From: Bradyrhizobium barranii subsp. barranii | Lineage (GTDB): Bacteria > Pseudomonadota > Alphaproteobacteria > Rhizobiales > Xanthobacteraceae | Assembly: GCF_017565645.3 (NCBI RefSeq) | Contig: NZ_CP086136.1 | Coordinates: 8,539,501-8,603,500, forward strand | Length of the DNA: 64,000 nucleotides | Direction of reading: 5' to 3' | Shown here: one piece after another, positions 1 through 64,000 of the stretch | Layout: each line of letters begins with the position of its first letter | How positions within the stretch are numbered: position 1 is the first letter of the stretch | Translations under genes and position numbers: made by a program | The notes under the pieces: model-generated | Seen by the model: the letters and a program-made list of their open reading frames with translations, nothing else | Database searches by the model: none | Told to the model about the DNA's origin: nothing

Positions 1-415
1 GGGCGGCGGGCACAACCGAGCATCCCGGATGCGCCTTGGTGACGGGCTCGAAATCGTCGGTCTCGTCGGCATGTCCACACATGGCGTTGGCCAACGCCGC
101 GTTGACCGCCGTGGTGCGGAAATCGGAACCGATCACGGATGCCTGCTCATCACCGCCGAGCGTGCGAACATATTTCAATGCCATCTCGCCCGGCCGCATG
201 CGCGAGCCCGACACCATCGCACCGAGCGTGTCGAGAATGCGATGCTTGCATTCGAGCATGACTTGTGCGGGCAGTTCCTGATCGCGCGCGACGACCATGT
301 AGTGGGCAAGGCGCTCCGTCACGCCTGGACCTTCGGCGAGAGCCGCACGGCCGCCGGTGGCGACCAAGGCGGCAACCGAACCGGCGGACTGCAGGAAACG
401 GCGGCGTGACGGCAT
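1..415 (-). CDS. MmgE/PrpD family protein, 3' end beyond the window
   Basis: Partial gene on the minus strand: about 138 N-terminal residues are present and the rest lies off the left edge. The frame opens at ATG 415 behind a GGAGGAG ribosome site. It begins MPSRRRFLQSAG, a twin-arginine-like leader, then reads ERLAHYMV and later GHADETDDFEP, matching the MmgE/PrpD fold (2-methylcitrate dehydratase/cis-aconitate decarboxylase superfamily). The next gene upstream, only 17 bases away, encodes a second protein of the same family with the same kind of leader, so the two are tandem paralogues in one operon. A leader peptide is unusual for this normally cytosolic family. The substrate cannot be told from sequence. 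Confidence 0.85.
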   Translation of the reverse strand, partial: MPSRRRFLQSAGSVAALVATGGRAALAEGPGVTERLAHYMVVARDQELPAQVMLECKHRILDTLGAMVSGSRMRPGEMALKYVRTLGGDEQASVIGSDFRTTAVNAALANAMCGHADETDDFEPVTKAHPGCSVVPAA

Positions 416-432
416 GCTGTTCTCCTCCGCGG

Positions 433-1887
433 TCAGGTTGCGACCGACATCCTTGCGATCTCCGCCGCGTTCGGCAGGTTCTCGACATTCCAGCAGGCGT
501 CCATCACGCGCCGGATCGTCGCAGCAGGGATGATACCCTCTGCAAGGTCCGAGAATTTGGTTTCGAGCTGCTTGTCCGTCATCGGCACCTCGACGCTGCC
601 GATCGCATGCTCGATGTAGCGGTTGAGCTTGCGGCCGTCCTTGAGCACGATGGTGAGATCGACCTGCTCCGGCTTGATGCCTGATGTTATGACCGGGTTC
701 ACCTTGCCGCGCAGCGCGACGACCGTCGGATCGGTCACGGCCCGGTCACTGAACTGCTTCTCGCCGCCAGCGCCCTCGACGATCGCCACCGCGACCGCGT
801 GATAGATGCTGAACTTGCCTTCGAGGCCCGCCTTCGGCGTCTTCTTGCCGGTGAGTTCCAGCACCAGCGGATGGACCTTGAGGTCGACGCGCTCGATCTG
901 GTCCGCAGTCACCTTGCTCCCGTTGCGGAGCTGGATCGCGGCGTCGATCGCCGGGTGCATGACGATGCCGCAGGCGAATGGCTTGTAGGTATTGAGCGCG
1001 GCCTCATAGCGTTTGCCGAGGTCGCCCAGGATCTCGTTGTAGTCCTGCTTGGTGCTGATGGTGTTGGCCCAGCCGCGCTTGGCCTCGATCATGGCGTCGG
1101 ACGAGGTGAAATTCTTCGAGGCCAGGATCGCCGCGAAAATGCCGCTTGATGCGGCACGGCCTGGATTGAAGCTCTTGTTCATCGAGCCGAAGGATTCGCG
1201 CAGGCCCACCGGCTGCGAGGCGGCAAGGCCGAGCGCCCATGTCATCTGCTGCTCGTTCAGCTTCAACAGCTTGCCGACGGCCGCAGCCGAGCCGAACACA
1301 CCGGCGGTGCCGGTGATGTGCCAGCCGACATCGTAATGGTTCGGATAGACCGAGTTGCCGATCCGGCACTCGGTCTCGACGCCGAGCACCAGCGCGTTCA
1401 GGAATTCCTTGCCCGATACCGGCTGCATTTCCGACAGCGCGAGAATGGCCGAGGCAACGGGACCGGCAGGATGGATGATCGTCTTCAGGTGGGTGTCGTC
1501 ATAGTCGAAGATATGGCTCGACACGCCGTTGATGAAGGCCGCGTTCATGATGTCGAACCGCTCGCGCCGCCCGAACAGCGAGGCCTGCTGCGGCCCGGAG
1601 AACGGACCGAGCGCGGAGACCGCGACATCGACCGTCTCGTGATGCGATCCGCCGATGGCGACGCCGACCCAGTTCAGCAGCGAGCGCACACCTTCTTTCC
1701 GGACATTGGCCGGCAGGTCTTCGTATTTCGCGGTCACGAGATAATGCGCCAGCGCACGCGTCACCTCCTTGGGTGGCGCTGCTGCGGGAGCTGCGGTGGG
1801 TGCCTGCGCGAATGCCGCGTTGGCGCCGACAGTGGCAAGCGGCAGTGCGGCCGCCGCCTGGAGCAGGGTCCTGCGATCAGTGTGCAT
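433..1887 (-). CDS. MmgE/PrpD family protein with a leader peptide
   Basis: A 484-residue protein starting at ATG 1887, preceded by AAGGAGG. The start MHTDRRTLLQAAAALPLA is a Tat-type leader followed by an Ala/Pro linker; the MmgE/PrpD domain then runs from about residue 45 to the end, with the helical part first (ALAHYLVTAKYEDLP) and GVSSHIFDYDDTHLKT around residues 125-140. The length fits the family (450-500). The start overlaps the end of the PdxA-family gene by 11 bases, so the two are probably coupled. Family members dehydrate or isomerise tricarboxylates such as 2-methylcitrate. The operon context (PdxA-like dehydrogenase, dicarboxylate symporter) suggests use of a hydroxylated di- or tricarboxylate, which is inference. 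Confidence 0.88.
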   Translation of the reverse strand: MHTDRRTLLQAAAALPLATVGANAAFAQAPTAAPAAAPPKEVTRALAHYLVTAKYEDLPANVRKEGVRSLLNWVGVAIGGSHHETVDVAVSALGPFSGPQQASLFGRRERFDIMNAAFINGVSSHIFDYDDTHLKTIIHPAGPVASAILALSEMQPVSGKEFLNALVLGVETECRIGNSVYPNHYDVGWHITGTAGVFGSAAAVGKLLKLNEQQMTWALGLAASQPVGLRESFGSMNKSFNPGRAASSGIFAAILASKNFTSSDAMIEAKRGWANTISTKQDYNEILGDLGKRYEAALNTYKPFACGIVMHPAIDAAIQLRNGSKVTADQIERVDLKVHPLVLELTGKKTPKAGLEGKFSIYHAVAVAIVEGAGGEKQFSDRAVTDPTVVALRGKVNPVITSGIKPEQVDLTIVLKDGRKLNRYIEHAIGSVEVPMTDKQLETKFSDLAEGIIPAATIRRVMDACWNVENLPNAAEIARMSVAT

Positions 1888-2911
1888 AGGCAGCCTCCTT
1901 GACCTTGATCGATACCAGTTGTGCCGCGAGCCGCACCGCGCTTTCGAGCGCACCGGTCTTGGCGACGCCCGTGCCGACGATATCGAACGCGGTGCCGTGC
2001 GACGGCGTGGTGAAGACGGTCTCAAGGCCCGCGGTGACGGTGACGCCGCGGTTGAAGCCGCGCAGCTTGGTCGCAATCTGGCCCTGGTCGTGATACATCG
2101 CGACTACGCTGTCGAATTCGCCGGCGAAGGCGCGGATATAGACGGTGTCGGCGGGATAAGGCCCGGTGCAGGCGATGCCGGTCTTCGCGGCGGCCTCGAC
2201 CGTCGGGCGGATCATCTCGATCTCGTCGCGGCCGAACAGGCCATTCTCGCCGGCATGCGGATTGAGGGCGGCGACCGCGATGCGCGGCTTGGCGACGCCA
2301 GCCTTGCGCATCATGCGGTCGACCAGTTCGATCGAGTCGGTGATGCTCGCCGGATTGATGCCGTCGAGCGCCTCGCGCAGCGACTGATGCCCGGTCACGC
2401 GCGACATCCACTGGCCGTCGAGCACGTTCATCTCGGAGAAATAGGTCTTGTGGCCGAGCAGGCTCGCGAACATCTTGTGTTCGTCGGGAAACTTCCAGCC
2501 GCCGTCGAACATCGCGCGCTTGTTCAGCGGCGCGAAGGTGATGGCGTCGACCTCGCCGGCTTTGGAGAAATCGATCGCGCGCGACAGCGTCTCGCCGGTC
2601 AGCCGGCCGGCCTCGGCGTTGGCCTTGCCGATCGGGAATTTCGCGGGATCGGTGTTGCCGAGATCGACGAGCTGCACCGTGCCGTGGCCCCACGTAGCAG
2701 CCCTGGGCGAGGCGATCCGCTCGACCTTCAGCTTCACTCCGGCATGCGCCATGCCCATCTCGAGCACGCGAGCATCGCCGACCACGACGAGGCGGGCGGC
2801 ATCGGCGAGCCGGTCGTCGGAGAGGATGCGCGCGATCTGTTCGGGGCCGATGCCGGTACAGTCGCCAGGGGTCAGCGCAATGACGGGCAGTTCGTTGGTG
2901 TTGGTAGCCAT
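1877..2911 (-). CDS. pdxA: PdxA-family 4-phospho-hydroxyacid dehydrogenase
   Basis: A 344-residue PdxA-family protein, full length for the family. It opens with ALTPGDCTGIGPEQ, the conserved PdxA N-terminus, and ends with HDQGQIATKLRGF and SHGTAFDIVGTG, carrying the metal-binding histidines. Canonical PdxA oxidises 4-hydroxythreonine phosphate in vitamin B6 synthesis. PdxA2-type members work on D-threonate or D-erythronate phosphate in sugar-acid breakdown. The position between a symporter gene and MmgE/PrpD genes favours a catabolic PdxA2-like role, although no partner DUF1537 kinase is visible here; it could lie to the left. Upstream dctA-like gene ends 18 bases before the start. Confidence 0.85.
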   Translation of the reverse strand: MATNTNELPVIALTPGDCTGIGPEQIARILSDDRLADAARLVVVGDARVLEMGMAHAGVKLKVERIASPRAATWGHGTVQLVDLGNTDPAKFPIGKANAEAGRLTGETLSRAIDFSKAGEVDAITFAPLNKRAMFDGGWKFPDEHKMFASLLGHKTYFSEMNVLDGQWMSRVTGHQSLREALDGINPASITDSIELVDRMMRKAGVAKPRIAVAALNPHAGENGLFGRDEIEMIRPTVEAAAKTGIACTGPYPADTVYIRAFAGEFDSVVAMYHDQGQIATKLRGFNRGVTVTAGLETVFTTPSHGTAFDIVGTGVAKTGALESAVRLAAQLVSIKVKEAAYAH

Positions 2912-2929
2912 ATTGAAAGCCTTGGATCC

Positions 2930-4258
2930 TTACTTCACTGCTTGGATTTGAGCGGCGGACTGGGCCCAGTCCTCCCGGTTGAATTCCCCGTCCCATTTCG
3001 CGACCACGATCGCGGCGACGGCATTGCCGATGGTGTTGGTGATGGAGCGCGCCAGCGACATGAAGCGGTCGATGCCGAGCAGCAGCGCCAGTCCCTCCGC
3101 CGGCAATCCCGCGGCGATCACTGTCGCGGCGAGCGCGGCGAAAGCGCCGCCGGTGACGCCCGCGGCGCCTTTGCTGGTGAACAGCATCACCACGAACAGG
3201 CTCAATTGCTGGCCGGCCGACAATTCGATGCCGTAGACCTGGGCGACGAACATCGTGGAGAGCGGCAGCGTCAGCGCGACGCCATCGAGATTGAAGGAAT
3301 AGCCGGAGGGAATGACGAGGCCAGCGACTGCCCGCCCCACACCCGCCTTCGGCAGCTTCTCCATCATGCCGGGGATGGCAGTTTCCGACGAGGAGGTGCC
3401 GAGCACGACCAGCAGTTCGTTCCGCAGCAGTCGCAACAGGTCCATCAGGCGGATGCCGGCGAAACGGCAGATCGTGTTGAGAATGACGAAGATGAAGAAC
3501 GCCATCATCGCCCAGGCGGTGCCGACCAATAGCGCCAGCGCATAGAGCGTGGCGGCGCCGAACTTCGCCACGGTGAAAGCCATGGCACCAAAGGCGCCGA
3601 TCGGCGCCAGCGCCACCACGACGTGCACGACGCTGAAGACGAGTTCGGTGATCCGCTCAAGGCCCGTCCGCAGCGGCGCTGCCTTTTCGCCGAGCAGCAG
3701 CAAGCCGATACCGCACAGAAGCGCGAGCACGAGAACCTGGAGCACGTCGCCGGCCGCGAACGCGCCGACAAAACTCTCCGGGATCATGTGCTGGATGTAG
3801 GCTGACAGCGACCCGACATGGGCCTGCGAATAGCGCGCGACGGTCTCCGCCTGCTGCGCCGTGGCATGCGCCACGCCCGCGCCGGGCCGCACCCAGCGCA
3901 CCACCACAAAACTGATCAACAGACAAATGGTCGTCACCGCCTCAAAATAGGCGAAGGCCTTGAGCCCGATGCGGCCGACCGCCTTCATGTCGCCGACCTG
4001 CGCGATGCCGGTGACCACCACCAGGAAGATCAGCGGCGCGATCGTCATCTTGATGAGCGAGATGAAGGCATCGCCGAGCGGCTTGAAGTCGACGGCGACG
4101 GTCGGAAGCAGGAAGCCGAACAGCGCACCGAGCGCGGCGCCGGCGACGACCAGAACATACGGCTCGCGCCAGAGCGGCTTGCGGCGGCGTTCGGAAACCG
4201 GGCGCGACATCGGCTCAGTCGATATGGGCTCAGACAGCGGCGTTGCGGCGATCTGCAA
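2930..4258 (-). CDS. DctA/GltP-type dicarboxylate:cation symporter
   Basis: A 442-residue inner-membrane protein of the DAACS family (DctA, GltP), which brings C4-dicarboxylates or glutamate in with protons or sodium. Several hydrophobic helices are seen, with the family signatures LLVVLGTSSSETAIPGMM (serine-rich reentrant loop) and GYSFNLDGVALTLPLS. The first codon appears to be TTG at 4258, because GGAGG lies 7 bases upstream. An internal ATG at 4210 would give the more usual N-terminus MSRPVSERRRKPLW but has no ribosome site. It is first in a minus-strand operon with pdxA-like and mmgE/prpD genes, divergent from a LysR gene. Confidence 0.9.
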   Translation of the reverse strand: MQIAATPLSEPISTEPMSRPVSERRRKPLWREPYVLVVAGAALGALFGFLLPTVAVDFKPLGDAFISLIKMTIAPLIFLVVVTGIAQVGDMKAVGRIGLKAFAYFEAVTTICLLISFVVVRWVRPGAGVAHATAQQAETVARYSQAHVGSLSAYIQHMIPESFVGAFAAGDVLQVLVLALLCGIGLLLLGEKAAPLRTGLERITELVFSVVHVVVALAPIGAFGAMAFTVAKFGAATLYALALLVGTAWAMMAFFIFVILNTICRFAGIRLMDLLRLLRNELLVVLGTSSSETAIPGMMEKLPKAGVGRAVAGLVIPSGYSFNLDGVALTLPLSTMFVAQVYGIELSAGQQLSLFVVMLFTSKGAAGVTGGAFAALAATVIAAGLPAEGLALLLGIDRFMSLARSITNTIGNAVAAIVVAKWDGEFNREDWAQSAAQIQAVK

Positions 4259-4357
4259 TTTGCTTCCTCCAACGGCATCGTCGCGCCATGCGAAGGTGGC
4301 GCTTTGTTCTTGTCTTGCGATGCCGTTTACATTGGACCAGCGGCGTGTCAGGCGCTA

Positions 4358-4372
4358 ATGCCGTATCGGTAT
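4358..4372. promoter_or_regulatory. Candidate LysR operator in the dctA-like/lysR divergent region
   Basis: ATGCCG-TAT-CGGTAT is an inverted repeat with 6-base arms and one mismatch, lying 22 bases before the LysR start in the 136-base divergent intergenic region. Its length and T-N11-A-like geometry suit a LysR site. It is the only clear dyad there. Confidence 0.4.
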
Positions 4373-4394
4373 GATTTGAGGACAAAACCGCATC

Positions 4395-5363
4395 ATGGAC
4401 CTGGTCTGGCTGGAGGATTTCCTTGCCATCGCCGAGGAAGGCGGGTTCTCGCGCGCCGCCCAGCGACGGCATGTGACCCAGCCGGCGCTGAGCCGCCGCA
4501 TCAGGTCGCTCGAGGAGTGGCTGGGCACGCCGCTGTTCGAACGTTCGACCCACACGATCACGCTGACGCCGGCCGGCGAGAGTTTCCGCCCCGTCGCGGA
4601 GGACGTGCTGCGCCGGGTTCTGGTCGGGCGCGAGGAAGCGCTCGAAATGGCGCGGCTGAAGGCCGAGACCATCACCTTCGCGGCCACGCATTCACTGTCG
4701 CAGACCTTCTTTCCGGAATGGATCCGCAACTCCGACAGCGCGCGGGCCGACTCGGCCGTTCAGCTCGTCGCTTCGAATTTCGCCGGCTGCGAGAAGCTGC
4801 TTCTGGACGCGCAAGCGCATTTCATGCTGGCGCACTACCATCCGACGCTGGTGAGCCGGCTCGACATGGACCGCTTCCAGCGCGTCGATCTCGCGACCGA
4901 CGTGCTGATCCCGATCAGCGCGCCGGCCGCAAAACCGGGCCGCGGTGGACGCAGCAGCAAAAAGGCACAGCCTCGTTACGCCCTGCCCGGCGCATCGGGC
5001 GCGCCGCTGCCCTATCTCGCCTATCACCCCGGCTCGGGCGTGGGGCGGCTCGTCACCTCGTTCCTGGCCGCGAAGGATTCGACGGCGTGGCTGGCGCCCG
5101 GCTTCGCCGCGCCGGTCATGCTGCTGGTCGACATGGCGCGCGAAGGGCGCGGCGTGACGTGGGCTCCGATGAGCCTCGTCCGCGCCGATCTCGACAGCGG
5201 CCGCCTGCTGCGCGCCGGCGGCGCGGATTGGGACATTCCGATCAGCGTCTCGCTGTTCCGCACGCGGGCCCGCATGACCCGGGCGGCCGAGAATTTCTGG
5301 AATTCGGTCCGCAAGGGCCGGCCGGGAGGGAAATCCATCGCCGCTGCGCCGCGGACCAGATGA
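4395..5363 (+). CDS. LysR-family transcriptional regulator
   Basis: A 322-residue LysR protein. The N-terminal winged helix-turn-helix is clear at about residues 1-60 (FLAIAEEGGFSRAAQRRHVT, then QPALSRRIRSLEEWLG), followed by the linker helix and a periplasmic-binding-protein-like effector domain. It is transcribed away from the dctA-like/pdxA/prpD operon and probably controls it together with its own promoter. Its stop overlaps the start of the GH79-like gene (ATGA), so the regulator and the hydrolase are translated from one message. Confidence 0.92.
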   Translation: MDLVWLEDFLAIAEEGGFSRAAQRRHVTQPALSRRIRSLEEWLGTPLFERSTHTITLTPAGESFRPVAEDVLRRVLVGREEALEMARLKAETITFAATHSLSQTFFPEWIRNSDSARADSAVQLVASNFAGCEKLLLDAQAHFMLAHYHPTLVSRLDMDRFQRVDLATDVLIPISAPAAKPGRGGRSSKKAQPRYALPGASGAPLPYLAYHPGSGVGRLVTSFLAAKDSTAWLAPGFAAPVMLLVDMAREGRGVTWAPMSLVRADLDSGRLLRAGGADWDIPISVSLFRTRARMTRAAENFWNSVRKGRPGGKSIAAAPRTR

Positions 5364-6898
5364 CCGTGTCGCGGATCAAGTCGGCCTTCGGGCTGCTTCG
5401 GCCGCAGATGCTGCTGATGAGCCTGCTCGCTGCCACAACGTTAGACGCGGCGCGCGCCGGCGGCGTCTCCATCGCACCCGCCGAGCTGAAAGCGATCGGG
5501 ACGATCGATGCGCGCTTTCAATCCTACAATATCGAGATGGTGGAGGTGACCGGCGGCCGGTTCTGGAAGCCTTATCCGCGAACGATGCGCGCGCTCGATG
5601 AGCGGGATCGTTACGGCGAGAGGCCGCCGATCGATCTTGCCAATGCGCGGCTGCACAAGCTCGCCGCCGCTTTGGCGCCGGCCTATCTGCGCGTGAGCGG
5701 CACCTGGGCCAATGCGACGTTCTTTGCCGACACGAACCATGCGCCGGCCAAGCCCCCGCCGGGATTCAATGACGTGCTCAGCCGCAACCGATGGCGCGAC
5801 GTCATCGACTTTGCGCGCGCAGTCGACGCGGAGATCGTCACCTCCTTCGCGATCAGTCCGGGCAGCCGCGATGCGGATGGCGTGTGGAAGACCGATCAGG
5901 CGCAGCGCCTGATCGACACGACGCGTTCGCTGGGTGGCCACATCGCGGCGGTGGAATTCATGAACGAGCCGACGCTTGCGGCGACGAACGGCGCGCCGCC
6001 GGGATATGATGCGGCCGCTTATGGCCGGGACTTCAGGGTCTTTCGCGAATGGATGCAACGCGCGGCGCCCGAGACGCTGATCGTCGGTCCGGGTTCAACC
6101 GGCGACGCGCCGTCGCCATCCGGGTCAGGCATCACCACGCACGATCTGCTCGCCACATCCGCCCCCGGCATCGATCGCTTCTCCTATCATCACTACAACA
6201 CGCTCTCGCCGCGCTGCGGCGGCCGCGACGATCCGGCGCAGGCGCTCTCCTCGGACTGGCTGGCACGCACCGACGCGACGTTCGCGACCTACCGCGCCCT
6301 GCGCGACACATTCGAGCCGGGCAAGCCGATCTGGCTGACGGAGACGGCAAACGCCGCCTGCGGCGGCAATCCATCGGACAAGACCTTTCTCGACACCTTC
6401 CGCTATCTCGACCAGCACGGACGCCTCGCAAGGGCCGGCGTCCAGGTGGTGATGCACAACACGCTGGCCGCCAGCGACTACGGCCTGCTCGACGAGGGAA
6501 CGTTCCGTCCGCGGCCGAGCTACTGGGCTGCGCTGCTCTGGCATCGGCTGATGGGAACGATCGTGCTCGACGCGAACCCGGTCGCCGCGCCAGATCTCCA
6601 TCTCTACGCGCATTGCCATCCGGGCATGCGGGGCGCCGTATCCGTGCTCGCAATCAACGCGTCGCGGCACGCATCATCGACCCTGACGCTGTCACACCCC
6701 GACGAGCGTTACACGATACATGCGACGCGGCTGCAAGACGCGACAGTTCAGCTGAACGGCAAGACGCTCGCGCTGAGTGCCGACGACGAACTGCCCCGAC
6801 TTGAGCCGCGCGCAACACCTGCGGGAGCGATCCGGCTGGTGCCGGCGACCGTCACCTTCCTGGCGTTTCCGGACGCAGCAAACCCCGCCTGCCGGTGA
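5360..6898 (+). CDS. Secreted GH79 (heparanase-like) glycoside hydrolase
   Basis: A 512-residue protein with a signal-peptide-like start (hydrophobic residues about 17-28, possible cleavage after ARA at 33), so probably periplasmic or secreted. The body is a (beta/alpha)8 glycosidase of clan GH-A: EFMNEPT with acid/base candidate Glu203, and IWLTETANAACGG with nucleophile candidate Glu328, 125 residues apart. VMHNTLAASDYGLLDE followed by YWAALLWHRLMGT closely resembles the heparanase region after its nucleophile. The C-terminal 110 residues form the beta-rich domain usual in GH79. GH79 enzymes remove glucuronic acid from glycans or proteoglycans. ATG 5360 overlaps the LysR stop, an unusual pairing. 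The exact substrate is unknown. Confidence 0.8.
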   Translation: MTVSRIKSAFGLLRPQMLLMSLLAATTLDAARAGGVSIAPAELKAIGTIDARFQSYNIEMVEVTGGRFWKPYPRTMRALDERDRYGERPPIDLANARLHKLAAALAPAYLRVSGTWANATFFADTNHAPAKPPPGFNDVLSRNRWRDVIDFARAVDAEIVTSFAISPGSRDADGVWKTDQAQRLIDTTRSLGGHIAAVEFMNEPTLAATNGAPPGYDAAAYGRDFRVFREWMQRAAPETLIVGPGSTGDAPSPSGSGITTHDLLATSAPGIDRFSYHHYNTLSPRCGGRDDPAQALSSDWLARTDATFATYRALRDTFEPGKPIWLTETANAACGGNPSDKTFLDTFRYLDQHGRLARAGVQVVMHNTLAASDYGLLDEGTFRPRPSYWAALLWHRLMGTIVLDANPVAAPDLHLYAHCHPGMRGAVSVLAINASRHASSTLTLSHPDERYTIHATRLQDATVQLNGKTLALSADDELPRLEPRATPAGAIRLVPATVTFLAFPDAANPACR

Positions 6899-6904
6899 CC
6901 GCGC

Positions 6905-8206
6905 TTACGACTTCAGCGCGTCGCGCGCCGTCTCCGGCGCCATCAGCGTCGCGATGATCGTGATGACCGACAGCGCGATGATGTAGACCGACACCGCCCA
7001 GTACGAGCCGGCCCACGCGAGCAGTGCGGTCGCAATCAGCGGCGAGAAGCCGCCGCTGAGCGCGGCCGCGACGTTGGCGCCGAGCGATGCGCCGCTGTAG
7101 CGGACCTGGGTGCGGAACAGCTCCGGCATGAACGCCGCCTTCGGCCCGAACAGCAGGGCGTGCGTCAGCGTCATCGTGACGACGAGCGCGAACGTGATCA
7201 GCGCCGGCTCCCTGGTGTCGAGGAACCAGAACAGCGGAAACGCCAGCGCCACCGAGAACACCCCGCCGGCGAGATACAGCGCCCTGCGGCCGAAGATATC
7301 GGAGAGCCAGCCGGCGAGCGGCAGCGTCGCGAACTCGACGAGCGCGGCATAGACCACCGCGTTCAGGATCACCTGGCGAGGCAGGCCGAGTTTTGTCGTC
7401 GCATAGACCACGGTGAAGACGGTGAGGAGATAGGCGAGCCCGACCTCCGACACCGTGATGCCGATCGCGAGCAGAAAACTGCGCCAGTCGCGGCGCAGCA
7501 CCTCCAGCACCGGCTGCGCCAGCACTTCCTTGCGCTCGACGACTTCCTTGAAATGCGGCGTTTCCGCGAGCTTGAGCCGCACGATGAAGCCGACGCCGAC
7601 GAGCAGGATGCTGATCAGGAACGGCACGCGCCAGCCCCAACTCAAAAAGTCGGCCTCGGGCAGTTGCGTCATCAGGGCGAAGATACCGGTCGAGGCGGCG
7701 ACGCCGACGGGAAAGCCGATCTGCACCAGGCTGCCGTAGAAGCCGCGGCGATCACCGGCATGCTCGATCACCATCACGACCGCGCCGCTCCATTCGCCCC
7801 CGAGCCCGATGCCCTGGACGAAGCGCAGGATGATGAGCAGGATCGGCGCCCAGACGCCGATCTGGCTGTAAGTCGGCAGGCAGCCGATCAGGAAGGTGCC
7901 GAGCCCCATCGCGATCATGGTCGCGACCAGCATGGTCTTGCGGCCGAGCCGGTCGCCGTAGTGCCCGATGATGGCGCCGCCGATCGGACGCGCCACGAAG
8001 CCGACCGCATAGGTCGAGAACGCCACCAGCGTTCCGACAAAGGGATCGAAGCTCGGAAAGAACAGCTTGTTGAAGACAAGTGCAGCTGCCGTGCCGTAGA
8101 TCAGGAAATCGTACCACTCGATCGCGGTGCCGAGCGCGCTCGCCCACACCACATGCGCCGTCGTCGATCTCTCCGCCGCCGCGGAGACCCCCGTTGCTGC
8201 CGTCAT
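6905..8206 (-). CDS. MHS-family MFS metabolite:proton symporter
   Basis: A 433-residue major facilitator protein of the metabolite:H+ symporter group (KgtP, ShiA, ProP relatives). Signs are ALGTAIEWYDFLIYG at the first helix, RPIGGAIIGHYGDRLGRKT between helices 2 and 3, and GLGGEWSGAVVMVIEHA in helix 5; about 12 membrane helices. I choose ATG 8206; a TTG four codons upstream is also open. It ends 6 bases from the convergent GH79 gene. Substrates of this group are organic acids, osmolytes or aromatic acids; nothing here fixes which. Confidence 0.88.
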   Translation of the reverse strand: MTAATGVSAAAERSTTAHVVWASALGTAIEWYDFLIYGTAAALVFNKLFFPSFDPFVGTLVAFSTYAVGFVARPIGGAIIGHYGDRLGRKTMLVATMIAMGLGTFLIGCLPTYSQIGVWAPILLIILRFVQGIGLGGEWSGAVVMVIEHAGDRRGFYGSLVQIGFPVGVAASTGIFALMTQLPEADFLSWGWRVPFLISILLVGVGFIVRLKLAETPHFKEVVERKEVLAQPVLEVLRRDWRSFLLAIGITVSEVGLAYLLTVFTVVYATTKLGLPRQVILNAVVYAALVEFATLPLAGWLSDIFGRRALYLAGGVFSVALAFPLFWFLDTREPALITFALVVTMTLTHALLFGPKAAFMPELFRTQVRYSGASLGANVAAALSGGFSPLIATALLAWAGSYWAVSVYIIALSVITIIATLMAPETARDALKS

Positions 8207-8330
8207 GCCCTGCCCCAAAAGATTCCTGACGGCATCATGGCCAATCGCGATGGCGGTTGCAACCTGCGGAGGTGTGATCTCTGTGCGAGATTACGATGCG
8301 AGATTTTTGCGCGTCGCTGCTCCCGCACTC

Positions 8331-8417
8331 CGTCATTGCGAGGAGCTCTTGCGACGAAGCAATCCAGGCTGCCTCCGCGGAGAAAGTCTGGATTGCTTCG
8401 CTGCGCTCGCAATGACG
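8331..8417. repeat. Dispersed palindromic repeat (Bradyrhizobium type)
   Basis: An 87-base imperfect palindrome. The left arm, from CGTCATTGCGAGGAGC to GAAGCAATCCAG (8331-8367), pairs with the right arm, from CTGGATTGCTTCG to CGCAATGACG (8388-8417). A smaller dyad CTCCGCGGAG sits in the loop. Repeats starting CGTCATTGCGAGGAG are familiar from rhizobial intergenic regions. It fills much of the 370-base gap between the MHS gene and the LivK-type gene and contains no gene. Confidence 0.75.
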
Positions 8418-8489
8418 GGTGTGGCGGCAGTTGCGCGCACGCCTCCGGCAATGTCTCCCGGGCGACCATGGAACTCATTGACCCCTCTT

Positions 8490-8525
8490 ATTCGCCATTG
8501 ACAAACTCATTCGCCAATATCTAAT
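8490..8525 (+). promoter_or_regulatory. Candidate sigma-70 promoter with a direct repeat
   Basis: TTGACA at 8498-8503 is followed after 16 bases by TCTAAT at 8520-8525, a fair housekeeping promoter ending about 50 bases before the LivK-type gene. ATTCGCCA occurs twice, at 8490-8497 and 8509-8516, flanking the -35 box 19 bases apart (about two helical turns), which could be a regulator site, perhaps for the IclR protein encoded downstream. Confidence 0.4.
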
Positions 8526-8578
8526 TTACCCCCAGAATAACCAGCCGCGCCAAGCGGCCAATAAGAGAGGGATCGACG

Positions 8579-9793
8579 ATGAGAGGGCTTTTGGCCTGCA
8601 CCTTGCTCGCGGCCATGACTTCGGCTGCCATGACCACGGCGGCGCGCGCGCAAGTCTCCGACGACGCGGTGCGGATCGGCGTGCTGACGGATCTGTCGAG
8701 CTGGGGCCGTGACAACAGCGGGCCGGGGTCGGTCGAGGCGGCCAAGATGGCGGTCGAGGAGTTCGGGCCGACCGTGCTCGGCAAGCCGATCGAGATCATC
8801 AGCGCCGACCACCAGATGAAGACCGATGTCGGCGTGCAGATCGTGCGCGGCTGGTTCGACAACGGCAAGGTCGACGCCGTCGTCGACATCCCCAACTCCG
8901 GCATCGCGATCGCCGTGCACAACATGGTGCGCGAACGCAACAAGATCGCGCTGCTCTCCGGCCCCGGCGCGAGCTCGCTCACCGACGAGCTGTGCAGCCC
9001 GAACACCGTGCACTTCACCTACGATACCTACGCGCTGTCCAAGGTGACGGCCTCCGCCGTGATCAAGGAAGGCGGCAAGTCCTGGTACTTCATCACCGCG
9101 GACTACGCTTTCGGCCAGCAGCTCGAGAAGGACGCCACGCGGTTCATCAACGAGATGGGCGGCAAGGTGCTGGGCGGCGTGAAGCATCCGACCAACACAG
9201 CCGACTTCTCCTCCTTTGCGCTCCAGGCGCAGAGTTCGAAGGCCGACGTGGTGGCGTTCGCCAATGCCGGCCAGGACACCGACAACGCCATCAAGCAGTC
9301 CGGCGAGTTCGGCCTGGTGCAGGGCGGCCAGAAGCTGGTCGGTCTCCTGATGTTCGACACCGACGTGCATGCGGTCGGCCTGAAGGCCGCGCAGGGCACC
9401 TACATGACAACGGCGTCCTACTGGAACATGGACGAGGCGACCCGCGCCTGGTCGAAGAAATTCTACGAGCGCACCAAGGTGATGCCGACCATGATCCAGA
9501 CCGGCGTCTACGGTTCGGTGCTGCATTATCTGAAGGGCATCAAGGCCGCCGGCACCGACGATCCCGCCAGGGTCATGGCCAAGATGCGCGAGCTGCCGAT
9601 CGAGGATACCTTCGTGCACGGCGGCAAATTGCGCGAGGACGGCCGCGTCATCCGCGACATGTATCTCGCCAAGGTGAAATCGCCCGAGCAGTCCAAGGAG
9701 CCGTGGGACTATCTGGAGATCGTCAAGACCGTGAAGGGCGAGGACGCCTTCCGCCCGGTCTCCGAATCCAAATGTCCGCTGCTGAAGAAATGA
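8579..9793 (+). CDS. Branched-chain-type (LivK) ABC substrate-binding protein
   Basis: A 404-residue periplasmic protein with a signal peptide (charged start, hydrophobic core, AARAQ cleavage near residue 24) and a Peripla_BP_6 domain (VRIGVLTDLSSWGRDNSGPG, then the two-lobe fold to the C-terminus). Such proteins deliver amino acids, aromatic acids or amides to LivHMGF-type importers. No permease or ATPase follows: the next genes are a flavoprotein 7 bases downstream and an IclR regulator. It either uses a transporter encoded elsewhere or acts as a sensor. SD-like AGAGAGGG precedes ATG 8579. Confidence 0.9.
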   Translation: MRGLLACTLLAAMTSAAMTTAARAQVSDDAVRIGVLTDLSSWGRDNSGPGSVEAAKMAVEEFGPTVLGKPIEIISADHQMKTDVGVQIVRGWFDNGKVDAVVDIPNSGIAIAVHNMVRERNKIALLSGPGASSLTDELCSPNTVHFTYDTYALSKVTASAVIKEGGKSWYFITADYAFGQQLEKDATRFINEMGGKVLGGVKHPTNTADFSSFALQAQSSKADVVAFANAGQDTDNAIKQSGEFGLVQGGQKLVGLLMFDTDVHAVGLKAAQGTYMTTASYWNMDEATRAWSKKFYERTKVMPTMIQTGVYGSVLHYLKGIKAAGTDDPARVMAKMRELPIEDTFVHGGKLREDGRVIRDMYLAKVKSPEQSKEPWDYLEIVKTVKGEDAFRPVSESKCPLLKK

Positions 9794-9800
9794 GGCCCGC

Positions 9801-11534
9801 ATGACCGGCAACGCGCGCAACGCAATTGAGACTTACGAGTGCGATGTGCTCGTGGCCGGATCGGGGGCCTCCGGCATGTCGGCCGCGATCACCGCGGGTC
9901 ATCGCGGCCTCGACGTGCTGATCGTCGAGAAGGAGCCGCGCTTCGGCGGCACCACCGCCCGCTCCGGCGGCTGGCTCTGGATCCCCGGCACCTCGCTGGC
10001 GAAGGCCTACGGAATCGAGGAGGCGCCGGAGCAGGCCCGCACCTACTTGCGGCACGAAGCCGGCAACAACTTCGATGCCGCGCGGGTCGATGCATTCCTG
10101 AGTGCGGGTCCGGAAGCGGTCGATTTCTTCACCACCAGGACCGCGCTGCGCTTCGACATGCCGCTGGTGTTTCCCGACTATCACGCCGAAGCGCCGGGCG
10201 GCGCGCAGGGCGGCCGCTCCATGGTGACGCGCCCGTTCGACGGCCGCGAGCTCGGCGACCAGATCAAGACGCTGGGCATGCCGCTTCCCGAGCTCACCGT
10301 GTTCGGCATGATGCTAGGCTCCGGCAAGGAGATCATCCATTTCATGCGCGTGACGAAGTCGCTGACCTCGGCGGTATACGTCGCCAAGCGCCTGTCACGG
10401 CACCTGATGGACGTGCTGCGGTATGGCCGCGGCATGACCTTGACCAACGGCAACGCGCTCGCCGGGCGCCTCGCGAAATCCGCACAGGACCTGAAGATTC
10501 CGATGTGGCTGTCCTCGCCGGTGCGCGAGCTGACGGTCGAGAACGGCGCGGTCACCGGCGCCATCGTCACCCGCGAAGGACGCGAGGTGCGCGTCCGCGC
10601 GCGGCAGGGCGTCGTGCTCGCCTGCGGCGGCTTCCCGCATGACGTCGAGCGCCGCAAGAAGATGTTTCCACACGCACCGACCGGCCATGAGCATTATTCG
10701 CCGGGACCGACCGGCAACACCGGCGACGGCCTGCGGCTCGCGGAGAGCGCCGGCGGCCACGTCGAGGATCGTCTGCCGAACGCGGCGGCCTGGGTGCCGG
10801 TGTCGGTGACCAAACGCAAGGATGGTTCGAGCGGCGTGATGCCGCATTTCATCGACCGCGCCAAACCCGGCGTGATCGCGGTGATGCGCGACGGCAAGCG
10901 CTTTGCCAATGAGGGCAATTCCTATCACGACTTCGTCCAGGCCATGATCAAGGCCGCAAAGCCCGGCGAGGAGATCGCCGCATATCTCGTCTGCGATCAC
11001 CCGACGCTGCGCAAATACGGCCTCGGCTGCGTGCCGCCGTTCCCGATGCCGCTCGGTCATCACCTCGATACCGGCTATCTCATGCGCGGCGACACGCTGG
11101 AGGCGCTGGCAGCGAAGGCCGGCATCGACGCCAAGGCGTTCACCGAGACCGTCGAGCAGTTCAATGCAACCGCGCCGATGGGGCACGACGCCGCCTTCGG
11201 CAAAGGTTCAAAAGCCTATAACCGCTACCAGGGCGACGCCATGCACGGTCCAAATCCCTGCATCGCGCCGATCGAGAACGGCCCGTTCTACGCCATCAAG
11301 ATGGTGATTGGCGATCTCGGCACCTATGCCGGCATCGTCACCGACGAGAACGCGCGGGCGCTGGACGCCGAAGGCCGGGTGATTCCCGGGCTCTATGCCG
11401 CCGGCAACGACATGGCGAGCATCATGGGCGGCAATTATCCCGGCGCCGGCATCACGCTTGGGCCGGCGCTGACCTTCGGCTACATTGCCGGCCGTCATCT
11501 CGCCGACAGCGCCGCCAAGCGCAACGCGGCGTAA
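9801..11534 (+). CDS. FAD-binding oxidoreductase (fumarate reductase/ketosteroid dehydrogenase-like)
   Basis: A 577-residue FAD_binding_2 flavoprotein. The ADP-binding motif is VLVAGSGASGMSAA near residues 13-26, followed by GGTTARSGGWLWIPG; the C-terminal FAD contact reads GGNYPGAGITLGPALTFG. This arrangement fits the 3-oxosteroid 1-dehydrogenase and soluble fumarate-reductase branch, which moves hydrogen into or out of a C=C bond next to a carbonyl. It follows the LivK-type gene by 7 bases and precedes the IclR gene by 19, forming a three-gene operon for an unidentified, perhaps cyclic or unsaturated, acid. Confidence 0.85.
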   Translation: MTGNARNAIETYECDVLVAGSGASGMSAAITAGHRGLDVLIVEKEPRFGGTTARSGGWLWIPGTSLAKAYGIEEAPEQARTYLRHEAGNNFDAARVDAFLSAGPEAVDFFTTRTALRFDMPLVFPDYHAEAPGGAQGGRSMVTRPFDGRELGDQIKTLGMPLPELTVFGMMLGSGKEIIHFMRVTKSLTSAVYVAKRLSRHLMDVLRYGRGMTLTNGNALAGRLAKSAQDLKIPMWLSSPVRELTVENGAVTGAIVTREGREVRVRARQGVVLACGGFPHDVERRKKMFPHAPTGHEHYSPGPTGNTGDGLRLAESAGGHVEDRLPNAAAWVPVSVTKRKDGSSGVMPHFIDRAKPGVIAVMRDGKRFANEGNSYHDFVQAMIKAAKPGEEIAAYLVCDHPTLRKYGLGCVPPFPMPLGHHLDTGYLMRGDTLEALAAKAGIDAKAFTETVEQFNATAPMGHDAAFGKGSKAYNRYQGDAMHGPNPCIAPIENGPFYAIKMVIGDLGTYAGIVTDENARALDAEGRVIPGLYAAGNDMASIMGGNYPGAGITLGPALTFGYIAGRHLADSAAKRNAA

Positions 11535-11553
11535 GCCACGCGCAAGGAGACGC

Positions 11554-12348
11554 ATGAAGAGAGAAAGCCGCGGCATCCAGTCGATCGAGGTCGGCGGAGA
11601 ATTGCTTCGCGCGCTCGCGAGATGCGGCGAGCCGATGATGCTGCGCGATCTCGCCCGCGAGGCCGGCATGACGCCGGCCAAGGCGCATCCCTATCTCGCC
11701 AGCTTCTCCCGCATCGGGCTGATCGAGCAGGACGAGACGACCGGCCACTACGAGATCGGCGCGCTGGCGCTAGAGCTCGGCCTGATCAGCCTGCGCCGGC
11801 TCTCCGGCGTGCGGATCGCGCGTCCGAAGATCGCAGGCCTCGCGAGCCAAATCGGCCATGCCGTCTCGCTCGCGGTCTGGGGCACGCACGGCCCGACCGT
11901 GGTGCAGCTCGAAGAGCCGGGCCAGCCCGTGCACATCGTGATGCGCGCCGGTTCGGTCATGGCGCTGCTCGAAACCGCGACCGGCCGCGCCTTTGCGGCG
12001 TTCCTGCCGGAGAAGACGATCAACGCCGCGCTCGAGAGTGGCCTCGACCGTCATGGCGTCGGCTACAACCCGAAGCGCGCGGTGAAGGGCGCGAAGGTCG
12101 CCGAGATGCTCACGGAGGTCCGCAAGCACGGCCTCGCCCGCGCGCTCGGCGATCCCCTGCCCGGCGTCAATGCGTTCTCGGCGCCGGTGTTCGATCATTC
12201 CGGCCATGTCGCGCTGGTGATCACCGCGATGGGGCCGGAAGGCACTTTTGATGCACGATGGGACAGCCCCATCGCCCATGCCCTGCGCGACTGCGCCGGC
12301 GGCATCTCGAAGCGGCTCGGCTACGGGATGACGATCGCGGCGGAGTGA
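11554..12348 (+). CDS. IclR-family transcriptional regulator
   Basis: A 264-residue IclR protein. The N-terminal winged helix (LRDLAREAGMTPAKAHPYLA, residues about 28-47) is followed by the GAF-like effector domain with GRAFAAFLPE and the C-terminal GVNAFSAPVFDHSGHVALV. ATG 11554 has AAGGAG 5 bases upstream, which rules out earlier in-frame starts inside the flavoprotein gene. Last gene of the LivK-flavoprotein-IclR operon, so probably a local substrate-responsive regulator. Confidence 0.92.
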   Translation: MKRESRGIQSIEVGGELLRALARCGEPMMLRDLAREAGMTPAKAHPYLASFSRIGLIEQDETTGHYEIGALALELGLISLRRLSGVRIARPKIAGLASQIGHAVSLAVWGTHGPTVVQLEEPGQPVHIVMRAGSVMALLETATGRAFAAFLPEKTINAALESGLDRHGVGYNPKRAVKGAKVAEMLTEVRKHGLARALGDPLPGVNAFSAPVFDHSGHVALVITAMGPEGTFDARWDSPIAHALRDCAGGISKRLGYGMTIAAE

Positions 12349-12354
12349 GGCCTG

Positions 12355-14505
12355 TTAGGCCGGCGAAACGCGCACCTCCTCCGCGGAGATCGATCCGCTG
12401 TCGACGACGAGCGCGACGGCGCCGCTGGTCAATGGGAGATCGCCCGTGTCCTGAACGCTGAAGAGTTTTTTACCATCGACATGGGCTTCGATGTCGGTTC
12501 CGGCCACGCGCAGCTCAATCCGATATCTCCGGTCGAGCTGCCAGTCGAAGCGTTCGCTGGCGAGCACGAGTTCGTCATGCACGCGCTTGACCAAACGGAC
12601 GCGGCCGCCCTCGGCACGGTCGAACATCAGCGCGTAATAGCGCTCGCGTCCCTGCACCCGCGCCGCGAGGCCCCAGGCGTTCGCCAGCAGCGGCATGATC
12701 TCGGACGTTACGCGATAATCCTTCCAGTCGCGCGTACCCTGCGCGATGAAGCCGAGCCCGTCGCCATTGGTAACGCGCAGGCCCTCCCAGCGGGTCTGGA
12801 ACTGGCTGACATTGTTGACCCAGGCGTGCTTCCACATCGTGCTCAGATTGTTGTCCGGCCGCTTCAGCACGGTGTCAGGCGCGCCACCCCAGGTCAGATA
12901 GTCGAGATAGAGCGTGCCATCGACGCCGAGCGGATCGCGCGTTTCGATCTCCACCCCGATCTCGAAGATCGGATAGGCATGGGTCTCCGGCACCTCCCAG
13001 CTCAGCACGGCGTGACAGCCGCCGGTCAGTTCCTGCGCATCGCCGTAGATCTGGATCAGCTCGTCGTGCTCGTCATAGACGCTGGAAAACAGTCGCACCG
13101 CCACGGTGCCGCTATCCGCTTCCGATTCAATCCGGCACTCCACCTGTTGCCCCGAATACAGCGTCGGACAGGCCACAAGCTGGTAGGTCGGCATCGTAAA
13201 CACCTCCTTGTCGAAGAAGGTGGGGCTCGCAACGCGTGCCACGCGTCCGGGCGCCAGACGGCGGAAGTCGATCGCCAGACTCCGCTCCCCAGTGCGGCTG
13301 TGGCCGGCGACATTGCTGAGCTCGACCTCGTGGAGCCGTGCGGGCGAGCCGCCCTTCACGTGGAAGCCCTGCAGGCTGCCCGGAAAGTTGAAGTTGAAGC
13401 GCGCGCCGTCCTTGGCGACCGCCAGCGCCGGCGCACCGGCGAGCGCAAGCCCGGCCGCGACCAGCGACTGCGTCTCGATCACGGCGTCGGAGATCGCAGC
13501 GCCACCTTCGGCCGTCGAGATGTACATGCGGTCGGCGATGGGGGTGCGGAAGTCCGGCCCGGCGTCGAGGCCGGCAAGTCCGGTGCGGATGCCGAACAGG
13601 CAGCCGACATTGCCGGCATTGCAGTCGGTATCCCAGCCGGCCGTGTTGGCGATGCGCATCGCCTCCTGAAAGCTGTTCCCGCCGTAGAGCGTCGCCAGAA
13701 TGATCAGCGCGTGGTTGGGCACGACATGGCAATTGCCGAGGAATTTGTCGTAGCCGTAACGTTCGGCGATCAGCGCACGGGTCCGTTCCCAGTCGTTGCC
13801 GTTGTCGCCGGCGTGCCATTCCCGGACGTCGTTGACGACGCGCCGGATCAGCGCGTCCTTCGGCACGAAGCCGAGCCCGACATCGATCAGCTTCTGCACG
13901 TCGTGCTCGACGAAGGCCAGCGCCTCCATCGCCGCGAGCAGTTTTGCGGCATGCACGGATTCACCATCATGGCTCACGCGCCCGGCCTGCTCGGCCAGAT
14001 AAGCGGCCTGCTCCGGATTACCCGGGCTCACCATCGCCCAGCCGTCGATGAAGATTTGCGCACCGATCTGCTCGGCTACGGTCGTGCCGTTCAGCGCGAT
14101 CGAGCCGCTCTGCGGCGCCGGGATACCGGACTTCAGCCGCAGATAGGCGGTGTGCTCGGTGGAATTGCCGATGCCACCCCACCACAGGATGGCGCGCTCC
14201 TCGACGATGTAGTTCAGCCAGGCTTGCCCGATCTGCTTCGAGGTGAGACGCTTCGGATAGCCATTGTCGGCAAGCGCGCGGGGAAACGCAAAAGTGCCAG
14301 AGACGTCGTCGTCGGTAACGACGAGATGATGGGATCGCAACGCGACGTCACGACGCTCGTTGACATAGTAGTTGATCGGCCCGAGCTCCTTCATGATGCG
14401 CTCATAGGTCCAGCCCTCGAAGGGCCGGCCGAGGTAGACACCGATGAGCTTGCCAAGCACGCCGGCATAGACCCGCTCCGCGTAGTCATGAGGAATAGCT
14501 GTCAC
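12355..14505 (-). CDS. ADP-ribosylglycohydrolase-fold protein with beta-rich C-terminal region
   Basis: A 716-residue protein, twice the size of a simple DraG enzyme. Residues about 10-340 carry the ADP-ribosylglycohydrolase fold: GVLGKLIGVYLGRPFEG, the metal-binding run VTDDDVSGTF (Asp65-67), and GWDTDCNAGNVG late in the domain, giving the second Mg-binding acidic pair. Residues 370-716 are beta-rich and look like a carbohydrate-binding or concanavalin-like module, especially the last 150. The GTG start at 14505 follows GGGAGTG. It lies 36 bases downstream of a LacI gene and across from a sugar ABC importer, so an N-glycoside or ribosyl sugar substrate is more likely than a protein-linked ADP-ribose. 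That is inference. Confidence 0.8.
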   Translation of the reverse strand: MTAIPHDYAERVYAGVLGKLIGVYLGRPFEGWTYERIMKELGPINYYVNERRDVALRSHHLVVTDDDVSGTFAFPRALADNGYPKRLTSKQIGQAWLNYIVEERAILWWGGIGNSTEHTAYLRLKSGIPAPQSGSIALNGTTVAEQIGAQIFIDGWAMVSPGNPEQAAYLAEQAGRVSHDGESVHAAKLLAAMEALAFVEHDVQKLIDVGLGFVPKDALIRRVVNDVREWHAGDNGNDWERTRALIAERYGYDKFLGNCHVVPNHALIILATLYGGNSFQEAMRIANTAGWDTDCNAGNVGCLFGIRTGLAGLDAGPDFRTPIADRMYISTAEGGAAISDAVIETQSLVAAGLALAGAPALAVAKDGARFNFNFPGSLQGFHVKGGSPARLHEVELSNVAGHSRTGERSLAIDFRRLAPGRVARVASPTFFDKEVFTMPTYQLVACPTLYSGQQVECRIESEADSGTVAVRLFSSVYDEHDELIQIYGDAQELTGGCHAVLSWEVPETHAYPIFEIGVEIETRDPLGVDGTLYLDYLTWGGAPDTVLKRPDNNLSTMWKHAWVNNVSQFQTRWEGLRVTNGDGLGFIAQGTRDWKDYRVTSEIMPLLANAWGLAARVQGRERYYALMFDRAEGGRVRLVKRVHDELVLASERFDWQLDRRYRIELRVAGTDIEAHVDGKKLFSVQDTGDLPLTSGAVALVVDSGSISAEEVRVSPA

Positions 14506-14541
14506 GAGTTCACTCCCATATCCAATTACTTGGCTCGCGGG

Positions 14542-15597
14542 TCAGACCGACGAGCGCTTCATGATCTCGAATTTCAATTCATGGCTCCGGCCCGGCGCCG
14601 CGAGCCCGCCCGGTTGCAACCGCTTGACCAGCGTCTCCGCCGCAAGCGCGCCGAGATCGAACTCCGGTTGCCGCACCGTGGTGAGCCCGAGCAGCTTTGC
14701 GACCGGGATATCGTCGAAGCCAGCGATTGCAATGTCGCTGGGGATCGAGAGCCCGGCTGCACGCGCCGCCTCCATCGCACCGAGCGCCAGCACGTCGCTC
14801 GCGCCGAACACGGCGGTCGGGCGATCGCCGTTTCTTTCGAGCAGCCGCTTCATCGCACGCGCGCCGGATTCCTCGGAATAGGCGCTGTCGGTAATGAAAT
14901 CAGGCGCAAGTCCCGCTTCCCGCATCACCGCGCCGTAACCCTGCGCGCGCCGCTGGCTCGGGCCGAACTCGGCCTGGATCATGGCGATGCGCCGGTGCCC
15001 GCGCGCAATCAGAAGCCGCGTCATTTCCGCGGCCGCTTCGGCATTGTCGATATAGACGCTGTCGATCGCGAGCGGTCCGTCCGGCTTGTGCTGGCTCTCC
15101 AGCCGCACCAGCGGGATGCCCTTACGCGCGAGCACGGCGAGCTGGGGCGCCCGCAGATGAAAGAACGTTGCGACGACGCCATCGGCCCGTCCCTGGAGCA
15201 GCCAGTCGATGGCGCGGGCCTCGCCTTCCGGCCGCCCGTCGGTGTCGAAGATCAGGACGTCATAGCCAGCCGGCGCCGCGACCGTCTGCAATCCCCGGAC
15301 GAGGCCTGGATAGAACGGATTGGTGATATCTGGAATGACACAGGCAAATGTCATGGTCCGCGCGCTGCGCAGCATCCGCGCCGGATGGTTCGGCTGGTAA
15401 CCCAGCTCCTGTGCGACCTGAAGAATGCGCGTGCGCGTCGCAGGCGGAACGGACGGCGTCTCCGTCTTGTTCAGGACAAGCGACACCGCGGCCTGCGAAA
15501 CACCGGCCGCGAGCGCGATATCCTTCTGCGTGGGGCGGGCTGGCGCCTGCTTGTCGCGCCCCTTCCCCCGCTTCGTCCTCGTTGTTGACGTCGCCAT
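14542..15597 (-). CDS. LacI-family transcriptional regulator
   Basis: A 351-residue LacI/GalR protein. After a basic N-terminal tail the helix-turn-helix and hinge are textbook: TQKDIALAAGVSQAAVSLVL (residues about 23-42), then YQPNHPARMLRS; the sugar-binding domain follows (DITNPFYPGLVRGLQ). It is divergent from the sugar ABC operon and co-directional with the glycohydrolase gene, and a strong palindrome lies 5 bases from its start. It probably represses both sides and itself until the sugar binds. Confidence 0.93.
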   Translation of the reverse strand: MATSTTRTKRGKGRDKQAPARPTQKDIALAAGVSQAAVSLVLNKTETPSVPPATRTRILQVAQELGYQPNHPARMLRSARTMTFACVIPDITNPFYPGLVRGLQTVAAPAGYDVLIFDTDGRPEGEARAIDWLLQGRADGVVATFFHLRAPQLAVLARKGIPLVRLESQHKPDGPLAIDSVYIDNAEAAAEMTRLLIARGHRRIAMIQAEFGPSQRRAQGYGAVMREAGLAPDFITDSAYSEESGARAMKRLLERNGDRPTAVFGASDVLALGAMEAARAAGLSIPSDIAIAGFDDIPVAKLLGLTTVRQPEFDLGALAAETLVKRLQPGGLAAPGRSHELKFEIMKRSSV

Positions 15598-15601
15598 TTG
15601 G

Positions 15602-15623
15602 CTTAGTTATACGTATTACTAAG
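15602..15623. promoter_or_regulatory. LacI-type operator
   Basis: CTTAGTTATACGTATTACTAAG is a 22-base palindrome broken only by one T:T pair on each side of the central ATACGTAT. The CG centre is typical of LacI-family operators. It lies between the divergent LacI and substrate-binding-protein genes, 5 bases from the first and 52 from the second. Confidence 0.75.
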
Positions 15624-15674
15624 GGAAAATCAACAATCACCGCCAATGACCTGAGGAAACCGAGGTTCATCGCC

Positions 15675-17015
15675 ATGACCATGACCCGACGCCAGCTTGT
15701 TGCCGCCATCCCCGCTGCCGCACTTGCCGCGAGCTTGCCACGCGACGTTCGCGCCGAGGACGGGCGCAAGGTCGTGACGTTCTGGTTCGGCCAGGCGAAT
15801 TCGGACGGCCAGGCCGCGCTGCGCAACGATCTGGTCGAGGCGTTCAACGCCTCGCAGGACAAATATCTGCTCCAGCTCGAGGTGAAGGGCGCCGCCGTCA
15901 ACAACCTCCTGAAGGTCGCACTCGTTGCCGGCAACGGCCCGGACATCGTGCAGACCGCAGGCCCCGCCTATCTCACCGCGATCGCGAATGCCGGCCAGGT
16001 GCTGCCGCTCGACGATTTCGCCGAGAAGTACAAGTGGAAGGATCGCTTCCTGGCGCCGCTGCTCAACACCAGCGTCTACGGCGGCAAGCTCTACGCGCTG
16101 CCGCGCGACTACGAGTCGATGCACCTGTTCTATAACAAGGAGCTGTTCAAGCAGAACGGCTGGAAGCAGCCGACCAACCGGCAGGAGATGGAGGCGATCG
16201 CAGACGCAGCGCTCGCCAAAGGCGTCATCCCCTTCGGCGCCGGCAATGCCGACTGGAAGGGCGTGAACGAGTGGCTGATGACGGTGTTCTTCAACAACGT
16301 CGCTGGCCCCGACAACGTGCGCAAGGCACTTGCCGGCGAACTGCCCTGGACCGCGCCGCCGTTCGTCGAGGCGGTCGAACTGTCAAAGGCGTGGTACAAC
16401 AAGGGCTATTTCGGCAAGAACTATTTCTCGCTGACCATCGAGCAGAGCTTCCTCCAGGTCGTCAACGCCAAGGCGGCGATGGCGTTCAGCGGCACCTGGT
16501 CGTTCGGCACCAAATCCTACGGCATGTCGAAGCCCGATACCGTGATCGACGTCATGCCGACGCCGACCCTCGGCTCGGCCTTCACGGGATCACTGGTCCA
16601 TCTCGCCTGCGGCGCGACGCTGTCGATCGCCAAGAACTCGCAGAATGCGGAAGGCGCAGCCGCCGTGTTCGAGTTCATGCTGACGCGCAAGTTCTACGAG
16701 ACCATGAACCGCGACTGGCCCGGCAAATGGGCACTCCCGGTCAAGGACCTGCCGCCGGACATGCTCCAGGGCATCGGCTATCCCCTATTCGAGAAGACGA
16801 TCGCGAATCTGCACGAAGCGTTCAGCAAGGGGCAGTACGGCTTCACCACCTGGACGTTCTGGCCCGGCGCCACCAACTCCTATCTGATCGAAGGCATCGA
16901 GCAGGTCTGGCTCAACAAGATCACGCCGGACGCTTACCTCACGCGGATGCAGACGCTCTTCAGCCAGGAAGCAAAAGAAGGCAAGGTGCCGCCGCTGCCG
17001 CCGCGGACGGCCTGA
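15675..17015 (+). CDS. Sugar ABC transporter substrate-binding protein
   Basis: A 446-residue extracellular solute-binding protein family 1 member (MalE/UgpB type). It starts MTMTRRQLVAAIPAAA with a Tat-like leader cut near residue 28. The body has GNGPDIVQTAGPAYLTAI and LPRDYESMHLFYNKELFKQN, both characteristic of this family. ATG 15675 (or 15681) is preferred over much earlier in-frame codons that cross the LacI operator. First gene of an operon with two permeases, regulated by the divergent LacI gene. It probably binds an oligosaccharide or glycoside. Confidence 0.92.
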   Translation: MTMTRRQLVAAIPAAALAASLPRDVRAEDGRKVVTFWFGQANSDGQAALRNDLVEAFNASQDKYLLQLEVKGAAVNNLLKVALVAGNGPDIVQTAGPAYLTAIANAGQVLPLDDFAEKYKWKDRFLAPLLNTSVYGGKLYALPRDYESMHLFYNKELFKQNGWKQPTNRQEMEAIADAALAKGVIPFGAGNADWKGVNEWLMTVFFNNVAGPDNVRKALAGELPWTAPPFVEAVELSKAWYNKGYFGKNYFSLTIEQSFLQVVNAKAAMAFSGTWSFGTKSYGMSKPDTVIDVMPTPTLGSAFTGSLVHLACGATLSIAKNSQNAEGAAAVFEFMLTRKFYETMNRDWPGKWALPVKDLPPDMLQGIGYPLFEKTIANLHEAFSKGQYGFTTWTFWPGATNSYLIEGIEQVWLNKITPDAYLTRMQTLFSQEAKEGKVPPLPPRTA

Positions 17016-17021
17016 CGCACG

Positions 17022-17870
17022 ATGTGGCTCTTCGCGCTTCCAGCGCTCCTGATTAACGTCTGCATCATCCTGGTTCCCGCCGTGCTAACATTCACGGCGG
17101 CATTCTTCATGTGGGACGGTGTCGGAAAGCCGGCGTGGGCGGGACTGGCCAACTTTCAGAACATGTTCGCCGATCCCGTGTTCTGGTCGGCGCTGACAAA
17201 TAACTTCATCTGGACGGCGATCTTCCTCATCGTGCCGGTCTGCCTCGCGCTCGTGATGGCAGCGGCGCTGCTGATGGCGCCGAAGGCGCGCATCGTGGTC
17301 CAGTCCATCATCTTCCTGCCGCGTATCATCGCTGTCGCAGTCACAGGCCGCATCTTTCAGGGCATGATCTTCAGCCCCGCGACCGGCGTCGTCGCCTGGT
17401 TGAACGAGCACGGCTTTTCGATCTCCGATCCCCTCGCCGACCCCGACCGCTCGCTCTATGCTGTCGCCGCGGTCGACATCTGGCACTGGTGGGGCTTTCT
17501 CGCGGTCGTGTTCCTGTCGGCGATGCGGCAGATCAGCATCGACCAGATCGAAGCCGCGCGGCTCGACGGAGCCGGCTTCTTTGCTTTGTTCCGCTACGTT
17601 CTGATCCCGGGCATCCGCCCGACCCTGACCTTGATGCTGATTCTGACCGTGATCTGGTCGTTCCAGGTCTTCGAATTCATCTTCATTGTCACCCGCGGCG
17701 GCCCCGCCTATGGCAGCGAGGTGCTGGCGACATTTGCCTACCGCCACGCCTTCTTCGAAGGCGACGTCGGCCAGGCTGCAGCCGCCGCCTGCGTCATGAG
17801 CCTGTTCGGCCTGTGTGCCACCGCCGTCTATCTCTGGCTCCAGATCACCGACGACGCGCAATCGACATGA
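17022..17870 (+). CDS. Sugar ABC transporter permease (MalF type)
   Basis: A 282-residue inner-membrane protein with six predicted helices and the binding-protein-dependent EAA loop (IDQIEAARLDGAGFFALFRY, residues about 169-188) that contacts the ATPase. It starts 6 bases after the binding-protein gene, beginning directly with the first helix (MWLFALPALL), slightly short at the N-terminus compared with MalF/UgpA-type relatives. Its end overlaps the next permease gene by ATGA. No ATPase gene follows, so the pair must borrow an MsmK/UgpC-type ATPase. Confidence 0.92.
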   Translation: MWLFALPALLINVCIILVPAVLTFTAAFFMWDGVGKPAWAGLANFQNMFADPVFWSALTNNFIWTAIFLIVPVCLALVMAAALLMAPKARIVVQSIIFLPRIIAVAVTGRIFQGMIFSPATGVVAWLNEHGFSISDPLADPDRSLYAVAAVDIWHWWGFLAVVFLSAMRQISIDQIEAARLDGAGFFALFRYVLIPGIRPTLTLMLILTVIWSFQVFEFIFIVTRGGPAYGSEVLATFAYRHAFFEGDVGQAAAAACVMSLFGLCATAVYLWLQITDDAQST

Positions 17871-18694
17871 TCGGGGATCGCTGGAGCAGGACATTCAGCC
17901 TCGGGCTGATCGGTATCGCATCGTTCAGCTCGCTGCTGCCGATCGTGCTCGCCGTGATGAACGCACTGAAGACGACGGTCGAGATCGGCAGCAATCCGCT
18001 CGCGCTGCCGACCCAGTTGCACTGGGAGAATTTTTCCTCCGCCTGGCGCAACGCCCAACTCGGCCCGAGCCTGCTGCACAGTGCCGAAGTCGCGATCCTG
18101 ACCATTCTGATGGTGTGCGTCACCGCGACGCCCTGCGCCTATGTGCTGGCGCGGCAGAAGGGAAAATTCTGGCGCTTCATCACCTTCTACTTCATGGCCA
18201 CGATCACCGTGCCCGTGCAGCTCTATCTCTACCCGCTCTACTTCATCTTCGCGAAGCTCGGGCTGGTCAATTCGATCCCCGCGGTGGCTCTGATCTACAC
18301 GGCGATGTTCTCGCCGTTTGCGATTTTCCTCTTGCGCACCTACGCGCTCGCGATTCCCGTCGCGCTCGAGGAAGCAGCCCAAGTTGACGGCGCAAAGCCG
18401 TGGCAGACCTTCTGGTACGTGATCCTGCCGATGATGCGGCCCGGGCTGCTCACGGTCGCCATCATCGTCGGGCTGAACGCCTGGAACGAGTTCGTCATCG
18501 CCGTGACGTTCCTGCAGAACGACAGCAACGTTACCGCGATCGTGCGCTTCTACAATCTGACCGGCCAGTATTCGACCGACTGGGGCGAGATGCTGGCCGC
18601 AGCCGTCACCATCGTGCTGCCGATCGTTGCGATCTTCGTGCTGCTGCAGCGTCAGTTCATCGACGGCATGACGTCGGGCGCGGTGAAGTCTTGA
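17867..18694 (+). CDS. Sugar ABC transporter permease (MalG type)
   Basis: A 275-residue partner permease with about six helices. The EAA loop VALEEAAQVDGAKPWQTFWY near residues 165-184 and the family C-terminus identify MalG/UgpE-type proteins. ATG 17867 overlaps the stop of the MalF-type gene by four bases, so translation is coupled; long upstream in-frame sequence belongs to the other gene. It is the last gene of the operon, ending 4 bases from a convergent SDR gene. Confidence 0.92.
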   Translation: MIGDRWSRTFSLGLIGIASFSSLLPIVLAVMNALKTTVEIGSNPLALPTQLHWENFSSAWRNAQLGPSLLHSAEVAILTILMVCVTATPCAYVLARQKGKFWRFITFYFMATITVPVQLYLYPLYFIFAKLGLVNSIPAVALIYTAMFSPFAIFLLRTYALAIPVALEEAAQVDGAKPWQTFWYVILPMMRPGLLTVAIIVGLNAWNEFVIAVTFLQNDSNVTAIVRFYNLTGQYSTDWGEMLAAAVTIVLPIVAIFVLLQRQFIDGMTSGAVKS

Positions 18695-18698
18695 AGCC

Positions 18699-19478
18699 CT
18701 ACTTCTCCTTCACCGGCACCGTGTAGTTCAGGATCAACCGCCCACCATCCGGATAGATCGTCTGCCCGGTGATGTAAGACGCGTCATCACTCGCAAGGAA
18801 CGCCACGACAGAGGCGACCTCGCTCGGCTCGCCGCCACGGCCAGCCGGCGTGCGTGACATCACCGTCTTGCGGGCATCCTCCGAGGTGTAGATGGACGAC
18901 GCCACCATGTCGGTCAAAATCGTGCCCGGCCCGACTGCCACGACGCGGATGTTGTGCGAGGCGAGCGCGACCGCGGCGACCGAGGTCAGCTGCTTCATAC
19001 CGCCCTTGGAGATGGCGTAGGTCGCAAGCGTCGGGATCGCCAGCAGCGCGTTCACCGAGGACATGTTGATGATGACCCCGCCGCCGCCCTGCGCGATCAT
19101 CTGCTTCGCTGCAGCCTGCACGCCGAAGAACGCGCCCTTCAGGTTGATGCCGATGATTTCGTCGAATTCCTCTTCGGAAATCTCCAGGATGTCGCGGTTG
19201 CGGGCGACGCCGGCATTGTTGACCATGATGTCGAGCCGGCCGAATTCCCTGACCGCGGTCGCCACCACGCGATCGACGTCCGCACGCCGTGCGACGTGAC
19301 ATGGCGCGGCATACAATTCCTTGGGCTTGCCCAACTCGTTGACGGTCTTCTCGAGCTCATCCGTATCGACGTCCGAGATGACGACCTTGACGCCGTCGTC
19401 GAGGAACCGCTTTGCGCACGCCTTGCCAATGCCGCGCGCCGCGCCGGTGATGACGGCGACCTTGCCGGATAGTTTCAT
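18699..19478 (-). CDS. SDR-family NAD(P)-dependent dehydrogenase
   Basis: A 259-residue classical short-chain dehydrogenase. It shows the cofactor motif TGAARGIG (residues about 11-18), NNAG in VNNAGVARN, the catalytic serine in NMSSVNA, and YAISK with the Tyr-Lys pair. It is downstream of and co-directional with the two TPP-enzyme subunit genes (57-base gap), so it may reduce or oxidise the aldehyde made by that decarboxylase. Substrate not determined. Confidence 0.88.
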   Translation of the reverse strand: MKLSGKVAVITGAARGIGKACAKRFLDDGVKVVISDVDTDELEKTVNELGKPKELYAAPCHVARRADVDRVVATAVREFGRLDIMVNNAGVARNRDILEISEEEFDEIIGINLKGAFFGVQAAAKQMIAQGGGGVIINMSSVNALLAIPTLATYAISKGGMKQLTSVAAVALASHNIRVVAVGPGTILTDMVASSIYTSEDARKTVMSRTPAGRGGEPSEVASVVAFLASDDASYITGQTIYPDGGRLILNYTVPVKEK

Positions 19479-19535
19479 GGGTCTTACTCCAGAATAGCTG
19501 CTTGGGCAGCGAGCTATCCCGGAGAGGACCCCGGT

Positions 19536-20126
19536 TCAAGCCGCCGCAAAGCCGAGATGAGCACGGAACCGGTTCTTGATAAAGACGGCATCGCGCGAGG
19601 GCAGCGAGCGCGGCGGATTTTCCGCCAGAACCTTGATGACAAAAAGCCGCGGGCCGTCGGCCGGTCCGGCGATCTGCGCGGCGAGGCGCTGCACCTCCTC
19701 GAGCGTCCGCACGCTTCCGGTCGCGGCGAAGCCGCAGGCGGCGGCAATTGCCGTGAGATCGACGCCGCGGCCGGTGTGGCTCGCCTGCATGCCGGTCTCG
19801 CCAAAATGCTGATTGTCGATCACGACGATGTCGAGATTGCGCGGACGCGCGACGCCGATGGTGGCGATGCCGCCGAGACCCATCAACTGCTCGCCATCGC
19901 CCGTCAAAGCCAGGACGCGCTTGCCCGGCTGCGCTTGCGCGAGCCCAAGCGCGATCAACGCGGCGCCACCCATCGCGCCCCAGAGATAAAAATTGCCGTC
20001 GTGATCCCCCACGGAATGCAGGTCGTAGGTGGGCGAGCCGAGACCGGAGACGACCAGCGTGTCCTTGCGGTCCTTCAGGAGCGCGGCGACGGCGGCGCGA
20101 CGATCGAGTTGAGCTTGCATCGGCAT
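19536..20126 (-). CDS. TPP-binding subunit of a split 2-oxoacid decarboxylase (ComE-like)
   Basis: A 196-residue protein matching the C-terminal pyrophosphate-binding half of TPP enzymes. It has LTGDGEQLMGLGGIATIG, the GDG-N motif form used by sulfopyruvate and phosphonopyruvate decarboxylase beta subunits, then NLDIVVIDNQHFGETG. Its ATG at 20126 overlaps the stop of the alpha-subunit gene by one base (TGATG), so the two are made in step. Together they should form one decarboxylase acting on a 2-oxoacid. No sulfonate or phosphonate genes are near, so the substrate is open. Confidence 0.8.
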   Translation of the reverse strand: MPMQAQLDRRAAVAALLKDRKDTLVVSGLGSPTYDLHSVGDHDGNFYLWGAMGGAALIALGLAQAQPGKRVLALTGDGEQLMGLGGIATIGVARPRNLDIVVIDNQHFGETGMQASHTGRGVDLTAIAAACGFAATGSVRTLEEVQRLAAQIAGPADGPRLFVIKVLAENPPRSLPSRDAVFIKNRFRAHLGFAAA

Positions 20127-20668
20127 CACCACTTCTTCTTGCCGATCAGGCGTTGCCCGATCAGAACCGCGATCTGCTGGTCGGACTCGTAGGCAAGCGA
20201 TGCCGCCGATTCCACGGTCTCGACCAGATCCTCCGCCGTCTCCGCGCGCATCACCTTCAGGCCGATCGCTTCCAGCGACGGCTGCGTCGCCCGGCTCATC
20301 GGCACCTGCCAGGGATTGAACTCGGCCCATTCACCGCGCATCGTCACCAGCATCAGCAGCGGAAAGCGCCCGATCGCCGACAGCGACAGCATGTTGATGC
20401 AATTGCCGACGCCGCTCGACTGCATCAGCAGCACGCTGCGCTGATCGCCGAGCCAGGCGCCGGCGGCGATGGCGATGCCCTCCTCTTCCGTGGTCAGTAC
20501 GTTGGTGGTGACGTCGCGGTCGGCCGAGAACATGCGGATGAGCTGGCTGTGGCCGGCATCCGGCACGTAGGACATCTGCCTGACGTCGGCGGCTTTGAGG
20601 ATACGATAGAGCTCGGACGGCCAGTCGTCGCTGCTGCGCGTTTCAGGATTCGGTTGAGGGCTGTGCAC
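20126..20668 (-). CDS. Pyrimidine-binding subunit of a split TPP decarboxylase (ComD-like)
   Basis: A 180-residue protein equal to the N-terminal half of TPP enzymes. It has YVPDAGHSQLIRMF and TNVLTTEEEGIAIAAGAWLG; the Glu in TTEEEG is placed to activate the cofactor. This is the size and motif pattern of ComD, the sulfopyruvate decarboxylase alpha subunit, and of the phosphonopyruvate decarboxylase N-half. It is followed at once by the beta subunit and then by an SDR. Start at ATG 20668. Confidence 0.8.
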   Translation of the reverse strand: MHSPQPNPETRSSDDWPSELYRILKAADVRQMSYVPDAGHSQLIRMFSADRDVTTNVLTTEEEGIAIAAGAWLGDQRSVLLMQSSGVGNCINMLSLSAIGRFPLLMLVTMRGEWAEFNPWQVPMSRATQPSLEAIGLKVMRAETAEDLVETVESAASLAYESDQQIAVLIGQRLIGKKKW

Positions 20669-20810
20669 CGCGAGGTCTCCGTGAAATTCGAGCGGACCCT
20701 AGCGATTATTCCGCGCGACGGCTCTGACCGTCTGGCACGATCAGGTATTGAAGGATTGTATAGCTGCCTTTTCTGCTGCCGCCTGTGGGACAGCGCACGA
20801 TGCGCATGAC

Positions 20811-20975
20811 TGTGCCCTCTCCCCTTGCGGGAGAGGGCATCACCGCAGGAAGACGCGGGCACACTTGGGTGAGGGGTTGCTTCCGCGCATTCATGCGCTT
20901 CTGTATGCGCCGAGAGATACCCCTCATCCGGCGCTTCGCGCCACCTTCTCCCGCAAGGGGAGAAGGGAAGAGACA
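20811..20975. repeat. Dispersed GC-rich inverted repeat
   Basis: Lies in the 327-base gap between the TPP alpha gene and the GntR gene, which holds no gene. CCTCTCCCCTTGCGGGAGAG near its left end is itself a hairpin, and CTTCTCCCGCAAGGGGAGAA near the right end is its inverted counterpart, with GTGAGGGG and CCCCTCA as inner arms. Repeats of this composition are spread through Bradyrhizobium genomes. It may also form a transcript hairpin after gntR. Confidence 0.7.
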
Positions 20976-20995
20976 CTGTCGCCTGGACTAGCGAC

Positions 20996-21709
20996 TCAAT
21001 TCGCCGCAGACCTCGCCGCGGCGGGCATGTAGATCTGCGCGTAGCCTTCCTTGATCGCAGACGTAATGCGGTCGAGGCGGCGGTCGATGTGCTTCTCCAG
21101 CACCGAGACGCAGGCCTCTTCGTCGCGCGCTTTCAGTCCTTCGACGACAGCGCGGTGCTCGGCCTGGGTGTTGGAACGGTTGATGCGGTCCATGTCGATC
21201 CAGCGCACGAAGCGGATGCGGGCGTTGACGTTGCGCAGCACGCGCAGCATCTCGGCATTGTTCGACATCCCCATCAGCCGCTCGTGAAAGGTCTCGTCGA
21301 GTTCGACCAGCTCCACCGACGAACGCTCGCCGGGATCGGGACCGGTGGCTTCGAGGAATTTCAGGAGCGCGTCGATGTCCTCGTCCCTGGCGCGCTTGAT
21401 GGCGAGGCGGATCGAGGCGACCTCGATCGACTTGCGCAGCTCGTAGAGATCGAAGATCTCGTGCGCGTCGAGCTCGCGGCAGAAGAAGCCCTTGCCCGGC
21501 GTGAAGCGCAGGAAGCCTTCGGTGTTGAGACGGTTGAGCGCTTCGCGCAGCGGCGTGCGGCTAACGCCGAGGCGCTTTGCCAGCTCGCCCTCGTTGAGCC
21601 GTTCGCCCGGCTTGAACTCATAGCTCACGGCCATCGCCTTGAGCTGTTCATAGACGCGATCGACGATGCTATCGGAAGCCAGTTCCACGTTGTTCTTCAT
21701 AAGCTGCAT
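20996..21709 (-). CDS. GntR-family (FadR/FCD) transcriptional regulator
   Basis: A 237-residue GntR protein. The winged helix has GERLNEGELAKRLGVSRTPL and REALNRL (residues about 37-65), and an all-helical FCD effector domain follows, with the usual Asp and His metal ligands of that domain. It lies between the split TPP-decarboxylase operon and the racemase-to-dehydrogenase operon, all on the same strand, so it is the likely controller of one or both. Effectors of this subfamily are usually small carboxylates or amino acids. Confidence 0.9.
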   Translation of the reverse strand: MQLMKNNVELASDSIVDRVYEQLKAMAVSYEFKPGERLNEGELAKRLGVSRTPLREALNRLNTEGFLRFTPGKGFFCRELDAHEIFDLYELRKSIEVASIRLAIKRARDEDIDALLKFLEATGPDPGERSSVELVELDETFHERLMGMSNNAEMLRVLRNVNARIRFVRWIDMDRINRSNTQAEHRAVVEGLKARDEEACVSVLEKHIDRRLDRITSAIKEGYAQIYMPAAARSAAN

Positions 21710-21808
21710 TCATGCCCGAACACAGCCCAATATACCGGGGCTGTATGGACGATTGCAATCCAAACAGCTGCCTAGCACATCTTGTGCAGAGCTTTGCGAC
21801 AGCCGGAC

Positions 21809-22552
21809 TCAGGCAAATGCGCGCGGACGCAGTCCAGCATGAAACCAGGTGATCATGGAATAGATGTCGTAGACCGGCAGTCCAACTTCGGCCTGCAAAG
21901 CTGCCGCATAAGGCGGCATGTTGGTGCATTCGAGCACGATGGCGCCAACATCCGGATTCTTCGCGACCAGCTCCTTGCCCGCCTCGACCACGTCACGCTC
22001 GGCCTGGGCCACATCCATGTCGTCCTTCTCGGCCTTGATCAGGACGCGAAAAAATTCCTTGCCGTGCTCGGTGCCGACCAGTGGCGTATCGAGCGGCACG
22101 CCGGCGCCTTCGAGATGGGCCGGCGTCAAGGTCGAACCTGATACCGTGACGAGGCCGACGCGCTTGCCCGGCGGCAAGGTCGCCTGCACCCACGGCACCT
22201 GCATCAGCGACGAGGTCGCTACGGGAACGCCGACGGCGGCCGCGATCTCCTTCTGAAACAGCGAGAGGAAGCCGCAATTGGTGGTGATGGCTTCCGCGCC
22301 CAACCGGACCAGGTCCTTGGCCGCATCGATGAAGTCAGGCAGCAGGCCGGCGGCGCCCTTTAGCACCACCTTCTCCGGCGACGCGCCGCTCACCACGCGA
22401 TAGAGCACGGGGAACGGCCAGGTCGTGCCGTTGCCCATGTCGCCGGGAATGCGGGGAAAGCGCGCTTCCAGCATCAAAATGCCGAGCGGCGCGCCATAGA
22501 TGGCCTTGCCGCCGCGGGCGATGCGAGAGGACGAGTTGGCTGGATAGGTCAT
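21809..22552 (-). CDS. Aspartate/glutamate racemase family protein
   Basis: A 247-residue protein of the Asp/Glu/hydantoin racemase superfamily, which inverts or isomerises small acids using two cysteines. Both are present: AITTNCGFLS near residue 93 and VLECTNMPPYA near residue 210. It begins with a run before GAPLGILMLEARFPRIPGD that matches the start of the paralogue at 30.55 kb. It is the last gene of a minus-strand operon after a DadA-like oxidase. Maleate isomerases and arylmalonate decarboxylases share the fold, so racemisation is not certain. Confidence 0.85.
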   Translation of the reverse strand: MTYPANSSSRIARGGKAIYGAPLGILMLEARFPRIPGDMGNGTTWPFPVLYRVVSGASPEKVVLKGAAGLLPDFIDAAKDLVRLGAEAITTNCGFLSLFQKEIAAAVGVPVATSSLMQVPWVQATLPPGKRVGLVTVSGSTLTPAHLEGAGVPLDTPLVGTEHGKEFFRVLIKAEKDDMDVAQAERDVVEAGKELVAKNPDVGAIVLECTNMPPYAAALQAEVGLPVYDIYSMITWFHAGLRPRAFA

Positions 22553-22561
22553 GTTGCGTTC

Positions 22562-23827
22562 TCAGAGGAAGCGAGTGGGCGCGAACGGCGCGAGCGGAAT
22601 CTCCGGCTGCTTGCCGCTCAGGAGCTGCGCGACCAGACGGCCGGTGCGGGCCGATCCGACCAGGCCGACATGGCCATGGCCGAAGGCGTAGACGATATCG
22701 CGCGAGGCACGCGCATGGCCGATGCAGGGCAGCCCATCGGGCATGCTCGGCCGATGGCCGAACCAGGTCTTGATGCGCGAGGGCGGAATGTCCTTCGGCA
22801 GTTTCGGGAACATGCTGAAGAGGTTGTTGCGCAAGATCTCGGCGCGCTTCCAGTTCGGCGCGGCGTCGAGGCCGGCGATCTCGACAGTGCCGGCGGCGCG
22901 CAGGCCCTTGTCGGTCCAGTTCACCACCATGCTGACGTCGGACGCCATCATCGAGCTGCGCGGACCCGATTCCGGGTTCTCGATCATGACGTGATAGCCG
23001 CGCTCGGTTTCGAGCGGCAAGGGATCGCCGACGGATGCGGTGAGCTGTTTTGACCGCGCGCCGGCGGCAACCACCGCGGCATCGCAAGCAATCTCACCGG
23101 TCTCGGTGAGAACGGCAACGAGCTTGTTGCCTGAAAGCTTCAGACCGGTCGCCCTGGCATGAACGAGCTTGGCACCGCTCGCGAGCGCATGCTGGGCCAG
23201 CGCCGCAACGTAAGCGCCGGGATCGCGGCAGCGGCCGGCTTCCTCCACCACCACGCCAAACGTGTAGCGCGGATGCAGATCCGGCTCGCGCTGACGCATC
23301 TCGTCGACGTTCAGCTCCAGCCATTCGACGCCGACCTTCTTGCGCAGGCGCCAGCCGAGATTGCTGTCGAAATTGCCGCGCGACGGGAATACGTGCATCA
23401 CGCCGTTGCGCTCGACCAACTCGGGCACGCCCGCTTCTTCCGCGAGCTTCTTGTGCAGCAGCGGCGCGTCCTTCAGCAGATCGCGCAGCGCAAACGCCGT
23501 CTTCTCGACCCGTGCCTCGGTCCAGCCCGAGAGCAAATACTTGATCAGCCAGGGCAGCGCCTTCGGCAAGTAAGACCAGCGGATCGCGAGCGGGCCGAGC
23601 GGGTCCATCAGATAACCCGGCACCTTCTTCCAGAGGCCCGGTTCGGCCGGCGGAATCACCGAATGGGAGGAGAGCCAGCCGCCATTGCCGTAGCTCGCCG
23701 CCTGTTCGCCACCGGGCTCGCCTGCGTCGATCAGCGTGACGCGATGCCCCTCGCGCAGCGCCTCGATGGCGCTGATCACGCCGACCGCGCCGGCTCCGAT
23801 GATAGCGACGTGGCGGCCTTCCGACAT
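22562..23827 (-). CDS. DadA-like FAD-dependent D-amino-acid dehydrogenase
   Basis: A 421-residue DAO-superfamily flavoprotein. The dinucleotide motif HVAIIGAGAVGVISAIEALR is at residues 7-26, followed by ASYGNGGWLSSHSVIPP, which is characteristic of DadA. The enzyme would oxidise a D-amino acid (or another secondary amine) to an imine, passing electrons to quinones. Gene order fits: RidA, an imine deaminase, and an aminotransferase are in the same operon, 3 bases after the TPP enzyme gene. The oxidised substrate may be produced by the racemase encoded next. Confidence 0.87.
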   Translation of the reverse strand: MSEGRHVAIIGAGAVGVISAIEALREGHRVTLIDAGEPGGEQAASYGNGGWLSSHSVIPPAEPGLWKKVPGYLMDPLGPLAIRWSYLPKALPWLIKYLLSGWTEARVEKTAFALRDLLKDAPLLHKKLAEEAGVPELVERNGVMHVFPSRGNFDSNLGWRLRKKVGVEWLELNVDEMRQREPDLHPRYTFGVVVEEAGRCRDPGAYVAALAQHALASGAKLVHARATGLKLSGNKLVAVLTETGEIACDAAVVAAGARSKQLTASVGDPLPLETERGYHVMIENPESGPRSSMMASDVSMVVNWTDKGLRAAGTVEIAGLDAAPNWKRAEILRNNLFSMFPKLPKDIPPSRIKTWFGHRPSMPDGLPCIGHARASRDIVYAFGHGHVGLVGSARTGRLVAQLLSGKQPEIPLAPFAPTRFL

Positions 23828-23830
23828 CGG

Positions 23831-25492
23831 CTACGCCTTCACCGCCGGCGCGAAATCCTTGCCGACCGAGATCGCGCGCGGATCGATGATGCAGTGGAGG
23901 ATCGACGGCTTGCCCGAAGCGAGCGCGCGCTCGAACGCCGGCGCAAACTCTTCGGTGCGCTCGACGCGCTCGCCATGGCCACCGAATGCCTTCGCATACA
24001 TCGCAAAGTCAGGGTTCTTGAGCTGAGTTCCGACCACGCGGCCGGGATAATCACGCTCCTGGTGCATACGGATGGTGCCGTATTGCGAGTTGTCGACGAC
24101 GATGACCACCAGCGGCGCGTCGTACTGCACGGCGGTCGCGAATTCCTGGCCATTCATCAGGAAGCAGCCATCACCCGCAAAGGCGACGACGACGCGATCC
24201 GGATATTGCCGCTTTGCAAGCACCGCGGCCGGCACGCCATATCCCATCGAGCCCGAAGTCGGCGCGAGCTGGGCGGCAAAGCTGTGGAAACGGTGATGGC
24301 GATGGATCCAGCCGGCATAGTTGCCGGCACCGTTGCAGACGATCGCGTCCTTCGGCAGGCGGTCGCGCAGCCAGGTCATGACCTGGCCGTACTGGAATGT
24401 GCCCGGCAGCTCACGCGCCTTGTCGGTCCAGGCAAGATAATCGGCATGCGCCTTGGCGGCCTCACCCTTCCAGGCAACGGCGCCAGCGGGCTTCAGCGTC
24501 TCGACGGCGGCGGCGAACGCGGCGGGCGTCGCCTGGATCGCGAGCTCAGGCTGGTAGATGCGGCCGAGCTCTTCGGAGCCCGGATGCACGTGGATCAGCT
24601 TTTGCTTCGGCGTCGGGATATCGAACAGTGTGTAGGACGAGGACGGCATCTCCGACATGCGGCCGCCGATGAGGAGAATCACGTCGGCGCCATCGATACG
24701 CGCCTTCAGGCCAGGGCTCGGCCCGATGCCGAGATCGCCGGCATAATGCGAATGATCGGCGTCGATCAGCGAGGCCCGGCGGAACGAGGTCGCGACCGGC
24801 AGGTCGAACCGCTCGGCGAAGCGCGCGATGCTCTTGGTCGCCTCATCGGTCCAGCGCGAGCCGCCGAGGATGACGAGCGGCGCCTTGGCACTCGCCAGCA
24901 TCGCACTGACCTGCTCGATGTCAGCGGGCGCGGGCCAACTCACCGCCGGCTCGATGCGCATGGCATCGGCAACGGCGGCTGTTTCGGTCAGCATGTTCTC
25001 TGGCAGCGCGATCACCACGGGACCCGGACGGCCCTGCATGGCGACGCGGAAGGCACGCGCGACCAGCTCCGGAATGCGATCGGGGCGATCGATCTCGACC
25101 GCCCATTTCGCCATGGTGCCGAACACCGCCTTGTAGTCGAGCTCCTGGAACGCCTCGCGCTCGCGCATGCCGGTGTCGACCTGTCCGACGAACAGGATCA
25201 TTGGCGTCGAATCCTGCATCGCGATGTGGACGCCGTGGCTGGCATTGGTGGCGCCGGGGCCGCGGGTGACGAAGCAGATTCCGGGACGGCCGGTGAGCTT
25301 GCCATAGGCTTCCGCCATCATCGCAGCACCACCCTCGGCGCGGCAGATCACGACGTCGATCGGGCTGTCATGCAGCGCATCGAGCGCCGCGAGGTAGCTC
25401 TCGCCCGGCACGCAGGTGACGCGCTCGACGCCTTGGGCGACGAGCTGATCGATCAGGATCTGGCCCCCGGTGCGGGTGTTGCGAATGGTCAT
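23831..25492 (-). CDS. Acetolactate-synthase-like TPP-dependent enzyme
   Basis: A 553-residue full-length TPP enzyme with three domains in order: pyrimidine-binding (CRAEGGAAMMAEAYGK; activating Glu53), central (VILLIGGRMSEMPS), and pyrophosphate-binding (AFAGDGCFLMNGQEF, then VVDNSQYGTI). It belongs to the large acetolactate synthase/benzoylformate decarboxylase group but lacks a small regulatory subunit gene, so a catabolic decarboxylase or ligase is more likely than valine synthesis. Its ATG overlaps the aminotransferase stop (ATGA), so it may act on the 2-oxoacid that enzyme makes. Confidence 0.87.
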   Translation of the reverse strand: MTIRNTRTGGQILIDQLVAQGVERVTCVPGESYLAALDALHDSPIDVVICRAEGGAAMMAEAYGKLTGRPGICFVTRGPGATNASHGVHIAMQDSTPMILFVGQVDTGMREREAFQELDYKAVFGTMAKWAVEIDRPDRIPELVARAFRVAMQGRPGPVVIALPENMLTETAAVADAMRIEPAVSWPAPADIEQVSAMLASAKAPLVILGGSRWTDEATKSIARFAERFDLPVATSFRRASLIDADHSHYAGDLGIGPSPGLKARIDGADVILLIGGRMSEMPSSSYTLFDIPTPKQKLIHVHPGSEELGRIYQPELAIQATPAAFAAAVETLKPAGAVAWKGEAAKAHADYLAWTDKARELPGTFQYGQVMTWLRDRLPKDAIVCNGAGNYAGWIHRHHRFHSFAAQLAPTSGSMGYGVPAAVLAKRQYPDRVVVAFAGDGCFLMNGQEFATAVQYDAPLVVIVVDNSQYGTIRMHQERDYPGRVVGTQLKNPDFAMYAKAFGGHGERVERTEEFAPAFERALASGKPSILHCIIDPRAISVGKDFAPAVKA

Positions 25493-26715
25493 GACAGCTC
25501 CCTGCAGGCTTTGGCGATGCGCATCACGGCCTCGCGCAAGTTTTGTTCCGAGGTGGCGTAGGACAGGCGGAAATAAGGTGCAAGGCCGAAACAGCTGCCC
25601 GGCACCACGGCCACGTCATGCCTCTCCAGCAGAAAACGGCAGAACGCGGCATCGCTGTCGATGATGACGCCGTCAGGGGTGCGGCGACCGATCAGGCCGG
25701 CGCAGCTCGCATAGGTATAGAACGCGCCTTCCGGCCGGCGGCAGGTGACGCCGTCGATGGCGTTGAGCGCATCGACCACGATGTCGCGGCGGCGCTGGAA
25801 CGCAGCGCGCCGCTCGACCAGCACGTCCTGCGGGCCGGTCAGCGCGGCGATCGCAGCGGCCTGGCTCACCGAGGAGGGATTGGTCGTGCTCTGGCTCTGC
25901 ACCACCGCCATCGCCGCGATCAATTCGCGCGGACCGCCGCCATAGCCGACGCGCCAGCCGGTCATGGCGTAGGCCTTGGAAACACCATTCACGGTCAGCG
26001 TGCGTGATTTCAGGCTCGGCTCGAGCGCCGCTGCGGTCACGAACGGCATGCCGTCATAGATCAGGTGCTCGTAGATATCGTCCGCCATCAGCCAGACATG
26101 CGGATGGCGCTTGAGCACATCCAGGATCGGGCGAAACTGCGCGGCCGAATAGGCGGCTCCGGTCGGATTGGACGGCGAGTTCAGCAGCAGCCAGCGCGTC
26201 TTCGGCGTGATCGCGCGTTCGAGATCGGCGGCGTCGAGACGAAAGCCGTTCTCCTCGCGGCAGAGCACGTCCACCGGCGTGCCGTCGGCGATCCGCACCA
26301 TGTCGGCATAGCTGGTCCAGTACGGCGCGGCGAGAATCACCTCGTCGCCGGGACTGAGCGTCGCCATGAAGGCGTTGTGGATCACCTGCTTGGCGCCGGC
26401 GCCTGCGGTGATCTCGTCGGCGGCATAGACGAGATCGTTCTCGCGGCGAAATTTCTCGGCGATCGCCGCCTTCAATTCCACCGTGCCGTCGAGGATCGTA
26501 TATTTGGTCTGGCCGGCGCGGATGGCGCGCTCGGCCGCGTCCTTGGCATGATCAGGCGTATCGAAGTCAGGCTCGCCGGCGCCCAGCACGATCACCGGCC
26601 GCCCCTCGCGCTTGAGCCGCTGCGCGACTGCGCCGATCTTCAAGATCTCGGAGACACCGATCGCGCTGATGCGCTGGGCGGGACGGAAGGTCGATGCGGG
26701 CGCCTGGACAGTCAC
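25489..26715 (-). CDS. PLP-dependent class I/II aminotransferase
   Basis: A 408-residue fold-type I aminotransferase of the AspC group. It shows GAGEPDFDTPDHAKDAA at the start, LLLNSPSNPTG, and VNGVSKAYAMTGWRVGY with the PLP lysine at residue 247. It would exchange an amino group between an amino acid and a 2-oxoacid. It is the upstream neighbour of, and overlaps by four bases, the acetolactate-synthase-like gene, and lies 9 bases after the RidA gene. The amino acid is not identifiable from sequence. Confidence 0.9.
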   Translation of the reverse strand: MTVQAPASTFRPAQRISAIGVSEILKIGAVAQRLKREGRPVIVLGAGEPDFDTPDHAKDAAERAIRAGQTKYTILDGTVELKAAIAEKFRRENDLVYAADEITAGAGAKQVIHNAFMATLSPGDEVILAAPYWTSYADMVRIADGTPVDVLCREENGFRLDAADLERAITPKTRWLLLNSPSNPTGAAYSAAQFRPILDVLKRHPHVWLMADDIYEHLIYDGMPFVTAAALEPSLKSRTLTVNGVSKAYAMTGWRVGYGGGPRELIAAMAVVQSQSTTNPSSVSQAAAIAALTGPQDVLVERRAAFQRRRDIVVDALNAIDGVTCRRPEGAFYTYASCAGLIGRRTPDGVIIDSDAAFCRFLLERHDVAVVPGSCFGLAPYFRLSYATSEQNLREAVMRIAKACRELS

Positions 26716-26724
26716 GGCCGAGCC

Positions 26725-27078
26725 TCAACTGCGCGCGGCGATCGCGATCACCTCGATACGGAAGGCGGGATCGGCGAGCTCGACCTTGCCGCAGGCGCGG
26801 GTCGGCGTGTTGCCCGGCACGACCCAGGCATCATAGACCGCGTTCATGGCGTCGAAATCGTCCATGGTCTTGAGCCAGACCTGAACGCTGAGCAGGCGCG
26901 ATTTGTCGGTGCCGGCGCGCGCCAGCATGTCGTCGACCTTCGCCAGCGCCTCCTTGGTTTGCTGGGTGATATCGGCGGTCTTGGTGTCCGCCACCTGACC
27001 TGCGAGGAAAACGAGATCGCCGAACACGGAAGCGCGGCTGCGGCGGGCGTTCTGGTCGATGCGGGTGATATCCGACAT
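26725..27078 (-). CDS. RidA-family reactive imine deaminase
   Basis: A 117-residue RidA/YjgF/UK114 protein. GNTPTRACGKVELADP has the conserved arginine (Arg94, equivalent to Arg105 in E. coli RidA), and RIEVIAIAA the conserved glutamate. RidA hydrolyses enamine and imine intermediates to 2-oxoacids. Its place between a D-2-hydroxyacid dehydrogenase and an aminotransferase, in an operon with a DadA-like oxidase, is well suited to clearing imines made by that oxidase. Confidence 0.92.
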   Translation of the reverse strand: MSDITRIDQNARRSRASVFGDLVFLAGQVADTKTADITQQTKEALAKVDDMLARAGTDKSRLLSVQVWLKTMDDFDAMNAVYDAWVVPGNTPTRACGKVELADPAFRIEVIAIAARS

Positions 27079-27093
27079 GGGATGTCCTTAACT

Positions 27094-28011
27094 TTACTTG
27101 CCGGTGGCGATGATGCGGCGGCAGTGGTCGAGCGCAGCACCAATGAGGTTGTCGCTCGCCTCGGGCGTGCGGAACGCCGAATGCGCCGATAGCGTCACGT
27201 TCGGCAGTTTTGTCAGGGCATGACCGGCGGGCAGCGGCTCGACGGTGAAGACGTCGAGACCGGCGTGACCGATGTGGCCGGAGCGCAGCGCATCCAGCAT
27301 TGCGTCTTCATCGACCACAGCGCCGCGCGCCGTGTTGATCAGAATGCTGCCGGGGCGCATCTGCGCGATGCGCTCGCGCGACAGGAAACCCTTGGTCTCG
27401 TCGTTGAGCAAGAGATGCAGCGAGACGACGTGGCTCTCGGCGAGCAGCTTCTCCAGCGAGACGAACTCGACGCCGGGATGGCTCTTCGGCGTCCTGTTCC
27501 AGGCAATCACCTTCATGCCGCAGCCCGCCGCCATGCGCGCGGCTTCCGCCGCGATGCCGCCGAAACCGATCAGGCCGAGCGTCTTGCCGGTGAGCTGAAC
27601 CGCGTCACGGCGCAGCCAGTTGCCCTCGCGCATGCCGCGATCCATCTCGCCAAAGCTCTTCGCGGAAGCCCACATCAGCGCGATCGCGCATTCGGCAACC
27701 GCGGTGTCGCCATAACCCTTGATGGTGTGGACGGAGATGCCGCGCTCGGCGAGCTCTTCCGGATTCATGTAGCTGCGCGCGCCGGTGCCGAGGAAGACGA
27801 TGTGCTTCAGCTTCGCGCATTTCTCGGCAATCGTTGATGGCACCGCCGTGTGGTCGACGATCATGATCTCGGCATCGCCGAGCAGACCGGGCAGATCGTC
27901 GGGCTTGATCGAGGGATTGCGGTTGATGCCGACCGGCAGGCTCGCAGAGCGCAGCAGCTTGTCGGTCACCGCTGCCAGGGTCTCGTTCGCATCGACGAAT
28001 AGGGCGCGCAC
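27094..28011 (-). CDS. D-2-hydroxyacid dehydrogenase family protein
   Basis: A 305-residue D-isomer-specific 2-hydroxyacid dehydrogenase. The NAD-binding Rossmann motif is LGLIGFGGIAAEAARM (residues about 145-160). The catalytic Arg lies in NTARGAVVDE, the Glu in TVEPLP, and the His in LSAHSAF, in the usual order. It would interconvert a 2-oxoacid and a D-2-hydroxyacid. It is first in the operon running down to the racemase and is divergent from the amino-acid ABC transporter across a regulatory region with two inverted sites. Confidence 0.9.
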   Translation of the reverse strand: MRALFVDANETLAAVTDKLLRSASLPVGINRNPSIKPDDLPGLLGDAEIMIVDHTAVPSTIAEKCAKLKHIVFLGTGARSYMNPEELAERGISVHTIKGYGDTAVAECAIALMWASAKSFGEMDRGMREGNWLRRDAVQLTGKTLGLIGFGGIAAEAARMAAGCGMKVIAWNRTPKSHPGVEFVSLEKLLAESHVVSLHLLLNDETKGFLSRERIAQMRPGSILINTARGAVVDEDAMLDALRSGHIGHAGLDVFTVEPLPAGHALTKLPNVTLSAHSAFRTPEASDNLIGAALDHCRRIIATGK

Positions 28012-28050
28012 AGGCCTCTCCTTCAGCTCACTTCCATATTGCGTTCAGTC

Positions 28051-28194
28051 TTGTATTCAGACTTAAATGCAATTTACAACCCCTCCGCATCAGGAATTTT
28101 GCGCAATCCTGCCAAGATATTGGGCTCATTTCTGCCTTGCCGCCCAAATGGTCAGCAACTCGAAATACCGTATTGCATTTTATCCTGAATACAG
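28051..28194. promoter_or_regulatory. Paired inverted operator-like sites in a divergent promoter region
   Basis: TTGTATTCAG at 28051, continuing to AAATGCAAT at 28065-28073, is repeated in inverted form at 28170-28194 (TATTGCATTT then CCTGAATACAG). The two 25-base copies agree at 19 positions. The core CTGTATTCAG is itself nearly palindromic. The sites flank the divergent promoters of the dehydrogenase operon (minus) and amino-acid ABC operon (plus), so one dimeric regulator, most simply the GntR protein encoded at 21.0 kb, could control both. Confidence 0.55.
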
Positions 28195-28248
28195 AAATAG
28201 TCCAGCGGCCGGACACGATCCGACCCAGATTCCAGGGAGACAGAGACC

Positions 28249-29085
28249 ATGAATCGCAGGGATGCTCTCACCACCGTCGCGCTGGCAGGCGCAGCGATCG
28301 CCGCCGCGAGCGGCCCGGCCAAGGCCGATGCGCCGGCCTCCACGCTCGACCGCATCAAGAAGAATGGCGTGCTGCGCGTCGCCGTCATCGTCGGCCAGGA
28401 GCCTTACTTCCATAAGGACCTCGCCACCAACGAATGGTCGGGCGCCTGCATCGACATGGCCAAGGACATCGCCGGCAAGTTGGGGGCCAAGCTCGAGACG
28501 CTGGAATCGACCTGGGGCAACCAGATCCTCGACCTGCAGGCCGACAAGGTCGACCTCGCCTTCGCCGTGAACCCGACGCCGGAGCGCGCGCTCGTCATCG
28601 ACTTCTCGACGCCGATCCTGGTGCACTCCTTCACCGTCATCACCAAGAAGGGCTTTGCCAAGCCGCAGACCTGGGCCGAGCTCAACAAGCCCGAGGTCAA
28701 GATCGCCGTCGACATCGGCTCGACCCATGAGACGATCGCGCGCAGCTACTGTCCGAAGGCGACCATCCTCGGCTTCAAGAACCGCGACGAGGCGATCCTG
28801 GCGGTTGCGACCGGCCGCGCCGACTGCAACGTCTCGCTGGCCGTGCTCTCGGTCTCGACCCTGAAGAAGAATCCGAACCTCGGCGATCTCGCCATTCCGC
28901 GGCCGCTGCTGACGCTGCCGACCAACATGGGTATCCGCGCCGAGAGCGACCGCCGCTACAAGGATTTCCTCAGCGCCTGGGCCGACTACAACCGCGCGAT
29001 GGGCCAGACCCGCGAATGGATGCTCAAGGGTTTTGAGGCGGTCGGCCTCACCGCCGACGATCTCCCGCCCGAAGTGCAGTTCTGA
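28249..29085 (+). CDS. Polar amino-acid ABC transporter substrate-binding protein
   Basis: A 278-residue solute-binding protein family 3 member with a Tat-like leader (MNRRDALTTVALAGAAIAAA, cut near AKADA). The fold is clear from VAFAVNPTPERALVIDFSTP-type sequence near residues 103-125 and IAVDIGSTHETIA. It captures a polar amino acid or related anion in the periplasm. It opens an operon with one permease, one ATPase and a racemase homologue, divergent from the amino-acid-degrading operon, so the two sides probably serve the same compound. Confidence 0.92.
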   Translation: MNRRDALTTVALAGAAIAAASGPAKADAPASTLDRIKKNGVLRVAVIVGQEPYFHKDLATNEWSGACIDMAKDIAGKLGAKLETLESTWGNQILDLQADKVDLAFAVNPTPERALVIDFSTPILVHSFTVITKKGFAKPQTWAELNKPEVKIAVDIGSTHETIARSYCPKATILGFKNRDEAILAVATGRADCNVSLAVLSVSTLKKNPNLGDLAIPRPLLTLPTNMGIRAESDRRYKDFLSAWADYNRAMGQTREWMLKGFEAVGLTADDLPPEVQF

Positions 29086-29095
29086 CGGTCGATCG

Positions 29096-29758
29096 ATGTA
29101 CGTCTGGGACTTCGCGGCGCTCAAGCCGTATTGGGGCCTGATCTGCCAAGGGCTCCTGGTCACCGTGTATTACACGGTGACCACGGTGGTCGCGGGTCTC
29201 GCCATCGGACTGTTCGTCGGCATCCTGCGCACGACGGCACCGCGCTGGGTCACGGTGCCGTTGCGTCTCTATATCGAGGTGTTCCGCTGCACGCCGCTGC
29301 TGGTGCAGCTGATCTGGGTCTACTACGCCCTGCCCGTGCTGATCGGCGTCGACATGTCGCCGGCGATGGCCTGCTTCATCGCGCTGTCGCTCTATGCCGG
29401 CTCGTTCTATGCGGAAATCTTCCGCGGCGGCATCGAGGCCGTCGACACCGGCCAGTGGGAGGCTGGCCGTGCCATCGGCATGCGCCGCGGCAGGATCTTT
29501 CGCCGCATCGTGCTGCCGCAGGCAACCCAGGTGATGATCCCCTCCTTCATCAACCAGACCATCATGCAGCTCAAGAACACCTCGCTGGTGTCGGTGGTCG
29601 CGGTCGGCGACCTGCTTTACCAGGGCACGGTCATCACCGCGTCGAGCTACAAGCCGCTCGAGGTCTACACCACGATCGCCATACTTTATTTCGTCGTGCT
29701 GTTCCCGCTGACGCTGGTCGCCGACCGGGTCGAGCTGAAAATGGGAGCGCATCGATGA
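29096..29758 (+). CDS. Polar amino-acid ABC transporter permease
   Basis: A 220-residue HisM/GlnP-type inner-membrane protein with about five helices. [18 protein letters not shown] and [20 protein letters not shown] (the EAA loop contacting the ATPase) are diagnostic. ATG 29096 lies 10 bases after the binding-protein stop; an earlier in-frame codon would overlap that gene. Its end overlaps the ATPase gene by ATGA. Only one permease gene is present, so a homodimeric channel is expected. Confidence 0.92.
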
Positions 29759-30513
29759 GTGCTCTGATCGCTGACAACATCCACAAGGCGTTCGGCGACC
29801 ATGAGGTGCTCAAGGGCGTCTCGCTCTCGGTCGCCCGCGGCGAGGTCGTCACCCTGATCGGCGCCTCCGGCTCGGGCAAATCCACCTTCCTGCGCTGCCT
29901 GAACCTCCTGGAAATGCCGCAGCAGGGTGAGCTTGCCATCGGCACGCATAAATTCGCCTTCGGCAAGGGCATGCGCGCCGCCGGCGATGCGCAACTCGCG
30001 CTGCTTCGGCGCAGCGTCGGCATGGTGTTCCAGCACTTCAATCTGTTCCCGCACATGTCGGTGCTCGCCAACGTCACAGAGGGGCCGGTGCAGGTGAAGG
30101 GCATGGCGCGAAACGAAGCCGATGCGCTTGGCCGCGATCTGCTCGCGAAGGTCGGCCTCGCCGACAAGGCCGACGCCTTTCCGAGCCGCCTGTCCGGCGG
30201 CCAGAAGCAGCGCGTCGCGATCGCGCGTGCGCTCGCGATGAAGCCAGACGTGATGCTGTTCGACGAGCCGACCTCGGCGCTCGATCCCGAGCTTGTCGGC
30301 GAAGTCCTCTCCGTCATCCGCAGCCTTGCGAGCGAAGGCATGACCATGGTGCTGGTGACGCATGAGATGGCCTTCGCCGCCGACGTCTCCACCCGCGTCG
30401 GCTTCATGAACGACGGCATCATGGCCGAGATCGGCACGCCCGAAGAGACCATCCGCCAGCCCCGCAGCGAACGGCTGAAGGCGTTCCTGGCCCGGTTTCA
30501 CGAGACGCATTAG
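29755..30513 (+). CDS. Polar amino-acid ABC transporter ATP-binding protein
   Basis: A 252-residue GlnQ/HisP-type ATPase. Walker A is [14 protein letters not shown] (about residues 34-47), the signature [16 protein letters not shown] is near residue 145, Walker B is [16 protein letters not shown], and the switch His is in LVTHEMAFA. Start ATG 29755 overlaps the permease stop. It powers uptake by the adjacent binding protein and permease. Confidence 0.94.
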
Positions 30514-30550
30514 ACTGCTGTCACGACCATCCTGGATCGGTGGGTAGATC

Positions 30551-31278
30551 ATGAAACTCCGCGGCGGCTTCACGAATTACGGCGAGACGATCGGCATCCT
30601 GATGCTCGATACCCGCTTCCCGCGCCCGCGCGGCGACATCGGCAATGCGCTCTCCTATGATTTCCCGGTGCGCTACAAAATCGTGCGCGGCGCACACGCC
30701 ACAAGAATCATGGGTGACCATCCCGATCCCGCCCTGCTCGAGCCGTTCATCGCGGCGGCCCGCGAGCTGGAAGCCGACGGCGTCAAGGCGATCACCACGA
30801 GCTGCGGCTTCCTCGCGCCATTCCAGAAACAGCTCGCGGCTGCCGTGAACATCCCGGTCTTCACCTCGAGCCTGATCCAGGCGCCGTTGATCCATGCCAT
30901 GCTGCCGCCGGGCAAGGTCATCGGCATCTTCACCGAACGCGGCCACCACATGAACGAGGGGCATTTCCGCGGTGTCGGCTGGTCGCCGGACGAGATCCCC
31001 GTCCAGATCCAGGGCATGAAGCCCGATGCGCAGTTTCCCGCAACCTACATTCTCGGCCGCGAGGAACTGGACACCGACGTGTGCGCGCCGAGATGATCGA
31101 GATGACGGAAGCCTTCATGGCGTCCTGCAAAAACCCGGGTGCGATCCTGTTCGAGTGCACCAACATGTGCCCGTTCTCGAAGGACGTTGCCGAAGTCTCA
31201 AACCTGCCCGTGTTCGACATCAACACGTTGATCAACTTCTTCTATCGCGCGGCCCATCCCGTGCCGTTCCTGCGCTGA
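30551..31278 (+). pseudogene. Aspartate/glutamate racemase family protein, frameshifted
   Basis: A second member of the racemase superfamily, related to the product of the 21.8 kb gene: GILMLDTRFPRPRGDIGNA here matches GILMLEARFPRIPGDMGNG there. The first frame (30551-31096) covers about 175 correct residues including ITTSCGFLAP, then ends CAPR-stop. The second frame (from about 31081) resumes RAEMIEMTEAFMAS and carries the other catalytic Cys in LFECTNMCPFSKD. Adding one base near 31081 restores a 242-residue protein (reading DVVRAEM at the join). Whether this is a real lesion or a sequence error cannot be told here. It ends the amino-acid ABC operon. Confidence 0.8.
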
Positions 31279-31320
31279 ACGAGCCCCGCTGCCCCTCGTT
31301 GCCGGCCGGAACGAGACGCG

Positions 31321-32091
31321 TCAGGGCGTGACGGACGCGTCGGCCTCCCTCCCCTCGCGCTGAACCCAACCCGTCGCAATCGCGCTTGCCCAGCTGAGCA
31401 TGCCTTTGCTGCGCGCCAGTGCGGCCATGGCCGAGGTGTCGTAGGGCACGTAGCGGATCGTCGCGGACCAGTCTGCGCCGGCATGCTCCAGAATCGCGTA
31501 GCACGCATGCGGCGTACCGACCTCGACCACGTAAGGAACGGGCGCCTTCCCGTCATAACCGGGCAAGCCGACGCTGCCGGGATTCACGACCAGACGTCCA
31601 TCCCTCAAACGCACCACGCGCGGAATGTGGGTGTGGGCGCACAGGATGATCTCGGCGTCGATCCCCTCAGCTTCAGCCTCGATCGCGTCGATGCCGCTCG
31701 GACGCGGGCAGCCGTCGTCGGCGATGTGGTCGAGCCAGAAAGCTGCGTCATCCCTTGGCGATCCATGGCACAGGAACACCCGTCCCTTGTACATGAGCGT
31801 GGACGGCATGCTTGCCATCCAGTCGAAGTGCTTGCGCGCGAGCTGACGGAAATCGCTGCGAGCGGAGCCGCCGGCCTGCCAGAGCTCGACGAGGATTCGA
31901 TCCTGGTCGCCCCGTATCGACGGAAAGCCCCTCGCCATCAACAGGTCCGCGGTCCTGGCTGCCTCGAGCGGGCCACTGACGTGGTCGCCGAGGTTCACGA
32001 CCTCAGCGATGCCGAGCATGGCAATGTCCGCAAGGACGGCTTCAAGTGCCGGACGATTCCCATGCACGTCCGCGATGGCAGCAAATCTCAT
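31321..32091 (-). CDS. Calcineurin-like metallophosphoesterase
   Basis: A 256-residue protein of the YfcE/MJ0936-type phosphodiesterase group. The metal-binding blocks are in order: AIADVHGN (Asp8, His10), VNLGDHVSGP, RGDQD, CHGSPRDD and CAHTHIP. It probably cleaves a phosphodiester or phosphomonoester in the cytoplasm. It stands alone on the minus strand between the racemase remnant and the GMC gene; no partner suggests a substrate. Confidence 0.88.
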   Translation of the reverse strand: MRFAAIADVHGNRPALEAVLADIAMLGIAEVVNLGDHVSGPLEAARTADLLMARGFPSIRGDQDRILVELWQAGGSARSDFRQLARKHFDWMASMPSTLMYKGRVFLCHGSPRDDAAFWLDHIADDGCPRPSGIDAIEAEAEGIDAEIILCAHTHIPRVVRLRDGRLVVNPGSVGLPGYDGKAPVPYVVEVGTPHACYAILEHAGADWSATIRYVPYDTSAMAALARSKGMLSWASAIATGWVQREGREADASVTP

Positions 32092-32299
32092 TTGGCCCCT
32101 CCCATTCGGAATGGCCGATCGTTCTCGCTATGCGGGGGATGCAGGACTGGCTAGTCAATTTAGCTACGTCTCTTTAGCTGCATTTGTAGAAGCGCCCGCA
32201 AGCTGAGGATCAAATCGGCGCTGGCAGAAGAATTACACGATCGTGGTTGCCAGGCAAGCAATGCGAGTTACGAACTGTCGCGGCAATGCCGACGTGACC

Positions 32300-32328
32300 T
32301 CGGGAAAATAACGCGCTACGTTTCCCGA
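32300..32328. promoter_or_regulatory. Inverted repeat upstream of the GMC oxidoreductase gene
   Basis: TCGGGAAA at 32300-32307 and TTTCCCGA at 32321-32328 are perfect 8-base inverted arms 13 bases apart, ending 25 bases before the GTG start. Candidate operator or mRNA leader hairpin. Nothing else is evident in the 262-base gap at 32092-32353. Confidence 0.4.
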
Positions 32329-32353
32329 ACAAGACCAAGAGGAAACGCCAATC

Positions 32354-34051
32354 GTGTACGACTTCATTATCGTCGGCGGCGGCTCGGCGGGGTCCGTGCT
32401 GGCCCACCGGCTCTCCGCAAAGAGCGCCAACAAGGTCCTGCTGTGCGAGGCCGGACAGGACACACCGCCCGGCAACGAGCCCGCCGAGATCAGGGACAGC
32501 TATCCGGGCACGGCCTATTTCGATCCCCGCTTCCACTGGACCGAACTCAAGGTCACGACCCAGATCGTCAGCCACAACAATCCGAACGAAGCGCGCCCTC
32601 CCCTGCGCAAATACGAGCAGGCGCGCGTGCTGGGCGGCGGCTCGTCGATCAACGGCCAGATGGCCAACCGCGGCGCACCGACCGACTACGATGAATGGGA
32701 CGCGCGGGGCGCCGACGGCTGGAGCTGGAACGACGTGTTGCTTTTCTTCAAGAAGGTCGAGCGCGACCTCGATTTCGACGGGCCGTACCACGGCAAGGAC
32801 GGTCGAATTCCGGTACGCAGAATTCCGCGTGAACACTGGACGCGGCATTCGCAGGCGTTCGCCGACGCCTTCCAGCAGGCCGGCCATCAGTTCGTGCCGG
32901 ACCAGAACGGCGAGTTCGTCGACGGCTATTTTCCGGTGACGCATTCCAATCAGGCCGAGCAACGCGTCTCCGCCGCGATGGGTTATCTCGATCGCGACAC
33001 GCGCAAGCGCGCCAATCTCACCATCTCCACCAACACGCAGGTCAGGGAGCTGCTGTTCGAAGGCACGCAATGCGTCGGCGTGAAGGCGATGGTCGACGGA
33101 CGGGAACAGGAATTCCGCGGCCGCGAGATCATCCTCTCCAGCGGCGCGATCCATTCGCCGGCGCATCTCCTGCGCGCCGGCATCGGCCCGGTCGGTCATC
33201 TCAAGGATATGGGCATTCCCGTCCTGATGGGGCTGGCAGGCGTCGGTCAGCGCCTGATGGATCATCCTTCTATTTCGCTGTCGTCCTTTGTCCGCCGGGG
33301 CGCGCGCATGAACGAGCACACCAGGCGCCACATGCAGCTTGGCCTGCGTTATTCATCCGGGCTGTCGGGCGTACCGAAGGGCGACATGTTCGTCGTCCTG
33401 CTCAGCAAATCGGCCTGGCACGCGGTCGGCGAGCAGATCGGCTCGCTGCTGACCTTCGTCAACAAGACCTATTCCGAGACCGGACAGGTCAAGCTCGCCT
33501 CGCGCGATCCCGCTGCCGAGCCGATCGTCGAGTTCAATCTGCTGTCCGACCGCCGCGATCTCGATCGCCTGATGAGCGGCTTCCGCAAGATGGCGGCCGT
33601 GCAGATGAGCGACGTGGTCAAGGCGGTGACGGACAAGCCGTTTCCGGCCGCCTATACGGACAAGGTGCGCAAGATCGGCGTGGTCAATACCAAGAACAGG
33701 ATCCTGACCAAGATCGCCGCGACCTTGATGGACGGGCCGGCGGCGCTGCGCCACTACCTGATCGACAATTTCGTCGTCGAAGGTTTCACCTTCGACCAGG
33801 TGATGAACGACGACGATGCGCTGGAAGCCTTCGTCCGCAAGGCGACCATCGGGGTGTGGCACGCCTCGTGCTCATGCCGCATGGGCCGGGCCGACGATCC
33901 GATGGCGGTGGTCGATAATCAAGGCCGCGTCAAAGGCGTTCAGGGCCTGCGCGTCGTCGACGCCTCGATCTTCCCCGTGGTGCCGTGCGCCAACACCAAT
34001 TTTCCGGTGCTGATGTCGGCGGAGAAGATCGCTGCGTCGATAATGCAGTGA
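32354..34051 (+). CDS. GMC-family FAD-dependent oxidoreductase
   Basis: A 565-residue glucose-methanol-choline oxidoreductase. DFIIVGGGSAGSVLAHRLS at residues 3-21 binds ADP; VLGGGSSINGQMANRG is the GMC signature 1. SGAIHSPAHLLRAGIGP is signature 2, and VWHASCSCRMG carries the active-site His, with NTNFPVLMSAE at the end. It starts at GTG 32354 behind AAGAGGAAA. Relatives oxidise choline, polyethylene glycol or other alcohols. No choline or betaine genes lie near, so the alcohol is unknown. Confidence 0.9.
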   Translation: MYDFIIVGGGSAGSVLAHRLSAKSANKVLLCEAGQDTPPGNEPAEIRDSYPGTAYFDPRFHWTELKVTTQIVSHNNPNEARPPLRKYEQARVLGGGSSINGQMANRGAPTDYDEWDARGADGWSWNDVLLFFKKVERDLDFDGPYHGKDGRIPVRRIPREHWTRHSQAFADAFQQAGHQFVPDQNGEFVDGYFPVTHSNQAEQRVSAAMGYLDRDTRKRANLTISTNTQVRELLFEGTQCVGVKAMVDGREQEFRGREIILSSGAIHSPAHLLRAGIGPVGHLKDMGIPVLMGLAGVGQRLMDHPSISLSSFVRRGARMNEHTRRHMQLGLRYSSGLSGVPKGDMFVVLLSKSAWHAVGEQIGSLLTFVNKTYSETGQVKLASRDPAAEPIVEFNLLSDRRDLDRLMSGFRKMAAVQMSDVVKAVTDKPFPAAYTDKVRKIGVVNTKNRILTKIAATLMDGPAALRHYLIDNFVVEGFTFDQVMNDDDALEAFVRKATIGVWHASCSCRMGRADDPMAVVDNQGRVKGVQGLRVVDASIFPVVPCANTNFPVLMSAEKIAASIMQ

Positions 34052-34072
34052 GGGCTAGCGACTGCCGGGCGG

Positions 34073-34546
34073 GTGGAGGGATCAATAGATTGCAGCATCC
34101 GCCCGGCGCGCGAAGAGGATAGCGGCGAAATCAGCGCCGTCATTCTGCGCGCACCGCGCGAGACAAATGCCAGGGATTACACAGACAAAATCATCGAGCG
34201 GGTCGAGCATAGCTTCAGCCCGACCGCCGTTCTGGAGCTGATCCGCAAACGCACGGTCCTTGTTGCCGCCCTTGGCGGCCGCGTCGTTGGAACGGCGAGC
34301 CTTGACGGAAGCGTCGTCCGCACGGTCTTCGTGGCTCCCGACGTTCAGGCGCAGGGGATCGGCAAGTTCCTGATGGCCGAGATCGAACGCATCGCGCGCG
34401 AGCGAAACATCGCTTTTTTGACCGTCCCATCTTCAGTCACCGCCGAATCCTTCTACGCCCGGCTCGGGTTCAAGGCCGTGCGCGACAGCTACTATGGCGA
34501 TGAGCGCACGATCATCATGGAGCGATCGCCCGCTGCCCCTATGTAG
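34073..34546 (+). CDS. GNAT-family N-acetyltransferase
   Basis: A 157-residue GNAT protein: the acetyl-CoA loop is in VFVAPDVQAQGIGKFLMAEI (residues about 87-106) and the C-terminal strand in AESFYARLGFKAVRDSYYG. It begins at GTG 34073, 21 bases after the GMC gene, so is probably co-transcribed. The gene overlaps the end of the convergent TetR gene by eight bases. Its acceptor is unknown. Confidence 0.85.
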   Translation: MEGSIDCSIRPAREEDSGEISAVILRAPRETNARDYTDKIIERVEHSFSPTAVLELIRKRTVLVAALGGRVVGTASLDGSVVRTVFVAPDVQAQGIGKFLMAEIERIARERNIAFLTVPSSVTAESFYARLGFKAVRDSYYGDERTIIMERSPAAPM

Positions 34547-35168
34547 GCTTGGATTGGCTCGCGGGCGGGAGGAACGGCCATGCCAACATTGCAAGTTCTA
34601 CGACACCGCGAAGCTCGCCGACAGTCGCGCCGGCTTGCGGCAAATTCATTATCGCCTGCAACACACCAAGGTAGTGCCACGCCAATCCCTCGATGTCCGC
34701 TGTCGCCGCCAATTCTCCACTTGCGACCGCCTCGCGTAAAATGCCGCCGAGGATCGCGCGCTGCCGCGTAAGTCCCTGCCGCGCGACCGACTGGCCTGCC
34801 GGAGGCAGGTCCACCATCTCAGCGCACGATCGGGCCAGCATGCATCCAGCGGGCCGCGCCGTCTTGCCCGCTCTGGGCAAGAATTCGTGCAACAGCGCTT
34901 CAAGCTGTTGGCGCTTCGTCTCGCCTCGAACGGCGCTCATGCGCCGCTCGACGCGCTCGATGTAAGCCGAAAGGACCTCTTCGAATAGCCCGTCCTTGTC
35001 TTGAAATCGCTTGTACATACTCGACCGCGACAAGCCCATCGCTGTCGTCAGTTGATCGATCGACGAAGCCGAATAGCCGTGACGCCAGAACACATCCATC
35101 GCGGAATTGATCACGGCATCGTCATCGAATTGGGGTTTTCCACTCATGCCATTCCCACTCGACATCAT
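34539..35168 (-). CDS. TetR-family transcriptional regulator
   Basis: A 209-residue TetR protein. The helix-turn-helix is SIDQLTTAMGLSRSSMYKRF (residues about 36-55), and a ligand domain resembling the TetR_C group of NmrA-linked repressors follows (ARPAGCMLARSCAEM). ATG 35168 is chosen because the operator palindrome begins exactly there; an ATG one codon later is also possible. It is divergent from an NmrA-type oxidoreductase gene 58 bases away, the usual layout of a repressor next to a quinone- or aldehyde-responsive target. Confidence 0.9.
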   Translation of the reverse strand: MMSSGNGMSGKPQFDDDAVINSAMDVFWRHGYSASSIDQLTTAMGLSRSSMYKRFQDKDGLFEEVLSAYIERVERRMSAVRGETKRQQLEALLHEFLPRAGKTARPAGCMLARSCAEMVDLPPAGQSVARQGLTRQRAILGGILREAVASGELAATADIEGLAWHYLGVLQAIMNLPQAGATVGELRGVVELAMLAWPFLPPASQSKPT

Positions 35169-35207
35169 GGAACGATCGTTCCAAGTATCTTGAACTGATC
35201 GTTCCAA
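35168..35207. promoter_or_regulatory. Double TetR operator between tetR and the NmrA-type gene
   Basis: TGGAACGATCGTTCCA at 35168-35183 is a perfect 16-base palindrome. A second copy, TGAACTGATCGTTCCA at 35191-35206, differs in the left arm. The two centres are about 23 bases apart, two turns of DNA, suitable for two TetR dimers. The site covers both divergent promoters and the tetR start codon. Confidence 0.75.
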
Positions 35208-35226
35208 GATACGGAAGGTTATTCGG

Positions 35227-36132
35227 ATGTTCAACCCCTCCCAGCGTGGCGCCGGCCGCAAGCGCATTGCAGTTGCTGGAGCCACAGGTCGCGTGGGCTC
35301 CGCCTTGATTTCGAAACTGTCCACGGAACCGGTTGAGATTGTGGCATTGACCCGCACGTCGGATGCTGAACGTCTGCCGTCCGGAGTTTCGCTAGCGACC
35401 GTGGACTTCGATGCGCGATCGACTTTGGACAACGCGCTACGCGGAGCTGACCGTCTGTTCCTCGCCCACGGCACGTCCCCCCGGCAAGTCGCCAATGAAA
35501 TTGCGCTGATCGACGCAGCCGTGGCCGCCGGCGTAGGCCACATCGTCAAATTGTCCGTGTTGGGACCACCGTCTCGGCTGCATCCGTTCGACTGGCATGC
35601 GCAAATTGAGGCGCATCTTGCGGCCTGCGACGTAGGCTTCACGGTTTTGCGGCCATCGAGTTTCGTCGATATCCTGGCGCGGGCTGGCGCTCCAGTCGCC
35701 AATGACACATGGGGCGGGGCAGCCGGCGATGGATTGGTCAACTTGATCGACACACGCGATGTGGCGGACTCGGCCTTCGCTGTGCTTCTCGACGTCGCGC
35801 ACGTAACTTCTCAGCGCGCCTATCATCTGACCGGGCCAAACGCGGTCAGCATGCCTGAGATAGCAAATGAAATGTCCAGATTGCTTGGACGTGTCGTCAC
35901 ATATCAGCACCGAAGCCCTGCGGAGCAGCGTGAGAAGCTGATGGCGTCTGGACTCAACGAATTTGTCGCCGACCTGCTGCTCGGTCTGGATCGCCTTTTC
36001 TACGAATCGGTCCTCGCAGAAACCACGTCAACTGTTCGCGAGTTGACCGGCCACGCTCCGCGCCCGGTAACCGATTGGCTAAGCGACAACATCTCGGTGT
36101 TTCAAGCTGAGGCGATGCATCATAGGGTCTGA
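35227..36132 (+). CDS. NmrA-type NAD(P)-binding oxidoreductase
   Basis: A 301-residue atypical short-chain dehydrogenase of the NmrA/QOR2 group. RIAVAGATGRVGSALISKLS (residues about 13-32) is the cofactor-binding glycine motif, and VGHIVKLSVLGPPS fits the NmrA core. The usual catalytic Tyr-x3-Lys is not evident, as in sensor-type members. It is divergent from, and probably repressed by, the neighbouring TetR protein. Likely role: quinone reduction or redox sensing, by family resemblance only. Confidence 0.85.
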   Translation: MFNPSQRGAGRKRIAVAGATGRVGSALISKLSTEPVEIVALTRTSDAERLPSGVSLATVDFDARSTLDNALRGADRLFLAHGTSPRQVANEIALIDAAVAAGVGHIVKLSVLGPPSRLHPFDWHAQIEAHLAACDVGFTVLRPSSFVDILARAGAPVANDTWGGAAGDGLVNLIDTRDVADSAFAVLLDVAHVTSQRAYHLTGPNAVSMPEIANEMSRLLGRVVTYQHRSPAEQREKLMASGLNEFVADLLLGLDRLFYESVLAETTSTVRELTGHAPRPVTDWLSDNISVFQAEAMHHRV

Positions 36133-36150
36133 TCTCATGGTGCTGCGTTG

Positions 36151-37644
36151 TTACATCGCAGTCACAGCTTGCGCCCCGCCGGACTGCGCCGATAGCTCCG
36201 CCCATACGCGGAAGCGCGCGCCGTCGTTGAGCGGCACGATGTGAAACGGCTGGCCGAAGATCGCGAGCGGCTCATGGCCCGGCTCGAACTGCGGCCAGGC
36301 TTGCGCGACGTCCGGCATGCCGGTCGTGACGAAGCGCAAGACGCTCGCCTGAAACCGCGCCGCGACATCGATGTCGGCCGGGGTCATCGGCCCGCCCTTG
36401 CGCCTGAGGATCGGCCGATCGATGAAATCAGGCAGATGCGCCCACAGGCAGGCATTGTCCGCGCCATGGGTTGGTCCCTGCGACAGGAACGGCTCCAGCG
36501 CCGGGCGATGATCGAACCGGCTCAACCACACCGCGCCGCCTGCCGCAGCATGACGCCGCGCGAGATCGGCCATGGGGCGATGCCAGAACGCATCCGACAG
36601 CAGCGCCTCGTACGGATCCTCGTCGAGGCGCGCAGTAGCGCGATAATAGGACAGCAGGCGACACCAGCCCGAATCGCCGAACGCAGCGCGCACCTGTCGC
36701 TCGGTGGTGCGGATCATCGCCGCCGGCGGCGCGCTCTTCAGGAACATCACCATCTCGTCGCGGCAGGAGCCGAGCCAGAACGGAATGTCGCGCAAGGTTC
36801 CGTCGGCGAAGACTTCGCCCGGCTCGCGCGGGATGACCGTGCCGTCGAGCACCGGGCCGAACACGGTGCCTGCATCGGTCTCGTCCGCGAGCCTGCGTCC
36901 GATGCGCTCTACCGTCGCGAACAGCTTTGGCAGCGGCACGGACGCAATCGCGCTGGGATCGCGCGCAAGCTCGAGCTCCTCGAGCACGTGGCGCGCGACA
37001 TCATCGGCGTGACCTGCACTCGTGATGTTGCGTCCGGGCGCGCTCAGCGCGAGGGCACGGATAAACTTGCCTCTTGCCTGCGGCAGGGTTGCGAGCGCAA
37101 TCACCATGGAGGCGCCGGCAGATTGTCCCGACAGCGTAATCGCATCCGGATCGCCGCCGAAGTTCGCGATGTTGGCCCGGACCCAATCGAGCGCCGCGAG
37201 CGTATCCTGGAGCGCGAGGTTGTTGGCTTCGGTGAGGCCGTAGCGATGCAGTTGCAGGAAGCCGAGCGGCCCGAGCCGGTAGTTGATGGTGACAATGACG
37301 GCCGGACCGTGGGCGGCGAGGAAGGAGCCGTCATAATCGGCGCCGCCGCCGGTGACGAAGGCGCCGCCATGGATGAAGAACTTGACCGGCAGCGGGTGAT
37401 CCGCCGCCGGCGCCCAGATGTTCAGGCTGAGGCAGGCCTCCTCGTCAGCATGATCGAGATGGCCGGGCTGCGGCGCGTAAGCGCCGTAGTCCGTGCATTG
37501 GCGCGGTTCCGTCCACGCGAGCGGCGGTATCGCCTTGGCAAAGCGCCGCGCGGTCGCGAACGGCACGCCCTTGAAGGCGCGTAAGCCGTTCTGCTCGGCG
37601 CCGATGATCGGCCCCCTCGTGGTCGAAACTGCGTTGGTCAACAT
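36151..37644 (-). CDS. Type-B carboxylesterase/lipase
   Basis: A 497-residue alpha/beta hydrolase of the carboxylesterase type B family, full length. The oxyanion loop FIHGGAFVTGGGADYDG (residues about 90-106), the nucleophile elbow LSGQSAGASM with Ser175, and the N-terminal EEACLSLNIWAP block are in order. No signal peptide is seen, so it is probably cytoplasmic. Its ATG 37644 overlaps the end of an MFS gene by seven bases. An ester taken up by that carrier and hydrolysed inside is the simplest reading. Confidence 0.9.
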   Translation of the reverse strand: MLTNAVSTTRGPIIGAEQNGLRAFKGVPFATARRFAKAIPPLAWTEPRQCTDYGAYAPQPGHLDHADEEACLSLNIWAPAADHPLPVKFFIHGGAFVTGGGADYDGSFLAAHGPAVIVTINYRLGPLGFLQLHRYGLTEANNLALQDTLAALDWVRANIANFGGDPDAITLSGQSAGASMVIALATLPQARGKFIRALALSAPGRNITSAGHADDVARHVLEELELARDPSAIASVPLPKLFATVERIGRRLADETDAGTVFGPVLDGTVIPREPGEVFADGTLRDIPFWLGSCRDEMVMFLKSAPPAAMIRTTERQVRAAFGDSGWCRLLSYYRATARLDEDPYEALLSDAFWHRPMADLARRHAAAGGAVWLSRFDHRPALEPFLSQGPTHGADNACLWAHLPDFIDRPILRRKGGPMTPADIDVAARFQASVLRFVTTGMPDVAQAWPQFEPGHEPLAIFGQPFHIVPLNDGARFRVWAELSAQSGGAQAVTAM

Positions 37645-39002
37645 GCGACTGTCACCCTGTCCTGACTCAAGCGCTTGCCGAGATCGGCGATGTCGACATT
37701 GTGGGTTTCGCGCGCGGTGGCCGCTGATGCCGCCGAGATCACACAGCAGCAGGCAACGAAGATTGCCACGGGAATCCAGCCGTTCGGCCCCTCGCCGATC
37801 ACACTCGCACTCACCAGCGGCGTGAAGCCGGCGGCGAGGAAGCCGAGCTGCGTGCCGATCGCCGTGCCGGAGTAACGCACGCGCGCGTCGAACATCTCCG
37901 CATAGAACGACGGCCAGATCGCGTTCGGCGCGGCGTAGATGGTGCCCGAGAGGATCATCGCCGCGGCGAAGATCGCCAGAGTATTCCCCGACGTCACCAG
38001 CATGAAGTACGGGAACACCAGTGCGGCGCAGCCGAGCGCGCCACCGATGAACACCGGCTTGCGGCCGATCCTGTCGGCCAGCAGGGCCCACAGCGGCTGG
38101 GTGATCAGCGCCGTGACATTGCCGAGAACGCCTGCCCACAGCATGGTCGGGCGCGCGACGCCGAACTTGCTCGTGGCATAGCCGAGCGCGAACACGGCGG
38201 TCATCGTGCTCACGGTGGCGATCAGCGCGCAGGCGATCACGCGCAGCACGTCCGGCCAGTAGTCACGCAGCAGCGTGACGACGGGGAAGCGCGCCACCTC
38301 CGCCTTGTCCTTGATGTCCTCGAACACGGGCGTCTCCGGCATGGTCCGCCGCACCAGGTAGGCGACGACCAGCACGAGCGCGGAGAGCAGGAACGGAATG
38401 CGCCAGCCCCAGCTCAACAATTGATCCTCCGGCAGGCTCGACACCGGGATGAACACCAGTGTCGCAAGGATCGCGCCGGCCTGGGTGCCGCTCAGGGTCC
38501 AGCTGGTGAAGAAGGCGCGGTTCGAATTGGCGGAATGCTCCAGGGTCAGCGAGTTGGCTCCGCTCTGCTCGCCGGCAGCCGACAGGCCCTGCAACAGGCG
38601 GAGCAGCGTCAGGATGACAGGCGCGGCATTGCCGATCGTCTTGGCATCCGGCAACAGGCCGATCGCCAGCGTCGAGCCGCCCATCAGCACCAGCGTGAAC
38701 AAGAGCACCGTCTTGCGGCCGATACGGTCGCCGAAATGGCCGAGGATGACGGCGCCCACGGGCCGAGCGATATAGCCGATGCCGAAGGAGAGCAACGCAA
38801 GCAGCGTCGCGGTCGAGGGATCGACATTGGCGAAGAACACTTTCGGAAAGATCAGCGCCGCAGCGGTGCCGTAGATGAAGAAGTCGTAGTATTCGAGCAT
38901 GCTGCCGACGAAGCTGACCAGCGCGGCGCGCTTCGGCAGCTTGTTCGGCGTGGCTTCCGCGCTGGATGATGCGCGCAGCGGTGCGGTTGACGTCAACGTC
39001 AT
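37638..39002 (-). CDS. MHS-family MFS metabolite:proton symporter
   Basis: A 454-residue MFS carrier with about 12 helices. SMLEYYDFFIYGTAAALIF opens helix 1 and ARPVGAVILGHFGDRIGRKT follows; LQGLSAAGEQSGANSLTLEH is the helix 5 region, where this protein has AAGEQSG in place of the more usual GGEWGG. A long N-terminal tail with Ser/Ala precedes the first helix. Operon partner of the esterase gene and divergent from a TetR gene 209 bases away. Confidence 0.88.
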   Translation of the reverse strand: MTLTSTAPLRASSSAEATPNKLPKRAALVSFVGSMLEYYDFFIYGTAAALIFPKVFFANVDPSTATLLALLSFGIGYIARPVGAVILGHFGDRIGRKTVLLFTLVLMGGSTLAIGLLPDAKTIGNAAPVILTLLRLLQGLSAAGEQSGANSLTLEHSANSNRAFFTSWTLSGTQAGAILATLVFIPVSSLPEDQLLSWGWRIPFLLSALVLVVAYLVRRTMPETPVFEDIKDKAEVARFPVVTLLRDYWPDVLRVIACALIATVSTMTAVFALGYATSKFGVARPTMLWAGVLGNVTALITQPLWALLADRIGRKPVFIGGALGCAALVFPYFMLVTSGNTLAIFAAAMILSGTIYAAPNAIWPSFYAEMFDARVRYSGTAIGTQLGFLAAGFTPLVSASVIGEGPNGWIPVAIFVACCCVISAASAATARETHNVDIADLGKRLSQDRVTVAC

Positions 39003-39103
39003 TGAAAGCTCCTCCCCATGTGGCCGGTGCGGTTCGCGTCAGGCAGATCGCCTCGCGCGCGTTTTCTGGTTCTGGTTGCCGCAACTTTGGTCTGGAGCGA
39101 TGA

Positions 39104-39117
39104 TGTACGAACTAGTA
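39104..39117. promoter_or_regulatory. Candidate TetR operator
   Basis: ACGAACTAGTACGT is nearly palindromic (one A:A mismatch in each arm around central ACTAGT). It lies between the MFS-esterase operon and the divergent TetR gene, about 100 bases from each start. Short, so only moderately convincing. Confidence 0.4.
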
Positions 39118-39210
39118 CGTTTATGCAATACGCATTGGATCAGTGCCCAGACGGGTGAAATTTGCCTTCACCTTCAAGGTGATCCGTGGAAACTGGCGGG
39201 AGAAACAGTG

Positions 39211-39861
39211 ATGCTCGAGCGTATGCCGCCCCCATCGAAGCGCACCAACGACCCCGAGCGCACCAAGCGCGACATCCTCGAAGTGGCGATGGCCGAATTC
39301 GCCTCGGAGGGCTATTCCGGCGCCCGCGTCGATGCGATCGCGGCGCGCACGCGCACATCCAAGCGGATGATCTATTACTATTTCGGCGGCAAGGAGCAGC
39401 TCTATCTCGCGGTGCTGGAGGAGGCCTATCGCAGCATCCGCGCGCTGGAGGACCAGCTCGACATCGAAAGCTGCGACGCGCGCGAGGGACTGCGGCGGCT
39501 GATCGAGGCCACCTTCGACCATGACGAGCGCAATCCGAACTTCATCCGCCTCGTCAGCATCGAGAACATCCACCACGGCAAGCACCTGAAGCAGAATCTG
39601 CAACTGCGCCAGCTCAACGCCAGCGTGATCGCGACACTCGACGGCATCCTCGAACGCGGCCGCGGCGAAGGCGTCTTCCGCGACGACGTCGACGCCATCG
39701 ACCTGCACCTCGCCATCTCCTCCTACTGCTTCTTCCGCGTCGCCAACCGCCACACCTTCGGCGCCCTGTTCGACCGCGACCTCAGCGAGCCCAGGGTGCT
39801 GTCAAAGAGCCGGACGCAGATCGTGGAGATGATTTTGGCGTGGCTCGGGGCGAAGGGTTAG
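39211..39861 (+). CDS. TetR-family transcriptional regulator
   Basis: A 216-residue TetR protein. The helix-turn-helix reads RVDAIAARTRTSKRMIYYYF (residues about 40-59), followed by GGKEQLYLAVLEEAYRSIR and a C-terminal ligand domain. This subgroup (YYYFGGKEQLY) often controls MFS carriers and aromatic or ester catabolism. ATG 39211 is taken over earlier in-frame codons that would extend into the promoter. Divergent from, and probable regulator of, the MFS-esterase pair. Confidence 0.9.
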   Translation: MLERMPPPSKRTNDPERTKRDILEVAMAEFASEGYSGARVDAIAARTRTSKRMIYYYFGGKEQLYLAVLEEAYRSIRALEDQLDIESCDAREGLRRLIEATFDHDERNPNFIRLVSIENIHHGKHLKQNLQLRQLNASVIATLDGILERGRGEGVFRDDVDAIDLHLAISSYCFFRVANRHTFGALFDRDLSEPRVLSKSRTQIVEMILAWLGAKG

Positions 39862-39870
39862 CCACACACT

Positions 39871-40045
39871 TGCTGTCATTCCCCCGCGACCCGGCTACGC
39901 CAAGGCTTCGCCGGGGCTGCGGTCCAGGGGCGCCGAAGCTTTAGCGTAGGCGGCAGGCGGGGAATCCAGTACGCCGCGGCCTATCGAGGAACCACTACCG
40001 GCTCTGGAATACTCGATCACCCGCTTTCGCGGGTGATGACGGCGG
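39871..40045. repeat. Dispersed GC-rich palindromic repeat
   Basis: A non-coding stretch between the TetR gene and the end of the polyamine-type ABC operon. GTCATTCCCCCGCG, GCGGGGAATCCAGTACGCCG, CTCTGGAATACTCGATCACC and CGCTTTCGCGGGTGATGAC are paired arms of a composite hairpin. Elements with the same GGGGAATCCAGTACGCCG core recur in Bradyrhizobium intergenic regions. Confidence 0.7.
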
Positions 40046-40060
40046 AGACCGGAGCCCCCC

Positions 40061-40846
40061 TCACCCGCCCCTCTTCCCCCGCGCGCTCGCCAGCAGCACC
40101 AGCATGAACGACGCCACCGTCATCAGCGTCGAGATCGCGGCGATGGTCGGGTCGATCTCGTCACGCAGCGCGGTGAACATGCGCTTGGTCAGCGGCTGAT
40201 ACTGGCCGCCGGAGATGAACAGCGCGACGATGGTCTCGTCCATCGCCGAGATGAAGGCGAAGATGCCGCCCGCGACCACGCTGGACTTGATCTGCGGTAG
40301 CGTCACCGCGAAGAAGCTGCGCAGGCGGTTCATGCCGAGGCTGCGCGCCACCATCTCCTGCGCCGGATCGAAGCTCTGCAAGCCCGCAAGCACCGAGATG
40401 ACGACATAAGGTAGGCCCAGCATCACGTTCGCCAGCACGAGGCCGGGCATGGTCGCGACCAGGCCGACCTTTGCATAGACGAAGAAGATGCCGACCGCCG
40501 TGATGATGATCGGTACCACCAGCGGCAGCAGCAGCGCCATGTGGATGATGCGCATGATGCGCAGCTTCGACTGGCTGATCGCGTAGGCCGCCGCAACCCC
40601 ACATGGCGTTGCGATCAGGACCGTGAAGAACGCGACCCTCAGCGTCACCCGCGTCGCCTGCATCCAGGCCGGATTGGCGAAATATTGCTGGTACCAGCGC
40701 AGCGAGAACGACGGCGGCGGGAACGTCAGGAAGCGCGCACTGGAGAACGAGATCGGCGCGATGATCAGGACGGGCAGGATCAGATAGACCAGCACCAGCG
40801 CGCTGATCACGTAGAGGACAATCCGTGCGGGCGAAGTGCGCGTCAT
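40061..40846 (-). CDS. Spermidine/putrescine-type ABC transporter permease (PotC-like)
   Basis: A 261-residue inner-membrane permease with six helices. FDPAQEMVARSLGMNRLRSF in the EAA loop (residues about 160-180) and ISAMDETIVALFISGG are typical of PotC. ATG 40846 overlaps the stop of the PotB-like gene by four bases. It is the last gene of the operon and is followed by a palindromic repeat. Confidence 0.92.
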   Translation of the reverse strand: MTRTSPARIVLYVISALVLVYLILPVLIIAPISFSSARFLTFPPPSFSLRWYQQYFANPAWMQATRVTLRVAFFTVLIATPCGVAAAYAISQSKLRIMRIIHMALLLPLVVPIIITAVGIFFVYAKVGLVATMPGLVLANVMLGLPYVVISVLAGLQSFDPAQEMVARSLGMNRLRSFFAVTLPQIKSSVVAGGIFAFISAMDETIVALFISGGQYQPLTKRMFTALRDEIDPTIAAISTLMTVASFMLVLLASARGKRGG

Positions 40847-41727
40847 TTCTGCCCCAACACGCGATCGAGCGAGATGAAGCGGCTGACGGCGAAGAAGATC
40901 AGGAGCACGCTGAGGAGCAGCACCACGGCGACCGCGCTCGCGGCGCCGAACTGGTTGTAGAGCTCGACATTGCGGCTCACCAGCATCGACACCATCACGG
41001 TGCGGCCGCCGCCGAGCAATTCCGGCGTGATGTAGAAGCCGAGGCAGAGCACGAACACCATGGTGCAACCGGCAAGCACGCCCGGCAACGACAGCGGCAG
41101 GAACACGCGAAAGAAGGTGAGCGACGGGCTCGCCCCCAGGCTCGCGCCGGCCTGCATCAAATCACCGGGGATCTTCTGCATGGTGGCATAGAGCGGCAGC
41201 ACCATGAACGGCAGCAGGATGTGCACGGTCGCAACCACCGTGCCGAACGTGTTGTGCACCAGCGCGAGCGGCTCGGAGATGACATCGAGATAGCGCAGGA
41301 ACTGGTTGATCACGCCGGTGCGCTGGAGCAGCGCCAGCCAGGCATAGGCGCGGACCAGCACGGACGTCCAGAACGGCAGCACCACCAGCGACAGGATCAG
41401 GATGCTCCACCCTTTCGGCACGGCGTTGGCGAGATAGGCGACGGGATAGCCGAGCAGCAGCGCGATCACGGTGACCGCGAGGCTGATCTCGAAGGTCAGC
41501 GCAAAGCTGCGCCAGTAGATGTCCTCGGTGAAGACCCGGCGATAGTTCTCCAGCGTAAAACCGTCATGGTAGATCGACTGCCAGGCGAGCCAGCCGACCG
41601 GCAGCACGATCAGGAGAAGAATCACGAGCAGCGCCGGCGACACCAATGCCAGCATCAGCGCATGCTCGCGGCGCTGATGCTTTTGGGAGGAATCTGGCAC
41701 GGATGTCGTCAACGCTGCCTCGCTCAC
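40843..41727 (-). CDS. Spermidine/putrescine-type ABC transporter permease (PotB-like)
   Basis: A 294-residue permease with an N-terminal cytoplasmic tail and six helices. LPFWTSVLVRAYAWLALLQR and GDLMQAGASLGASPSLTFFR (EAA loop) identify PotB-type proteins. GTG 41727 overlaps the stop of the binding-protein gene (GTGA), which places the start better than an upstream codon at 41784 that lies inside that gene. Confidence 0.9.
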   Translation of the reverse strand: MSEAALTTSVPDSSQKHQRREHALMLALVSPALLVILLLIVLPVGWLAWQSIYHDGFTLENYRRVFTEDIYWRSFALTFEISLAVTVIALLLGYPVAYLANAVPKGWSILILSLVVLPFWTSVLVRAYAWLALLQRTGVINQFLRYLDVISEPLALVHNTFGTVVATVHILLPFMVLPLYATMQKIPGDLMQAGASLGASPSLTFFRVFLPLSLPGVLAGCTMVFVLCLGFYITPELLGGGRTVMVSMLVSRNVELYNQFGAASAVAVVLLLSVLLIFFAVSRFISLDRVLGQK

Positions 41728-42772
41728 TTCTGCATGAAGGACGCCCAGCGCTTCTCGGCGGCCTCGCCCGCGGGCGAGGACCACCAGGCGTAGGACATCA
41801 GCGCCTGCTTGGCCGCGTTCGCCGGCTCGCTCGGCAGCTGCGCGGCGCGCTCGGGCTTGATCACGCCGGTCTCGAACGCCTTCGGATTGCCCGGGCCGTA
41901 GTCGATGTTGAGCGGCAGATTGGCCTGGTGCACGGGATCGACGGCCTCGTTGAGGAATTTCACCGCAGTGTTGAGATTCGGCGCGCCCTTGAGGATGCAG
42001 AGCGAGGTGCTCTGAAGGACGCCCTGGTTGTAGGTGAAGGAGACCTTTGCACCTTCCTTGGCCACCGCGCTGACGCGGCCGTTCCAGGCCATCTCCATGT
42101 CGACCTCGCCGTCATTGAGCAGCTGCGCCGACTGCGCGCCTGAGGTCCACCACACCGTGATGTGCGGCTTGATCTCTTCCAGCTTCTTGAAGGCGCGATC
42201 GACGTCGAGCGGGTAGAGCTTGTCGGGCGCGACGCCGTCAGCCATCAGCGCGGCCTCGAGCGTCGCGATCGGGTGATTGCGCAGCGCACGGCGGCCGGGG
42301 AATTTCTTGACGTCCCAGAAATCCACCCAGCTGTTCGGCGCGTCCTTCGGGAACGTCTTCTGGCTGTAGGCCAGCACGCTGGAATAGAACTCGTACGACA
42401 CCGAATAGGGACTGCGATAGGCCTCCGGCATCGCGCCGCGTTCGGAATTTTTGAGAAGTCGAGCTTCTCGATCAGCCCCTGCTCGCCGCCGCGCAGGCAA
42501 TAGCCGGTCGGTGTGTCGACGACATCCCAGATCGGCTTGCCGCTGCCGACCTGGGTCTTGATCGCCGGCCAGGCGTCGGGGATTGAGTCCTGGTTGATGG
42601 TGATGCCGAGCTTCTTGGCGGAGGGATCGAGGATCGCCACCGTCTGCGCCGCCTGATAGGCGCCGCCTTGCGAGACGAAGGTGATCTGCTCGGCGGCGCT
42701 CGCCGCGGTGCCGCTAAACGCGATGGCGCCCAACAGGGCGTAGCCAAATCCAGAATGCCGTTTCGTCATCAT
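41724..42772 (-). pseudogene. Spermidine/putrescine-type substrate-binding protein (PotD-like), frameshifted
   Basis: The N-terminal frame starts at ATG 42772 (or 42769) behind GGAGGCGAGG, with a signal peptide (MTKRHSGFGYALLGAIAFSG, cut after ASAA), and continues through PIWDVVDTPTGYCLRGGEQG to EKLDFSKIPNA. Near 42438 the reading frame changes; the second frame resumes GAMPEAYRSPYSVSYEFYSS and runs to the stop at 41724. Adding one base at the join restores about 349 residues, the normal length. The protein would collect polyamine-like solutes for the adjacent PotB/PotC-like permeases. The lesion is either real or a sequence error. Confidence 0.82.
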
Positions 42773-42799
42773 CCTCGCCTCCTCCATCACCAAATAATC

Positions 42800-44119
42800 T
42801 CACTGACCGATCGCATCGAGAAACTGGTACCAGCCGGCAACCATGCGCACGGCGGGCTCGCGCAGCGGATAGAACGGGATCGCCTTCATGCGCCTGATAT
42901 CGAGCAGCCCGACCTCGGGCGTCTCGCCGCGCACGAAGGCGGCGAGATAGCGGCCCATCAGGCTCGACATCGCAACGCCGGCCCCATTGTAGCCCATCGA
43001 GACCAGCGTGCGGTCGTCGAGCCGGCCGATATGCGGCACCGAGTCCATCGTCATCGCGACGAGGCCCGACCATTTGTAGGCGAGCGGGACATCGGCAAGA
43101 TCCGGGAAGATGCCGACCATCGCCTTGCGCAAGGCGTCGAAGGCAGCTTGCGAGTCCTGCTTGCCGAAGGCGCCGCGGCCGCCAAAGATGACGCGGTTGT
43201 CGACCATGCGGAACCAGCGCATCATGCGCTTGGTCTCGGTGTAGGTGCGCCCCGTCGGCATCAGCTTGCCCGCGAGATTGCGCGGCAGCTGCTCGGTCGC
43301 GACCAGGGCGCTGCGGAACGGGATCAGCGTGCGCTGCATGTGCGCGGTCGCGCTGGTGAGATCGGAGTAGCTGTTGGTGGCGATGATCGCCTGTTTCGCG
43401 CGCACCGCGCCTTGCGGCGTCTCGGCGACGATGCCGCCATTCTCGCGCCGGAGTTTGACCACCGGCGACTCCTGGAAGATCGCAACGCCACGGCGCGCGA
43501 CGCCATCGGCGAGCCCGCGCAGATAGTTCAGCGGATGGATGCCGCCCGAGCCGGGATTGAGCACGCCGCCGACAAAGATGTCGGAGCCGGTTTCGTCACG
43601 CACCCCGCGTTTGTCGAGGATGCGGACTTCGGCGGAGCCCATCTCGCGCGTCATCCAGTTGGCTTCGTCGATCGCGGCCTTCAGCGTCGTCTCGTTGTGG
43701 GCGGCCTTGACCTGGCCCGTGCGTGTCAGCGCCGCGCTGGCGATGCCGAATTCGGACACCAGCTCCTCGACCATGTCAGTCGATTCATGCGCGATCTCGT
43801 ACATGCGCTGCGCCATGGCGCGGCCATGCGCCGCGTCGATCTCGCGGAACGACAGCCGAAACTTCGCGGTGATCACCCCGCCATTGCGCCCGCTCGCGCC
43901 CCAGCCGGGACGATTTGCCTCCAGCACGACCGGCGACAAACCGCTCTTGGCGATGTGGTGCGCGGCGGACAGGCCCGTGTAGCCTGCACCGATGATCACC
44001 ACATCCGCCTGTTGCTCGCCCGACAGCACGGGAAACGCGCGCGCCGGCTCCGCCGTGGCTTCCCACAGCGAGTTGGCCGATGGCAATGCGCTCCAGTCCC
44101 GTGTCATGCCGCCGCTCAT
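42800..44119 (-). CDS. FAD-dependent oxidoreductase (gamma-glutamylputrescine oxidase-like)
   Basis: A 439-residue DAO-superfamily flavoprotein. VVIIGAGYTGLSAAHHIAKS (residues about 40-59) binds FAD and NRPGWGASGRNGGVIT follows, the pattern of PuuB/OrdL-type amine oxidases. C-terminal SMGYNGAGVAMSSLMGRYLA completes the FAD site. In an operon with a putrescine-type ABC transporter it would oxidise the imported amine. It lies 3 bases from the HAD gene and 27 from the binding-protein gene. Confidence 0.9.
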   Translation of the reverse strand: MSGGMTRDWSALPSANSLWEATAEPARAFPVLSGEQQADVVIIGAGYTGLSAAHHIAKSGLSPVVLEANRPGWGASGRNGGVITAKFRLSFREIDAAHGRAMAQRMYEIAHESTDMVEELVSEFGIASAALTRTGQVKAAHNETTLKAAIDEANWMTREMGSAEVRILDKRGVRDETGSDIFVGGVLNPGSGGIHPLNYLRGLADGVARRGVAIFQESPVVKLRRENGGIVAETPQGAVRAKQAIIATNSYSDLTSATAHMQRTLIPFRSALVATEQLPRNLAGKLMPTGRTYTETKRMMRWFRMVDNRVIFGGRGAFGKQDSQAAFDALRKAMVGIFPDLADVPLAYKWSGLVAMTMDSVPHIGRLDDRTLVSMGYNGAGVAMSSLMGRYLAAFVRGETPEVGLLDIRRMKAIPFYPLREPAVRMVAGWYQFLDAIGQ

Positions 44120-44122
44120 GCC

Positions 44123-44839
44123 TTACGCCGCCGGCCCGATCGCCGCGTCCGCCAGCGCCTTCAGCGTCGGGAAGTGGAAGTCCGGCTTGGTCAGCGTCTC
44201 CACCGCCGGCGTGCCGCCGAAACCGGCGATGCCCTGGCGACGCTCGATCCAGCACACCTTATAGCCAAGCTTTCGCGCGATCCCGATGTCGTGGTACTGG
44301 CTCTGCGCGACGTGCAGGATGTCGGACTGCTTGTAGCCGAAGGCGGACTGACGTCCCTTGTTGTAGGCGAAGAACTCCGGGTTCGGCTTGGCAACGCCGG
44401 TATCGTCGGCGCAGACGGTGTCGTCGAAGGGATTGCCGAGCGCGTGCGCATAGCAGGAGAGCGCGACGCGGTCGGCATTGGTCATCGCCACCAGCCGAAA
44501 CTTTGTGCGCAGGCGCTTCAGCGCCTCGACCGAATCCGCGAACGGCCCCCAGCGCAGCACCGAGAGCTGGAATACATCGCAGGACGCATCGTCGGAGGGA
44601 AGCCCGAGCTCCTTGGCGAGATGGCGATAGACGTGGAACATCGCCTCGCTCGAGCGCTCATAATGCTTGTCGCGGCCGCGCTTGTAGGGCTCGAAGATCT
44701 GCTCGTCGCTGAGCTCGGCCGGCGACTTGCCGGAGATCCTGCGTACCGCGGAGAGTACGCCGGTCTCGAAATCGATCAAGGTGCCGACGACGTCGAAGGT
44801 GAGAACCTTGAAATTGCTGAACGAGGCTGCTGACGACAT
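44123..44839 (-). CDS. Type II haloacid dehalogenase-like HAD hydrolase
   Basis: A 238-residue HAD hydrolase. Motif I is LTFDVVGTLIDFETG with the nucleophile Asp15, motif II is VAMTNADR, and motif III/IV include KPNPEFFAY; LGYKVCWIERRQG resembles the type II (S)-2-haloacid dehalogenase subgroup. Its place in a polyamine-type uptake operon makes true dehalogenation doubtful; a phosphatase or another 2-substituted acid is possible. It overlaps neither neighbour but sits between the ATPase and oxidase genes. Confidence 0.85.
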   Translation of the reverse strand: MSSAASFSNFKVLTFDVVGTLIDFETGVLSAVRRISGKSPAELSDEQIFEPYKRGRDKHYERSSEAMFHVYRHLAKELGLPSDDASCDVFQLSVLRWGPFADSVEALKRLRTKFRLVAMTNADRVALSCYAHALGNPFDDTVCADDTGVAKPNPEFFAYNKGRQSAFGYKQSDILHVAQSQYHDIGIARKLGYKVCWIERRQGIAGFGGTPAVETLTKPDFHFPTLKALADAAIGPAA

Positions 44840-44922
44840 CTTTGGTTTCTTCTCTCGGTTGAACAGGGCTTGAGTTCAGTCCCCCGCCCTGGGGACAACG
44901 ATGGTGTCCTCGGGGTGAAGGG

Positions 44923-45954
44923 TCACGGTGAGGCTGCCGCCGAGCGGCGGGATGCGGCTGTCTGGTGATAGCTCGGCTGGCGCAGGCTGAGCGCGATGCC
45001 ATCGGTGAGCGCCAGGAAGATGCGGAGACTCTCGCCCTGGTAGACGATGTCGGTGACCGTCCCGGTCAGCCGGTTGCAGGCGGCATCCTGCGCGCCGTCG
45101 TCGATCAGGAGTTTTTCGCTGTGCACGGCGAGCATCAAGGCATCGCCAGAGGGAATGGCGCGGGCGCTGCGCAATAGCGCGTTGCCGAGTGCGACGCTGG
45201 AGGCATCGACGCGGCGAACAGGCAGCATCGTCGCTTCCCCGATGAAGCTGGCGACGAAGGAATCCGCGGGATGATCGTGCAGCCGCTCGGGCGCGTCGAT
45301 CTGGATCAGCCGGCCGTCCTTCATCACGGCGACGCGGTCGCTCATGGTCAGCGCCTCGCGCTGGTCGTGGGTAACGTAGATGATGGTGGCGCCGATGCGC
45401 CGGTGCAGCGCGCGCAGCTCGATCTGCATGGATTCGCGGAGCTGCTTGTCGAGCGCAGAGAGCGGCTCGTCCATCAGGATCAGGCGCGGCTCGAAGATCA
45501 TCGCACGCGCAAGCGCCACGCGCTGGCGCTGGCCGCCGGAGAGCTGCGCGATGCCGCGCTCTTCATAGCCGGCGAGACCGACCATCGCGAGCGCTGCGCG
45601 CACCTTGTCGGGCCAGCTCGCTTTCGGCAGGCGCCGTGCGCGCAGGGGAAAGGCGACGTTCTCGCCGACGCTCATATGCGGGAACAGCGCGTAGTTCTGG
45701 AACACCACGCCGATGTCGCGCCTGTGCGGCGGCATCCAGGTGACGTCACGACCGCCGAACAGGATGGTTCCGCTCGATGGCAGGATGAAGCCGCCGAGAA
45801 TTCCAAGCAGCGTGGTCTTGCCGGAGCCGGAGGGGCCGAGCAGCGAGACGAATTCGCCGGCGCCGACATTGAGCGAGACGTCGTCGAGAGCGCGAACGGG
45901 GCCATACGCCTTGCTCGCGGACCTGATCTCGACGCTTTCCGCTCGTTTGTCCAA
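44923..45954 (-). CDS. Spermidine/putrescine-type ABC transporter ATP-binding protein (PotA-like), frameshifted at the 3' end
   Basis: The readable frame gives 343 residues. Walker A is LLGPSGSGKTTLLG (about residues 38-51), signature AQLSGGQRQRVALARAM 136-152, Walker B LILMDEPLSALD 158-169, then the TOBE region. The last residues SRRSAAASP look wrong: the next frame reads IPPLGGSLTVTLHPEDTIVV to a stop at 44876, the expected C-terminus. One base added near 44961 (CAGAC to CAGGAC) restores a 359-residue protein reading YHQDSRIPPLGG. The first gene of the polyamine-type operon, divergent from LysR. Confidence 0.9.
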   Translation of the reverse strand: MDKRAESVEIRSASKAYGPVRALDDVSLNVGAGEFVSLLGPSGSGKTTLLGILGGFILPSSGTILFGGRDVTWMPPHRRDIGVVFQNYALFPHMSVGENVAFPLRARRLPKASWPDKVRAALAMVGLAGYEERGIAQLSGGQRQRVALARAMIFEPRLILMDEPLSALDKQLRESMQIELRALHRRIGATIIYVTHDQREALTMSDRVAVMKDGRLIQIDAPERLHDHPADSFVASFIGEATMLPVRRVDASSVALGNALLRSARAIPSGDALMLAVHSEKLLIDDGAQDAACNRLTGTVTDIVYQGESLRIFLALTDGIALSLRQPSYHQTAASRRSAAASP

Positions 45955-46114
45955 CGATCGACCTCGCCTCGTTCCCCGCCATGGCGTGCCTCACTGCGCG
46001 CCATAAGCCTGCTTTATAGACAGGAATTTTGAGCACTCACGGCCGAAGCGTGCACCGCACCAAATCTTCGTTCGTAAGCCCTGCCTTTAGGCTGTGATGC
46101 CAATGACACCAGAC

Positions 46115-46138
46115 TTGGCAAAACTCGGCAATTGCCAA
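46115..46138. promoter_or_regulatory. Candidate LysR operator (polyamine-type operon/lysR)
   Basis: TTGGCAA (46115-46121) and TTGCCAA (46132-46138) are perfect inverted arms 10 bases apart; the right side also holds the 10-base palindrome GGCAATTGCC. The element lies 28 bases before the LysR start in the divergent intergenic region. Confidence 0.5.
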
Positions 46139-46166
46139 ATTCTCACCGCGTCCATAACATGGCGTT

Positions 46167-47105
46167 ATGCCCGAGCTGCGCCGGATGCTGCCCTCCAGTA
46201 ACGCCCTGTTCGTCTTCGACGCAGCGGCGCGCAATGGCAGTTTCACGGCGGCAGCAGCCGAGCTCAACGTCACGCAGCCGGCGGTGAGTCGGATGCTCGG
46301 ACAGTTCGAGGAGCATCTCGGCGTCCGCCTGTTCGACCGCACTGCGGGGCGCGCCGTGCTCACCGAGGAAGGCGAGCTGCTTTATCGCCGCGTGCTCGAA
46401 GGCTTTCGCAGCATCGAGACCGGGCTTGTCGAGATCGAGCGGCGCCGCAAGGGCACCGAGACGGTGACGCTGTCGGTCTCCTCCGCCTTCACCACGCATT
46501 GGCTGATGCCGCGCATCGACAAGCTCCAGAAGCAGTTTCCCGAGGTTGATCTGCGCTTCCAGCTCATCTCCGGCGCGCTGCGCGGACCAGTGGAGAATGT
46601 CGACCTCGGCATGCGCTTTCGTGACCGCGACGAGCCGTCATCCGGCGGCACGCTGGTGATGAAGGAAGTCATGCTGCCGATGTGCAGCCCTGGCTATCTC
46701 GGCGAGACCGATCCCGCTGAAGGCAACACCATCATTCGCCTCGCCGAGACGCCGGGCGACTGGGCGGCGGATTACGCCTCGCTTCTCACCGGCCGCCGCG
46801 GCGCGGCCAAGGCGCTGAGCTTCACCGACTATGCCGTCGTGATGCAGGCTGCCCTGCTCGGCCAGGGCATCGCACTCGGCTGGCTGACGGTAGCCTCGCA
46901 CTGGCTCCTGACCGGCGCGCTTGTGCCGGCCTCCGAAACGCTCACCACCACGCGGCGCATCTGCGAATTCCTGCCGCCGCGCAACCGGCCGATGCGCCCC
47001 ATCGCCGCCGAGATCCGCGACTGGATCATCGCGCAGATGAAAAGCGAGATCGCCGCGATCGACCGGCTTTATCCGAAGCTCGGCGCGATGGCCGCCTGCT
47101 ATTGA
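46167..47105 (+). CDS. LysR-family transcriptional regulator (GcvA-like)
   Basis: A 312-residue LysR protein. The winged helix is FDAAARNGSFTAAAAELNVT then QPAVSRMLGQFEEHLG (residues about 17-52), like GcvA/AmpR-type regulators. It is divergent from the polyamine-type ABC operon across a 212-base region with an inverted repeat and is its probable regulator. The downstream FMN oxidase gene is convergent. Confidence 0.9.
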   Translation: MPELRRMLPSSNALFVFDAAARNGSFTAAAAELNVTQPAVSRMLGQFEEHLGVRLFDRTAGRAVLTEEGELLYRRVLEGFRSIETGLVEIERRRKGTETVTLSVSSAFTTHWLMPRIDKLQKQFPEVDLRFQLISGALRGPVENVDLGMRFRDRDEPSSGGTLVMKEVMLPMCSPGYLGETDPAEGNTIIRLAETPGDWAADYASLLTGRRGAAKALSFTDYAVVMQAALLGQGIALGWLTVASHWLLTGALVPASETLTTTRRICEFLPPRNRPMRPIAAEIRDWIIAQMKSEIAAIDRLYPKLGAMAACY

Positions 47106-47125
47106 TGCCGAACGGTCACGGCGCG

Positions 47126-48277
47126 CTACCCGGGCCGAAAGCGCAGATTGGCGCGCGATAGCTGGCTGATCGACGTGCATCCCATCAGCTTCATATCGCG
47201 CACGAGCTCGGCCCGCAGCAGGCCGAGGGCCCGTTCGACACCGGGCCGGCCGGCGGCGGCGAGCGGATAGAGATAGTATCGTCCAAGCCCGACCGCCTTG
47301 GCCCCGAGCGACAGCGCTTTCAGGATATGGGTTCCACGCTGGATGCCACCGTCCATCATCACGTCGATGCGGTCGCCCACGGCATCGACGATTTCGGCGA
47401 GCTGATCGAAAGCCGAGCGGGAGCCGTCGAGCTGGCGGCCGCCATGATTGGAAAGGACGATCCCGGCACAGCCGATATCGACCGCGCGGCGCGCGTCTTC
47501 CACCGACATGATCCCCTTCAGGCAGAACGGGCCGTTCCAGGTCCGCACCATCTCCGCGACATCGTCCCAGTTCATCGCAGGATCCAGCATTTCCGTGAAG
47601 TAGCGGCCGATCGACATGGCGCCGCCACTCATGTCGACATGCTCCTCCAGCTGCGGGAGCCTGAATTTCTCGTGGCTGACATACTGGATACCCCACATCG
47701 GCTTGATCGCGAACTGCAGCATCCCCGCAGGCGTCAGGCGGAAGGGAATGCTGAAGCCGGTGCGCAGATCGCGCTCGCGATTTCCCCCGGTGATGCTGTC
47801 GACCGTCAGCATCATCACCTCGACGCCCGCGTCCCTGGCGCGCTGCATCATGGCGCGGTTGAGACCGCGATCCCGGTGGAAATAGAATTGATAGACCTGC
47901 GGCGTGTCGTGGGCCTTGCGCAATTCCTCGAGCGACACCGTGCCCAGCGAGGAGACGCCGAACATGGTGCCGTAGCTCGCCGCAGCAGCGGCGACGGCAC
48001 GCTCGCCTTCATGATGGAACAGGCGCTGCAAGGCGGTCGGCGAGCAGTAGAACGGCAGCGCGAGCTTCTGGCCCATGATGGTGACCGACAGATCGACGTC
48101 CTGCACGCCGCGCAGCACGTTGGGCAGAAAGTCGCAATGCTCGAAGCTCGCGCTGTTGCGGCGATGGGTGGTCTCATCGTCGGCCGCGCCATCGATATAG
48201 TCGAAGATCGGACCGGGCAGTCGGCGGCGCGCCAGCCGCCGGAAATCGTGGAAATTATGACACTGTGTCAGGCGCAT
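47126..48277 (-). CDS. FMN-dependent alpha-hydroxyacid oxidase/dehydrogenase (LldD type)
   Basis: A 383-residue FMN TIM-barrel enzyme of the L-lactate dehydrogenase/glycolate oxidase family. GPIFDYIDGAADDETTHRRN at the start, LTVDSITGGNRERD, and the active-site SNHGGRQLDG with the catalytic His, then DGGIQRGTHILKAL, are all present. It oxidises an L-2-hydroxyacid to a 2-oxoacid at the membrane. It lies 113 bases after uxuA on the same strand, so the acid may come from the sugar-acid pathway. Confidence 0.9.
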   Translation of the reverse strand: MRLTQCHNFHDFRRLARRRLPGPIFDYIDGAADDETTHRRNSASFEHCDFLPNVLRGVQDVDLSVTIMGQKLALPFYCSPTALQRLFHHEGERAVAAAAASYGTMFGVSSLGTVSLEELRKAHDTPQVYQFYFHRDRGLNRAMMQRARDAGVEVMMLTVDSITGGNRERDLRTGFSIPFRLTPAGMLQFAIKPMWGIQYVSHEKFRLPQLEEHVDMSGGAMSIGRYFTEMLDPAMNWDDVAEMVRTWNGPFCLKGIMSVEDARRAVDIGCAGIVLSNHGGRQLDGSRSAFDQLAEIVDAVGDRIDVMMDGGIQRGTHILKALSLGAKAVGLGRYYLYPLAAAGRPGVERALGLLRAELVRDMKLMGCTSISQLSRANLRFRPG

Positions 48278-48390
48278 TTCTCACTCCGCTCACGGCATGT
48301 TCTGCGCGTCGATCATCTTGCCATCGCGCCGCCGATGCTGTCAGCGGCCGCCTTCGCGGCGATCTCTCGCCTGATGGCGCCGCCGGTCTC

Positions 48391-49581
48391 CTATCGATGC
48401 TCGATCGCCCTGATCGCGCCGCGGAGCTCGGCAAGGCCGCGCAGGCGGCCGATCGCGGTGTAGCCGGGATTGGTGCGCTTGGTGGCGGCGAGATCGTCGA
48501 GCATACGATGGCCGTGGTCGGGACGGAACACGATTCTCTTGTCAGGTGAGCGCTGTGCGTTCTCCTTCAACAGCGCCTTCAGCACCGCGACCATGTCGAC
48601 GTCACCGTCGAGATGATCGGACTCGTAGAAGGACAGGCCATCGGCCTCGCGCTTGGTCGCGCGCAGATGCGCAAACGCAATGCGCGGGCCGAAGCGCTCG
48701 GCCATCGCGGGCAGATCGTTCCCGGCGCGCACGCCGAGCGAGCCGGTGCACAGGCAGATGCCGTTGGCCTTGGACGGCACGGCATCGAACAGCGCCTGAT
48801 AGTCGTCGGCGGTCGAGGCAATGCGCGGCAGGCCGAACAGCGGACGCGGCGGATCGTCGGGATGCAGCGTCAGGGACACCCCGAGTTGCTCGGCGACCGG
48901 CGTGACGCGGCCCAGGAACTCGGCGAGATGCTGCCGCAGGATCTTTGGCGTGATGTCGCGGTAGGTCTCCAGCCGGTCGCGGAATTGCGGGATCGTCATC
49001 GGCTCGGTGGTCGAGCCCGGCAGCGCACTGGCGATGACCATGACGAGGTAGTCGATATCGGCCTGGCTCATCTTCTCGAACAGCTTTTTGGCGCGCGCCT
49101 GCTGCTCGGGCGAATACTCCTGAACGGCGGCGGGGCGCTTCAGGATATGCAGCTCGAACGCGGCAAAGCGGTCCTGGTCGAAGCGCATGGCGCGGGCGCC
49201 GTTCGGCAGCTCCCACTCCAGATCGGTGCGGCACCAGTCCACCACCGGCATGAAATTGTAGCAGATGATCTTGATGCCGGCCGCGGCCACCGCTTCGAGA
49301 CTCGCGATCCACGCGTCGATCGAGGCCGTCGCCTTAGCCCCGAGCCGCTTGACGTCGTCGGGGATCGGAATCGACTCCACCACCGACCAGGTCAGTTGCG
49401 AGCGGCCGGGCTGGCCGCGCTCGATGAAGTTCTTGCGCTCCTCGACCGCCTTGCGTGTCCAGGCTTCGCCGATCGGCACCTGATGCAGCGCCGAGACGAT
49501 ATCCGTCGCCCCGGCCTGCCTGACATCGTCCAAAGACACCGGATCATCCGGACCGTACCAGCGCCAGCCTTCGAGCATCAT
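48391..49581 (-). CDS. uxuA: Mannonate dehydratase
   Basis: A 396-residue UxuA. It begins with LEGWRWYGPDDPVSLDDVRQ and has the metal- and substrate-binding runs ICYNFMPVVDWCRTD, LTLHPDDPPRPLFGLPRI, CTGSLGVRAGNDL, and RPDHGHRML near the end; these are conserved in UxuA. It dehydrates D-mannonate to 2-keto-3-deoxygluconate in hexuronate breakdown. ATG 49581 (MMLEGW) fits the usual start. A UxuB-like dehydrogenase is encoded at 54.9 kb. Confidence 0.93.
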   Translation of the reverse strand: MMLEGWRWYGPDDPVSLDDVRQAGATDIVSALHQVPIGEAWTRKAVEERKNFIERGQPGRSQLTWSVVESIPIPDDVKRLGAKATASIDAWIASLEAVAAAGIKIICYNFMPVVDWCRTDLEWELPNGARAMRFDQDRFAAFELHILKRPAAVQEYSPEQQARAKKLFEKMSQADIDYLVMVIASALPGSTTEPMTIPQFRDRLETYRDITPKILRQHLAEFLGRVTPVAEQLGVSLTLHPDDPPRPLFGLPRIASTADDYQALFDAVPSKANGICLCTGSLGVRAGNDLPAMAERFGPRIAFAHLRATKREADGLSFYESDHLDGDVDMVAVLKALLKENAQRSPDKRIVFRPDHGHRMLDDLAATKRTNPGYTAIGRLRGLAELRGAIRAIEHR

Positions 49582-49593
49582 CGAAATTCTCCT

Positions 49594-49656
49594 AAAGCGT
49601 TTTCGAGCGAAGTGGATACCGGTTCGCGTGAAGAAAACGCGTCAAAACAAAGAATC
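49594..49656. repeat. Dispersed 63-base palindromic repeat
   Basis: The outer arms GCGTTTTC (49598-49605) and GAAAACGC (49633-49640) enclose a near-palindromic middle, GAAGTGGATACCGGTTCGC, and the tail is GTCAAAACAAAGAATC. This is a common Bradyrhizobium/Rhodopseudomonas intergenic element by recognition. It fills the gap between the idonate-dehydrogenase and uxuA genes, where the transcript would fold into a hairpin. Confidence 0.75.
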
Positions 49657-50704
49657 AGTTCGCGGTCAGCACGACCTTGACGCTTTGCGAGCGGTCCAGT
49701 GCCAGCCGCAGCGCGTCCGGCGCGGTCGACAGCGGCCGCTCGGCGGTGACCAGCGACAGCACGTCGACGCTGCCGGCGCCGATCAGTTCCACCGCGGTCA
49801 TGAACTCGAAGCCGAAGCGGAACGAGCCGCGCAGGTCGATCTCCTTGGCCATCACTGCATTCGACGGCGTCGGAATCTGGCCGCCCGGCAGATTGCCGAT
49901 CTGCACCACAATGCCGCCGCGCCTGACAATGCCGATCGCGCTGGCAAGGCCTGCGGCGGTGCCCGAAACCTCGAACGCGACGTCATAGGGACGCGATGCG
50001 GCCTGTGCCTTCAGTCCTTCCTCGCCGCTCGAGACGTTCTCGACGTGAGAGGCGCCGAGCCGGGTCGCGAAGGCGAGCGGCGCCGGCGCGATGTCCGCCA
50101 CCGTGATGTCGGCCATGCCGGCGCGGTGTGCGGCGAGCATGGTCAAAAGCCCGATCGGGCCGGCACCGAAGATGATGCCGCGCTTGCCCTCGATGTTGCC
50201 GGCGCGCGCCACCGCATGCAGGCAGACCGCGAGCGGCTCGGCCAGCGCTGCGGCCTGATAGGACACATGGTCGGGGATCTTCACGCATTGCGCGGGGATC
50301 GCGTCGAAATAGTTGGCGAAACCGCCCTGCATGTGCGGCGTCTTCGAGGCCGAGCCCATGAAGTAGATGTTCTCGCAGAGGTTCGGCCGACCTTCGCGGC
50401 AGGCGACGCAATGGCCGCACCAGCGCGACGGATTGACGGCGACACGGTCGCCGAGCTTCAGGTTCGCTGCGGAGCCTGCGATCTCCACGACCTCGCCGGA
50501 GATCTCGTGGCCGAGCACGAGTGGCGACTTCACGACGAAATCGCCGGTCCGGGCATGACGGAAATAGTGCATGTCGGAGCCGCAGATGCCGCCGGCGCCG
50601 AAGCGAATGCGCACCATGCCGTCAGCGAGCTTGTCGAGCGGATGCTCGATCATGCGCAGATCTTCGGGGCCGAACAGGGTTGCGGCGAGAGCGGTGGAGG
50701 TCAT
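49655..50704 (-). CDS. Zinc-dependent dehydrogenase, L-idonate 5-dehydrogenase-like
   Basis: A 349-residue medium-chain zinc alcohol dehydrogenase. GGICGSDMHYFRHARTG with catalytic Cys41 and LGHEISG with His66 and Glu67 bind the catalytic zinc; Cys96, Cys99, Cys102 and Cys110 the structural zinc. The NAD motif is IFGAGPIGLL. The GSDMHYFRHARTGDF run is typical of L-idonate 5-dehydrogenase. It would oxidise a polyol or aldonate, feeding the uxuA pathway. Its ATG overlaps the stop of the TRAP large-permease gene by four bases. Confidence 0.88.
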   Translation of the reverse strand: MTSTALAATLFGPEDLRMIEHPLDKLADGMVRIRFGAGGICGSDMHYFRHARTGDFVVKSPLVLGHEISGEVVEIAGSAANLKLGDRVAVNPSRWCGHCVACREGRPNLCENIYFMGSASKTPHMQGGFANYFDAIPAQCVKIPDHVSYQAAALAEPLAVCLHAVARAGNIEGKRGIIFGAGPIGLLTMLAAHRAGMADITVADIAPAPLAFATRLGASHVENVSSGEEGLKAQAASRPYDVAFEVSGTAAGLASAIGIVRRGGIVVQIGNLPGGQIPTPSNAVMAKEIDLRGSFRFGFEFMTAVELIGAGSVDVLSLVTAERPLSTAPDALRLALDRSQSVKVVLTAN

Positions 50705-52107
50705 TTGGAGAGTCCCATGTATTTAGGCAGCCAGAGGGTCAGTTCGGGAATGTAGGTGATCGCGATCAGCGCGACCATCAGCGGCACCAGCCAGGGCAGG
50801 ATCGCGACCGTCGTGCGCTCGACCGAGAGCTTTGCCACGCGGGCGAGCACGAACAGCACCATGCCGAGCGGCGGATGCAACAGGCCGATCATCAGGTTCA
50901 GCGTCATGATCAGGCCGAAATGGATCGGATCGATGCCGAGCTTGAGCACGATCGGCAGCAGGATCGGCACCAGGATGGTGATCGCCGCCGTGGTGTCGAT
51001 GAAGCAGCCGACGAACAGGATCAGGACGTTGGCGAGCGCCAGGAACACCCATTTGTTGTGGGTGATGCTGAGCATCCAGTCCGAGAGCATTTGGGCTGCC
51101 TGCGACACCGTCAGCAGCCAGGCGAAGATCGAGGCGGCCGTGACGATGAACAGCACCGAGGCCGTGGTCTCGATGGTGTCGAAGGTCGCCTTCGCCACCG
51201 TCTTCAAGGTCATGGTACGGTAGCGGACGAGACCGAGGAACAGCGACCAGATCACGGCGGCGACCGCGGCCTCCGTCGGCGTGAACCAGCCGAGCGTCAT
51301 GCCGCCGATCAGGATGACCGGCGCCATCAGCGCCATTACCGCCGAGAAGTCGAAGTACCAGTCGATCGCGAGCAGCGTGCCGAGGCCGATGACAACGGCC
51401 ATGTTGGTCGACATGCCGGCCAGCACCATCAGCCAGATCGCGAGCGGGAAAGCCAGCACGATGGCGATCTCGATGCCGGCCGAGCCGAGTTGCGGCCAGG
51501 AGAACGGCGTATCGCTGCCCCATTTGTTCTTGTGCGCGAAGTAGGTGACGGTGGCCATCATCAGCAGCGTCATGACGATGCCGGGAATGACGCCGCCCAG
51601 GAACAGCGCACCGATCGAGACGTTCGCCATCATGCCGTAGATCACGAAGGGCAGCGACGGCGGGATGATCGGCCCGAGCGTGGCTGAGGCCGCGGTGACG
51701 CCGACCGAGAACTCGGTGGAATAGCCGTGGTCCTTCATCGCCTTGATCTCGATGGTGCCGAGACCGGCGGCGTCCGCGATCGCCGTGCCGGACATGCCGG
51801 AGAAGATCACCGAGCCGATGATGTTGACGTGGCCGAGGCCGCCGCGCATCCAGCCGACCAGCGCGACCGCGAATTTGTAGATGCGGCCGGTCACGCCGGC
51901 GATGTTCATGAGATTGCCGGCCAGGATGAAGAACGGCACCGCGAGCAGCGGAAAGCTCTCGACGCCGGCGATCATGCGCTGTGCCAGCGTGACGTCAGGC
52001 GTCACGCCGCTGACCAGGACGTAGAGCAGCGACGACGCGGCCATGGCGATCGCCACGGGAACGCCGAGCAGCATCAGGACGAGGAAGCCTCCAAGCAACA
52101 GCAACAT
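50701..52107 (-). CDS. TRAP transporter large permease (DctM type)
   Basis: A 468-residue inner-membrane protein with about 12-14 helices. GVESFPLLAVPFFILAGNLM and SATLGPIIPPSLPFVIYGMM are DctM signatures, and TPTEAAVAAVIWSLFLGLVR follows. ATG 52107 is chosen since GAGGGGT is 4 bases away within the end of the small-subunit gene; an upstream TTG is less likely. With the DctQ- and DctP-type genes it imports a sugar acid. Slightly longer than typical DctM (about 430). Confidence 0.92.
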   Translation of the reverse strand: MLLLLGGFLVLMLLGVPVAIAMAASSLLYVLVSGVTPDVTLAQRMIAGVESFPLLAVPFFILAGNLMNIAGVTGRIYKFAVALVGWMRGGLGHVNIIGSVIFSGMSGTAIADAAGLGTIEIKAMKDHGYSTEFSVGVTAASATLGPIIPPSLPFVIYGMMANVSIGALFLGGVIPGIVMTLLMMATVTYFAHKNKWGSDTPFSWPQLGSAGIEIAIVLAFPLAIWLMVLAGMSTNMAVVIGLGTLLAIDWYFDFSAVMALMAPVILIGGMTLGWFTPTEAAVAAVIWSLFLGLVRYRTMTLKTVAKATFDTIETTASVLFIVTAASIFAWLLTVSQAAQMLSDWMLSITHNKWVFLALANVLILFVGCFIDTTAAITILVPILLPIVLKLGIDPIHFGLIMTLNLMIGLLHPPLGMVLFVLARVAKLSVERTTVAILPWLVPLMVALIAITYIPELTLWLPKYMGLSK

Positions 52108-52111
52108 AACT

Positions 52112-52690
52112 TTACCCCTCAAAACCGTCGTAGGCGCCGGGACGTTCGAGGATCGAATAGCCCTGTCGCAGATGTTGGATGGCCACCTGCACCGAGCGCA
52201 CGAACATCAGCACGAAGCCCGCCAGCACGGCGTAATAGACGTAGTCCTTGGGCAGATTGATCGTGGTCATCGACTCGTCGCCGATGATCTGGATGTAGAC
52301 CCAGACCAGCTTGATGGCGTAGCCGAAGAAGGCGATCCGGATCAGGTCGATCGCGGTCGACAGCGCGCGCGCCACGACATGCGGCAGATAGCGGTAGATC
52401 AGATCGACCTGGATGTGTCGTGAAAGCCGTACGCACATCGAGGAGCCGATGAAGACCACGCCGATCAGGCAGTAGGTCGCGATCTCCTCGGTCCATGCAT
52501 AGCTGTCGTTGAGGACGTAGCGGGTGAAGAACTGGAGGAAGACGGCAAGCGCCATCACCCAGAAGATCACCAGCGCCACCCAGTCCTCGAAAGCGTAGAC
52601 GCCGAGATCGACCTTCGGCACCGCCTCTTCCTCGAAGGTGTGGGCGATCTCGTCCCCGGTGATCTGCCGGTGTATTTCGGCGGTGGACAT
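52112..52690 (-). CDS. TRAP transporter small permease (DctQ type)
   Basis: A 192-residue membrane protein with four helices (LVIFWVMALAVFLQFFTRYV and three more) after an unusually long, acidic N-terminal tail (TGDEIAHTFEEEAVPKVDLG). It partners the DctM-type permease 4 bases downstream. ATG 52690 has GAGGAG 7 bases upstream. A palindromic repeat separates it from the binding-protein gene. Confidence 0.9.
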   Translation of the reverse strand: MSTAEIHRQITGDEIAHTFEEEAVPKVDLGVYAFEDWVALVIFWVMALAVFLQFFTRYVLNDSYAWTEEIATYCLIGVVFIGSSMCVRLSRHIQVDLIYRYLPHVVARALSTAIDLIRIAFFGYAIKLVWVYIQIIGDESMTTINLPKDYVYYAVLAGFVLMFVRSVQVAIQHLRQGYSILERPGAYDGFEG

Positions 52691-52714
52691 GGGCGTACTC
52701 CTCAACCTCTTAAT

Positions 52715-52918
52715 CGTCATTCCGGGGTGACTCGAAGAGCCGAACCCGGAACGACGACTTAGTTCTACGAACTCCGCTCCTCATCCTGAGGAGCTTGCGA
52801 AGCAAGCGTCTCGAAGGATGGCCTCGGGCGACGCCTGAGCGACATCCGGGCCTTCATGGTTCGCCCGGCGATGCGAAGCATCGTCCGGAGCGCGCTTCGC
52901 ACTTCTCACCATGAGGGT
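52715..52918. repeat. Composite dispersed palindromic repeat within the TRAP operon
   Basis: Lies between the DctP-type and DctQ-type genes. Several hairpins follow one another: CATTCCGGGGTGACTCG with CGAACCCGGAACG, CATCCTGAGGAGCTTGCG with AGCGTCTCGAAGGATGG, and a third pair from ATGGTTCGCCCGGCGATGCG to CTCACCATGAGGG. The CATCCTGAGGAGC unit is a frequent rhizobial repeat. Its position in the operon may separate binding-protein from permease expression. Confidence 0.7.
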
Positions 52919-52923
52919 CTCAG

Positions 52924-53901
52924 TTATTTCACCGCCTGAATGCGTTCCCAGTCGGCCTTGCGATAACCGAAGGTCTCGAACGCAACGTTCTTCAGCACGA
53001 TGTCGCGGAACTCGTTCTTGTCGACCTCGGTCACGGTCAGTCCCTTCTCCTTGAAGAAGGAAACCAGCTTGGCCTCGTTCTGCTTGATCTCAGCGGTCGC
53101 TTTCGCAGCCGCCTCCTGGGCGACGTCGGTGAAGATCTTCTTGTCCTCGTCGCTCAGCTTCTTCCAGAGCGCGCCCGCAACAACCGTGTTGAGGTGGTCG
53201 ACGATGTGGCCGGTCAGCACGATGTGCTTCTGCACTTCGTAGAACTTCTTGGCCTCGATCGTGGTCAGCGGGTTCTCCTGCGCCTCGACGGTGCCGTTCT
53301 GGAGCGCGAGATAGACTTCGGCGAACGCGATCGGCGCGGTGTTGGCGCCGCAAGCGCGCGGCATGGCGAGATAGGCCGGAACGTCGGGCACGCGCATCTT
53401 GAGACCCTTGAGGTCGGCGCAGGTCTTGATCGGCTTGTTCGACGAGGTCTGGCGCACGCCGTAATAGGTCACCGCGACGATGTGGTGGCCGCTCTTGTCC
53501 TCATAGCCCTTGGCGAGCTCCTTGAAGATGTCGCTCTTGGTGTAGGCAAGGAGATGGTCGGCGTCGCGGAAGGTGTAGGGATAGTAGGTCACGCCGATCG
53601 GCGGGAAGCTCTTGGCCGCGAAGCTCGAGCCGGAGATGATGATGTCGACCGAGCCGAGCGAGAGGCCCTGGTTGATGTCGGCTTCCTTGCCGAGCTGCGA
53701 CGCCGGATAAACGTCGACGGTATAGCGCCCGTTGGTGCGCTTGCCGATTTCCTGCGCGGCCCAGACCGAGGCGGTGTGGAACGGCTCCGAGGTCTCGTAG
53801 ACATGGGCCCATTTGAGCTTGGTCTGCGCCATGCCGGGATTGGTCGCCGCGAACATCGCCGCGACCGAAGTCGCCAGCACCATCGTCATCTTCTTCAACA
53901 C
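52924..53901 (-). CDS. TRAP transporter substrate-binding protein (DctP type)
   Basis: A 325-residue periplasmic binding protein with a signal peptide cut near NPGMAQ. GKRTNGRYTVDVYPASQLGK, NKPIKTCADLKGLKMRVP and AEVYLALQNGTVEAQENP (the last with substrate-contacting residues) are DctP signatures. GTG 53901 follows GGAGGATAA, better than a start 15 bases earlier. It is probably a hexuronate or aldonate binder, from the neighbouring uxuA, uxuB-like and idonate-dehydrogenase genes; the sequence itself does not fix the ligand. Confidence 0.92.
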   Translation of the reverse strand: MLKKMTMVLATSVAAMFAATNPGMAQTKLKWAHVYETSEPFHTASVWAAQEIGKRTNGRYTVDVYPASQLGKEADINQGLSLGSVDIIISGSSFAAKSFPPIGVTYYPYTFRDADHLLAYTKSDIFKELAKGYEDKSGHHIVAVTYYGVRQTSSNKPIKTCADLKGLKMRVPDVPAYLAMPRACGANTAPIAFAEVYLALQNGTVEAQENPLTTIEAKKFYEVQKHIVLTGHIVDHLNTVVAGALWKKLSDEDKKIFTDVAQEAAAKATAEIKQNEAKLVSFFKEKGLTVTEVDKNEFRDIVLKNVAFETFGYRKADWERIQAVK

Positions 53902-53972
53902 TGACTTATCCTCCACTGACTAAAATCTGCTTCTTGTTTGCCCGTCCTGAAACCGGGACGAGCCGCCCAATC

Positions 53973-54818
53973 TCATCGTCGCCGCACGCTGCCGCTTTTG
54001 GCCTGCGTCTTCGCGCGTTTTGGTTTTGCCGGTTTCGCCGGCGTGCGCGCGACCCGGCCCCGCTCCGCGGGCGATCCCGCGGCGGTCTCGGCGCCAAAGT
54101 TCTGCGCAAAGCGCTCCTGCGAGCGCGCCAGATGCTTGCGCATGGCCTCGCGCGCGGCGTCCGGATCACGCGCCGCAATCGCGTCACGGACGGCGCAATG
54201 CTCGTCGAGCGCGGTGCGCCAGGTGCCTGGGCTCTCGAAGTAATGCGCAAGCTGCGCGAAATAGGGATTGAGGCGCTGGTCGAACAGCTCGCCGACCACG
54301 CGCACCAGCACGGCATTGCCGAGACTGCCGGCGATCGCGACGTGGAAGGCACGGTCGTGCACCATCGAGGCCTCGCCGGGATGCTCGACATTCTCCATGG
54401 CGACAAGCGACGCATTGATGCGGGCGATATCGTCCTTGGTCGCCACGCGCGCGGCCTGCTCGGCGATCGCGCTTTCCAGGAATTCGCGGGCGCGCAAGAG
54501 CTCGAACGGGCCTTCGATGCCGGCGGCCGGAAGCGCAGGCGCGGCGTCCGCTGGCTCGGTCACATAGATGCCGGAGCCGACGCGAATGCGGACGCGGCCC
54601 TCGACCTCGAGCGCGATCAGGGCTTCGCGCACCGTCGGCCGCGAGATCCTGAGCTGCTCGGCGAGTTCGCGCTCGGTCGGCAAGCGGCTGCCGACCGCGT
54701 ACTCGCCGCTGTCGATCAGGCTTCGCAATTGATCGGCGACCTGGCGATAAAGCCGTCTCGCCTCCACAGCTTCCAGCGGCACGCTGGTCCTCCCGGAAAG
54801 GGTCTCGCCGGGAAGCAT
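53973..54818 (-). CDS. GntR-family (FadR) transcriptional regulator
   Basis: A 281-residue GntR/FCD protein. The winged helix has VGSRLPTERELAEQLRISRP and TVREALIALEVEG (residues about 41-74); the helical FCD domain follows. The C-terminal 30 residues are rich in Lys, Arg, Pro and Ala (SPAERGRVARTPAKPAKPKR), which is unusual for the family. ATG 54818 places a double operator upstream; the longer frame from 54875 would run through it. It sits between the TRAP operon and the divergent UxuB-like gene and probably represses both, like UxuR/ExuR. Confidence 0.9.
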   Translation of the reverse strand: MLPGETLSGRTSVPLEAVEARRLYRQVADQLRSLIDSGEYAVGSRLPTERELAEQLRISRPTVREALIALEVEGRVRIRVGSGIYVTEPADAAPALPAAGIEGPFELLRAREFLESAIAEQAARVATKDDIARINASLVAMENVEHPGEASMVHDRAFHVAIAGSLGNAVLVRVVGELFDQRLNPYFAQLAHYFESPGTWRTALDEHCAVRDAIAARDPDAAREAMRKHLARSQERFAQNFGAETAAGSPAERGRVARTPAKPAKPKRAKTQAKSGSVRRR

Positions 54819-54835
54819 CGCGTCCCGGCGGCCCG

Positions 54836-54864
54836 CCAATTTTGGAAAATTGGTCTTACCAATT
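54836..54864. promoter_or_regulatory. Overlapping FadR-type operators (gntR/uxuB-like intergenic region)
   Basis: AATTGGTCTTACCAATT (54848-54864) is a perfect 7-base inverted repeat with a 3-base spacer and contains TTGGTnnnACCAA, a sequence used by PdhR/LldR/UxuR-type regulators. Overlapping it, CCAATTTTGGAAAATTGG (54836-54853) is a second palindrome with 8-base arms. Both lie between the divergent start codons. Confidence 0.7.
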
Positions 54865-54929
54865 GACCGAAGCATTGACCGAGGACAGGCGCCATGTCAA
54901 GCAGCGGCCAAACACAGGGAGAGACGACC

Positions 54930-56414
54930 ATGCGCCATAGTTCAACGCGTCTTGGCCGCGCCAATCTCGACCGGCTGCCGCCCGCCATCCGCCGGCCGGC
55001 CTATGACCGCTCGCGCGTTACGCCCGGCATCGTGCATCTGGGCCTGGGCGCATTTCATCGCGCGCACCAAGCCGTCGTCATCGACGACTGCCTTGCCGCA
55101 GGCAGCTCCTCCTGGGGTATCGTCGGCGCGAGCCTGCGCAGCCCGGATACGCGCGACGCCCTCGCCCCGCAGGATCATCTCTACACTGTCGCCGTACGTG
55201 CCGCCGAAGGCACCGAACACCGCGTCATCGGCGCGCTGCTCGACAGCGTCGTCGCGCGCGAGAAGCCGGCAGCACTGGTCGATCGGATGGCCGATCCCGC
55301 CATTCGCATCGTCTCGCTGACGGTCACCGAAAAGGGCTATTGCCACACGCCGCAGACCGGCGATCTCGACGAGCGGCATCCGGATGTCGTGCACGATCTC
55401 AACAATTTTGACGCGCCGCGCTCGGCGCCCGGCTTCATCGTGGCCGCACTGGCGCGCCGGCGTGCACAGGGGCTGGCGCCCTTCACCGTGCTGTGCTGCG
55501 ACAATCTCGCCGCCAACGGCCACACCGTGCAGCGGATCGTGACGCAGTTCGCCGCGCTCCGCTCGAAGGACCTCGGCAAATGGATCGCCGATAGTACTGC
55601 CTTCCCGTCGACCATGGTCGACCGCATCGTGCCGGAGACGACGGACGCCGACCGGGATGCGATCTCGAACGCGCTCGGCATGCGCGACGCCTGGCCTGTG
55701 ATGACCGAGCCGTTCACGCAATGGGTGGTCGAGGACCGCTTCACGGCGGGGCGGCCCGATTTCGCCGCCGCCGGTGTCGAGCTCGTCACCGACGTCAAGC
55801 CGTTCGAGCTGATGAAGCTGCGGCTGCTCAACGCCAGCCATTCGGCGCTGGCCTATCTCGGGTATCTCGCGGGCTACGAGACCATCGCCGACACCATGCT
55901 GGATCCGCATTTCGCCCGTCTCGCCGCGCAAGTGATGGAAGAGGCCGCGGTGACGCTGACGATGCCGGCTGGCACCGATCTCGCCGCCTATCGCGCCTCG
56001 CTGCTCAAGCGCTTCGCCAATCCGGCGCTGCATCACCGCACCTGGCAGATCGCGATGGACGGCTCGCAAAAGCTTCCGCAGCGCCTGCTCGGCGCGATGC
56101 AGGATCGCCTGCGCAACAACCTGCCGATCGCGACGCATGCGCTCGCGGTGGCCGGCTGGATGCGTTACGTCACCGCACGCGACGAGCAGGGCCGCGCCAT
56201 CGACGTTCGCGATCCGCTCGCCGCCGAGTTCGCCGCGCTGGCGCGCGAGGCGGGTCCCGTCGCCGACCGGCTCGCGCCCGCATTGCTCGGGGTCGAGAAA
56301 GTGTTCGGACCACTGGGCACTGAGCCGCGCCTGCGCGAGGCCGTGACCACGGCGCTCGGCCGTCTTTATAAGGACGGCGCGCGGCGGGCCGTGGAGACAC
56401 TTGTCTCGGCGTGA
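54930..56414 (+). CDS. Mannitol dehydrogenase family protein, probable fructuronate reductase (UxuB-like)
   Basis: A 494-residue long-chain polyol dehydrogenase. GIVHLGLGAFHRAHQAVVID is the N-terminal NAD-binding run and KLRLLNASHSALAYLGYL holds the catalytic Lys-x5-Asn-x3-His-type motif (K of ELMKLRLLN, N and H of NASHS). The family includes mannitol dehydrogenase, tagaturonate and fructuronate reductases. UxuA, the UxuR-like regulator and a TRAP transporter in the neighbourhood favour D-fructuronate to D-mannonate. ATG 54930 follows AGGGAGAG; an ATG 36 bases upstream is less likely. Confidence 0.85.
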   Translation: MRHSSTRLGRANLDRLPPAIRRPAYDRSRVTPGIVHLGLGAFHRAHQAVVIDDCLAAGSSSWGIVGASLRSPDTRDALAPQDHLYTVAVRAAEGTEHRVIGALLDSVVAREKPAALVDRMADPAIRIVSLTVTEKGYCHTPQTGDLDERHPDVVHDLNNFDAPRSAPGFIVAALARRRAQGLAPFTVLCCDNLAANGHTVQRIVTQFAALRSKDLGKWIADSTAFPSTMVDRIVPETTDADRDAISNALGMRDAWPVMTEPFTQWVVEDRFTAGRPDFAAAGVELVTDVKPFELMKLRLLNASHSALAYLGYLAGYETIADTMLDPHFARLAAQVMEEAAVTLTMPAGTDLAAYRASLLKRFANPALHHRTWQIAMDGSQKLPQRLLGAMQDRLRNNLPIATHALAVAGWMRYVTARDEQGRAIDVRDPLAAEFAALAREAGPVADRLAPALLGVEKVFGPLGTEPRLREAVTTALGRLYKDGARRAVETLVSA

Positions 56415-56512
56415 CCACAAAGCAGGCAATGCTGCACTGCGGTCCAAATCGAACGCAAAGTCGGACGGAAGTCGCGCTTGATTTTTGCCTGCCATTGCCC
56501 CACCCGAGAGGC

Positions 56513-56920
56513 ATGGCAAAGGACAATAAGGTCATCGCCGCGAACGCGGCCTTCTACGCCGCCTTTTCAACGGGCGACTTCGACGGAATGGAGCGGATGT
56601 GGGCGGATGACGACGCCATTTCCTGCATCCATCCCGGCTGGCCGGCCATCATCGGCCGGGCCACGGTGATCGGCAGCTGGCGCGACATCCTGCAGAATCC
56701 GGAGCGGCCGCAGATCGTCTGCGCCGAACCGCAGGCGATCGTCGACGGCGACAGCGCGCGCGTGCTCTGCATCGAGATCGTCGACGGCACCGCTTTGGCC
56801 GCTGCCAACCATTTTCGGCGTGTCGGCGACGGCTGGCGGCTGGTGCACCACCAGTCGAGCCCAATCGCGCAGATTGTCGAGCAGGCTGAAGACGATAGAA
56901 CGAGCCACCGCGTCCACTGA
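56513..56920 (+). CDS. SnoaL/NTF2-like domain protein
   Basis: A 135-residue single-domain protein of the NTF2-like/SnoaL superfamily. AANAAFYAAFSTGDFDGMER, WADDDAISCIHPGWPAIIGR and the final FRRVGDGWRLVHHQSSP are characteristic. Members bind small molecules, some as isomerases, many without known activity. ATG 56513 has GAGAGG just before it. It follows the UxuB-like gene by 98 bases on the same strand; whether it belongs to that pathway is unknown. Confidence 0.85.
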   Translation: MAKDNKVIAANAAFYAAFSTGDFDGMERMWADDDAISCIHPGWPAIIGRATVIGSWRDILQNPERPQIVCAEPQAIVDGDSARVLCIEIVDGTALAAANHFRRVGDGWRLVHHQSSPIAQIVEQAEDDRTSHRVH

Positions 56921-56944
56921 CCGCGGCGGGCCGGCCGACGCCTT

Positions 56945-57700
56945 CTACTGTGCATGGGGTTGTTTTTCAGTTTTTTGTTTTGAGCCCCCGAGTTCCGACA
57001 AATCGTCCAGCACGACCTGCGCCGCACTGAAATCATCGTCCCGAAAGAACATGCTTCTGGTGATGAGCACCGGAATGTTCGCCCGCGAGGCCGCGATCAG
57101 ACCGTTGCGGGAATCCTCGATCGCGACGCAGTCGGCTGCGCCCAGCTTCAGCCGCGCCAGGGTTTCCAGATAGACATCCGGCGCCGGCTTCTTGTGGCGG
57201 ACATCGTCGCCGGCGACGACCGCATCAAAATCCGCCGCCCAGCGCGTTCCCAGCGCCTGCGACAGCAGCGCATCGATATTGCCGTGCGAGGTGGTGGTCG
57301 CGATCGCAAGCCGCTGGCCGCGGGCCTTCGCGGCAGTGAGAAGATCCGCCACGCCGGGCCTCAAGGGGCAGCAGCCAGTTTCGATCAGCTCGGCGTAATG
57401 CGCGGTCTTGATGCGGTGAAGGGCTGCGATATCGGCATCCGGCAATGGCGGCGCGACCTGCAGCCTCGCGTGAAAGGCGCGCATGCGCTCCTTGCCGCCC
57501 GTGACACGCAGCAGCTCCTCGTAGACGGCCCGGTCCCACTGCCAGTCGAGACCGTGGCGAACGAAGGCGTGGTTGAAGGCCTGCCGATGCAGCTCCTCGG
57601 TTTCGGCCAGCGTACCGTCGACATCGAAGATCAGCGCGGCGGCGCGCCCGATCAACTCCGCGGCACCGCATGGCACTGCGGCCGGCGCTTCTGCCTGCAT
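56945..57700 (-). CDS. HAD-family sugar-phosphatase or phosphomutase-like protein (CbbY/Gph type)
   Basis: A 251-residue HAD protein with an alpha-helical cap. Motif I is LIFDVDGTLAETEELHRQAF (nucleophile and general-acid Asp), motif II is AIATTTSHGN, the Lys is in KKPAPDVYLE, and the acidic pair lies in IEDSRNG. This pattern is shared by CbbY, phosphoglycolate phosphatase and beta-phosphoglucomutase. A sugar-phosphate phosphatase is most likely. AGGAGGG lies 13 bases upstream of ATG 57700. It is convergent with the SnoaL-like gene and divergent from an SDR. Confidence 0.87.
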   Translation of the reverse strand: MQAEAPAAVPCGAAELIGRAAALIFDVDGTLAETEELHRQAFNHAFVRHGLDWQWDRAVYEELLRVTGGKERMRAFHARLQVAPPLPDADIAALHRIKTAHYAELIETGCCPLRPGVADLLTAAKARGQRLAIATTTSHGNIDALLSQALGTRWAADFDAVVAGDDVRHKKPAPDVYLETLARLKLGAADCVAIEDSRNGLIAASRANIPVLITRSMFFRDDDFSAAQVVLDDLSELGGSKQKTEKQPHAQ

Positions 57701-57842
57701 GACCGACGCCTCCCTCCTGACAAGCGAGCATCGCCTGCCCTGGTGGCCGAGTAAAATTGCAATATCTTTTGCCGGACCCAAAAATCCCTTATGAGCGAAC
57801 GGCGCGCAGCTCGCGCGAGCGGAACTCCAGCACGGCAGACGC

Positions 57843-58691
57843 ATGCGGCTCTTCATCCTCGGCCTCGGCTACAGTGCCCGGCATTTCGTCGGCCAATTCG
57901 GCGGCGCCTTCTCGCATATCGCCGGCACCGTGCGCGATCCCGGCAAGCGAAACGACCTTGCCGGCATCGAGATGCACGCCTTTTCCGGCAGCAGTCCGGC
58001 CCGCGAGGTGGTCGAGCGAGTCCGCGACGCCGATGTCCTTCTCATATCGATCCCGCCCGGCAGCGCGGGCGACCCCGCAGTTACGGCCTTTGGCGACGCG
58101 CTCGCGGGCCGGCGGCGGCAGATCGTCTATCTCTCCACCATCGGCGTCTATGGCGATCACGCAGGCCGCTGGGTGGACGAGAGCACGCCGCCGCAGGCCA
58201 CCCTCGACCGCACGCGAACGCGCGTTGCGGCGGAGCAAGCCTGGACCGCCGCGGCGCGCGGCGACGTCGCGATCCTGCGGCTTGCGGGCATCTACGGGCC
58301 CGGCCGCAACGCGCTGATGACGCTGCGGGCGGGGACGGCCCGGCGCATCGTCAAGCCGGGACAGGTCTTCAACCGCATCCACGCCGACGACATCGCGAGC
58401 GCGATCATGGCCGCGGTGAAGCACGGTGACGGCGGCACCTGGAACGTCTGCGACGACGAGCCGGCGCCGCCGCAGGATGTGATCGCTTATGCGGCGAAGC
58501 TGATGGACCTTGCGCCGCCGCCCGAAGAGCCGTTCGAGACTGCCGAGATGTCGGCGATGGCCCGCAGCTTCTATGCCAGCAGTGCCCGTGTCTCCAACGC
58601 GAAACTGAAGCACGAGCTCGGTGTCACGCTTGCCCATCCGACCTATCGGCATGGCCTGGATGCGTTGTGGCGCACCGGGCAAGGGCGATAG
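57843..58691 (+). CDS. Extended SDR/NAD-dependent epimerase-like protein (YeeZ-like)
   Basis: A 282-residue protein with an N-terminal Rossmann start LFILGLGYSARHFVGQFG (residues about 3-20), an atypical glycine pattern as in YeeZ. STIGVYGDHAGRWVDE has the tyrosine of the SDR active region, and GDVAILRLAGIYGPGRN and NRIHADDIASAI are standard in extended SDRs. Probable nucleotide-sugar or sugar epimerase/reductase, substrate unknown. ATG 57843 is the first start after the promoter region shared with the HAD gene. Confidence 0.85.
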   Translation: MRLFILGLGYSARHFVGQFGGAFSHIAGTVRDPGKRNDLAGIEMHAFSGSSPAREVVERVRDADVLLISIPPGSAGDPAVTAFGDALAGRRRQIVYLSTIGVYGDHAGRWVDESTPPQATLDRTRTRVAAEQAWTAAARGDVAILRLAGIYGPGRNALMTLRAGTARRIVKPGQVFNRIHADDIASAIMAAVKHGDGGTWNVCDDEPAPPQDVIAYAAKLMDLAPPPEEPFETAEMSAMARSFYASSARVSNAKLKHELGVTLAHPTYRHGLDALWRTGQGR

Positions 58692-58932
58692 GTTCCGGTT
58701 ATCTCCAACGCGTCCCAGACATGCCCCGCCCGCGGTTGACTTCGCTCTGGCGCAGCCGTGATCAAAGCGCTCGGCTAGCCACCTCAGAACGAGCTGTGTG
58801 GCAGGCATGAAGGACGCAACCTTCCACCCGAGCGACGCACAGCGCCCTCGCCTCGCCCACGCGTTTGCCAACGATCCGCTGACCGGCAAGCCGCAAGCCG
58901 TCAAGCTGCTTCAAGCTGCATCGAATCTGGCG

Positions 58933-59745
58933 TCAGCTCAACACGCCGTACTTCTTGAACCAGGCCTGAGCCTGCTTCCAGGCATCTTCCGCCGCATCCT
59001 TGCGATAGCTGCCGCGATAGTCGGCATGGAAGCCGTGCGGCGCCTGCGGATAGATCTTGAATTCGGCGATCTTCTTGTCCTGCTCGAGCGTCGCCTTGAA
59101 CTGCTCGACCTGGGCCACGGGAATGCCGGTATCGGCGCCGCCATAGAGGCCGAGCACCGGCGCCTTCATCTCGGGGGCGAGCTGAAGCGGGCTCTTCGGC
59201 CACACCGGATTGGCGGGATCGACCGGCGCACCGTAGAACGCGACACCAGCCTTGAGGGTGCCACTATGGGCGGCGTATTCCCAGACATTGCGGCCCCCCC
59301 GGCAGAAGCCGATGATGCCGAGCTTCGTGGTGTCGTCGCCTTGCGATCCCGCCCACGCCACCGTCGCATCGAGATCGGACAGCAGCTCGGCGTCCGGCTT
59401 GGCATTGACGACCGGCAGCAGATCCTTGATGTCGGTGACCTTGGTGAGATCGACACCCTTGCGGAAGTAATAGTCGGGCGCGACCGCGAATGCGCCGAGC
59501 TTGGCGAGGCGCCGTGTCACGTCCTTGATGTATTCGTGCAGGCCGAAAATCTCCATCGCCACGATGATCACCGGCGCCTTGGTGTTGCCGGCCGGGCGAG
59601 CGAAATAGGCAGGCATCTCTTCGGACCCGACCTTGATCCTGGCGTCGCCAGCCTGGAGGCCGCCGGTATCTGTCGTGATGATTTCGGCACGGACCGGACC
59701 GGCCGCAAGCGTGTAGCCGGCAGCGACGGCCGCGGTGGCGCTCAT
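58933..59745 (-). CDS. Dienelactone hydrolase family protein, 5' end probably frameshifted
   Basis: The readable frame from ATG 59745 gives 270 residues of a dienelactone hydrolase: IIGFCRGGRNVWEYA has the catalytic Cys, LYGGADTGIPVAQ the Asp and HGFHADYRGSY the His. Upstream of this ATG the frame still reads SRPVSRRGF, a twin-arginine motif, but meets a stop without any start codon. In another frame ATG 59819 opens MSFETTMTSDVVG. One base added near 59781 (GGG to GGGG) joins the two into a 295-residue Tat-exported enzyme. The lesion may be real or a sequence error. Confidence 0.85.
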   Translation of the reverse strand: MSATAAVAAGYTLAAGPVRAEIITTDTGGLQAGDARIKVGSEEMPAYFARPAGNTKAPVIIVAMEIFGLHEYIKDVTRRLAKLGAFAVAPDYYFRKGVDLTKVTDIKDLLPVVNAKPDAELLSDLDATVAWAGSQGDDTTKLGIIGFCRGGRNVWEYAAHSGTLKAGVAFYGAPVDPANPVWPKSPLQLAPEMKAPVLGLYGGADTGIPVAQVEQFKATLEQDKKIAEFKIYPQAPHGFHADYRGSYRKDAAEDAWKQAQAWFKKYGVLS

Positions 59746-59920
59746 GAATCCGCGGCGCGAGACCGGGCGACTTTCGTCAGCCCGACGACGTCGGATGTCA
59801 TGGTGGTTTCGAAGCTCATCGGTCGATCCTTCCTGATGCTTGGCCCTGATTCCTCAGGCGGCGCATTCGCCGATAATTGCCGGCGAAACGCAAATCACCA
59901 GCCTGCGAGCATGTCCGCGT

Positions 59921-61219
59921 TCAGGCCAGGCCCTGACGTTTTTTCACCGGCGCCGTTTCGGGCATCAGGCTCATTGCGACAAGTCCGACGATCGCCGCAA
60001 GCAGGAGGTACCAGGCCGGTGCCAGCGGATTGCCGGTGACGTGGAGGAGCCAGGTGACCACGAGCTGCGCCGTACCTCCGAAGCTCGCGATCGCCACCGC
60101 GTAGACGGTCGCGAACACGCCTCCGCGGATGTTCTGGGGCAGCGCTTCGGTGAAGGTCGCATAGAACGCGGTGAACGGCAGCGAGCCGATGATCGACAGC
60201 ACGCCGAAGCCGATCAGGAGCGACAGCGCGCCCGGTGCATGGACGATCCACAGGAAGGTCGGATAGGTGAGCAGGAGGGTTGCGAGCTGCGGCCAGATCA
60301 TGATCGGCTTGCGGCCGAGACGATCGGCGAGCCATCCGCCGACCAGTGCGCCGACGAACTGAATGCCGTTGCTGACGAGCGACACGGCGAAAGCCAGTGT
60401 CGACGACACGTGCAGGGTATTCTGCGCATAGGTCGTCATATATTGCGTGACATAGGTCGAGATCGTGCCGCTGGCCAGGATCATCAAGGCCAGCGCGATG
60501 ACGCCGAGGTGACGCCGGGCCTGCGAGAGGTGACCCGTGCGCTCTTTCGCTGCGACACCGGCATCGGCATGCGGAATCGTCTCGGGCAGTGTCCGCCGCA
60601 TCCAGAACCCAAACGGCAGGCAGACGGCCCCGATCAGGAACGCCACCCGCCAGCCGTAGGAGTCCAGCATCTCCGGCGCCATGGTCGTGCTCAGGATGAC
60701 GCCGACCAGCGCGCCGGCGGTCGCCGCAATCTCCTGGCTCGCCGGCTGCCATGCCACGACCAGCGCCCGATGCTCGGGCGGGGCAATCTCGAGAAGATAG
60801 GCGGTGGTCGGTCCGACCTCGCCGCCGAGGGCGAAGCCCTGCACCATGCGCGCCGCAATCACGATGATGGGCGCGGCGACGCCGATCATGCGATAGGACG
60901 GCGTGAGCGCGATGGTCAGGATAGCAGCTCCCATCAACGCAAAGCTCAGCAGCATGGCGGGCCGCCGGCCGATCCGGTCGGAATAGATGCCGAGCACGAT
61001 CCCGCCGATCGGCCGCGTCACGAAGCCGGCCCCGAACGTCGCCAGCGACAGCATCAGGCTGCCGTACTCGCTTCCGGTCGGGAAGAAGGTATGGCCGATC
61101 TGGATGGCGAAGAAGCTGTAGGTAATGAAATCGTAGAATTCGAGCATGTTGCCGATGGTGGCTGCGAATGCTGCTCGTTTGACGTTGAACGGCGCCGCTT
61201 GCTCAATTCCCAACGACAC
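59921..61219 (-). CDS. MHS-family MFS metabolite:proton symporter
   Basis: A 432-residue carrier with about 12 helices. GNMLEFYDFITYSFFAIQIG, TRPIGGIVLGIYSDRIGRRP and LGGEVGPTTAYLLEIAPPEH (helix 5 region) place it in the metabolite:H+ symporter group. GTG 61219 is used: AGGGAG is 8 bases upstream, and sequence further up is non-conserved. Relatives move citrate, shikimate or dicarboxylates. It is divergent from a MarR gene across a 474-base region. Confidence 0.88.
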   Translation of the reverse strand: MSLGIEQAAPFNVKRAAFAATIGNMLEFYDFITYSFFAIQIGHTFFPTGSEYGSLMLSLATFGAGFVTRPIGGIVLGIYSDRIGRRPAMLLSFALMGAAILTIALTPSYRMIGVAAPIIVIAARMVQGFALGGEVGPTTAYLLEIAPPEHRALVVAWQPASQEIAATAGALVGVILSTTMAPEMLDSYGWRVAFLIGAVCLPFGFWMRRTLPETIPHADAGVAAKERTGHLSQARRHLGVIALALMILASGTISTYVTQYMTTYAQNTLHVSSTLAFAVSLVSNGIQFVGALVGGWLADRLGRKPIMIWPQLATLLLTYPTFLWIVHAPGALSLLIGFGVLSIIGSLPFTAFYATFTEALPQNIRGGVFATVYAVAIASFGGTAQLVVTWLLHVTGNPLAPAWYLLLAAIVGLVAMSLMPETAPVKKRQGLA

Positions 61220-61693
61220 TTTGACTCCCTGGATTCGCTCGTTTGCCGGACTTAACCGTCTGGCTGCATTGCGTCGCAACATCCATTAACCGAAAGAGAG
61301 GGTTCTCTTCCGGCCAGCCACATCGCCAGGCGTTGCCGGTGATGCGCCCTTTTGCGTATTCGAAACTCCAGGCCGCAACAAATGGGCTTCGCAGTGGCGA
61401 CAATGACACATCATGTTGCTCAGGCGTCGCACATCACCGTCAATTCACGCGCAAGCTCTCGTGATTTGATTGAAATTTTCAGAAGAGTTGAGCCGTGCGA
61501 TTTACTCGAACTTTCTGTGTGACGCTCTAGTTCCACGGCCGGAAGTTCCATCTGCACAACGGATGCAACTTCCCGAGCGCGGTCCCTCCATCCGGCAACG
61601 GACGAAGAATCGCCCGAGAACTTTCATTCTCGTCCACCCAGATTGCGCTACCAAAGGCTCAATTGAATAAAGCTTGTCCGACCTGGAACTGAA
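61220..61693. other. Non-coding region between the MFS and marR genes
   Basis: A 474-base AT-richer stretch with no convincing gene. TGAAATTTTCA at 61471-61481 is a perfect palindrome with a 1-base centre and could be a MarR site. No repeat element is seen. Confidence 0.5.
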
Positions 61694-62275
61694 ATGATTT
61701 TAGCTCGCGAAGCGATTGAATTGCTGGGACAGATGGCCCGCATCCTGTGGTTCGAAGGCACCAAGCATGGCTTGCGCGACCGCGAATGGATGGCCCTGCG
61801 CTTTCTGTCCCGCGCCAACCGTTTCTCGCGAACGCCCTCGGCGCTCGCGAGCTACGTCGGCACCACCCGCGGCACCGCCTCTTTCATCATCGGCGAGCTC
61901 GAGCGGCTCGGATATCTGGAGCGAAAGCGCTCCGCGACGGACAAGCGATCGGTGACGCTGAGCGTGACGCAGCAGGGCAAGAAGTTCCTGGTGCGCGACC
62001 CCATCAGCGTTCTCCTCGAGCCGATCGCCGTCCTCGACGACGAGGCCAAGATCCGCTTTCGCGACACGCTCCGGCACGTGCTCGATCAGGCGGACGCGGC
62101 CGAGCAGCGGCACCATACCGACGTCTGCAAGCGATGCATCTTCCTGCGCGAGGATCGCACCGCCACGGACGGCAAGCCCGGCGCCGCCGAGTTCAGCTGC
62201 CGCCTGTTTCGCGCGCCGATCGCGGAGCCGGAGATCGATCTGCTATGCACCAGCTTCGAGCATCATCGCCAATAG
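61694..62275 (+). CDS. MarR-family regulator with a C-terminal cysteine cluster
   Basis: A 193-residue winged-helix protein. Residues 30-100 match MarR: LRFLSRANRFSRTPSALASY, GTTRGTASFIIGELERLGYL (recognition helix) and the beta-wing KRSATDKRSVTLSVT. The C-terminal third has four cysteines, Cys145-x2-Cys148, Cys169 and Cys185, which suggests a metal or iron-sulfur site and so redox, metal or oxygen sensing. MarR proteins of normal size (about 150) lack this tail. It is divergent from the MFS gene. ATG 61694 is preferred. Confidence 0.82.
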   Translation: MILAREAIELLGQMARILWFEGTKHGLRDREWMALRFLSRANRFSRTPSALASYVGTTRGTASFIIGELERLGYLERKRSATDKRSVTLSVTQQGKKFLVRDPISVLLEPIAVLDDEAKIRFRDTLRHVLDQADAAEQRHHTDVCKRCIFLREDRTATDGKPGAAEFSCRLFRAPIAEPEIDLLCTSFEHHRQ

Positions 62276-62289
62276 GAGGCGGCCCTCGA

Positions 62290-63222
62290 TCACGGCGTCG
62301 CCTTGCGTGACGAGTAGATGACGCCACCGCTGGACTCCACGACCAGACGGCCGTTCTCATTCTTGATCTCTTCGATGCGGCCAAGCCCGGGTACCTGCTG
62401 TCCAAGCACGGCCTCGATGACGCCGTTCGGACCTTGCAGGATCGCAATTCCCTCATAGGCCTGGCGGACCGACCAGCCCTTGACCACCTTGCGCGGCGCC
62501 GACGGAGGAACCGAACCCGTGATCTCGGGCGCGGCAACCGAGGCCATCATCGGCATCGTCTGCGAGGGCGGCTGCGAGGCAACGGCCGCCGGTGCCGGCG
62601 CCTGGGCCTGAGCCTGGGCGAGCTTGTCCAGCTTCACCGTCGAGGACGAGCTCACCCGCTCGATACGGTCCAGATTCTCGGCGAACCTGCCGAAGCGATC
62701 GTTGGTCGCCTTGCTCGACTGATCGACCGCGGTGCGCAGGCCGTCGAGATTTTCGGACACGCCCGACACCTGCTTGCGCAGCAGCGCGACAGTCTCGCGC
62801 AGATTCCTGATCTCCGTATTGGCGGCAACGTTGCTTTGGGCGGGCTGCGTGGTGAGATAGGCGATCACGCCGGTGCAGGCACAGACCACCAGGATCGCAG
62901 CGACCGCCAATGTTGCGAGCGGCGCGACCCATGTCGGACGCGGCGGCGGCGGCTTGGCCACGATCACGGCCGGCTTCATCACGGTCGGCGCAGGCTTCGG
63001 TATCGCCATCTTGTCGAGGCGCGCCTTGGCGCGAATGCGCTTCAGGCCCTCGAGCGCCTCTTTCGCCAGAGTCTCGTCGTTCGCCGCAGCCGACACACGC
63101 TTCGCGCTTGCAGCGGGCTTGGCCGTCTGTGCCGTGTTTGTATCGCGCGCATCCGGAGCCGGCTTCGCCGCCGCGGAAACATCAGCGGTCGCGTTGGGAC
63201 GAGCTTGTCCATCGGACAACAT
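62290..63222 (-). CDS. Single-pass membrane protein with coiled coil, unknown function
   Basis: A 310-residue protein I cannot assign. Residues 1-95 are cytoplasmic-type, rich in Ala, Pro and Lys; about 98-124 form one membrane helix (VAPLATLAVAAILVVCACTG); 133-205 have a coiled-coil-like pattern; 205-245 are Ala/Pro/Gln-rich. The C-terminal domain, GWSVRQAYEGIAILQGPNGV then VPGLGRIEEIKNENGRLVVE, looks like a small folded periplasmic beta domain. This layout recurs in rhizobial proteins, judged from memory only. The C-terminus would be outside the inner membrane. It is convergent with marR. Confidence 0.75.
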   Translation of the reverse strand: MLSDGQARPNATADVSAAAKPAPDARDTNTAQTAKPAASAKRVSAAANDETLAKEALEGLKRIRAKARLDKMAIPKPAPTVMKPAVIVAKPPPPRPTWVAPLATLAVAAILVVCACTGVIAYLTTQPAQSNVAANTEIRNLRETVALLRKQVSGVSENLDGLRTAVDQSSKATNDRFGRFAENLDRIERVSSSSTVKLDKLAQAQAQAPAPAAVASQPPSQTMPMMASVAAPEITGSVPPSAPRKVVKGWSVRQAYEGIAILQGPNGVIEAVLGQQVPGLGRIEEIKNENGRLVVESSGGVIYSSRKATP

Positions 63223-63701
63223 GTGAAAATGCTCCGTTCGGTTCGATCTATCGAACGGTGAAGTTATTTGCCGAAGCTTGCCTGAAACGTGCGCAGCGAA
63301 AACTTTTCATCGCGCCCGATGCGACGTCGCATGAGTCAAAAGCGTCATGGACGTGGCGAGAGTGCGACTCGAAAGACACACACTCGCCAAGATTTCGCCA
63401 AGCTGGAGTCGTCGCGCCATACATGAGTCGAATTGTCGCATGGGGAAACACCAGCAGGAGAGTCAATCCCGGGTTGAAAACCCCACTATGCGCATGACCC
63501 GCAGCACCGCGCAAAACAGCTGTGATTACGCGGGGATGCGGAACTTTAGAAACGCTACGGTGCAAAACTAGTTCGATTACCAAATCAACTGATGCGATCG
63601 AACATACAAAGAAACAACCAGAAACGAATCAACAGCATCAAACACGCATAGCAACCGCTTTGCTGCGCGCGCTTGATCGGAAATCGGCAATTGTTACGGT
63701 C
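63223..63701. other. Non-coding, AT-richer stretch
   Basis: A 479-base stretch where G+C falls and no frame looks coding: several short open frames lack motifs and ribosome sites. The part from about 63560 is notably A-rich. No tRNA, repeat or insertion-sequence end was seen. Confidence 0.5.
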
Positions 63702-63965
63702 CTACTCAAGTGATTCTCGCCAGTTGGCGAGGAGATCGACACGGTTCAGGTGCGTTCGGACGCAATCGGCAAGTTGGCGCAACTGTTCTAGGTCTGTCTC
63801 AATCCGCTCCGCGAGGTGATCCGTAAGACACCCGCCGAGCCTCACGCAGTAAGCGTTCAGTATCGAGTCGAAGTAGCAGGCCTGCACACGCAGGCACTGA
63901 ATGCGTAGGGCTGCCCGCGAATATCGAAACCATAATAACGGTTCGCGGGATGGAAATATCGTCAA
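63702..63965 (-). CDS. Hypothetical small protein
   Basis: An 87-residue frame on the minus strand, from 63965. The C-terminal half (HLAERIETDLEQLRQLADCV and RTHLNRVDLLANWRESLE) has a regular helical pattern that looks like real protein; the first 30 residues are less convincing. It contains four cysteines. No family is recognised and no clear ribosome site supports the start. It may be shorter, or not a gene at all. Confidence 0.35.
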   Translation of the reverse strand: MTIFPSREPLLWFRYSRAALRIQCLRVQACYFDSILNAYCVRLGGCLTDHLAERIETDLEQLRQLADCVRTHLNRVDLLANWRESLE

Positions 63966-64000
63966 ACAGCATGGTTGCCGAGCCGGGCATCACAACAACC

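What the first reader, a model, noticed from the sequence alone, without database searches (positions are those of the whole stretch)
12355..18694. ADP-ribosylglycohydrolase-fold enzyme built into a LacI-controlled, ATPase-less sugar ABC locus
Seen: a 716-residue protein with the DraG metal motifs (VTDDDVSGTF, GWDTDCNAG) and a 350-residue beta-rich C-terminal half, next to a LacI gene with a strong palindrome and a sugar-type ABC binding protein with two permeases. Known: DraG-fold enzymes cut N-glycosidic ADP-ribose bonds. Inference: this one may cleave an imported N-glycoside or ribosyl conjugate, with uptake and cleavage controlled together. No kinase or isomerase is nearby, so the products must be handled elsewhere. 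I know of no described system with this set.
Basis: partly seen in the sequence, partly recalled or inferred. Interest (0 to 1): 0.72.

Follow-up and report, generated by a model that had tools for sequence, protein, structure and literature searches.

The report
ADP-ribosylglycohydrolase-fold enzyme in sugar-uptake locus
A soil bacterium carries a repressor-controlled sugar-uptake locus with an unusual three-part enzyme that may split imported ribose-bearing compounds inside the cell; the arrangement recurs in distant bacteria, but its chemistry is untested.

Summary
In detail: a 716-aa PF03747 protein (ARHL), a LacI repressor, a palindromic operator, a sugar-type binding protein and two permeases, with no ATPase or kinase beside them. 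The set is not unique. In an evenly drawn sample of the order, 16 of 297 genomes hold ARHL (own included). Of 16 regions fetched from the other 15 genomes, 16 hold LacI, binding protein and permeases, 11 an adjacent UgpC-type ATPase, 6 a kinase whose best NCBIfam model is ribokinase, 4 a second short ARH gene. In five other loci the adjacent kinase passes the ribokinase cut-off. The operator occurs once in the 11.4-Mb genome and recurs before lacI in other orders and Chloroflexi. A confident model shows an ARH domain plus two carbohydrate-binding-module-like sandwiches.

Best reading: a ribose-bearing glycoside is imported, ARHL cuts it in the cytoplasm, and a ribokinase (in the locus in some relatives, elsewhere here) takes the ribose. 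The substrate is inferred. 'No kinase' and 'ATPase-less' describe this branch, not the system. Ten full-text searches found no description of it.

The parts
12355..14505 (-). ARHL, 716-aa ADP-ribosylglycohydrolase-fold enzyme with two C-terminal beta-sandwich domains
   Evidence: PF03747 180.5 bits; AlphaFold2 model pLDDT 90.6, pTM 0.93; no signal peptide visible by eye, no predictor run
13438..14493 (-). ARHL domain 1 (residues 5-356): ARH fold
14305..14313 (-). first metal-site motif, D65-D66-D67
   Evidence: invariant in 50 rows; D66 and D67 also shared with YegU and the short ARHs; metal role recalled from the family
13609..13638 (-). second metal-site motif, GWDTDCNAGN (residues 290-299)
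   Evidence: D292 and D294 invariant in 50 rows and in 10 divergent ARH sequences; metal role recalled
12883..13416 (-). ARHL domain 2 (residues 364-541): CBM-like beta-sandwich
12358..12873 (-). ARHL domain 3 (residues 545-716): CBM66/galectin-like beta-sandwich
14542..15597 (-). LacI-family repressor, 36 bp upstream of ARHL on the same strand
   Evidence: PF00356 and PF13377 over cut-off; adjacent to ARHL in 15 of 15 loci of the genus
15603..15622 (.). operator TTAGTTATACGTATTACTAA between the divergent lacI-ARHL and SBP-permease units
   Evidence: single place in the genome at up to 3 mismatches; recurs in related loci
15675..17015 (+). extracellular sugar-binding protein, SBP_bac_1
   Evidence: PF01547 E 3.6e-21; solved relatives include chitin-oligosaccharide and other sugar binders
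17022..17870 (+). ABC permease 1 (MalF type)
   Evidence: PF00528; GlcT and UgpA models below cut-off
17867..18694 (+). ABC permease 2 (MalG type), overlapping permease 1 by 4 bp
   Evidence: PF00528; GlcU and MalG models below cut-off

Best explanation
A LacI-controlled salvage locus for a ribose-bearing glycoside. The binding protein and two permeases (CUT1 type, a label recalled) import it, probably energised by a UgpC/MsmK-type ATPase borrowed from another system. In the cytoplasm ARHL, a metal-dependent ARH-fold glycohydrolase carrying two lectin-like sandwiches that help hold the glycan part, cuts the ribosyl bond. The released ribose is phosphorylated by a ribokinase encoded elsewhere in this genome but inside the locus in some relatives. 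LacI represses both divergent units from one operator and lets go when the conjugate or ribose accumulates. Shown here: gene content, predicted domain folds, metal residues, operator, conservation. Inferred: catalysis, ribose as product, cytoplasmic site, ATPase sharing, inducer.
For: Neighbourhood: 16 of 16 regions from the order sample, covering all 17 ARHL matches outside the window's genome, hold LacI, SBP and permeases; 11 of 16 an adjacent UgpC-type ATPase; 6 of 16 a PfkB kinase. For those six kinases ribokinase TIGR02152 is the best NCBIfam family in 6 of 6, at 204-249 bits, below its cut-off of 299.65. In L013, L020, L028, L038 and L061 the adjacent kinase exceeds that cut-off (333-373 bits). 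In L140, L141 and L144 the kinase gene starts at or within about 15 bp of the operator before lacI. Operator: at up to 3 mismatches in 13 of 75 loci outside the Bradyrhizobium type, against 0 or 1 for each of 20 shuffled palindromes. Fold and metal residues intact. The own genome has three ribokinase-like genes at 299.5, 296.6 and 276.2 bits and at least nine UgpC-type ATPases.
Against: No assay and no ligand. Kinases are absent from most loci: found near ARHL in 10 of 80 genome-contig loci by seed score, plus L052, L057, L059, L062 and L064 by clustering. Of these 15, eight form a divergent group whose best NCBIfam scores are only 62-78 bits and pass no cut-off; L062 was not scanned. CUT1 importers usually carry oligosaccharides, not nucleosides or free ribose (recalled). 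The CBM66 relative comes from a levanase, a fructan enzyme. Ten of 45 well-flanked loci had no LacI, permease, binding-protein or PfkB gene nearby. Ten of the 13 operator-bearing loci are Rhizobiales relatives, so they are not independent, and 5 of 16 order regions lack the operator at 4 mismatches. All nine own-genome UgpC-type ATPases found have other permeases nearby, so no free partner is visible.
Confidence: 0.5

Rival explanations
1. The substrate is a glycoside of another sugar, for example a fructofuranoside, an arabinofuranoside or a hexoside; the ARH fold has been recruited as a general glycoside hydrolase and the kinases phosphorylate that sugar.
For: Importer with sugar- and oligosaccharide-binding relatives; two CBM-like domains, one closest to CBM66 of a levanase; the kinases of one Chloroflexi clade are not close to ribokinase; the loop reading GNGGAMR in ARH3 is replaced by IGAQIFIDGWAMV in ARHL.
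Against: Kinases passing the ribokinase cut-off beside ARHL in five loci, and ribokinase as best family for all six kinases of the order sample.
Confidence: 0.25
2. ARHL is a nucleosidase- or ADP-ribose-type enzyme: the locus imports nucleosides, ADP-ribose or another nucleotide-sugar piece and splits off the sugar, in the manner guessed for E. coli yegTUV.
For: E. coli yegTUV joins a transporter, an ARH and a sugar kinase; the transporter is predicted to be a nucleoside symporter and the regulator GgaR responds to ADP-glucose in vitro (passages of PMC10819704). LacI here scores best with CytR and RbsR models, well below cut-off.
Against: The binding protein and permeases are of the SBP_bac_1/MalFG sort, with sugar and oligosaccharide binders among solved relatives; no nucleobase-handling family appears among the 25 of 90 families shown for 76 operon neighbours.
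Confidence: 0.13
3. ARHL is a regulatory protein de-ADP-ribosylase, DraG-like, that switches the transporter or another protein on.
For: Same fold as DraG and ARH3.
Against: No NCBIfam match, DraG model included; no ADP-ribosyltransferase among the neighbours scanned; the tie to LacI, sugar uptake and kinases fits catabolism better.
Confidence: 0.05

Closest known systems
E. coli yegTUV with yegW/ggaR
   Same: An ARH-fold gene in one operon with a transporter and a sugar kinase, under a local repressor (passages of PMC10819704).
   Different: A predicted nucleoside symporter instead of an ABC importer, GntR instead of LacI, a 334-aa ARH without the two sandwiches; functions of yegTUV were unknown to those authors.
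ADP-ribosyl-acceptor hydrolases (DraG, ARH1, ARH3)
   Different: Gene setting, extra domains, and the loop that reads GNGGAMR in ARH3.
CUT1-type sugar ABC import loci with LacI regulators
   Same: LacI, SBP_bac_1 and two BPD_transp_1 permeases with an operator next to lacI.
   Different: The enzyme is an ARH-fold protein, not a classical glycosidase; the ATPase is missing here.
CBM66 of the Bacillus levanase
   Same: Same beta-sandwich over 154 residues at 1.9 A.
   Different: Here part of an enzyme with no export signal visible by eye; 18% identity; binding residues not compared.
Ribose catabolism with RbsR (LacI family) and ribokinase
   Same: LacI-type regulator and ribokinase-like gene in several related loci. 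Nine groups of RbsR regulators for ribose are listed in passages of PMC4052901.
   Different: An SBP_bac_1-type importer and a glycohydrolase before the kinase.

Membership tests
PF03747 ADP_ribosyl_GH superfamily | Profile score over the curated cut-off | tested here: met
   180.5 bits against 26.2
PF03747 ADP_ribosyl_GH superfamily | Two aspartate metal motifs | tested here: met
   D65-D67, D292 and D294 invariant in 50 rows; metal binding itself not tested
PF03747 ADP_ribosyl_GH superfamily | All-helical ARH fold | tested here: met
DraG (TIGR02662) | Match to the NCBIfam equivalog model | tested here: not met
   0 NCBIfam families at E 0.01
ARH3-type ADP-ribosyl-acceptor hydrolases | Substrate loop seen as GNGGAMR in ARH3 | tested here: not met
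   ARHL has IGAQIFIDGWAMV there, by chaining the ARH3 alignment of a short ARH with the alignment of that ARH to ARHL; that the loop is defining is recalled, and DraG's and ARH1's letters were not seen
ADP-ribosyl-acceptor hydrolases ARH1/ARH3/DraG | Hydrolysis of ADP-ribosyl bonds | not testable with these tools
   Needs an enzyme assay
CUT1-type ABC importer | SBP_bac_1 binding protein and two BPD_transp_1 permeases | tested here: met
CUT1-type ABC importer | ATPase encoded in the locus | tested here: not met
   None among the window genes scanned; adjacent in 11 of 16 order relatives; nine UgpC-type ATPases elsewhere in the genome at E <= 1e-80, 150 of 275 candidates scored
LacI-family local repressor | HTH plus effector domain, and a palindromic operator at its own gene | tested here: met
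   binding itself not tested
yegTUV-type ARH-kinase system | PfkB kinase in the locus | tested here: not met
   None among the window genes scanned; present in 6 of 16 order relatives
CBM66 | Fold | tested here: met
CBM66 | Ligand-binding residues | not tested
   Binding-site residues were not compared

The most novel reading that the evidence does not exclude
ARHL founds a class of cytoplasmic ribofuranosidases: an ADP-ribosylglycohydrolase-fold glycoside hydrolase with two built-in carbohydrate-binding-like modules, in some lineages paired with a second short ARH enzyme. It would serve a ribose-glycoside uptake pathway whose LacI regulator and operator are recognisable from Alphaproteobacteria to Chloroflexi.
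Probability: 0.3. Interest if true: 0.65.

Novelty: new variant of a known kind. Interest (0 to 1): 0.47.

Why it matters
The ARH fold is known mainly for removing ADP-ribose from proteins (recalled). Relatives of this protein are very many (7855 of 7999 scored candidates match at E <= 1e-3; where a source gives a name it is usually ADP-ribosylglycohydrolase), and most of the ARHL genes whose surroundings I examined sit in sugar-uptake loci (35 of 45 well-flanked loci with permeases; 16 of 16 in the order sample). If the reading is right, that annotation misnames a widespread family of sugar-releasing enzymes and points to an unrecognised ribose-containing nutrient. The conserved operator and linked ribokinase make this directly testable in ordinary laboratory strains.

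Tried and rejected
A system unique to this genome: rejected. Extra regulon members elsewhere in the genome under the same operator: none at up to 3 mismatches. An orphan ATPase partner: the nine UgpC-type ATPases found at E <= 1e-80 all have permease genes within a few kb; 150 of 275 first-look candidates were scored, so weaker ones may have been missed. A second PF03747 gene in the own genome: none. A recurrent further enzyme in related operons: 76 neighbours scanned (25 of 90 families shown) gave binding proteins (4 members) and PfkB (4 members) at the top and the rest in one or two members, so no further pathway step was found. Those 76 are 75 of the 116 unlabelled operon ORFs plus one cluster member (L019:13829); the other 41 were left out by eye without a fixed rule (plasmid loci, short or cut ORFs, Rhizobium neighbours, and some others).

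Plasmid tblastn served as a source of named examples only; five of its 35 records were opened. Literature: ten searches listed no description of an ARH-LacI-ABC locus. They leaned on the word ADP-ribosylglycohydrolase and the yeg gene names; other names for the enzyme were not tried. I saw only listings, apart from found passages of PMC10819704 and PMC4052901.

The tree is midpoint-rooted and shown without support values. Neighbour labels come from phmmer scores against seeds with bit thresholds of my own. The sets overlap: contig lengths and positions show that L137 and L066, and L142 and L047, are the same regions. The genus loci hold only about 1.5 kb on each side of ARHL, so permeases and ATPases cannot be seen there. 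Of the middle domain only a few rows speak.
Full report
Observation. ARHL (12355-14505, minus) passes the PF03747 cut-off with 180.5 bits; LacI, the SBP_bac_1 protein and two BPD_transp_1 permeases also pass their Pfam cut-offs. LacI lies 36 bp upstream of ARHL on the same strand, and the binding-protein gene starts 77 bp away in the opposite direction. Between them is TTAGTTATACGTATTACTAA, 15603-15622. At up to 3 mismatches the pattern occurs once in the window, in none of 100 shuffles, and at one place in the whole 11.4-Mb genome. By this test the regulator is local.

Distribution. The family is large: 7855 of 7999 scored candidates match at E <= 1e-3. In the genus, 15 of 195 genomes, own included, hold ARHL at E <= 1e-100; all 15 loci hold LacI and the start of the binding-protein gene, the flanks being too short to show more. 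In an evenly drawn sample of the order 16 of 297 genomes, own included, hold it. I fetched 16 regions from the other 15 genomes, covering all 17 matches outside the own genome. All 16 hold LacI, binding-protein and permease genes (in L148 the binding-protein gene is about 4 kb from the nearer of two ARHL genes). Eleven have a UgpC-type ATPase next to ARHL, six a PfkB kinase, four a short ARH, and eleven the operator at up to 4 mismatches. Four of these regions (L149-L152) carry a more distant ARHL subfamily without that operator.

A wider, score-selected set of 80 genome-contig loci, the best of 545 relatives, includes Rhizobiales, Superficieibacter, Paraburkholderia, Chloroflexi and others. 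Of the 45 with at least 5 kb on both sides, 35 have permeases, 33 the binding protein, 26 LacI, 14 a UgpC-type ATPase, 5 PfkB and 6 the short ARH; 10 have no LacI, permease, binding-protein or PfkB gene by my thresholds. The sets overlap in part.

Kinase. In L013, L020, L028, L038 and L061 the kinase next to ARHL passes the TIGR02152 ribokinase cut-off (373, 340, 347, 333 and 335 bits against 299.65). The Deinococcus (L004), Shinella (L056) and Agrobacterium (L005) kinases fall just short at 291, 285 and 279. The six from the order sample score 204-249, with ribokinase as best family each time. Against this, eight kinases of one Chloroflexi clade reach only 62-78 bits with their best models, so the sugar may differ between clades, and most loci have no kinase at all. 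In L140, L141 and L144 the kinase is divergent from lacI, with the operator at or within about 15 bp of its start.

Operator. Outside the five Bradyrhizobium-type loci, the window's operator is found at up to 3 mismatches in 13 of 75 loci and at up to 4 in 19 of 75. Twenty shuffled palindromes gave 0 or 1, and 0 to 5, loci respectively. Ten of the 13 are Rhizobiales relatives; the others are one Enterobacterales locus (L063) and two Chloroflexi loci (L028, L061), so the count is not one of independent events. Of 24 loci inspected, the site lies between -16 and 79 bp from the lacI start in 22.

The window's branch. No other PF03747 gene is in this genome. A short ARH follows ARHL in L009 and L097-L100 and heads the divergent transporter unit in L010 and L011, but is absent from the window's own subclade and from L096. 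The tree puts L010 and L011 outside the Bradyrhizobium loci and the window's subclade beside the one that keeps it; loss is the simplest account, though its changed position leaves other histories open. The ATPase is absent here and also next to ARHL in 5 of the 16 order regions (L140, L141, L142, L144, L150). The nine UgpC-type ATPases found in the genome have other permeases nearby. ATPase sharing, known from MsmK/MsmX (recalled), is the natural explanation but is not shown. Three ribokinase-like genes exist elsewhere at 299.5, 296.6 and 276.2 bits, just under the cut-off.

Mechanism. Import through an SBP_bac_1/MalFG-type system, cytoplasmic hydrolysis by ARHL, a ribokinase on the product and LacI derepression is the reading that joins these facts. 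The chemical identity of the substrate is not determined. The importer class and the lectin-like domains favour a glycan-like ribose conjugate over a nucleoside; this step is inference. The nearest described system is E. coli yegTUV, whose repressor responds to ADP-glucose in vitro and whose enzymes had no known function (passages of PMC10819704).

Novelty. Ten full-text searches listed no description of an ARH-LacI-ABC locus; the library lacks most subscription papers, and only a few names for the enzyme were tried. I rate it a new variant of a known kind.

Noticed in passing
window 19536-20668 (-): Two adjacent ORFs resemble sulfopyruvate decarboxylase beta and alpha subunits (134.7 and 113.1 bits, both below cut-off), not far from an ORF that looks like a GntR-type regulator by eye and an SDR dehydrogenase.
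   Followed up: partly
window 21809-23827 (-): A PRK07475-family protein (331.1 bits, over its cut-off of 231) beside a FAD protein resembling D-amino acid dehydrogenase (below cut-off).
   Followed up: partly
window 6905-12348: An ORF that looks like an MFS transporter by eye, a Peripla_BP_6 binding protein, a FAD oxidoreductase (PRK06134, over cut-off) and an IclR regulator; the last three also flank ARHL in L007 and L008.
   Followed up: partly
L009, L097-L100; L010, L011: A second, short ARH gene (333-338 aa): downstream of ARHL in L009 and L097-L100, and at the head of the divergent transporter unit in L010 and L011, with the operator 28 bp before it. Pfam checked for L009 and L010.
   Followed up: partly
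L049, L050, L054, L055, L063: Two overlapping operator-like copies 13 bp apart before lacI, the second weaker (3-4 mismatches); perhaps cooperative repressor binding.
   Followed up: no
L148: Two ARHL genes in convergent orientation within one 19-kb region, without the operator at 4 mismatches.
   Followed up: no
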